IMG/VR virus record: IMGVR_UViG_3300030116_003278
Location: 1-27,296 of that record
Length of the DNA stretch: 27,296 bases
Strand: one strand, 5' to 3'
From: a virus
The first letter of the stretch is position 1, and each line of letters opens with the position of its first letter. The notes below the pieces were generated by a model, which did not search any database, had not been told where the DNA came from, and saw only the letters and a program-made list of their open reading frames with translations. The translations under genes and the position numbers were made by a program. This document shows positions 1-27,296 of the stretch, in pieces.

Positions 1-76
1 AATGTTAGACAGTCGATGGGCAAAACAAACCCCTAATAGAGCTAACGAACTGGCAGATACCATGAGGAATATATAA
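1..76 (+). CDS. C-terminal end of an unknown phage protein (5' end outside window)
   Basis: An open frame enters from the left edge in frame 2 and runs to a TAA at 74-76. The visible residues end in NELADTMRNI. The stop overlaps the next start as TAATG, the same coupling used by many genes here, which supports it being a real gene end. Nothing in 24 residues identifies the family. Lying just before a holin-like gene it could be part of a lysis cassette, but that is a guess from position only. Confidence 0.5.
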   Translation, partial: MLDSRWAKQTPNRANELADTMRNI

Positions 77-465
77 TGTTAAATTTACTTGTAAGCCCTA
101 TTGCGTCTATTCTAAAAGATACAGTAAAAGGTTTTGTTGAAACTAAAAAAGCAAAAGCAGAATTAGCTGTTACTGAGATAAAAGCTAAAACAAAACTTAA
201 AGAAGATCAGATCGCTGGTAAAGTAGCATGGGAGTCATCTGCTGTAAATCAAATGGAAAACAGCATAAAAGACGAAATTGCACTTATAGTTTTGTTATTA
301 CCAGCAGTATTAGTATTTATTCCTTTTATGACTCCACATATTAAAGCTGGTTTTGAAGCACTACATAGTCTACCTACTTACTACCAACATCTTTTATATA
401 TTGCCATTAGTGCAAGTTTTGGAATTAAAGGAGCTTCAGGTGCGATGAAGTTGTTAAAGAAGTGA
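76..465 (+). CDS. Putative holin (membrane protein with two predicted segments)
   Basis: A 129-residue protein. The N-terminal half is amphipathic and rich in Lys, Glu and Ala (residues 20-65). A hydrophobic segment follows at about 67-85 (IALIVLLLPAVLVFIPFM), then a second at about 104-121, ending in a short basic tail (MKLLKK). This layout, including an aromatic linker before a Ser/Gly-rich last segment, matches a holin-like family common in marine phages; holins form the membrane lesions that trigger lysis. A GAGG at 64-67 serves as ribosome-binding site, and the start overlaps the upstream stop (TAATG). No endolysin is visible, so the lysis role rests on topology and family resemblance. 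It could instead be another small membrane protein. Confidence 0.6.
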   Translation: MLNLLVSPIASILKDTVKGFVETKKAKAELAVTEIKAKTKLKEDQIAGKVAWESSAVNQMENSIKDEIALIVLLLPAVLVFIPFMTPHIKAGFEALHSLPTYYQHLLYIAISASFGIKGASGAMKLLKK

Positions 466-755
466 GTACATTAAAAGAAGTTGAAGCATTATTACGCAAA
501 GTAAAAAAAGAAAACAGAGAGCTGAAAAAAGCTATCGAAGAAAAGGATCTACACATTAAGTTCCTTAATGAACGTCTTGACAACTGGGCAGATAAAAACG
601 CATTGTTAAGAGAAGAAAAACTAAAGATTACTGTAGACGATGTAATTGCATTTCAAAAAGCAAAAGCAGAATACGCTTCATCTCAAAACAGATCACTAAC
701 AGAACAATTAGAAAAACAAGAGAAGGTAGAATTAGATGGCAACTTATCAGGGTAG
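462..755 (+). CDS. Coiled-coil protein of unknown function
   Basis: A 97-residue, highly charged protein starting with GTG at 462, overlapping the stop of the holin-like gene (GTGA). Residues 5-60 are a run of Lys/Glu-rich heptads (VEALLRKVKKENRELKKAI) predicted to form a coiled coil, followed by a second helical stretch to about residue 90. No signal peptide or membrane segment is seen, which argues against a spanin. Its position directly behind the holin-like gene and the tight overlap imply co-translation. It has no recognised domain, so the function stays open. Confidence 0.65.
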   Translation: MSTLKEVEALLRKVKKENRELKKAIEEKDLHIKFLNERLDNWADKNALLREEKLKITVDDVIAFQKAKAEYASSQNRSLTEQLEKQEKVELDGNLSG

Positions 756-981
756 AACAGTCAAACTCAATAAACCCATGAAGGGTGATGTCAAAAAGTT
801 CAAGGTGTTCGTAAAAGATGGTGACAAAGTTAAAAAGATAAACTTTGGTGATCCCAATATGAGCATCAAGAAGAACTCACCTGCACGAAAGAAATCTTAT
901 TGTGCGAGATCAGGTGGTATAAAAGGCAAGAACAATAAATTATCTGCTAATTACTGGTCTCGAAAAATGTGGAACTGCTGA
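736..981 (+). CDS. Small basic conserved phage protein (FGDPNM motif)
   Basis: An 81-residue, strongly basic protein. It carries the string FGDPNMSIKK at residues 37-46, then SPARKKSYCAR, and ends in YWSRKMWNC. This pattern (basic start, FGDPNM, a PARRKxxxARH-like segment, and a C-terminal YWSCKxW) is familiar from many marine phage genomes, where it is annotated only as hypothetical. Its start lies inside the end of the previous coding region. The usual family has a Cys in the final YWSCK; here it is Ser, but another Cys closes the protein. Basic charge suggests nucleic-acid contact, but no function is established. Confidence 0.75.
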   Translation: MATYQGRTVKLNKPMKGDVKKFKVFVKDGDKVKKINFGDPNMSIKKNSPARKKSYCARSGGIKGKNNKLSANYWSRKMWNC

Positions 982-1608
982 TTGAGTAAATCAGTAAAAG
1001 AAGATATTTTATCATGGTCACAAGAGGTGATCGAAAAACCAAACAAACATTTAGGCAACTACCCAACCTGCCCATTTGCAAACAACTGTAGAACCCAAGA
1101 CACATTTGCTATTGAAGAAGTTTACAACGCAGATGATTTACTACCGACTGTTGTTGATTGGGCAAACAAAATTAAAAGAACGAGATACAGAATAGCCATT
1201 ATAGGTTGCACTGATTTATCTATTAATGCTACAGATTTAGCATCACACATCGAGGCGTTGAACTTTGTGTATATGCCAAAAGATGTGTATTTAATGTCAT
1301 CACACCCTGAAACGTCAGAAGAAAATATAGACTTCTTATACGATCATGGGTTTGACACAGACAACGAGTTTTCTATGGTTCTTATACAAAGATATAATGA
1401 CCTAGAAGAAGCATCTCAAAAACTTAAAAAGATTGGATATTACAATCATTGGGAAGCTGATTACTACAAAGAAACAGTCGAGCATCGACATAATTTACAA
1501 AGGAGAATAGATATGCGTGGAATGAAAAAAACTGCGAAGAAAGTTAATGGCAAACTAAACTCTGCTATTAAAAAAGTTAAGAAAAACAAAAAGAAGAAAA
1601 AGAAGTAA
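982..1608 (+). CDS. Hypothetical protein with a CPFA motif and poly-lysine tail
   Basis: A 208-residue protein that begins with TTG at 982, directly after the upstream TGA; no in-frame ATG fits the conserved N-terminus. Residues around 29-35 read PTCPFANNC, similar to a CPxAxxA segment in a family of cyanophage and marine phage proteins of unknown role. The middle looks like a compact alpha/beta domain. The last 40 residues are extremely lysine-rich (KKVKKNKKKKKK). The stop overlaps the next start (TAATG). The tail could bind DNA or RNA; that is inference from charge only. Confidence 0.7.
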   Translation: MSKSVKEDILSWSQEVIEKPNKHLGNYPTCPFANNCRTQDTFAIEEVYNADDLLPTVVDWANKIKRTRYRIAIIGCTDLSINATDLASHIEALNFVYMPKDVYLMSSHPETSEENIDFLYDHGFDTDNEFSMVLIQRYNDLEEASQKLKKIGYYNHWEADYYKETVEHRHNLQRRIDMRGMKKTAKKVNGKLNSAIKKVKKNKKKKKK

Positions 1609-1721
1609 TGCCTAGAAAGCTGTCAAGTAAACAAAAGAAACTAGCTCGTATCGCAGAACCTAGAGATAAGATAACAGGAGCTGACTTCAAAAAACTTAAA
1701 AAGAAAAAGAAGAAAAAATAA
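1608..1721 (+). CDS. 37-aa lysine-rich microprotein
   Basis: A 37-residue ORF whose ATG overlaps the upstream stop (TAATG) and whose stop overlaps the next start (TAATG again). It begins MPRKLSSKQKKLARIA, carries the motif ITGADFKKL at about 23-31 and ends in a lysine run. Small phage proteins with a xxGADFKxL-K-rich ending are common in marine phage contigs next to the same neighbours, so I regard it as real despite its size. Function unknown. Confidence 0.65.
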   Translation: MPRKLSSKQKKLARIAEPRDKITGADFKKLKKKKKKK

Positions 1722-1879
1722 TGGCTACAAAAAACGTACCTACTAATAAAGCTCTATATGCACGAGTAAAAGCAGAAGCTAAGAGAAAGTTTGATGTTTA
1801 TCCGAGTGCGTATGCTAATGCTTGGCTTGTTAAGACATACAAAAAGCGTGGTGGGGGTTATACAACTAAGAAAAAATGA
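1721..1879 (+). CDS. 52-aa conserved small basic protein (YPSAYANAWLV motif)
   Basis: A 52-residue ORF coupled on both sides by overlapping stop/start codons. It reads ALYARVKAEAKRKF, then VYPSAYANAWLVKTYKKRGG. This is a highly recognisable small family found in marine phages and some giant algal viruses, sometimes fused to other small domains; no function is known. The strong conservation of the AYANAW core and the RNA/DNA-compatible charge suggest a nucleic-acid-related role, but this is inference. Confidence 0.8.
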   Translation: MATKNVPTNKALYARVKAEAKRKFDVYPSAYANAWLVKTYKKRGGGYTTKKK

Positions 1880-2133
1880 GTAGAGCTAGTGGAGGTCTTA
1901 CGAAGTGGTTTGCTCAAGACTGGGTAGACATAGGATCTAGGAAGAAAGATGGCAGTTATGCCAAGTGTGGTCGTAAGTCTGCTAAAGGCAGTAAAAGGAA
2001 ATATCCAAAATGCGTTCCAAAATCGAAAGCGAACAGAATGACAGAGTCGCAAAAGAAATCGGCAGTGCGAAGAAAACGATCCAAAAGGCAAGGAGTTGGT
2101 GGGAAGCCAACGAATGTCAAGACCTTCGCTTAG
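1876..2133 (+). CDS. Small conserved basic protein (LTKWFxxDW ... YPKCVP)
   Basis: An 85-residue protein with the signature GGLTKWFAQDWVDIG at its start, then CGR, YPKCVPKSKANRMTESQ and a basic AVRRKRSKR segment. This family (often annotated DUF5872-like; the number is from memory and unverified) occurs in cyanophages, marine phages and algal viruses, often near or fused to the YPSAYANAW family found just upstream. The two Cys residues (CGR and KCVP) are typical of it. The start overlaps the previous stop (ATGA). Its last 124 bases are shared, in another frame, with the next ORF. Confidence 0.8.
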   Translation: MSRASGGLTKWFAQDWVDIGSRKKDGSYAKCGRKSAKGSKRKYPKCVPKSKANRMTESQKKSAVRRKRSKRQGVGGKPTNVKTFA

Positions 2134-2372
2134 TCATTATAAAATGGATTGATAGTGGGCTTTGTGATCCGACATGGATCGAAGCTAGTTCTTACGAAGA
2201 TAAACCAATGCCAATCTGCATGACTGTGGGTTGGCTATACAAAAGAACAAAGGACAAGACAATATTGTTTTCAAGTTATTCATTAGAGAATGATGAATAC
2301 AAAAAAGGCAACGAAGGCACTATCCAACTTATTCTCAACAAATGTATTATTGATGTTCAAGAGGTTTGTTAA
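2010..2372 (+). CDS. Hypothetical phage protein, overlapping the previous gene by 124 bases
   Basis: The 120-residue frame has its informative part after residue 42: VIIKWIDSGLCDPTWIE, PICMTVGWLYKRTKD and LFSSYS. That layout (I-x-W-x-D, Trp-rich, then xxVGWLY and a beta-rich end) matches a widespread small phage family of unknown function, which argues that the frame is real. The only canonical start in frame is ATG 2010, preceded by AAAGGAAAT; no ATG, GTG or TTG follows before the conserved part. If 2010 is used, about 124 bases code in two frames. An alternative is a rare ATT start near 2136. The 3' end overlaps the convergent minus-strand gene by 26 bases. Confidence 0.65.
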   Translation: MRSKIESEQNDRVAKEIGSAKKTIQKARSWWEANECQDLRLVIIKWIDSGLCDPTWIEASSYEDKPMPICMTVGWLYKRTKDKTILFSSYSLENDEYKKGNEGTIQLILNKCIIDVQEVC

Positions 2373-2568
2373 TTTCTACTTCTGAACACAAATTCAACAC
2401 CTCTTTCAAATCCCCCTCAAAACAATACCACTTACTCCCCATATAATTATTAATAGATTTATTATCAGGGTATGTTTCCCTAACCTTTTTTATTTTGCGG
2501 TAGATTGTTTTTTCATGACAATCAAATATCTTCGCAATATCTTTGTATGTATATATCTTATCTGTCAT
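2347..2568 (-). CDS. Small helix-turn-helix protein (excisionase/MerR-like)
   Basis: A 73-residue protein. Residues 4-30 (YTYKDIAKIFDCHEKTIYRK) form a clear helix-turn-helix of the type found in MerR and excisionase-like proteins, followed by a wing-like segment with a Trp (SKWYCFEGD). Such proteins bind DNA either as transcription regulators or as directionality factors. No integrase is present in the window, so a regulator is the better guess. It is the last gene of the minus-strand block and overlaps the 3' end of the plus-strand gene coming the other way. Confidence 0.7.
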   Translation of the reverse strand: MTDKIYTYKDIAKIFDCHEKTIYRKIKKVRETYPDNKSINNYMGSKWYCFEGDLKEVLNLCSEVEINKPLEHQ

Positions 2569-2758
2569 TGTAAATGTATTCTGCTATTTTCTTTCCATTC
2601 TTCAAAGTAATTAGATTAGCGTCAATATTATGTTTTTCTTCTTTCAGCTCTAATATCCTAGCTGGTAGTCTAAAACAACCATAAAGTTTCAACGCATCTA
2701 ATCCATTAATCTTTCTATGTTTTTTTAAGTGATTTAATATATCCTGTTTCTGACTCAT
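2558..2758 (-). CDS. Winged helix-turn-helix protein (HTH_39-like)
   Basis: Starts at the ATG at 2758, which overlaps the upstream stop as ATGA; a longer frame exists but the coupled start gives the conserved beginning (MSQKQDILNHLKKHRKI). It encodes 66 residues. The core INGLDALKLYGCFRLPARI is the hallmark of a small prophage helix-turn-helix family (Pfam HTH_39 from memory) and is followed by a basic wing ending near GKKIAEY. It is probably a DNA-binding regulator. It sits between another HTH gene and a coiled-coil gene in one operon. Confidence 0.8.
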   Translation of the reverse strand: MSQKQDILNHLKKHRKINGLDALKLYGCFRLPARILELKEEKHNIDANLITLKNGKKIAEYIYNDR

Positions 2759-3108
2759 ACTTTGATCCCCTTTTCTTTTGTTGATGTCTGCCAAGCTGAT
2801 ATCACGATCTGAGCATTTTCCCTTTTAACAAGATTGAGTGTATCTTTTTTCATTTTTAACTCTAACTCTGTTAAATACTCATTCCATTCACGACTAGCTC
2901 TAGCGTTTCGGTCTTGCTTACTAGACTGTGCAACACCATTTTGTTCTTCTTTTAGTTGAAGCTCTGCAAGTTTCTTTGATTTCCATTCCTTTATCATTTC
3001 CTTATTTACTTTAGCTTGAACAACATCTTCTACGCTTTCGAGTTGTAGTAAAGCATCACCAACTTTTTCTTCTAGTTGGTCAATAAGATTATTGGGAATG
3101 GTCGCCAT
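2755..3108 (-). CDS. Hypothetical helical protein
   Basis: A 117-residue, helix-rich, charged protein with no Cys and a predicted coiled-coil stretch around residues 35-95 (repeated Lys/Glu/Leu). A strong ribosome-binding site, GGAGGAAAA, precedes the ATG at 3108. It overlaps the 3' end of the HNH gene by 20 bases and the next start by 4, so it is translated as part of the same message. I do not recognise the family. Its place between an HNH nuclease and HTH genes gives no firm hint. Confidence 0.65.
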   Translation of the reverse strand: MATIPNNLIDQLEEKVGDALLQLESVEDVVQAKVNKEMIKEWKSKKLAELQLKEEQNGVAQSSKQDRNARASREWNEYLTELELKMKKDTLNLVKRENAQIVISAWQTSTKEKGIKV

Positions 3109-3439
3109 TTTTGTATTTTTCCTCCTCTATTCTTAGGATTTCTCGTAAGTTCTTAATGTAAAAGGTGTGGTTTATTTCCTTATCAGACTCAGCACAGTCG
3201 TGGCAAAGTCGGCAGAGAGGAATTAAATTTTCATAATAGTCTAAATACTTACTCCCACCCATAGCACGATTTCTATAATGATGTGTATCTACAGCCATGT
3301 CGCCACAGTTTACACATACTGCATCTTCAGGTATTTTCCAACCTCTACCCTTAAACAACGCCTTTGTGTGTTCTTTCAAATCTAACCTTTCCTCTCTTTC
3401 CTGCTCCTCTATAACCCAATCAGTAAACTCCAAACTCAT
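3089..3439 (-). CDS. HNH endonuclease-type protein
   Basis: A 116-residue protein with a complete HNH layout: a zinc pair C42-x2-C45 (CVNC), the catalytic region D51-T-H53-H54, an Asn at 71 (NLIPL) and a second zinc pair C76-x2-C79 followed by H80. HNH nucleases nick or cut DNA and in phages act in packaging, recombination, junction processing or as free-standing homing enzymes. The position beside a PD-(D/E)XK nuclease, far from the terminase at 11028, favours recombination or DNA processing over packaging. The start overlaps the preceding micro-ORF as ATGA. Confidence 0.85.
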   Translation of the reverse strand: MSLEFTDWVIEEQEREERLDLKEHTKALFKGRGWKIPEDAVCVNCGDMAVDTHHYRNRAMGGSKYLDYYENLIPLCRLCHDCAESDKEINHTFYIKNLREILRIEEEKYKNGDHSQ

Positions 3440-3531
3440 TTTTTACTTAACTGATCTCCTATTGCGTAAATCATGACAGCTATAAATATAATTACCAACA
3501 ACTGAATAATTGATATGACTAAAGATATCAT
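3436..3531 (-). CDS. 31-aa single-pass membrane microprotein
   Basis: A 31-residue ORF joined to both neighbours by ATGA overlaps (start in the stop of the 3528-3926 gene, stop in the start of the HNH gene). Residues 2-24 are almost wholly hydrophobic (ISLVISIIQLLVIIFIAVMI), followed by a short polar, lysine-ending tail outside the membrane. The perfect coupling at both ends is the main evidence that it is translated. A phage micro membrane protein could act in superinfection exclusion or host membrane modulation, but nothing here proves that. Confidence 0.6.
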   Translation of the reverse strand: MISLVISIIQLLVIIFIAVMIYAIGDQLSKK

Positions 3532-3926
3532 TTTTTCCCATTAAAATAATCAGCTCTTGATTGATTGATTGCACAACTAATAGCTATAGCTCTTTTGTTC
3601 TCTTGATCTAATTCTTTTAAATTTGCATAATTATCCATAAGCTCAAAAGCTCTATCTATAAGTCGTAAATTCTTCTCTATTTCATCAGTAGCTATATTCG
3701 AACCATAATTAAAATCTGTATTTGATTGTGGCTTCTGCCCTTCAAATGGATCAGTTCTTCTTGGTTCATCATCTACAGGATATTTTTTTGGCATTTTTGC
3801 AATAACAGCCATTTGTTTTTCACTAACCTGCCAATCTTTATCCTTCCCTTTATCATAAAAACTTTTCTCAAATTCATTACATTCATCTCTATTAACAAAT
3901 TCAAGAGCATCTTTCATTGTTGTCAT
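3528..3926 (-). CDS. Hypothetical protein in the recombination block
   Basis: I place the start at the ATG at 3926 (MTTMKDALEF) because AAGGAAAATTAGT lies just before it, one base after the upstream TAG; a start 13 codons earlier lacks such a site. It encodes 132 residues. Residues about 30-50 read DKDWQVSEKQMAVIAKMPK, the centre is polar, and the last 50 residues are helical. I recognise no domain with certainty. Being directly behind a RecB-like nuclease it could be its partner, for example a single-strand-annealing or binding protein, but no known fold is evident. Confidence 0.65.
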   Translation of the reverse strand: MTTMKDALEFVNRDECNEFEKSFYDKGKDKDWQVSEKQMAVIAKMPKKYPVDDEPRRTDPFEGQKPQSNTDFNYGSNIATDEIEKNLRLIDRAFELMDNYANLKELDQENKRAIAISCAINQSRADYFNGKK

Positions 3927-3927
3927 A

Positions 3928-4569
3928 CTAATTTTCCTTCCTAAAACATCTTTCAATGATCGCATTATTATCGTAAGCCTCTCTAAATAATCTAAATTGG
4001 TCGAAACCTAGTGTTAGTTTTTCTATAGTAAATTCTTTAGTTTCGATTTTACTATTGTTCTTTGGTAGTCTTACAATAATTCCTTTTTGAACCTCGATAT
4101 TATCATTTTGATTTATCAACCAAGCGTATGCACCAAGCTGAATAATCGTATCAGTGTAAATTCTTTTACCAGTTTTAAAATCTATCAATACATATTTGCC
4201 TTCTTTGTCTTGCACCAGAAGATCAGGGCAACCACCAAACTCATAATTTTCACAGACCATCTGCTTCTCAGACCAAACAATCTTATACTCTTGCTTATCC
4301 CACCATTCTGTAAATTTCTTAAAAGCCTTTTGGACTTTTTTATCGTCAGGTATTTCATAATCAAGTCCATGAATATATTTTTCTGCAAGGTCATGAACAC
4401 TTGTGCCTTGCTCCCCTGCCTTATCTCTTTCCTGACGATAGTCTAAACCCTTCTTTCCACAATCCCATGCCCAATGTATAAGAGCATTAGAGTCTTTAAA
4501 ACGACCAATGACTGTTGTTGTTCCGACAACTAATTTACCATTACTTAGTTTGTATTGACCTGTTGGCAT
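3928..4569 (-). CDS. PD-(D/E)XK superfamily (RecB-like) nuclease
   Basis: A 213-residue protein with the motif series of RecB/Cas4-like phage exonucleases: an H in GTSVHDLAEKYI (H59), GGCPDLLV with D116, the core IDFKTGK with D130-x-K132, and QLGAYAW with Q144 and Y148. These residues bind the metal ions and activate water to cleave DNA. There is no iron-sulphur cysteine set as in Cas4. Phage enzymes of this type usually resect double-strand ends for recombination-dependent replication or repair. It is in an operon with an HNH protein and unknowns. Length fits small phage members of the family. Confidence 0.88.
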   Translation of the reverse strand: MPTGQYKLSNGKLVVGTTTVIGRFKDSNALIHWAWDCGKKGLDYRQERDKAGEQGTSVHDLAEKYIHGLDYEIPDDKKVQKAFKKFTEWWDKQEYKIVWSEKQMVCENYEFGGCPDLLVQDKEGKYVLIDFKTGKRIYTDTIIQLGAYAWLINQNDNIEVQKGIIVRLPKNNSKIETKEFTIEKLTLGFDQFRLFREAYDNNAIIERCFRKEN

Positions 4570-4678
4570 CTTCTTCTATCCTTTTCTGTAGTTTCAATCC
4601 TGCTTTCTTAAAGCGTTCCATCACTTTAATAAATCTTTGAATATCTACTTTTTTTATTTCACTTGAATTTTTTTTCAT
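4541..4678 (-). CDS. 45-aa basic microprotein upstream of the nuclease
   Basis: A 45-residue ORF starting at the ATG at 4678 with AAAGGAAGCGAG immediately before it, a very good ribosome-binding site. It overlaps the nuclease start by 29 bases in another frame, which implies coupled translation. The peptide is a basic helix (VDIQRFIKVMERFKKAGLKL). No family is recognised. It may mainly serve translation of the nuclease, or be a small partner of it. Confidence 0.55.
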   Translation of the reverse strand: MKKNSSEIKKVDIQRFIKVMERFKKAGLKLQKRIEEDANRSIQTK

Positions 4679-4703
4679 CTCGCTTCCTTTCTTGTATGGC
4701 AGA

Positions 4704-4901
4704 CTACACTTTAGTAGTCGAATTGATATGATGCCAAATTAAAGATTTTTGTAAATCACTATATTTATAATTCTTTAATCTTTCTTGACAATCTCTTTTC
4801 AACTTATTCTCTTTCATCTTCATATCACTATAGTTATTTTCTAAAGGAGGAGTATTCGAATTTATGACAATGTGAGAATAGTTATATTTGCAATCTGCCA
4901 T
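4704..4901 (-). CDS. Small hypothetical protein, first gene of the minus-strand block
   Basis: A 65-residue ORF rich in Lys, Asn and Tyr; residues about 27-58 look helical and basic (KENKLKRDCQERLKNYKY). It ends 25 bases before the next gene. There is no clear ribosome-binding site before the ATG at 4901, so the message may be leaderless or the start may be the internal Met at residue 27 or 29. Being next to the divergent gap, it would be the first product of the operon. Function unknown. Confidence 0.45.
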   Translation of the reverse strand: MADCKYNYSHIVINSNTPPLENNYSDMKMKENKLKRDCQERLKNYKYSDLQKSLIWHHINSTTKV

Positions 4902-4979
4902 AAGTTAGACATATAGTAATTTTGAATAACTAGCAAGAATTATTTGGTATTTTTTTTATTTTAGTATATACATCAAATT
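4902..4979. promoter_or_regulatory. Divergent intergenic region between nuclease block and LexA-like block
   Basis: This short AT-rich gap separates two operons that run away from each other, so both promoters should lie here. On the plus strand TTGGTA (4944-4949) and TATATA (4965-4970) are 15 bases apart, a poor but possible sigma70 pair. On the minus strand a TTGCTA and TATATG pair are also about 15 apart. A regulator binding here, such as the LexA-like product at 5152, could control both directions. This is inferred from layout only. Confidence 0.35.
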
Positions 4980-5279
4980 GTGTCTGTATTTTACAAATAT
5001 TTGTTTTTGCGTGATACAGATAAAAACAGGGAAATACGTTATGTTTTATGCGTTTTTGAGGCTTTTTTACAATACAAGAAGATTTGCAAAGAAAACTTAC
5101 TTGAGTTTACTGAAATGGATAACATTATTTGGGAAGGAGTTTTATTAGAATATGGATCAAAACCAAATGAAATGCCCAACTTGCAACAGGCTACACATCT
5201 CTACAGACTATTCTCCGACCAAAAAAGAAAAACAGATACTCCAATTCATACTAAAATACCAACAGGAAAATATGCCTAG
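4980..5279 (+). CDS. Doubtful ORF upstream of and overlapping the LexA-like gene
   Basis: An open frame of 99 residues with a GTG start and no good ribosome-binding site; its last third overlaps the LexA-like gene in another frame. A rival frame in the same stretch, ATG 5041 to TAG 5148, gives a 35-residue cationic peptide ending three bases before the LexA-like start. Neither is recognisable. The 170 bases upstream of 5152 may be only leader sequence. I list it so the stretch is described, not because I trust it. Confidence 0.2.
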   Translation: MSVFYKYLFLRDTDKNREIRYVLCVFEAFLQYKKICKENLLEFTEMDNIIWEGVLLEYGSKPNEMPNLQQATHLYRLFSDQKRKTDTPIHTKIPTGKYA

Positions 5280-5421
5280 TCCAAGCTACAGAGATATTGC
5301 AAAATTTATAGGTTTAAAAACTACTAACAGTATTCACAAATATTTATATAGACTGAAAGAAAATGGTTATGTAGATTTTGTTCCAGCTATGAAACAAAAT
5401 GTAAAGGTAATTAAAACATGA
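5152..5421 (+). CDS. LexA-type winged-helix DNA-binding protein lacking a peptidase domain
   Basis: An 89-residue protein. Residues 7-15 hold a CPTCNRLH knuckle. Residues 22-74 match the LexA DNA-binding domain: TKKEKQILQFILKYQ, then the diagnostic PSPSYRDIAKFIGLKTTNSI and LYRLKENGYV. The C-terminal S24 autoproteolysis domain of LexA or CI repressors is absent, so RecA-triggered self-cleavage is not expected. It probably binds an operator in the divergent gap at 4902-4979 or regulates other blocks. An AAGGAG lies about 12 bases before the start, and the stop overlaps the next start (ATGA). Confidence 0.8.
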   Translation: MDQNQMKCPTCNRLHISTDYSPTKKEKQILQFILKYQQENMPSPSYRDIAKFIGLKTTNSIHKYLYRLKENGYVDFVPAMKQNVKVIKT

Positions 5422-6236
5422 TTGATAAATTACCAGCTATGTATTTCTTCCCAAATGATTACATAGCCTCTACAAGATCATTTACAATGGCTCAGAGGGG
5501 TATTTATACAGACCTTTTATTCTTTAGCCACACAATGAATGGCAAAGGTTTACCTTGTGATATTAACGAACTTTGCAAACTAATATTTCAAATGACGTTT
5601 GACTTAGAGGAAATTGAGCAGAACAGGTCTGATCTAATTTATGTTTTAGAAAAAAAGTTTTACATAGAAAATGATCGCTACTTTAACAAAAGGCAACAAC
5701 TTGAATTTGTTAAGGGTATTGAACTCTCTAACAAGAGAAGTCAAGCTAGAAAAAAGTCTAAAGAAAAATTTGATAGCGTTTTGTCAAATCAACTTGTTGT
5801 CACTGTAGATAAAGATGAAGATAAAGATGTATCTAATATATTTATATATATATGGGATAGTTTAAAAGTTCGTAGGGGATCAAAAAAATTAGCTTTTGAA
5901 AAGTTTAAAAAGATCAAAGACATTGACGCTGAAGTTATTATCACTAAATACAATAAATTATGCGATCAAGCTAGTGATGACAAATATATCCCACACTTTG
6001 CAACTTGGCTCAACCAAGAACGCTTTAATGACGAAGATGTCTTTAGCATTGAAGATTTTAAAAAAAGACATAACATAACTGCTAACTTTATTGAAGAAAA
6101 AGACGGATTATTGTTTTTTACCACGAAAGAAGCATGGGGAATTATGGATTGGATCTATGATAAAAAAGGCAACCACATAAAACCAAACGAGCTAAATGGC
6201 AAAAAAGAAGAAGAAACAGAAAAAACACAATCCTGA
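5418..6236 (+). CDS. DUF1376 domain protein, probable replication initiation protein
   Basis: A 272-residue protein. Residues 5-100 are a DUF1376 domain: LPAMYFFPNDYIASTRSFT, then QRGIYTDLLFFSH and the start of a winged-helix segment (GLPCDINELCKLI). DUF1376 proteins (YdaU-like) sit in phage and prophage replication modules and resemble the N-terminal part of replication initiators. The middle is basic and low-complexity; residues 140-205 form a second helical domain (YIWDSLKVRRGSKKLAFEKF, PHFATWLNQERF) like the C-terminal region of such initiators that contacts the helicase loader or helicase. No polymerase or helicase is in the window, so host machinery is likely recruited. Confidence 0.8.
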   Translation: MIDKLPAMYFFPNDYIASTRSFTMAQRGIYTDLLFFSHTMNGKGLPCDINELCKLIFQMTFDLEEIEQNRSDLIYVLEKKFYIENDRYFNKRQQLEFVKGIELSNKRSQARKKSKEKFDSVLSNQLVVTVDKDEDKDVSNIFIYIWDSLKVRRGSKKLAFEKFKKIKDIDAEVIITKYNKLCDQASDDKYIPHFATWLNQERFNDEDVFSIEDFKKRHNITANFIEEKDGLLFFTTKEAWGIMDWIYDKKGNHIKPNELNGKKEEETEKTQS

Positions 6237-6729
6237 AGCTCAACCCATAGAGGAAATGGATCGAGGCGCCCAGGAGATCATCACGATTGACGGACAACTC
6301 TTTAGACTCCCTGATCTGAAGCCCATGAAACAAGGGCTTAAACATATTTATGGGGAAATAAACTCAAATTTACAAAAATATTACCAACGCAACTTGTTAT
6401 GCCCACAAGATAGTCGAATAAACGCCTTAAGATTTGTGGCAGGGGAAAAGTTAGAAGCATTATCAGTTTATGCAGGACTACAATCTAGCCAAACCTTTAA
6501 TTGGGATCGCTTAGAGGGTATTCCAATGGGTAATTCGCTTGAAATATTTAATCTTAATGGTTTTGATGCCCATGACCAATTCAATAAAGCCATGCAATCT
6601 ATCCCATTAAACCTACGATCAGCAACTTATGACCTTATTGTTAATGACCAACCTGTCGGTAGACGTAAAGGAATGGATAATTTAAAGGAAAGTCTTGATT
6701 GTCTAAGAGATTTCTTTAAGATGGGTTAG
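6196..6729 (+). CDS. DUF6456-like protein
   Basis: A 177-residue protein overlapping the DUF1376 gene by 41 bases. It begins with a lysine-rich run, then a helical domain: RINALRFVAGEKLEALSVYAGL (residues 74-95), a variable middle and RKGMDNLKESLDCLRDFF at the end. The RxxAGxxL helix and the C-terminal helix resemble DUF6456, a domain in alphaproteobacterial regulators and phage proteins thought to act in DNA binding or transcription control. The assignment is by eye and moderate. It ends exactly where a strong hairpin begins (6729-6754). Confidence 0.6.
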   Translation: MAKKKKKQKKHNPEAQPIEEMDRGAQEIITIDGQLFRLPDLKPMKQGLKHIYGEINSNLQKYYQRNLLCPQDSRINALRFVAGEKLEALSVYAGLQSSQTFNWDRLEGIPMGNSLEIFNLNGFDAHDQFNKAMQSIPLNLRSATYDLIVNDQPVGRRKGMDNLKESLDCLRDFFKMG

Positions 6730-6754
6730 CCCTCTATCCTCGCTTCAAGAGGGC
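6729..6754 (+). promoter_or_regulatory. GC-rich hairpin whose loop is complementary to the repeated ribosome-binding box
   Basis: The arms GCCCTCT (6729-6735) and AGAGGGC (6748-6754) pair perfectly over seven bases. The 12-base loop ATCCTCGCTTCA (6736-6747) contains CCTCGCTT, the exact complement of AAGCGAGG found before most ORFs of the minus-strand block at 8163-10107. No clear T-run follows, so it is not a standard terminator. It may stabilise the 3' end of the upstream message, act as an attenuator, or form part of a small RNA that pairs with those ribosome-binding boxes. The structure is seen; the trans role is inferred. Confidence 0.6.
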
Positions 6755-6838
6755 ATTGTTCTCAGTTTGTTCTATTTAGATTATGGATCGTAAATGATAT
6801 GAATTTACTAAGGTGGAAAATTCTGCCTAAATCTTATT

Positions 6839-7123
6839 ATGAACGCCTATGTTAATTTGTGGGTGTCAGTTTTATCAAGAAATATATTAGACGCAACTTT
6901 TAGAACTAGCCCAAATTATGATATATCAGATCATGTCCTTTGTGCTGAAGCACAGGCATGGATCAATAGTAAAAGTTTCAAATTTATTTGTATGTTAATT
7001 AATATCGAGCCAACAATAGTGGTAAAAATCTATGAAAAAATCAACAAAACCAGAAAAAAAATCAGTCAATCGGAAGCCTTTGAAATCGTCAAAAAAGCCA
7101 TTGAACGACATATTACTCGATAA
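6839..7123 (+). CDS. Hypothetical phage protein
   Basis: A 94-residue protein, largely helical. Residues about 35-70 read AEAQAWINSKSFKFICMLINIEP followed by VVKIYEKI, resembling a small phage family in which a Trp segment precedes an ICxLxNxxP helix-turn-helix-like motif; no function is known. There is no good ribosome-binding site before the ATG at 6839; the nearest AGGTGG is 22 bases upstream. It follows the hairpin at 6729 after an 85-base gap, and overlaps the next gene by 92 bases. Confidence 0.6.
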   Translation: MNAYVNLWVSVLSRNILDATFRTSPNYDISDHVLCAEAQAWINSKSFKFICMLINIEPTIVVKIYEKINKTRKKISQSEAFEIVKKAIERHITR

Positions 7124-7307
7124 AGATATTAAATGCAGTTTATTTATTCATAAAGACCAAGAAGATAACAATAACGTCATTATTGTTTTTCAAGGTTTTA
7201 CGTCAAAAGAAGAATGTTATAAATTTGTAGAGTCTTACAAATCAGATCACGAGAATTTTCACGAAGTAGATCAAGAACATTACGGAACTAAATATACAAT
7301 ACATTAA
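7032..7307 (+). CDS. Hypothetical protein, last gene of the replication block
   Basis: A 91-residue protein with a very basic first 25 residues (KKSTKPEKKS, KSSKKP) and then a small alpha/beta-looking domain (IKCSLFIHKDQ, VIIVFQGFTSKEECYKFVES). The first 92 bases overlap the previous gene in another frame; a TTG at about codon 17 could be the true start and would reduce that overlap. Not recognised. It ends at a weak hairpin facing the convergent ParB-like gene. Confidence 0.55.
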   Translation: MKKSTKPEKKSVNRKPLKSSKKPLNDILLDKDIKCSLFIHKDQEDNNNVIIVFQGFTSKEECYKFVESYKSDHENFHEVDQEHYGTKYTIH

Positions 7308-7333
7308 GGCAACCCAAGAATATCAGATTGCCT
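7307..7333. terminator. Possible bidirectional terminator between convergent genes
   Basis: AGGCAA (7307-7312) and TTGCCT (7328-7333) form a six-base stem with a 15-base loop, followed on the plus strand by AAAAATA. It lies exactly between the ends of two converging operons, where a terminator is expected. The long loop and short stem make it weak. Confidence 0.35.
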
Positions 7334-7347
7334 AAAAATACTACAAC

Positions 7348-8094
7348 TTACTCAAAATAATATTTAGCTTTTTGTCTATTTTTGTAGTTATGAACAGATA
7401 ATATACTTTTTAGATTTTCTTCTACTGTATATGCGTTTTTCCATTGATGAGGAAATTTAGTAAAGTTTTCTAAAAAAGTATAAATATCAAAATTATCTTG
7501 CTTTCTTAATTTTAACAAAGCACGAATAAAATAAATCCTATTCCATATTTTAGGCTCTATTTTTGACTCTTTTAACATTAATATTTGACCTTTTACTTTT
7601 TCAAAAACAGGATTTGGAATTTGTAAATTTCCATTCCTAAAGTCAAAATAACTGCTTCTAATTTTATCTTCACCTAAAGATAAATAAGAACAAGCTTCAA
7701 CAACAGTAGAATGAGATACACCTAAAGATACTAATTCTAAATATTTTTTATAGTGTTCTCTATTTTTACTATGTATGACAAAAGCACCTGCAATATCAAT
7801 ATTGTTCCAATTATTTTGAACGGAATTGATATCTCTAATTAAGTCAATTAGTTTGCTTTTTTCTACATGAAAGACAGAATATCGAATGGGAATGTTTAAA
7901 GTTTTACAACATTCAAACCTATTTTGTCCGTCAATTATTTGTTTATATTGATCGACCACAATAGGATTTACCAATCCAAATGTTTTAATACTATCAATCA
8001 TTTTACTTACTTTGGAAGATTTAATTTCTCTATTTCCTTCAACGAATATAAATTCGTGATAGTCATTAGAGGTGTAAATCTGATCTTGTTTCAT
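7348..8094 (-). CDS. ParB/Srx-fold (ParB N-terminal-like) protein
   Basis: A 248-residue protein with a ParB N-terminal domain in its first 80 residues: a helix (KMIDSIKTFGLVNPIVVD) leading to IIDGQNRFECCKTLNIPI, where G56-Q57-N58-R59 matches the GxxR nucleotide-binding box (usually GQHR or GERR). ParB family members bind CTP and DNA; single-domain phage versions act as partition proteins, nucleases or transcription regulators. Residues 100-240 are helical, with a possible HTH near GVSHSTVVEACSYL, but do not match the standard ParB centre. No ParA is seen, so partition is unlikely unless the partner lies outside. It is last in the chain of small genes and is preceded by two hairpins. Confidence 0.78.
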   Translation of the reverse strand: MKQDQIYTSNDYHEFIFVEGNREIKSSKVSKMIDSIKTFGLVNPIVVDQYKQIIDGQNRFECCKTLNIPIRYSVFHVEKSKLIDLIRDINSVQNNWNNIDIAGAFVIHSKNREHYKKYLELVSLGVSHSTVVEACSYLSLGEDKIRSSYFDFRNGNLQIPNPVFEKVKGQILMLKESKIEPKIWNRIYFIRALLKLRKQDNFDIYTFLENFTKFPHQWKNAYTVEENLKSILSVHNYKNRQKAKYYFE

Positions 8095-8110
8095 GATTTA
8101 TTCTCTTTCT

Positions 8111-8154
8111 AGTATGCTAAATACATACTTAAAAGCCCTATAAAGAGCTTTTAA
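8111..8154. promoter_or_regulatory. Two adjoining inverted repeats upstream of the ParB-like gene
   Basis: AGTATG (8111-8116) and CATACT (8124-8129) flank a seven-base spacer. Starting at 8129, TTAAAAGC (8129-8136) pairs with GCTTTTAA (8147-8154), with an inner CT/AG pair and an ATAA loop. On the minus-strand message these lie between the stop of the preceding small gene and the ParB-like start. The second can act as a terminator or attenuator; the first could be an operator, perhaps for the ParB-like protein itself. Function is inferred from position. Confidence 0.45.
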
Positions 8155-8162
8155 CTATATAT

Positions 8163-8402
8163 TTAATATTCTAAATTAGTTTTAAAAGTTATTTCGCACT
8201 CTGTTTGATATCCACTATGTTTTTCAGTATAAAATCTAATAATTTCATACAATTCGCCTAAATCATAAGCGTAACTATTTGTATTCAATACTTTTTTTGT
8301 AATCTTAGGTTTTTTATATTTAATACGTTTTTTCTTTTTACTGTCGTAATAGTCTTTTTCTGTAGTAACTGCTGTTACTCTAATATCATTATAGTTTATC
8401 AT
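8163..8402 (-). CDS. Small hypothetical protein
   Basis: A 79-residue protein rich in Lys, Tyr and Thr (DYYDSKKKKRIKYKKPKITK at 17-36), with a beta-looking start and end. The ribosome-binding box AAAAGCGAGG lies six bases before the ATG at 8402. It overlaps the C-terminal end of the next gene upstream by 14 bases in another frame. No family is recognised. Being small, basic and part of a chain of similar genes, it fits the early host-takeover or anti-defence type of phage gene, which is a guess. Confidence 0.6.
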   Translation of the reverse strand: MINYNDIRVTAVTTEKDYYDSKKKKRIKYKKPKITKKVLNTNSYAYDLGELYEIIRFYTEKHSGYQTECEITFKTNLEY

Positions 8403-8574
8403 AGTTTACCTCGCTTTTATTGTTACTAAAATAGTCATAAGATAAAATCTTATTAACTCGTTTGCGTTCCTTTAATCGCTTAACCCTCTCTTTTTCATAA
8501 TCGTATGAGGTCTTACCATTACTGAAACGATATCTGTCGTTGCCGACAAATTCCTTTTTTTCGGTTTTAATCAT
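8389..8574 (-). CDS. Small basic hypothetical protein
   Basis: A 61-residue, strongly basic, helical protein (SYDYEKERVKRLKERKRVNK at 23-42). It is preceded by AAAAGCGAGGA, nine bases before the ATG. Its start lies within the end of the 8567-8728 ORF. Charge suggests nucleic-acid binding. Not recognised; the ribosome-binding box is the main support for it. Confidence 0.55.
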   Translation of the reverse strand: MIKTEKKEFVGNDRYRFSNGKTSYDYEKERVKRLKERKRVNKILSYDYFSNNKSEVNYDKL

Positions 8575-8728
8575 TGTCTTTTTCCTCGCTTTTATCTTCT
8601 TGTATTAGTTCACCTTGAGTAAAGCCTTGTTTTATCATCTCAGCAATATGCTGAAGATCAATTTCATTTGGTTCGTAATTTGGATAATCATCAACTGATA
8701 ATTTCCACCAACTAAATTTTATTGTCAT
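8567..8728 (-). CDS. 53-aa acidic microprotein
   Basis: A 53-residue ORF from ATG 8728 to TAA 8567. It starts MTIKFSWWKLSVDDYPNY and ends in an acidic tail (QEDKSEEKDND). The tail codons contain the ribosome-binding box of the following gene, which fixes the frame relationship. Its own start overlaps the upstream stop (TAATG) and has GAGTGAGGAT in front. Acidic phage microproteins can mimic DNA or block host proteins, but nothing specific is recognised. Confidence 0.55.
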   Translation of the reverse strand: MTIKFSWWKLSVDDYPNYEPNEIDLQHIAEMIKQGFTQGELIQEDKSEEKDND

Positions 8729-8907
8729 TATTTATCCTCACTCTCTTTCTCGATTTCTTGAATATCTTGTATTTCATGATCTTTTAATTCTATCCCATGA
8801 AATTCGTTAAATTGTTCTTTTAACTTTTCTATATAATCGTATTTGCTCTCAGCTTCTAAATTATTAATTGAAAAAGTTATAACAATATTTGATGTATATT
8901 CTTTCAT
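8728..8907 (-). CDS. 59-aa acidic microprotein
   Basis: A 59-residue ORF from ATG 8907 to TAA 8728, joined to the next gene by TAATG. It begins with a beta-like stretch (TSNIVITFSINNLEAESKYD) and continues as an acidic helix (EIQDIQEIEKESEDK). AAAAAGCGAGGAA lies just before the start. Not recognised. The strong ribosome-binding box and tight coupling support translation. Confidence 0.55.
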   Translation of the reverse strand: MKEYTSNIVITFSINNLEAESKYDYIEKLKEQFNEFHGIELKDHEIQDIQEIEKESEDK

Positions 8908-9078
8908 TTATTCCTCGCTTTTTCTTGTATAATTAAACAAATTAAAAATTAATGTAGGTTTTCCGTTTGACTTGGAATACATTTTGTTAATTAATATTGC
9001 TATTTCCATAAGTTCATTAAAAGTTAATCCTTCTAACTCTCTTTCAATGTCATGTTGTAATAATTTCTGATTACTCAC
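8908..9078 (-). CDS. 56-aa microprotein with GTG start
   Basis: A 56-residue ORF beginning with GTG at 9078, six bases after AAAGCGAGG. It is a helical peptide (IERELEGLTFNELMEIAILI) with a basic, aromatic C-terminal part (FNLFNYTRKSEE). Its last codons encode the ribosome-binding box for the next ORF and its stop lies one base from that start. No family is recognised. Confidence 0.5.
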   Translation of the reverse strand: MSNQKLLQHDIERELEGLTFNELMEIAILINKMYSKSNGKPTLIFNLFNYTRKSEE

Positions 9079-9262
9079 TTTTTACCTCGCTTTCTTTTAA
9101 TTCATAATGATGAATACAATCAGCACCATTTATGGTTTTATCTTCATTTAAACTATAAATAGCTAAATATTTTTTTTCTTTATCGCTAAAAAGATTAATT
9201 GCGTATTGAACTCCATTTTCTTCAATGGTAGCCCAATTATCAATCGGATAATGTATAATCAT
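9071..9262 (-). CDS. Small hypothetical protein
   Basis: A 63-residue protein with a beta-rich, aromatic body (YPIDNWATIEENGVQYAINL, KKYLAIYSL) and a short acidic tail. It looks like a small compact fold, similar in style to phage proteins of unknown role that begin with a WxxIxxNGxxY pattern. The start at 9262 overlaps the upstream stop as ATGA, and AAGTGAGGAT precedes it by four bases. The C-terminal codons hold the ribosome-binding box of the following gene. Confidence 0.6.
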   Translation of the reverse strand: MIIHYPIDNWATIEENGVQYAINLFSDKEKKYLAIYSLNEDKTINGADCIHHYELKESEVKSE

Positions 9263-9366
9263 TTATCCTCACTTTCTTTCTTAGCTCTTTTATAAAGTTT
9301 GTAAGATACATAAAAGAACGCAACCAATAAAATTAAGTCTAATCCGTTAAGTCCATAAAAAGGCAT
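9259..9366 (-). CDS. 35-aa single-pass membrane microprotein
   Basis: A 35-residue ORF from ATG 9366 to TGA 9259. Residues 8-24 are hydrophobic (GLDLILLVAFFYVSY) and are followed by a basic stretch (KLYKRAKKE), so it probably inserts with its C-terminus in the cytoplasm. AAAGCGAGG lies five bases before the start and the stop overlaps the next start (ATGA). A membrane-active role, for instance exclusion of other phages, is possible but unproven. Confidence 0.55.
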   Translation of the reverse strand: MPFYGLNGLDLILLVAFFYVSYKLYKRAKKESEDK

Positions 9367-9383
9367 AACAACCTCGCTTTCTT

Positions 9384-9428
9384 CAATATCATTATAGATA
9401 TTGATCTAAGGGCTATTGAAAGCCCTTA
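9384..9428. promoter_or_regulatory. Two tandem hairpins within the small-gene operon
   Basis: CAATATC (9384-9390) pairs with GATATTG (9397-9403), and TAAGGGCT (9407-9414) pairs perfectly with AGCCCTTA (9421-9428) around a six-base loop. They fill the only sizeable gap in the chain, between the 48-residue HTH ORF and the membrane microprotein. The second could be a terminator or a processing site that sets different levels for the two halves of the operon; no strong T-run follows on the minus strand. Confidence 0.45.
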
Positions 9429-9437
9429 AATAAATAT

Positions 9438-9584
9438 CTAATTGTTATTATAAATGCGACCTAAGTTAATCAATCTATTTGCTGTTTCTTGGCTTATTCC
9501 GTAAGCGTCAGCAATAGCTTGAACAGTCAAATAATTATTAAAGTAATCAAGATAAAACTCGACTGCGTTTATTGTTCTTAACAT
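9438..9584 (-). CDS. 48-aa helix-turn-helix microprotein
   Basis: A 48-residue ORF starting at ATG 9584 inside the end of the upstream gene (ATGTTAA overlap). Residues 18-42 (LTVQAIADAYGISQETANRL) make a standard helix-turn-helix with the expected Ala-x3-Gly-Ile-Ser turn. It is probably a small DNA-binding regulator, perhaps of this operon. Unlike most neighbours it has no separate ribosome-binding box, so its translation should depend on the upstream gene. Confidence 0.65.
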   Translation of the reverse strand: MLRTINAVEFYLDYFNNYLTVQAIADAYGISQETANRLINLGRIYNNN

Positions 9585-9799
9585 TCTGATAGTTCACTTT
9601 CTAATAAAACTAATCTTACTACTTGATATGTTTTATAAACTTCTTTAGCTTCTTTAAGTGTCAAATTGTGAACACTACGCAAAGCCAAAAATTTATTTTC
9701 TTTATCTTTTTTTATGATCTCATCATTCATATTTAAAAGACTAGCCACAGCGAAAGATATGTTTCTGTCGTGGTGATACTGAAAAGGATTGTTATCCAT
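9578..9799 (-). CDS. Small hypothetical protein
   Basis: A 73-residue helical protein (NISFAVASLLNMNDEIIKKD; LTLKEAKEVYKTYQVVRLVL). TAGCGAGG lies five bases before the ATG at 9799. The LTLKEAKE segment is a typical helix cap, but I recognise no family. It starts 15 bases after the 9814-10107 gene ends and is overlapped at its end by the HTH microprotein. Confidence 0.6.
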   Translation of the reverse strand: MDNNPFQYHHDRNISFAVASLLNMNDEIIKKDKENKFLALRSVHNLTLKEAKEVYKTYQVVRLVLLESELSEC

Positions 9800-9813
9800 A
9801 ATTACCTCGCTAT

Positions 9814-10107
9814 CTAAAATGCTTGAATAATAATCGCTTCACTGTTTGGAACTTCAATAACAGTGGTAGCATTTCTTAATTCTTCCAAGCTGTTCACACT
9901 GTCATATTGATCCAAACATTCTTCGAGAGTTTCATACTCATCAAAATCACATCTGAACGCAATCGGATCAAACTCCAATTCAGTGTCGCAACTTTCTTCA
10001 TACTCTGTTAAGTAATTAAATAAGGCTTTAGATCCTTCATAACTAAATCCAAATCCTTCTTTGGTCATCTCATCAGTAAACTGAGAGCTTGTAATTGTAT
10101 CTTTCAT
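9814..10107 (-). CDS. Conserved acidic phage protein, first gene of the small-gene operon
   Basis: I use the ATG at 10107 rather than one five codons upstream because the ribosome-binding box (GCGAGG) would otherwise lie inside the gene. It encodes 97 very acidic residues. The pattern FGFSYEGSKALFNYLTEYEE, then DPIAFRCDFDEYETLEE, matches a widespread marine and enteric phage family with a YEGxxALFxYLxxLEE core, of unknown function. The acidic surface could mimic DNA. A sigma70-like promoter (10135-10165) lies immediately upstream, making this the first and probably strongest expressed gene of the block. Confidence 0.75.
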   Translation of the reverse strand: MKDTITSSQFTDEMTKEGFGFSYEGSKALFNYLTEYEESCDTELEFDPIAFRCDFDEYETLEECLDQYDSVNSLEELRNATTVIEVPNSEAIIIQAF

Positions 10108-10134
10108 GATATTACCTCGCATTATTAATTATTT

Positions 10135-10165
10135 ATAATAGATCAAATATTAAAGAATATGTCAA
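10135..10165 (-). promoter_or_regulatory. Sigma70-like promoter for the small-gene operon
   Basis: Read on the minus strand, a consensus TTGACA (10165-10160) and TATTAT (10140-10135) are separated by 19 bases, slightly longer than the usual 17. The predicted transcript would begin some 20 bases before the ribosome-binding box of the 9814-10107 gene. The perfect -35 and the position make this the best promoter I see in the window. Confidence 0.6.
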
Positions 10166-10241
10166 GACAATTAAGAACAAAATAGGATTATTTTATCAAT
10201 CTAAATTAAACCAATTTGCCACGAATTAACCACAAAAAACC

Positions 10242-10436
10242 ATGAAACAAATACCAACTATTAGAGAAAAACAAACATATATTATTAAAGCTATATACAA
10301 GGGTATAAGAAATACATATAGAAAGATAAAAGATATATTAATAGAAAGTATTGATATTATTAGACTAATATACGTTGCGTTTAAGGTTTATAATATTACG
10401 AATGGGTATAGATACAATAAGAATAAAAATATTTAA
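10242..10436 (+). CDS. Doubtful small basic ORF
   Basis: A 64-residue frame, rich in Ile, Lys, Tyr and Asn, with no ribosome-binding site before its ATG. Its composition is what AT-rich non-coding DNA gives by chance, though a helix such as IKDILIESIDIIRLIYVAFK is possible. Listed because no better frame occupies the stretch. Confidence 0.2.
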   Translation: MKQIPTIREKQTYIIKAIYKGIRNTYRKIKDILIESIDIIRLIYVAFKVYNITNGYRYNKNKNI

Positions 10437-10515
10437 CAAAGTCCTTAAAAGAACATAAAATATATAAATATAATAATATATTACTTGTTTGTAATGTAAT
10501 GTTATGTATTGGGAT

Positions 10516-10533
10516 CTATATTTACAAATATAG
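10516..10533. promoter_or_regulatory. 18-base palindrome, possible operator
   Basis: CTATATTT (10516-10523) and AAATATAG (10526-10533) are perfect inverted repeats with a two-base centre. Such a dyad without a loop is more like a protein-binding operator than an RNA hairpin. It lies 120 bases upstream of the first structural gene and could bind one of the HTH proteins encoded here. In so AT-rich a stretch, chance is a real alternative. Confidence 0.35.
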
Positions 10534-10652
10534 TGATAAAATATTACTAAAATTATTTTATACGAACAGAATATGCACAAACCCCCATGCATAGCATCGT
10601 AGATGTTAGCCTACCCATTTCAACTCAGTACAAATCTCTATAAAGGCTCAAA

Positions 10653-10871
10653 ATGGATATAGATTTTAGATTAAAAAAAGATATTATACCAACAGGCAAA
10701 CTACATAGTGAGTTAGCTATATTTAGTTGGGATAGAAAACAAGAAATGCAAAAAAGAGTATGTCTATATTGTGATGCTTGGGGTACATTTGCGATACAAC
10801 CGCAAGACGCATATCGACAATATTACTTCTTGTGTGGAGATCATTATTCAAATGAAAAAAAAGAAGATTAA
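10653..10871 (+). CDS. Zinc-knuckle-type small protein ahead of the terminase
   Basis: A 72-residue protein with C37-x2-C40 (CLYC) and C61-x2-H64 (CGDHY), spaced as a small zinc-binding fold, after a basic N-terminal part (FRLKKD). The ATG is preceded by AAAGG. Similar short Cys-rich proteins occur just upstream of large terminase genes in marine podovirus contigs. It does not look like a classical small terminase subunit (no HTH, too short), although that gene is expected about here. DNA or RNA contact is plausible. Confidence 0.65.
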   Translation: MDIDFRLKKDIIPTGKLHSELAIFSWDRKQEMQKRVCLYCDAWGTFAIQPQDAYRQYYFLCGDHYSNEKKED

Positions 10872-11031
10872 GAAGGCTACAAAGCCTCAAATTAGTGTCA
10901 TGAGTGTTTTATTAGGTGAAATGCCAGATAGGTCTCCTGTGGTCAAAAATTCAGGAAAAAACCTAGTATCTGATCGTAGTGTCGCTAGGATTAATGACTA
11001 TCTAAAGGGTAATCAAAAAGATGACGCATGA
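10852..11031 (+). CDS. Small basic protein between zinc-knuckle protein and terminase
   Basis: I choose the internal ATG at 10852 (MKKKKIKKATK) over an earlier one at 10771, which would overlap the previous gene by 100 bases; the later start leaves only a 20-base overlap and has GGAG 12 bases before it. It encodes 59 residues: a basic N-terminus, a proline-containing centre (GEMPDRSPVVKN) and a short helix (SVARINDYLKG). Its stop overlaps the terminase start (ATGA). Not recognised. It is the gene nearest to where a small terminase would be, but it is too short to be a normal one. Confidence 0.55.
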   Translation: MKKKKIKKATKPQISVMSVLLGEMPDRSPVVKNSGKNLVSDRSVARINDYLKGNQKDDA

Positions 11032-12281
11032 ACACTATAACGATTCCCTATAAGCCTAGAGAATTACAACAACAAGTTCATAAGAACCTAAAACGATTTA
11101 ATGTATTAGTATGTCATAGACGTTTTGGTAAGACAGTGCTGACAGTCAATGAGCTGATCAAACGATGTCTCCAATGTCAATTACCACGACCACGATATTA
11201 TTATATCGCACCGACATACAGCATGGCGAAAAGAATAGCTTGGGATTATCTCAAGTATTACACTTCTGTTTTGCCGAATATGGATTATCACGAGACCGAA
11301 CTAAGAGCTGAACTCCCTAATGGAGGCAGAATACAATTACTCGGTTGTGAACGCCCTCAAACCTTAAAAGGACTCTATATCGATGGTGTAGTATTAGATG
11401 AGGTAGCCCAGATGCCACCAAAAATGTGGACTGAGGTCATACGACCTGCACTATCGGATAGAGAAGGGTTTATGATTGCTATTGGCACACCTGCTGGACA
11501 TAACGCTTTTTTCGACCTATATAATCATGGACTACATGATGATAACTGGTTTACTGCTAAATTTAAAGCGAGTGAAACGAAGGTCGTCAAAGAAGAAGAA
11601 TTAGCCGAAGCAAAAAAATTAATGCCTCCTGAAATATACGAGGCAGAATATGAATGTAGTTTTGAAAGCTCTGCAATCGGAGCTATATACTCACAAGGTC
11701 TAAATAAAGCCGAAGATGAGAGTCGTATAACAAAAGTACCTTATGATCCGACATTGAAGGTATCGACCTTTTGGGATTTAGGAATGGCAGATAAAACCTC
11801 AATATGGTTCTGTCAGCAAAAAGGCACAGCTATACACCTTATTGACTACTTTGAAGATAGTGGTGAATCCCTAGAATACTATGCCTCAATCCTACAAGAT
11901 CGAGGATATATTTACGACACACATTATCTACCTCACGATGCTAATGTCCGAGAGATCGGAACAGGTAAATCAAGAGTAGAAATCGCACAAAGTCTTGGCT
12001 TAACGACCAGTATTGTACCGAAGATGAGTATAGAAGATGGAATTAACGCAGTCAGAATGACGTTATCACGATGTTATTTTGACTTTGAAAAGACAAAAGA
12101 AGGATTAGATGCCCTCAGACAGTATCGATGGGCTGTAAACGACAAAGGCGAAAGCAAAAATAGACCACAGCACGACTGGACATCGCACAGTGCTGACGCA
12201 TTTCGCTATTTATGTACTGGATTACAGGAAACAAAGAACTGGTCTACACAAATTAATTATCCGAAGCTAGGAATTGTATAA
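11028..12281 (+). CDS. terL: Terminase large subunit
   Basis: A 417-residue DNA-packaging motor. The ATPase half shows a Walker A variant CHRRFGKT (29-36), Walker B GVVLDE (120-125) with D124 and E125, and the coupling motif GTP (153-155) in IAIGTPAGHN. The nuclease half has an RNase H-like fold with D250 (FWDLGMADKTSI), the HD pair at 303-304 and the closing HDWTSHSADAF segment (382-392), which supply the metal-binding acids. The protein cuts concatemeric DNA and pumps it into the procapsid through the portal encoded next. Length is normal to slightly short for the family. The start overlaps the previous stop (ATGA); the portal start overlaps its stop (TAATG). Confidence 0.95.
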   Translation: MNTITIPYKPRELQQQVHKNLKRFNVLVCHRRFGKTVLTVNELIKRCLQCQLPRPRYYYIAPTYSMAKRIAWDYLKYYTSVLPNMDYHETELRAELPNGGRIQLLGCERPQTLKGLYIDGVVLDEVAQMPPKMWTEVIRPALSDREGFMIAIGTPAGHNAFFDLYNHGLHDDNWFTAKFKASETKVVKEEELAEAKKLMPPEIYEAEYECSFESSAIGAIYSQGLNKAEDESRITKVPYDPTLKVSTFWDLGMADKTSIWFCQQKGTAIHLIDYFEDSGESLEYYASILQDRGYIYDTHYLPHDANVREIGTGKSRVEIAQSLGLTTSIVPKMSIEDGINAVRMTLSRCYFDFEKTKEGLDALRQYRWAVNDKGESKNRPQHDWTSHSADAFRYLCTGLQETKNWSTQINYPKLGIV

Positions 12282-14266
12282 TGAAATTAACGAAAGAAAG
12301 ATTAAAAGCACTTATATCGCAAGAAATAACAAACTCTCTTGGTTTTTATGGGGGTGAGTTATCTTCTCAGCGTAAAAATGCACTAAAATTTTACTTAGGA
12401 GAGCCTTTAGGTAACGAAGTAGAAGGTCAATCACAAGTAAGATCACAAGATGTACTCGAAGTAGTCGAAAGCATACTTCCAAGTATGATGAGAATCTTCA
12501 CACAGGGCGAAAGTATTGTCAGATTTGAACCTCAAAAGCCTGAAGATGTCGCTTACGCAGAACAATCATCAGATTACATTAACCATATCTTCAACAAAGA
12601 CAATAATGGCTATCAAATCTTGCACACAATGTTCAAAGATGCCCTTATTTCTAAAAATGGCTTCGTCAAATACTATTGGAAAACAGACAAAGAGCAAAAA
12701 CAAGAGTCTTATGAGAATTTAACCACTGCTGAGTACCAAGCACTACTTGCAGATCCTGAAGTAGAGGTTGTAGAGGTCGAAGATACTGGGAATGAACTTG
12801 ATATTGCTGGACAAGACTTTACGGAACAAACTTACAACGTCACTGTAAAGCGTGTCAAAGAATATGGTCGTGTTTGTATTGAGAATGTAGCACCTGAAAG
12901 TATTTTAGTTAGTAAAACAGCAAACAGTTTAGAAGATTGTAACTTTATTGGACAACGAGTTTTTAAAACAAGATCAGAATTAATCAGTATGGGTTTTGAC
13001 AAGAAGATTGTCAATGAACTACCAGTAGCTGATGAAGAAATTTATAATACAGAGGCTGTCACAAGAAGGTCGTATGACGATGAGACGATGCCTCAGGAAT
13101 ATCAAAACATTGATCCTTTACTGACACGAGTATCAGTCATTGATTGTTACATGAAGTGTGATTACGATAACGATGGAATTGCAGAACTAAGACACATCGT
13201 AGTGGGTGGATCAGCACCCAATGCTTATCACATCTTAGAGAATGAACCTATAGAGCAAATACCTTTTGCGATGGTTACAGCTATCCCTATGCCACATAGG
13301 TTTTATGGCTTATCTATCTATGATTTAATTGGCGATGTGCAAGAGATTAAGACTACCCTTTTAAGGCAAACTCTTAATAACGCCTATCTACAAAACAATG
13401 CTAGAACTGTAGTTGTAGATGGACAAGCAAACATAGACGATCTCCTTACTTCAAGAGCTGGGGGGATAGTACGAGTTAAATCCCCTAACGCAGTAACCCC
13501 CCTCGCTTCTCCTAACTTTATGAGTCAAGGTTTAGCGATGCTAGATAAAGTAGATACTATTAGAGAGTCAAGATCAGGTGTTTCAAAAGTTCAAATGGGC
13601 TTAGACTCAGATCAAATTAATAAATCACACACAACTGCAACTAGCACTAATGTGATGATGAACGCATCGACACAACGAATTGAACTCTATGCAAGAAACT
13701 TTAGTGAAGGTATTAAAAGAATGTTTCAAGGTATCTTGACATTAGTTTGCAAGTATCAAGATCAAGAAAGAATTATTAAGTTAAGAAATAAATTTGTACC
13801 GATGAACCCTAGAGAATGGGTAGATCGTTACAACGCAACAGTACAAGTTGGACTAGGCACAGGATCACAAGATCAACGACTAGAAGTATTAGGTCGTGTA
13901 TTAGCAGTGCAAGAAAAATTAATCGGTGCTGGTGGTATGGGTATTGTCGATCCACAAAAAATTTATAACACCCTAGAGAAATATTTAGAAAACGCTGGTT
14001 ACAAAGATGCTTCTCAGTTCTTTAATAATCCAGCAGTCAATCCACCTAGACCACAACAAAGAAAACCTGATCCAGCAATACAACTAGCTCAAGCAGATTT
14101 ACAAAGACAACAAGCAAAAGATCAAGCTGAATTACAATTAAAAGCACAAAAACTTGAACTCGATCAACAAAAATTAGCATCACAATTAATTAAAGAAGAT
14201 GATGCAAAAGAGTCACAAAAAGAAAAACTAGCAACACAAATATTACAGCAAGGAATTAAAAGATAA
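12281..14266 (+). CDS. P22-type portal protein
   Basis: A 661-residue protein. The N-terminal part has the features of P22-like portals: LEVVESILPSMMRIF (59-73), FTQGESIVRFEP, and YQILHTMFKDALISKNGFVKY near 111-131. The acidic loop DYDNDGIAELRHI follows in the wing. After the crown region (MMNASTQRIELYARN) the last 80 residues are a Gln/Lys-rich helical barrel. Twelve copies form the ring through which DNA enters and leaves, and to which terminase, adaptor and nozzle attach. The size matches P22 gp1-like members rather than the shorter HK97 type, agreeing with the rest of this module. Confidence 0.93.
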   Translation: MKLTKERLKALISQEITNSLGFYGGELSSQRKNALKFYLGEPLGNEVEGQSQVRSQDVLEVVESILPSMMRIFTQGESIVRFEPQKPEDVAYAEQSSDYINHIFNKDNNGYQILHTMFKDALISKNGFVKYYWKTDKEQKQESYENLTTAEYQALLADPEVEVVEVEDTGNELDIAGQDFTEQTYNVTVKRVKEYGRVCIENVAPESILVSKTANSLEDCNFIGQRVFKTRSELISMGFDKKIVNELPVADEEIYNTEAVTRRSYDDETMPQEYQNIDPLLTRVSVIDCYMKCDYDNDGIAELRHIVVGGSAPNAYHILENEPIEQIPFAMVTAIPMPHRFYGLSIYDLIGDVQEIKTTLLRQTLNNAYLQNNARTVVVDGQANIDDLLTSRAGGIVRVKSPNAVTPLASPNFMSQGLAMLDKVDTIRESRSGVSKVQMGLDSDQINKSHTTATSTNVMMNASTQRIELYARNFSEGIKRMFQGILTLVCKYQDQERIIKLRNKFVPMNPREWVDRYNATVQVGLGTGSQDQRLEVLGRVLAVQEKLIGAGGMGIVDPQKIYNTLEKYLENAGYKDASQFFNNPAVNPPRPQQRKPDPAIQLAQADLQRQQAKDQAELQLKAQKLELDQQKLASQLIKEDDAKESQKEKLATQILQQGIKR

Positions 14267-15186
14267 TGGCAACCCCTAATATGCCTTCTTCGGCACAAGA
14301 TGTAATTAATAATTTTTTATCAGGCGGATATGGTAGTCAAGCACAGGCTAACCCCTACAGAGTAGATGTCGATCCTTTTCGACCACCTGTTTCTGATACA
14401 CCTGACGAAGATGATAAATCACCGACAGATCCTTGTCCTGAAGGTTATATTTATGATCCAGTAATTAAAAGTTGTGTTCCTATTGAGCAAGGATCAAGTG
14501 ATAGACCTGATGAACCAGATCGTGAACAAATGATGTTCGAACAAATGAAAAAAGATCCTACAACAGGATTTGGTGCATCAAATATTTTAGATGATTACAT
14601 TACTGAAGGATTAGGACAAGGTACATTTTTAAAATTTGATCCTAATGTTGGAAAACCAAACATACCTTTATTTCCATTAGCAAGTGCTGGTTTAGGATTT
14701 TTAGATACAGTATTTGGTGGTGATAAAAGAAGATTAAATACATACAATGAAGCACTAAAATTTATGGAAGATAATGCCTATGGTCAATCTATAGGTAATG
14801 ATTTATTTAAAATATTTACACCAACAGAGTATTATAGAAAAACATCAGGTAGTCTATTAAATCCTCAAGTGCCAAGAACCCCTCAAGGTCAAAATGTAAC
14901 TGTAGGAGAAGCTGTTGAAGCTGTAATTAATCAACAAAAAGATGGAAGCTATCCAACTGCTGAAGGAACTGGTAGTGGTAAAATAGCAGAAGATTTAACA
15001 GGTGGTTTGTTATATACAACTCCTTTAACATCAGTAGATTCTAGTGGTAATAGAACTAGAAACGATGATGCTTACAGAGCAGCAATAGCTAGAAACATAG
15101 AACGAAACAAAAAGAATTTTGGCTCTAGTGGTTTTTCTATGAACGTAGGTGGTACTGGTATGGCAGGATTTACTCGTGGCAGATAA
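14266..15186 (+). CDS. Virion-associated hypothetical protein (CPEGYIYDP motif)
   Basis: A 306-residue protein of low-complexity character. Near residue 57 it carries PCPEGYIYDPVIKSCVP, a small Cys-paired motif that recurs in marine phage structural proteins. The centre has a Gly/Leu-rich hydrophobic stretch (FPLASAGLGFLDTVFGG, about 134-150). The C-terminus is Gly-rich and ends GR. AAGGAATT precedes the start. The place between portal and scaffold suggests an internal or head-decorating virion protein, but that is inference; no enzyme motif is seen. Confidence 0.7.
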   Translation: MATPNMPSSAQDVINNFLSGGYGSQAQANPYRVDVDPFRPPVSDTPDEDDKSPTDPCPEGYIYDPVIKSCVPIEQGSSDRPDEPDREQMMFEQMKKDPTTGFGASNILDDYITEGLGQGTFLKFDPNVGKPNIPLFPLASAGLGFLDTVFGGDKRRLNTYNEALKFMEDNAYGQSIGNDLFKIFTPTEYYRKTSGSLLNPQVPRTPQGQNVTVGEAVEAVINQQKDGSYPTAEGTGSGKIAEDLTGGLLYTTPLTSVDSSGNRTRNDDAYRAAIARNIERNKKNFGSSGFSMNVGGTGMAGFTRGR

Positions 15187-15406
15187 TGAAATTAAAAGAA
15201 GCCAACAAGCTAAAGACATATTAGAAAACCCTATCTTTGTAGAAGCAGTACAAAAAGTTAGAACAGAGTTACACAATGAGTGGTTAAACTCTGATCCAAA
15301 AGATTCAGAACAACGAGAAAACATTTTTGTCATGAGAAGAATGTTAGAAGTTGTCTTGATGCAAATACAATCAGTCATGGAAACAGGCAAGATTGTAAAA
15401 AAATAA
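15176..15406 (+). CDS. Small helical protein before the scaffold
   Basis: I use the GTG at 15176, which overlaps the previous stop and gives a family-like beginning (ADNEIKRSQQAKDILENPIF), rather than an ATG nine codons earlier. It encodes 76 residues, all helical, ending METGKIVKK. Podovirus genomes of this type regularly carry such an 80-residue protein with the pattern ExLxNPxFxEA near its start and VMETGKxx at its end, between portal and scaffold. Its role in head assembly is unknown. Confidence 0.75.
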   Translation: MADNEIKRSQQAKDILENPIFVEAVQKVRTELHNEWLNSDPKDSEQRENIFVMRRMLEVVLMQIQSVMETGKIVKK

Positions 15407-15420
15407 CAGGAGAAATATAA

Positions 15421-16458
15421 ATGGCAGAACAACCAGTAATGGATTCTGCAACAGAAACTCTCAGTGAATCTGTTGCACCAACGCCCAAGTCTCTCAATCA
15501 AGGAGAGGCGGCTGAAGCCCTGAAGAACTTACTTAATACGGAAGCCTCTAAGACTCAGGAAACAGCAAGTGAAGATTCAACAAAAGAGGTAAGCGACTCG
15601 GAAACGAATATCGAAGATGCTTTTGACGATGATGAACTAATCGATCACATTGAAGATGAACAACCATCTGAAAATAGTCAGGAACTTTATAAAGTTGTTG
15701 TCGATGGACAAGAACAAGAAGTCACCCTTGATGAACTCATGAAAGGTTATTCTCGACAAAGTGATTATACTCGTAAAACCGAAAAACTATCGCAAGATAG
15801 AAAGAGTGTAGAAGAATTAAAAAATGAATACACTAGGCAGAACGAGGAGGCTAAAATCAAAAGAGATCAATACGAAAAGCAATTACAAGTATTGTCCGAA
15901 CAATTAAAACAAGCTGAACCTAGTAAGGCAGATTTAGATAATCTTTATGAAAACGATCCAGCAGAGTATGTTCGTATAAAAGCAGAACAAGATCGAAGGA
16001 AAGAATTAATAGAGAAAGCTAATCAAGAGCAAGAAAGAATACAGGCTGAAAAACAAGAGGAGCAAACAAAACAATACAATGCTTATCTTGAACAGCAAAG
16101 ACAACTTCTTACTCAGAAATTGCCTATTTACGCTGACAAAGAAAAAGGAGCGGAGTTTACAAAGAATTTAGTAAACTATGCCAAAGAGATTGGTTATACA
16201 GACCAAGAAATAAATATGTTAGTAGATCATAGATCCGTTATTATGTTAGCCAATGCTTATCGTTACGATAAGTTAAAAAAAGCTAACCTGAAAAATAAAA
16301 AAGTAACAAAGGTATCTAAGGTCGTTAGTTCATCTAGTGCTAAAGTTCAAGACGATAATGAAGTTGCAAAGCGATTGAAATCTAAAAAAGCAAATCTTAG
16401 AAAGACAGGAAAAGTAAATGACGCTGTTTCTGTTTTACAAGAATTGTATTCTCAATAA
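15421..16458 (+). CDS. Scaffolding protein
   Basis: A 345-residue, strongly acidic then helical protein with a textbook AGGAGAAATATAA ribosome-binding site. Residues 1-88 are disordered and Glu/Asp/Ser-rich. Residues 90-120 contain YKVVVDGQEQEVTLDEL and GYSRQSDYTRKT, the signature of the podovirus scaffold family. Residues 120-230 are a long coiled coil (many Gln, Glu, Lys), and the basic C-terminus should bind the capsid protein. It would guide procapsid assembly and then leave. Its place just ahead of the capsid gene is typical. Confidence 0.9.
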   Translation: MAEQPVMDSATETLSESVAPTPKSLNQGEAAEALKNLLNTEASKTQETASEDSTKEVSDSETNIEDAFDDDELIDHIEDEQPSENSQELYKVVVDGQEQEVTLDELMKGYSRQSDYTRKTEKLSQDRKSVEELKNEYTRQNEEAKIKRDQYEKQLQVLSEQLKQAEPSKADLDNLYENDPAEYVRIKAEQDRRKELIEKANQEQERIQAEKQEEQTKQYNAYLEQQRQLLTQKLPIYADKEKGAEFTKNLVNYAKEIGYTDQEINMLVDHRSVIMLANAYRYDKLKKANLKNKKVTKVSKVVSSSSAKVQDDNEVAKRLKSKKANLRKTGKVNDAVSVLQELYSQ

Positions 16459-16482
16459 CAACAACATAGAAAGGAATAAGTA

Positions 16483-17145
16483 ATGGCACAACCAACCAAT
16501 ACTTTTGATACCTATGATGGTGCAAACTCTATAAGAGAAGATTTAGCTGATGTAATTTACAATATTTCACCGACTGAAACTCCTTTTATGAGTAACGCAT
16601 CAAAAGGTACAGCAACAAACACACTATACGAATGGCAGACAGACTCACTAGCTGATGCTGCTGCAAACGCACAAATCGAAGGTGATGACTACACAGGTGA
16701 TGCAAGAACTGCAACTGTTAGACTTAACAACTACACCCAAATCTCTGCAAAAGCAGTAACTATTTCTGGTACTGACGATGCAGTGGATAACGCAGGAATG
16801 AGTACCCAGATGGCGTACCAGTTAGCGAAGATGGGTAAAGAACTTAAGCGAGACATGGAAAGAGCATTAGTAGGAGTCGAAAATGCAAAAGTCGCTGGTA
16901 ACGCATCAACTGCAAGAGAAACAGCATCTGTTGGAACATGGTATGGTGGTAACAAACCAGGTACATCTTCTGCCGCTGGTAACTTCTCAACTAATGGTTC
17001 ACCATCAGCAACTCCTGCTGGTACAGGTGCAACAGCAATCGCTGGTGGTACTAACAGAACCTTTACAGAGGCACTATTAAAAGCTGGTCTTTTAAAAGCC
17101 TTTGAATTAGGTGGAGAGCCTGAGACAGTAATGAAAAACTGGTGA
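16483..17145 (+). CDS. Major capsid protein (DUF5309/SU10-type), truncated by a break at its 3' end
   Basis: A 220-residue frame beginning NTFDTYDGANSIREDLADVI and continuing SPTETPFMSNASKGTA, LYEWQTDSLA and TQISAKAVTISGTDDAV, all characteristic of the SU10-type capsid family (HK97 fold). AAAGGAATAAGTA precedes the start. The frame reaches the conserved FELGGEPETVM and then stops after four non-family residues (KNW, TGA at 17143-17145). Family members are usually above 300 residues, so most of the C-terminal P-domain is missing. The family's last residues do appear just downstream in the +1 frame (17135-17233). As written this gene cannot give a working capsid protein. Confidence 0.9.
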   Translation: MAQPTNTFDTYDGANSIREDLADVIYNISPTETPFMSNASKGTATNTLYEWQTDSLADAAANAQIEGDDYTGDARTATVRLNNYTQISAKAVTISGTDDAVDNAGMSTQMAYQLAKMGKELKRDMERALVGVENAKVAGNASTARETASVGTWYGGNKPGTSSAAGNFSTNGSPSATPAGTGATAIAGGTNRTFTEALLKAGLLKAFELGGEPETVMKNW

Positions 17146-17233
17146 CTCTGACAAGAAGTTGCTCTTAGCTGAGTATGCTTTATGTGCAAAAGCACCAAAC
17201 GCAAACTACGGAATATTTAACTTAACTGCATAA
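17135..17233 (+). pseudogene. Out-of-frame C-terminal remnant of the major capsid protein
   Basis: Read in the +1 frame relative to the capsid ORF, these bases give KTGDSDKKLLLAEYAL and then NYGIFNLTA before TAA at 17231-17233. KTGDSDK-LL-EYxL is the conserved ending of SU10-type capsid proteins. It has no start of its own and begins exactly where the main frame goes wrong. Therefore a segment between GGEPETVM and KTGDSDK has been lost, and the lost length must be 2 modulo 3. Confidence 0.85.
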
Positions 17234-17253
17234 TTATTTGTAGTCAAAGGACT

Positions 17254-17277
17254 GGGGGTGTTTAATGCACCCCCTTT
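17254..17277 (+). terminator. Hairpin after the major capsid gene
   Basis: GGGGGTG (17254-17260) and CACCCCC (17268-17274) form a perfect seven-base GC-rich stem with a seven-base loop, followed by TTT. It stands 20 bases after the real capsid stop. A hairpin here is common in phages, where it partly terminates or protects the abundant capsid message. Confidence 0.75.
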
Positions 17278-17295
17278 ACATATAGAGAGGAAAAA

Positions 17296-17517
17296 ATGGC
17301 AATATTTACAAACAAAAAACATACATCAAGGTTGTTTAAGGTTGTAGAAAACGCAAAGAAATCAGACCAAATGATTTCTAAAGGCGATGGTAAAAAACAA
17401 TCTAAGCAAACATCTATGGGTGATCGTAAATACGATCCAATGTTAAGCATTTCAGGTAATCAAGGTTTATCCATGAAAGACACAATAGATGCGATGATAG
17501 CTAAAGCGATAAAGTAA
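17296..17517 (+). CDS. Small basic hypothetical protein downstream of capsid
   Basis: A 73-residue, Lys/Gln/Ser-rich protein with GAGAGGAAAA just before the ATG. It contains DRKYDPMLSISGNQGLS near residues 44-60 and a helix at the end. It may be a small head protein or decoration factor, given its place after the capsid gene; nothing in it identifies a family. The stop overlaps the next start (TAATG). Confidence 0.6.
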   Translation: MAIFTNKKHTSRLFKVVENAKKSDQMISKGDGKKQSKQTSMGDRKYDPMLSISGNQGLSMKDTIDAMIAKAIK

Positions 17518-17870
17518 TGGCAAAAAAATTCTCACTTAACGATCCTAACGATCAATCATCAGTTAAAACAAATCTTATAGTTGATGAAGCTGAGAATAAA
17601 TATCATATTGAAAACTACCAAGATCAGGCAACTATCAAAGAAATCTTAGATGCTAATAAAAAAGCACAAAACGAAGGTGCATATAAAGCAAAAGCATTAG
17701 AACATGAAAAAGGATATCGTGTTGCTAGACTGCCAAACATTGTAGTTCATCAATTAGCTAAACAAGGCATCTTAAATTACAATGGAAAAGTTTTAGATAA
17801 GACTAGATTTTTTCGTTGGTTAAACGACTCTGATAACAGACATTTTAGAATATATACAGGTAACTTATAA
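17517..17870 (+). CDS. Conserved hypothetical virion-region protein
   Basis: A 117-residue protein joined at both ends by TAATG overlaps. The second half reads GYRVARLPNIVVHQLAKQGI and then TRFFRWLNDSDNRHFRIYTG. A protein with the pattern xYRxVxxxPxxVxxxxxxxGI...RWLNDxDNxxFRT is found at this position, between capsid and adaptor genes, in many podovirus-like genomes of this kind. The function is unknown; a head or neck role follows from position. Confidence 0.75.
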   Translation: MAKKFSLNDPNDQSSVKTNLIVDEAENKYHIENYQDQATIKEILDANKKAQNEGAYKAKALEHEKGYRVARLPNIVVHQLAKQGILNYNGKVLDKTRFFRWLNDSDNRHFRIYTGNL

Positions 17871-18499
17871 TGGCATTAGACACATACTCCAATTTAAAAA
17901 CTACTATTGCGAACTATCTCAATAGAAGTGATCTCACTGCATACTTAGGTGATTTTATTACTTTGACTGAGGCTAGACTCAATAGAGAGTTGCGAGTTAG
18001 AGAAATGGTAAACACTGATACTTCCACAACAACAGTTGCTGGTACACAAAGTTATTCTCTGCCTACAGGATATTTAGAGGCAACTACTGTTATATATCAA
18101 AGCAACCCTTATTGTACTTTAAGATTTATGAGTAATACAGATTTTTACAATAAATATAATACGAGTCAAACAAGCGGTAAACCGACATATTTTACTATAG
18201 TGGGATCTAACATATTGTTAGGTATAGCACCTGACAGTGCTACAACCTTGCAAATAAACTATTACAAAACAATATCGGCATTATCAGACGACAATACAAC
18301 AAATACAATATTAACTAATTATCCTGAGTTGTATTTATATGGTTCACTGGCTGAGTCAGCACCATTTATTATGCAAGATGAAAGGATAAATACTTGGGCA
18401 ACTCTGTATAAAGAAGCATTAAAAAATGCAAACGAAACTTCATCACGAGGATCTACTACATCATCACCATTACAGATGTCCACACCACAGGTGGCTTAG
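17870..18499 (+). CDS. SU10-type adaptor (head-to-tail connector) protein
   Basis: A 209-residue protein. It begins with a helical part (YSNLKTTIANYLNRSDL, then DFITLTEARLNRELRVREM) followed by beta-rich sequence (TQSYSLPTGYLEATTVIY; INYYKTISALS) and a C-terminal helix (YKEALKNANE). This arrangement is that of the SU10 adaptor family, which binds the portal ring and connects it to the nozzle. The gene order portal, scaffold, capsid, adaptor, nozzle supports this. The identification is by recognisable motifs, not by alignment. Confidence 0.82.
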   Translation: MALDTYSNLKTTIANYLNRSDLTAYLGDFITLTEARLNRELRVREMVNTDTSTTTVAGTQSYSLPTGYLEATTVIYQSNPYCTLRFMSNTDFYNKYNTSQTSGKPTYFTIVGSNILLGIAPDSATTLQINYYKTISALSDDNTTNTILTNYPELYLYGSLAESAPFIMQDERINTWATLYKEALKNANETSSRGSTTSSPLQMSTPQVA

Positions 18500-19978
18500 A
18501 TGATCGATTTTGGCGATTTACAAGCTGACCTACCTACTTATGAGAACTCAGGTGCTTTAGTAGTTGATAATGTCTTACCTCTTGCAAAAGGCTATAAAAG
18601 CCTAGCTGGTTTTCAGGCATTAAGTGGTACAGGATTAACAGGTAGTGCTGTTGGTTTATTTACAAGTTTTAGTGCTAGTGGTTCTACGAACTATGCTGGT
18701 GACGCTACCAAACTTTATCAGATGGACTCCTCTCTAGTCTTTCAAGATAAAAGTAAAGCTGGTGGCTACAACAACTCTACTACAGAAAATGCAAGAGACT
18801 TTTGGGCATTTACACAGTTTGGTTCAAACATTATTGCAACAAACTTTGCAGACAATATTCAGAAGTTTACAGAAGGTACAAGTAGTGCTTTTAGTGATCT
18901 TGTTTCTCTTAAAGCAAAATATATTGCAGTCATTAGAGACTTTGTTGTAGCTGGATATACAAATGAATCAGGCACAGTATACAACCAAAGAGTAAAGTGG
19001 TCAGGTATTAACGACAGTTCTACATGGACACCGAGTCAATCAACGCAATCAGGTTTCCAAGATATTGTAGGATCACATGGTAATATTCAAGCCATTGTCG
19101 GTGGTGAGAGTGCTGGTGTGATTTTTATGGAAAAGGCAATCTATAGAATGTCTTATGTCGGTGTGCCATTGATTTTCCAGTTTGATAAGATTGCAGATAA
19201 TATTGGTGCATTTGCTCCTAAGTCTGTTGCTTCTTATGGAAACATGGTTTTCTTTTTAGCACAAGATGGTTTTTACAAACTAACTGGTGGACAACAATTA
19301 ACACCAATAGGTAATGGTAAAGTAGATAACTTCTTTTTTGATGACTTATCATCTAACCTTGATGGTATTACATCGGCTGTCGATCCTAACAATAGTATTG
19401 TTGTATGGTCTTATCGAGGATCAGGAGCTACAGGTACAACCAATAACAAACTCTTGATATACAACTATGCAGTTGATAAATGGAGTACAGGCAGTGGACA
19501 GGACTTAGAGTTTATTGCTAGTGCATCACAAGAGGCATTTACTACTTTAGAGAGCCTTGATGTATTAGGTGACTTAGATAATCTTCCAAAATCATTAGAC
19601 TCATACTTCTACAAAGAAGGTATTGTCGGTCTAGCTGGTTTTAACTCTGCAAACAAGTTTGGAAAGTTTATTGCAAATAGTTTATCAGCTACAGTTGATA
19701 CGACAGAGTTTGAGGGAGCTAAAGGAAAAAGATCAACACTAATTAATTGCAGACCTATTGTTGATGGAACAACAAACACATCTGTAACAATAACACCAAT
19801 TACGAGGCAATCACAACTTGACACCACAACAACTGGCGATGCTGTTAGCACTAATGATACTGGCACTTGCCCTTTACGGAGTACATCTAGGTATCATCGG
19901 ATTAGGGTAAATGTAACAGGTAACTTTAACACCATGTCAGGTGTAGATATAGAAGCGAGACCTGAAGGTGGCAGATAA
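18500..19978 (+). CDS. Tail nozzle protein (P22 gp10/SU10-nozzle-like)
   Basis: A 492-residue, beta-rich protein. It starts DFGDLQADLPTYENSG, then VVDNVLPLAKGYKSLAGF, a beginning common to nozzle or packaged-DNA-stabilisation proteins of this phage group. Further on it shows propeller-like repeats, with VVAGYTNE, FMEKAIYRMSYVGVP, DNIGAFAPKSVASYG and VFFLAQDGFYKLTGG. The C-terminal region ends in a Ser/Thr-rich beta domain and GGR. It would form the tube tip below the adaptor and hold the DNA in place. It begins right after the adaptor stop and overlaps the next gene by 11 bases. Confidence 0.82.
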   Translation: MIDFGDLQADLPTYENSGALVVDNVLPLAKGYKSLAGFQALSGTGLTGSAVGLFTSFSASGSTNYAGDATKLYQMDSSLVFQDKSKAGGYNNSTTENARDFWAFTQFGSNIIATNFADNIQKFTEGTSSAFSDLVSLKAKYIAVIRDFVVAGYTNESGTVYNQRVKWSGINDSSTWTPSQSTQSGFQDIVGSHGNIQAIVGGESAGVIFMEKAIYRMSYVGVPLIFQFDKIADNIGAFAPKSVASYGNMVFFLAQDGFYKLTGGQQLTPIGNGKVDNFFFDDLSSNLDGITSAVDPNNSIVVWSYRGSGATGTTNNKLLIYNYAVDKWSTGSGQDLEFIASASQEAFTTLESLDVLGDLDNLPKSLDSYFYKEGIVGLAGFNSANKFGKFIANSLSATVDTTEFEGAKGKRSTLINCRPIVDGTTNTSVTITPITRQSQLDTTTTGDAVSTNDTGTCPLRSTSRYHRIRVNVTGNFNTMSGVDIEARPEGGR

Positions 19979-20297
19979 TCAATTTCCTCAAGTACCTTTA
20001 TCAATACCTGATACAGGACAACATTTACGATTAGTTTCGACATCATTAAACAATACGATCAATGGTAAACTTAACAGTACAGGAACAATAACACTAACTG
20101 CTAGTGCTACATCAACGACCTTAACTGATGCTCGTATTAGTGGTAATTCTGTGATACTTTTTATGCCAACGACTGCAAATGGCAGAACAGCATTAAACGG
20201 ACTTCATGTTTCTGCAAGAGCAGACGGAAGTGCAACTTTAACTCATGCAAGTTCAGGAAACACAGATCAAACATTATCATACTGTGTCATTGGGTAA
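19968..20297 (+). CDS. Small beta-rich tail-associated protein
   Basis: A 109-residue protein with a GTG start that overlaps the nozzle stop. The first part (PLSIPDTGQHLRLVSTSLNN) is followed by a beta-rich Ser/Thr/Ala stretch (TGTITLTASATSTTLTDARI) and an end with ALNGLHVSARADGSATLTHA. This matches a small family near nozzle and fibre genes in marine phages, with a TASATSTTLTDxRIxxxS pattern. It probably decorates the tail or fibres, but function is not shown. Confidence 0.72.
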   Translation: MADNQFPQVPLSIPDTGQHLRLVSTSLNNTINGKLNSTGTITLTASATSTTLTDARISGNSVILFMPTTANGRTALNGLHVSARADGSATLTHASSGNTDQTLSYCVIG

Positions 20298-20691
20298 TGT
20301 AGTCACTAGAGTTCCTAGTGAAGATGTCGAGTTTATATGGAGTCAAGTAGCTCCATTGTTAGAAAAAGCATTAGACGAAACCTATAGTATTAAAGATATA
20401 CTGTATGGATTAGCTAATGATCGTATGCAACTATTTATTAGTTGGAATAATAATAGAGTCGAAAGTGCTGTCGTAACTGAGATAGCACAATACCCTCAGT
20501 CAAAAGTATTACGATACTTTTTAGCTGGAGGAACAAACCTAGAAAATTGGTTAGAAAGAATACAAAAAGTTATAGAAAAATTTGCAAAGAAAGAAAACTG
20601 TACTCACCTTGAAGTCGCTGGGCGAAAAGGTTGGGTAAGAAAATTGAAAGGATTTAGAGTCAAAGCATACTTACTAAATAAGGAAATATAA
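20284..20691 (+). CDS. Acetyltransferase-like (GNAT-type) phage protein
   Basis: Start choice is uncertain: GTG 20284 gives a 14-base overlap with the previous gene, ATG 20245 a 53-base one. The protein has about 135 residues. Its layout (VPSEDVEFIWSQVAPLLEKAL, then LYGLANDRMQLFISWNN, TEIAQYPQSKVLRYFLAGG, IEKFAKKENCTHLEVAGRKGW) is that of a small GNAT-like family found beside tail genes of many phages. Proteins of this type are named after the fold; acetyl transfer has not been shown for most. An unusual place for an enzyme, it may instead have a structural role. Confidence 0.68.
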   Translation: MSLGNVVTRVPSEDVEFIWSQVAPLLEKALDETYSIKDILYGLANDRMQLFISWNNNRVESAVVTEIAQYPQSKVLRYFLAGGTNLENWLERIQKVIEKFAKKENCTHLEVAGRKGWVRKLKGFRVKAYLLNKEI

Positions 20692-20692
20692 A

Positions 20693-21523
20693 ATGTCAAA
20701 AGGATCATCACCACAAAACGTAACAACTACATCATCTGCTGAACCATCAGAGTTTATTAGACCATACTTAGAACAAGCTATTGATTACAGCCAAGATTTA
20801 TTTGAGTCTGATTTACCAAACTTTTTCCCAAATAATACCTTTGTAGCTCCAGCCGCTGAAACACAAGCGGCATTAGATTTAGCATCTGCAAGAGCTGTAG
20901 CTGGAAATCCGTTATTGAATCAATCACAAAATCTTGCTCAACAAACATTAGCTGGAGATTTCTTATCCCCTACGACAAATCCTTACTCACAAGCCTTATT
21001 TAATCAAATGGCTGACGATGTAACATCAAAAGTACAATCTCAGTTTAGTAAAGCAGGTCGTCTAGGATCAGGTGCAAACCAAGAAATACTAGCAGACTCA
21101 CTTGGAAGATTAGCTAATCAAGTCTATGGAGATCAATTTAATCGTGAAAGAGCATTACAAGCTCAAACTATGATGACAGCACCACAACTAGGCGAGATGG
21201 ACTACAATGATGTATCACGACTAGCACAGGTAGGAGCTGACAGAGAAAGCATAGAACAAGCAAAACTACAAGATGCAATAGCAAGATTTGACTTTGAACA
21301 ACAAAAACCATTTCTTAAATTAAATCAATTCTTAGGTGCATTAGGTTCGCCAGTACCAACACAAACAGTATCAACACAACCTGTCTTTAGAAACACAGGT
21401 GCTGGATTACTAGGTGGTGCATTAACAGGTGCTAATATTGCAAGTCAAATAGGTGGTACATCGATGTTTGGTAATCCTCTCTTTGGTGCAATCGGAGGAG
21501 GACTTCTTGGAGGGTTCTTTTAA
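20693..21523 (+). CDS. Putative internal virion/DNA-ejection protein (small)
   Basis: A 276-residue protein with AAGGAAATATAAA before its start. It has an Ala/Gln-rich helical body (DLASARAVAGNPLLNQSQ; FNQMADDVTSKVQSQFSKAG; SGANQEILADSLGRLANQ) and a Gly-rich, hydrophobic C-terminus (232-276, GAGLLGGALTGANIASQ ... GGGLLGGFF). This combination is typical of the first of a set of ejection proteins in T7- and P22-like phages, which insert in the host envelope. The call is by character and position. Confidence 0.65.
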   Translation: MSKGSSPQNVTTTSSAEPSEFIRPYLEQAIDYSQDLFESDLPNFFPNNTFVAPAAETQAALDLASARAVAGNPLLNQSQNLAQQTLAGDFLSPTTNPYSQALFNQMADDVTSKVQSQFSKAGRLGSGANQEILADSLGRLANQVYGDQFNRERALQAQTMMTAPQLGEMDYNDVSRLAQVGADRESIEQAKLQDAIARFDFEQQKPFLKLNQFLGALGSPVPTQTVSTQPVFRNTGAGLLGGALTGANIASQIGGTSMFGNPLFGAIGGGLLGGFF

Positions 21524-22548
21524 TGAATCAAAAAACACAATTTAATAGTTCAATATTAGATCAGGTCATAGGTCAAAAGTTAAATCAATTAATAGCACCT
21601 CAAAAACCAAAAGGTTTACTAGGTTTTATTGGATCACAATATGCACAAGATTTAGGTACTGGATTATTAGGACAAGCTGGTTTTCAACCAATGCCAACAA
21701 GTCTAGGTCAATCTATTGGAACAGCATTTCAAAACGCTAATCAATTAAGAAATCAAAGACGAATGGCTGATTTTTCTGAACTAGGAGCATTAGCTAATAT
21801 TCGTTCATCTTTACAATCTGATACAACCGATACAGATGATAGTGATTGGGAATTATTTCAGGCTTATGCTGCTGAAAGAGATATTAATTTAAGTGAAAGC
21901 CAAGCAAGACAAATTGAAAGATTAGTAGGTAAAGGTAATGTAGGTAAATTAACTGAAAATACTGGTACTTTTGTAAACACACTAGACAGACTTTTAGAGC
22001 CTTATAAAGATAAAAATAAAAAAGAAGAAAAGGACACAATTTCATTAGAAACAGGTGAAGATGAATTAAAACAAGAAAATATAAATAAAAAAGTAAAAGT
22101 GATACAAGATGATTTTAATAAAAATAATTGGAACGAAATTATTTTTGCTGCTAATGAAGTAGAAAAACTTATTAAAGATAGTAAAGAATCTGGCAACATA
22201 GAGGGTGTTGGATTTATTGAAGGTAAACTACTACCAAACTTTCTCGTTGGAGAAGAAGGCAAGTTAAATAAAGCAAAAATAGCTAGATTATTTAATTTAA
22301 CATTAAAAGATAGGTCTGGTGCTGCTGTTACAGAACCAGAACTACTTAGATTACAAGAAGAATTTGGTAAAGGTTCTTTTACTACAGATCAAGATTTTAT
22401 TAACGCATTTAATAATTTTAAAAGAATATTTAATAATATCTTAAAACAAGAAATAAAAGGTTATGATCCAAAAGCCTTTTCTGCATGGGGTGGTACATTT
22501 CAAATAGGTGACACAACAAAAGAGGATCAAAGAGAAAGATTTTTATAA
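21523..22548 (+). CDS. Putative internal virion protein (medium)
   Basis: A 341-residue protein overlapping both neighbours by one base (TAATG). The first 90 residues are Gly/Gln-rich (GLLGFIGSQYAQDLGTGLL; GQSIGTAFQNANQLRNQRR). The middle is acidic and lysine-rich, probably a flexible helix. The last 90 residues contain LKDRSGAAVTEPELLRLQEE and an FINAFNNFKRIF helix, a segment seen in other phage internal proteins. Together with its neighbours it forms a three-gene set of the kind that builds the ejection apparatus. Confidence 0.62.
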   Translation: MNQKTQFNSSILDQVIGQKLNQLIAPQKPKGLLGFIGSQYAQDLGTGLLGQAGFQPMPTSLGQSIGTAFQNANQLRNQRRMADFSELGALANIRSSLQSDTTDTDDSDWELFQAYAAERDINLSESQARQIERLVGKGNVGKLTENTGTFVNTLDRLLEPYKDKNKKEEKDTISLETGEDELKQENINKKVKVIQDDFNKNNWNEIIFAANEVEKLIKDSKESGNIEGVGFIEGKLLPNFLVGEEGKLNKAKIARLFNLTLKDRSGAAVTEPELLRLQEEFGKGSFTTDQDFINAFNNFKRIFNNILKQEIKGYDPKAFSAWGGTFQIGDTTKEDQRERFL

Positions 22549-24680
22549 TGGCAAAGTCTTTATTACAAACAAAACTTGATGTTAAAAAGCTAATTGATGA
22601 TGGAACATCAACAGATGATATCTTAGATTACATATCAAAATCTGGTTTTACAGAACAGCAAATAAAAAATTTTAAATTAGACGAAAAATCTGGTGCTAGT
22701 TTTTTTGATAGGTTTGTTATGGGCTTAGCTCCAAACGAAAAATCAAGAGACCTTACAATGTCAAAAAAATTTCCTGAGTCTGTTAAAGTAGGAGATAACT
22801 TTGCAATTTATGATGACTCTATTGGTGGTGCAAAAATGTTTAATCCAGCAGGATTTGATTTTGGAGATGTTGCAGAATTTGGTGGTAGAGGTGCAATAGC
22901 TATAGCACCTAATATATTTGGAGCATATAAAGGACAAAAAATAGGATCACCTTTTGGAGTTCGTGGTAGAGCTGTTGGAGGAGTTGTAGGAGCTGGACTA
23001 GGTGAGACTGTTGGTGGCGTAGGAGCTGACCAAGTTTTTAAGGCTTTTGGTGGTGAAATAGACCGAACAGTTCCTGAGTATTTAACAGCTAGGGGTTTTG
23101 ATTTTACTTTAGGAAGTGTGTCAGAATTTATAACTCCTTACATTTTAAAACAGATTAAAAAACCATTTGCTGGATTTACAAAAAAAACAAGAGAAAAGTC
23201 AGCACAGAATATCAAGAATTTTGAAGAAGCAAATGTGTCTCCATCATCATTAAGTGTTTTATCTGAAGGACAAAATTTTGGTTTAGTTAGAGACCTTGAA
23301 TATATTTTAGGCAACATACCTATAGCAAAAGAAAAAATTGGTAAAGCTGGTGAGAGAATACAAAAGGACATGGGTGAGTCTTTAATTAGAACAAGTAACT
23401 ACCTTGTTGATTCTCCAGCATTAGTAAACAACATAACTCTTAACAACATAACCAAAAATGGAATTGAGAGTGGTGTTACAAAGTTTAAAACTAAATCTAC
23501 ATCTTTATACAATGAATCTTTTGATTTGGTGAAATTATCTGGTGATGATTTTTCAGTTAATGTTCCAAGTTTTGTATCAATACTTGATGAAATTGCAAAA
23601 CCAAAAGGTGCAAATATAACAAAAGTAGTTACAAAAAAGATGGCAAAAGAAGATCCATCTTTAAAAGTTGGAGAAACTATAGTCGTTGGAAAAAAAGGAA
23701 GTGTTTTACAATCACCAAAATTAATAAAACTAAGACAAGAAATTTTAGACAAAATACAAGATGGAACTTTAACATTTAAAGAGTTAAGAAATTATAGATC
23801 ATTAATTGGATCTGCATTAACTAATGCAAACCTTGCTGATGATATATCTAAAGCTGAATATAAAAGGCTTTATGGAGCTTTGTCTGAAGATTTAAAAGTT
23901 TTTCTAAAAGACACAGATAAAGCTGCTTACACAAAGTTTTTAAGAGCAGATAATTATTATAAAGCATCGCAAAAAAGAATTAATGATATTTTACAACCAA
24001 TTCTTAGCAAAGTAGATCAAGACAGAATAATTAATTTTTTATTCAAAGAATCTCAAGAAGGAACAAAATACATAAATGGTTTAAAAAAATCACTTAAACC
24101 TGATGAATTTGCATATATCCAAAATGCTATTATACAAAAACTAGGTAAAATTAAACCATCTGAAGGAATGAATTATGATAGTGCTTCAGCAGCAGAATTG
24201 TTTAACAGCAATACTTTTCTTACTAATTGGAACAAAATAGATCCTAAAGCAAAAGATTTTTTGTTTTCAAGTAAAAAATATGCAGATTTAAGGAAAGACC
24301 TCGATAGATTGGCAGTCATATCTGCTAATATTGCAGAAGCTGGTAAAACTTTTGAAAACCCATCTAAAACTGCTGGTTCTATGGTTGGTCAATTATCTTA
24401 TGCAACTGCTGTAGTAGGTGGTAGCGTCATAGGATTGATGAATGTATTTAAAACAGGTTTATTTTTAGTAGGTGGTGCAGAATTAGTTACAAATCCTAAA
24501 ATTGTAAAATGGTTAGTACAAGGCACAGATATTGCCAATAATGAAGGTGTAGATGGCGTCATAAAACATTTTGGTAAAGTTGGAACTGTTTTTGCTGGAT
24601 CAAGTCCAGAAGTACAAGAATGGGTTGCAGCATACGGAGAGACATTAGCAAATCAAAATAAGGAAAATAAGGATAAATAA
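22548..24680 (+). CDS. Putative internal virion/ejection protein (large)
   Basis: A 710-residue protein, third of the ejection-type set. The N-terminus is a helical domain (TSTDDILDYISKSGFTEQQI). A Gly/Ala-rich hydrophobic part follows at about 112-165 (GRGAIAIAPNIFG; GGVVGAGLGETVGGVGAD). The centre is long, charged and helical, and a second hydrophobic stretch at about 613-650 (ATAVVGGSVIGLMNVF; GLFLVGGAELV) could span a membrane. I do not see a lysozyme or transglycosylase active site. This resembles large ejection proteins of podoviruses in size, order and composition. Confidence 0.62.
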   Translation: MAKSLLQTKLDVKKLIDDGTSTDDILDYISKSGFTEQQIKNFKLDEKSGASFFDRFVMGLAPNEKSRDLTMSKKFPESVKVGDNFAIYDDSIGGAKMFNPAGFDFGDVAEFGGRGAIAIAPNIFGAYKGQKIGSPFGVRGRAVGGVVGAGLGETVGGVGADQVFKAFGGEIDRTVPEYLTARGFDFTLGSVSEFITPYILKQIKKPFAGFTKKTREKSAQNIKNFEEANVSPSSLSVLSEGQNFGLVRDLEYILGNIPIAKEKIGKAGERIQKDMGESLIRTSNYLVDSPALVNNITLNNITKNGIESGVTKFKTKSTSLYNESFDLVKLSGDDFSVNVPSFVSILDEIAKPKGANITKVVTKKMAKEDPSLKVGETIVVGKKGSVLQSPKLIKLRQEILDKIQDGTLTFKELRNYRSLIGSALTNANLADDISKAEYKRLYGALSEDLKVFLKDTDKAAYTKFLRADNYYKASQKRINDILQPILSKVDQDRIINFLFKESQEGTKYINGLKKSLKPDEFAYIQNAIIQKLGKIKPSEGMNYDSASAAELFNSNTFLTNWNKIDPKAKDFLFSSKKYADLRKDLDRLAVISANIAEAGKTFENPSKTAGSMVGQLSYATAVVGGSVIGLMNVFKTGLFLVGGAELVTNPKIVKWLVQGTDIANNEGVDGVIKHFGKVGTVFAGSSPEVQEWVAAYGETLANQNKENKDK

Positions 24681-26710
24681 TGACAGTATCAAGTTACAGC
24701 ACGACAGCTAGTAGTAATACAGCTATCAACGGAGTTAATATATCTGAGGGTATGTCACCCTCTGACGTTAATAACGCTATTAGAGAGCAACTTAAAGATG
24801 TCCGATCAGTATGGAACGACAAAGAATGGTTCCTATTAGGTGATGGTGATGGCACTACTACTTTTACGAGAGCCTCTGCTACCAGTATTACAGTTGCGGC
24901 TAACATTACTTCTACATATCATGTAGGTCGTAGAGTCAAAGTTGTAGGATCTAACACAGGTACAATCTTTGGTAAAATTGCTACAAGTTCATTTTCCTCA
25001 CCGAACACGACAGTAACCTTCACTTTTGACAGTGGATCTATCAATTCAGGCGATACCACAGTCTCTGTATATGTCGGTTCAGTGTTTACAAATCCAGCTA
25101 ATCCTGTTGTCGATGAAGATAACATGGCGAGTGATAGTGCTATACTTCCTCCTTCACAACAATCCACAAAAGCATTTGTCACTTCAGGCACAGTCACCTT
25201 ATCGAATAAGTCTATCTCGCTAGGCAGTAACACTCTTACAGGAACAACTGCCCAATTTAACACAGCATTATCTGATAATGACTTTGCCACATTAGCTGGA
25301 TCTGAAACACTTACAAACAAAACACTTACAAGTCCTGTATTAGATACAGCGATAAGTGGTTCTGCTTTTCTTGATGAAGATGATTTTGCATCAGATAGTG
25401 CAACAAAAGTAGCCTCACAACAATCTATTAAGGCTTATGTAAATTCACAAGTAGTAGCACAAGACTTAGATATCTCTGATGGTTCATCAGCTATTGATAT
25501 TGTGCTTGGTACAGAAACACTTGGTTTATTAGGTGGTACAGGAATTACATCAACAGCCTCTGGCACAAATGTAACCCTTGCTATTGACTCGACTGTTGCA
25601 ACAAAAGCTGGTAGTGAAACTCTTACAAACAAAACTATAAGTGGTTCTAGCAATACTTTATCTAATATTGCAAATTCAAGTCTTACTAATTCAACAGTTT
25701 CTTATGGTGGTGTATCTTTAGCTTTAGGTGCTAGTGATGCAACACCAGCATTTGACCTACAAGATGCAACTAGCTATCCAGCAAGTGCATTGACAGGCAC
25801 AATCAGTAATGCTCAAGTAGCTACTGGTATTGATGCAGTAAAAATAGCAGATGGCTCTGTTACAAATACTGAGTTCCAACATATCAATACTCTATCTTCC
25901 AATGCACAAACACAATTAGATGCAAAAGTAGCAAAAGCCTCTAACTTATCAGATTTAGCTTCAGCCTCTACAGCAAGATCAAATCTTGGTCTTGGTACTA
26001 TGGCTGTTCAAAACGCTGCAACAGTCAATATTAGTGGTGGTAGTATTACAGGATTATCAACACCTTCTAATAATTCTGATGTAGCTATTAAATCTTATGT
26101 AGATAATGCAGTAGCTGGTCTTAGAACAAGAATAATAGCTGAAGTAGCAACTACAGCCAATGTCAATCTATCTAATGGATTAGAAGCTGGTGACACAATC
26201 GATGGTGTTACTCTTGTTGCCGGTGATCGAGTCTTAGTCAAAGACCAATCTACAGCTACTGAGAATGGTTTATATCTAGCAGTATCAAGTGGTGCTGCAT
26301 CAAGAGATCCAGAACACGATACTATAGCTGAATTAAGTGGTGGTATGGTAGTTGTTAATCAAGGATCTACTAACGACAACAAAATATTTCTTTGTACGAC
26401 TGATAGCGATGGCTCACTTGGTTCTACAAACATAACATATACACAAGTTACACCAAGTAACACAGGAACAGTTACAAGTATTGGTCTTACCCAATCAGGT
26501 TCAGAATTTTCTATATCAGGATCACCAGTCACATCTGCTGGTAATATAACACTAGATGTAAACAGAATTAGTGCTACTAAGATTGGCTCTAACACAAATG
26601 TTTCTGATACAGAATTTGGTTACTTGGCAAATGTGTCAAGCGATATACAAACACAAATAGATTCCAAAGCTGGTGCTGGTTTTGCAGTAGCGATGGCAAT
26701 AGCTTTATAA
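24680..26710 (+). CDS. Tail fibre protein with internal repeats
   Basis: A 676-residue protein, preceded by AAGGATAAATA. The N-terminus ([19 protein letters not shown], then [11 protein letters not shown]) matches the virion-attachment part of marine phage fibres. The shaft has repeated modules: DED-x-MASDSA (from residue 145) and [12 protein letters not shown] (from 232), each leading to QQS-x-KA-x-V, and GSETLTNKT at 207 and 311. A segment near residues 470-560 ([26 protein letters not shown]) is a small beta domain seen in many fibre proteins. The C-terminus is short and Ala-rich. It probably forms a trimeric fibre for host recognition. The modular repeats suggest growth by duplication and recombination. 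Confidence 0.85.
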
Positions 26711-26722
26711 GAAAGGAAAACA

Positions 26723-27058
26723 ATGGCTCAAGATTTTGAAAGATCATACGCTAGTTCGATTTCAAACTCATCAGGATCGCCAACAACATTGGTCACTTCA
26801 AATTCTGATGACGCATTGATTTCAATTAGATGTGTAAACAAACACACATCATCAATAAATATAACTGTAGTAATTACATCAGGTGGTACAACATTTAATG
26901 TAATCAAAGACGCACCTATTCCTGTAGGTGGTTCACTTGAATTAATTGACTCAGGTTCAAAGATTGTGATACAGAATGGTGATGTATTAAAAGCATTTGC
27001 AAGTACAGCTAGTGCTTGTGATGTATTAGTAAGTTTCGTTGATAGTATCAGTACATAG
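26723..27058 (+). CDS. Small beta-rich tail protein
   Basis: A 111-residue protein with GAAAGGAAAACA before its ATG. It is Ser/Thr-rich and beta-like: SIRCVNKHTSSINITVVI, then APIPVGGSLELIDSGSKIVI and GDVLKAFASTASACDV. Proteins with this VxNxxxxxIxVTV...PVPxGSSLELIDGxKIVLxxGDxL pattern are common next to fibre genes in marine phages and probably fold as a jelly-roll-like tail decoration. Function is not established. Confidence 0.78.
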   Translation: MAQDFERSYASSISNSSGSPTTLVTSNSDDALISIRCVNKHTSSINITVVITSGGTTFNVIKDAPIPVGGSLELIDSGSKIVIQNGDVLKAFASTASACDVLVSFVDSIST

Positions 27059-27066
27059 GAGATAAT

Positions 27067-27296
27067 ATGGCGTATGTAGGTAACACACCAGCAGATAAAA
27101 CATTAAAGTTAGAAAAACAACAGTTTACTACTTCTGCTACAACAACTTATACTCTTAGTCATAGTGTATCTGATCCTCAAGATATAGCTTTGTTTATTAA
27201 CAATGTTAGACAAAACCCTAACTCAAGCTATACAGTATCAGGCACAACACTAACACTAAGTGCTGCTACTGCCTCTACAGACACCATGTACTGTGT
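27067..27296 (+). CDS. Tail fibre-type protein, N-terminal part (cut by window end)
   Basis: Starts at ATG 27067 after TAGGAGATAAT and stays open to the last base (76 codons seen). It reads AYVGNTPADKTLKLEKQQFT, then ALFINNVRQNPNSSYTVSG. The short beta domain with LFINNVRQxP...YTVSGTTLTLS is a standard fibre-associated module that follows a virion-anchoring N-terminus. More fibre sequence is expected to the right of the window. Confidence 0.8.
   Translation, partial: MAYVGNTPADKTLKLEKQQFTTSATTTYTLSHSVSDPQDIALFINNVRQNPNSSYTVSGTTLTLSAATASTDTMYC

Follow-up and report, generated by a model that had tools for sequence, protein, structure and literature searches.

The Operon and Its Putative Start Signals

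The stretch of DNA analysed here, referred to as the window, is an IMG/VR record of 27,296 bases whose TerL is ~50% identical to the TerL of HTVC010P-type pelagiphages. On the minus strand, opposite terL and to the left of it, ten small genes form an operon (8163-10122), with gene ends at 8163, 8389, 8567, 8728, 8908, 9071, 9259, 9438, 9578 and 9814. Most of the encoded proteins are without a family match. The product of 9814-10122 matches PHROG 9974, a family whose function is not known, while that of 9438-9584, the sole regulator-like gene of the operon, has a helix-turn-helix resemblance that lies below the Pfam cut-off. The operon is preceded by a promoter-like element (10135-10165, minus strand; coordinates read from the sequence) made of TTGACA (10165-10160), a spacer of 19 nt and TATTAT (10140-10135). 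This pattern is present in 10 of the 20 other records that were oriented for comparison, and a consensus promoter scan that allowed spacers of 16-18 gave no call at the element itself. Within the operon lies an intergenic element (9383-9427, minus strand; coordinates again read from the sequence), which consists of a hairpin, AAGGGCTTT..AGCCCTT (9408-9427), and a palindrome, TCAATATC-TATAAT-GATATTGA (9383-9404). A terminator-like hairpin (8129-8154, minus strand) marks the operon end and separates it from the gene for a ParB-like protein (7348-8094, minus strand). The window also encodes a phage exonuclease (PHROG 298; 3928-4569, minus strand), a candidate recombination enzyme.

As the sequence-only reading had noted, nine starts of the operon, all on the minus strand, are each preceded by GCGAGG (seven) or GTGAGG (two), usually as part of (A)AAAG[C/T]GAGG, hereafter the box. 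The exact 9-mer AAAGCGAGG has five copies in the window, all of them in this operon block and on the same strand: at 8409-8417 (6 nt before the start at 8402), 8584-8592 (9 nt before 8574), 8913-8921 (5 nt before 8907), 9085-9093 (6 nt before 9078) and 9372-9380 (5 nt before 9366), the last being intergenic and preceded by the hairpin and palindrome. The remaining four boxes are spelled AGAGTGAGG (8736-8744, 7 nt before 8728), AAAGTGAGG (9267-9275, 4 nt before 9262), ATAGCGAGG (9805-9813, 5 nt before 9799) and AATGCGAGG (10115-10123, in the operon leader, 7 nt before 10107). All nine spacings thus fall between 4 and 9 nt. The start at 9078 is a GTG. The tenth operon gene (9438-9584) has GTGAAC in place of the box, and the ParB-like gene, whose ribosome-binding site is AGAAAGAGAATAAATC, lacks the box both here and in the relatives where it was called. 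For the first gene of the operon the ORF finder gave a start at 10122, but that ATG sits within the box AATGCGAGG; 10107 is the start of this gene only if the box is its ribosome-binding site.

The conservation extends beyond GAGG, as had been claimed from the sequence: in the three bases before GYGAGG, 24 of the 27 cells are A, and all 9 boxes have C or T following the first G. The 14 copies of GYGAGG in the window are all on the minus strand, the plus strand having none, and with at most one mismatch AAAGCGAGG has 15 matches, against 3.2 (sd 1.7) in shuffles. Six of the nine boxes are embedded in the final bases of the ORF upstream, where they share the single frame AA-AGY-GAG-G (Ser-Glu), with overlapping stop and start codons within a few bases downstream. 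The other three, the operon leader among them, are outside any upstream ORF, and these intergenic copies indicate that it is the nucleotide sequence, not a peptide, that is shared. Another idea, that the role of the T form is to put a TGA stop within the Shine-Dalgarno sequence, was rejected, as it is true of few copies only.

Operon Specificity among Close Relatives

The window and 20 relatives (TerL 89-100% identical), giving 21 records, were oriented by terL. The relatives came from 80 TerL loci and 12 ParB loci and were picked mainly for how far they extend upstream of TerL. Starts were called without use of Shine-Dalgarno sequences, by taking greedily the longest ORF with the start nearest the upstream stop, and a box was scored when it lay 2-12 nt upstream. 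This crude caller put two of the nine starts of the window in the wrong place, hence the 7/9 with which the window enters the counts below, and false ORFs in the operon module lower its box percentage.

By this count 185 starts were called in the operon, and 47 of these follow GYGAGG (both members of the near-duplicate pairs L028/L084 and L018/L020 included); on the TerL strand from terL onward it is 0 of 203. Of the 471 other starts in the 21 records, 4 follow GYGAGG: 2 of 189 on the strand of the operon and 2 of 282 on that of TerL. When the window and the two near-duplicate records were dropped, the proportions were 34/157 in the operon and 4/594 elsewhere (Fisher p 1e-20). The preference concerns the spelling itself: given any GAGG, the share of GYGAGG is 47/66 in the operon and 4/53 elsewhere. 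Over whole records, 17 of 21 have AAAG[CT]GAGG on the strand opposite TerL and none of the 21 has it on the TerL strand; the window has the most copies (6). Scored before starts as above, the operon has 7 boxes in the window and 0-5 in each of the relatives.

Collectively, these motif counts before starts establish that the operon-specific spelling of the ribosome-binding site is real. In close relatives the box goes with the operon rather than with the structural genes, and the proteins encoded behind it are unrelated, as the sequence-only reading had maintained for the window. A role as the general ribosome-binding site of the phage is ruled out by the 0/203 in the TerL-strand module.

The Box in Distant Isolates and Unrelated Phages

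The same reading had named an equal frequency before structural genes in complete relatives as the outcome that would speak against it. In close relatives this is not what is seen, whereas distant isolates show no operon specificity. Before operon genes and other genes, respectively, the box was counted at 0/6 and 1/58 starts in HTVC010P, 1/7 and 1/50 in Greip, and 1/13 and 2/49 in HTVC024P; at this distance the box is rare and its operon specificity is gone. The spelling can also change nearer by. In G009 and G018, with TerL at about 90%, no GYGAGG precedes the starts of the corresponding operon; GGAG does so at 6 of 10 (G009) and 5 of 9 (G018) starts, mostly as AAGGAGA, and the operon gene families are largely different. 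An operon-wide respelling of this kind argues against a dedicated regulator, although it could also result if the phages had switched from one regulator to another.

The box is also found outside this group of phages. L155/G021 has 12 AAAGYGAGG copies on one strand, mostly in front of a series of small genes. Over this record the called starts have AGGA at 32/56 and GGAG at 22/56, and most other genes use such sites. When the 136 window frames of at least 50 aa were compared with G021, none matched at E 1e-5. At least two boxes on a strand were present in 21 of 116 new loci found with AAAGYGAGGWWAATAATG, a set preselected for one box, against 1 of 98 permuted-control loci. Viral contigs gave 117 matches to the box and 98 to the permuted control, hence no overall enrichment against a control that is poor because it contains GGAG. 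At least three boxes on a strand were seen in 9/120 of the Y set and 3/117 of the R set, among the matches listed. In L006-L085, the base at N in AAAGNGAGG before ATG was C in 31 cases, A in 18, T in 3 and G in 1. Since unrelated phages share the box, descent within the window's phage group is not the whole story.

Predicted Pairing with the 16S Tail

Canonical Shine-Dalgarno sequences are purine-rich, have a GAGG core and are complementary to the 3' end of 16S rRNA. The box resembles them in its purine-richness, its spacing of 4-9 nt and its GAGG core, and all nine copies lie at the usual Shine-Dalgarno position, about 4-10 nt before the start. It differs from them in having an extra pyrimidine between AGAAAG and GAGG, and in being a single spelling used across one operon and not elsewhere in the genome. 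The 16S tail CCUCCUUUCU has adjoining parts that are complementary to AGAAAG and to GAGG, and the C or T between these two is left without a partner. With this tail, RNAduplex gives AGAAAGCGAGG an energy of -11.6 with a one-base bulge and -15.4 without the insert, AGAAAGGA, which is used by some late genes, -10.0, and GCGAGG without the upstream A/G stretch -5.3. The median duplex energy is -10.6 for box-bearing starts and -5.8 for the STRUCT module. Any base could bulge in such a duplex, so that the extra C or T is not explained by pairing. In two leaders and at several junctions (AAAGCGAAAT, AAAGCGAGT) AAAGCGA is kept though GG is lost, which weakens the Shine-Dalgarno pairing.

Judging from the TerL relatives, the host is probably of Pelagibacteraceae type, and the 16S tail used above would follow from this. 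The 16S gene of one Pelagibacteraceae genome ends ACCTCCTTTCTAAGGATG, confirming an alpha-type tail there. The same genome has 2 AAAGYGAGG-ATG sites in 1.2 Mb, so that, as far as this one genome goes, the box is not the ordinary ribosome-binding site of the presumed host, an alternative that had been raised when the sequence alone was considered. A TerL search of a genome-contig collection gave 10 pattern matches and no relative, and in a scan of genome contigs AGAAAGYGAGGWAAATAATG matched 22 loci, which were scattered and among which no clade was judged outstanding.

Gene Shuffling and Seams at the Box

The genes of the 21 records were grouped into families, and the near-duplicates were dropped from the counts. 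Genes of family F1 have 11 different upstream neighbours in 15 occurrences and those of F2 have 9 in 11, and both gene orders are seen for three family pairs (F2/F7, F27/F7 and F28/F7). In upstream identity profiles, which are gapless and drawn from non-independent pairs and are weakened accordingly, the same gene with different neighbours has an identity of 0.46-0.47 over -1 to -18 and 0.31-0.38 beyond. The same gene with the same neighbour has 0.60-0.75 across all 60 upstream bases, and different genes have 0.28-0.38.

Sharp seams are seen at two places. The intergenic element of the window and that of L028 share 44 nt exactly, ending AAAGCGA, after which 16/60 positions are identical and the genes differ; between L006 and L028, 63 nt are shared exactly, again ending AAAGCGA, followed by 12/60 and different genes. 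The promoter-like leader is identical between the window and G001 over 51 nt, up to GCGA plus 6 nt, and is then followed by different first genes (14/60). At these seams similarity ends at a shared short sequence, as at lambdoid-type junctions. A finer view is given by the tails of orthologous F2 genes, whose seams take the forms K-E (AAAGAGGT), K-S-E (AAAAGYGAGGT), K-N-S-E and K-N-C-E. Among distinct tail sequences GAGG is retained in 10 of 11 and GYGAGG in 7 of 11, a pattern in which the spelling shifts by whole codons while the Shine-Dalgarno core stays.

It had been proposed that the box reflects a shared control element rather than common descent. On this point the data lead elsewhere: the junctions share a common descent, whereas the genes do not, since the promoter or intergenic DNA of relatives is the same right up to the box and then continues into other genes, and since one gene is found beside many neighbours.

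Comparison with Known Systems

A literature search found no paper on pelagiphage ribosome-binding sites, and for bulged Shine-Dalgarno sites in phages none was found among the matches listed. Two described systems are instructive. In cluster K mycobacteriophages, the Start-Associated Sequence (SAS) is described as a 13-bp sequence, GGGATAGGAGCCC, with few deviations and with a Shine-Dalgarno core, located just before the starts of non-structural genes and of unknown function (PMC3203893, PMC11373665, PMC12699233); it is mostly at intergenic gaps >50 bp and differs between subclusters (PMC3203893). The box is like the SAS in being short, in having a Shine-Dalgarno core a few nt before starts of different families, in one orientation and with conservation beyond the canonical Shine-Dalgarno sequence, and in preceding the starts of non-structural genes only (47/185 in the operon, 0/203 in the TerL-strand module). 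It is unlike the SAS in that it is the A/G-rich AGAAAGYGAGG, largely complementary to the 16S tail, in that six of the nine copies are contained in the preceding ORF, as opposed to gaps >50 bp, and in that no ESAS-type paired repeat precedes each copy. The box is not an SAS member, as its nine copies are (A)AAAGYGAGG or one-base variants and do not match the 13-bp consensus. In lambdoid phages, short conserved boundary sequences are found at mosaic junctions (Clark et al. 2001; Susskind and Botstein 1978, as cited in PMC3029335). Like them, the box is a short stretch common to different cassettes, beyond which similarity is lost and which would permit exchange; it differs in being itself the ribosome-binding site and in being repeated at nearly every junction of one operon.

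Origin and Meaning of the Box

The best explanation, to which we assign a probability of roughly 0.6, is that the box is a Shine-Dalgarno-type junction, AGAAAG-Y-GAGG, spread by cassette exchange among related phages. Each box would form a duplex with the 16S tail through AGAAAG and GAGG, the single pyrimidine between them bulging out, and would thereby start the downstream gene. Where genes overlap, its position suggests that the box is placed where a terminating ribosome hands over to the next start. The phages of the group would exchange cassettes of small genes with breakpoints at the stop/Shine-Dalgarno/start junction, because any joint made there keeps both genes intact and the ribosome-binding site in place; through joints of this kind, one junction spelling would spread through the operon and make its boxes alike. 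The phage's own exonuclease may take part in the exchange.

The box could instead be a control element: a protein or RNA encoded by phage or host would recognise the part beyond the Shine-Dalgarno core and set the translation of the operon, as proposed for the SAS. Such a role would fit the conservation beyond GAGG, the confinement to a single non-structural operon, the preference for C or T as the bulged base and the retention of AAAGCGA in places without GG, but it is rather unlikely, given that F2 tails keep GAGG oftener than GYGAGG, that relatives have 0-5 boxes against 7 in the window and G009 and G018 use AAGGAGA, and that no candidate binding protein was found, the sole regulator-like gene of the operon being of helix-turn-helix type below the Pfam cut-off. 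A somewhat smaller chance is given to independent selection, in which every gene reached the same host-optimal Shine-Dalgarno sequence alone, with neither exchange nor regulator. Against it stand the 0/203 in the TerL-strand module of the same phages, the mere two occurrences in 1.2 Mb of one Pelagibacteraceae genome and the ending of identity at the box, and the breakpoints already weaken this explanation; on its side are the Shine-Dalgarno-like position and spacing, the strong pairing with the alpha-type tail and the recurrence of the box in unrelated phages.

It is very improbable that the sequence reflects a coding constraint, namely that the proteins encoded upstream end in a conserved Lys/Glu-Ser-Glu tail. 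The six in-ORF boxes do share one frame, and the Ser-Glu frame is also dominant among in-ORF boxes of the Y set in other phages (24/39 with C and 30/45 with T, among the matches listed). The three boxes that lie in no upstream ORF, the leader included, nevertheless rule out the pure form of this explanation, and the box of G010 is in another frame (ends NKMKAR, EMKASK); the weaker form, a frame preference, stands. A further view, which we regard as doubtful and place below independent selection and above the coding constraint, takes (A)GAAAG-Y-GAGG as a distinct class of phage start signal: a Shine-Dalgarno sequence with a bulged pyrimidine that pairs strongly without GGAG or AGGA, marks off a single operon made up of small early genes from all other genes of the phage and was reached independently by unrelated phages. 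Its purpose might be, for example, to hide the operon from a Shine-Dalgarno-directed nuclease, or to favour it on altered ribosomes. If true, this bulged form would be a marker for a separately translated class of genes in many phages.

On the preferred reading of the box as a junction spread by cassette exchange, the spelling of ribosome-binding sites and the mosaicism of gene cassettes, usually treated apart, would be linked in an abundant marine phage type, with the operon as a concrete case in which the ribosome-binding site is the seam between exchangeable genes.

A conserved intergenic element lies inside the operon of ten small genes (8163-10122, minus strand) at 9383-9427 (minus strand), where the hairpin GGGCTTT..AGCCC is followed by the palindrome TCAATATC-TATAAT-GATATTGA. 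Copies are present in the records of three relatives, at about 8594 in L028, 2787 in L006 and 12464 in G001, and in several relatives the element precedes genes of the families F1 or F6. This element could represent an internal promoter/operator or a processing site. The product of the first operon gene (9814-10122, minus strand) distantly matches proteins from phages of Microcystis and of Campylobacter, with E values of ~1e-7.

In the relatives G009 and G018, whose TerL proteins are around 90% identical, many starts in the operon left of terL are preceded by AAGGAGA(TAAATA), and the upstream proteins frequently have an EGDK C-terminal end.

The AAAGYGAGG box is also found in a phage with no visible relation to the window phage (L335, on G021:C1, the record of L155), with 11 copies within 8768-13706 on the minus strand and 12 over the record. 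The majority precede consecutive small genes, and most of the remaining genes have AGGA or GGAG sites.

In the distant pelagiphage isolates HTVC010P, Greip and HTVC024P, GCGAGG (TATGCGAGG..TTCTA) is located upstream of one structural-strand gene start, apparently that of the same gene in all three (11095 in L086, 12385 in L087 and 25212 in L088, the loci listed with these isolates), thus indicating that late genes of distant relatives can carry the core.
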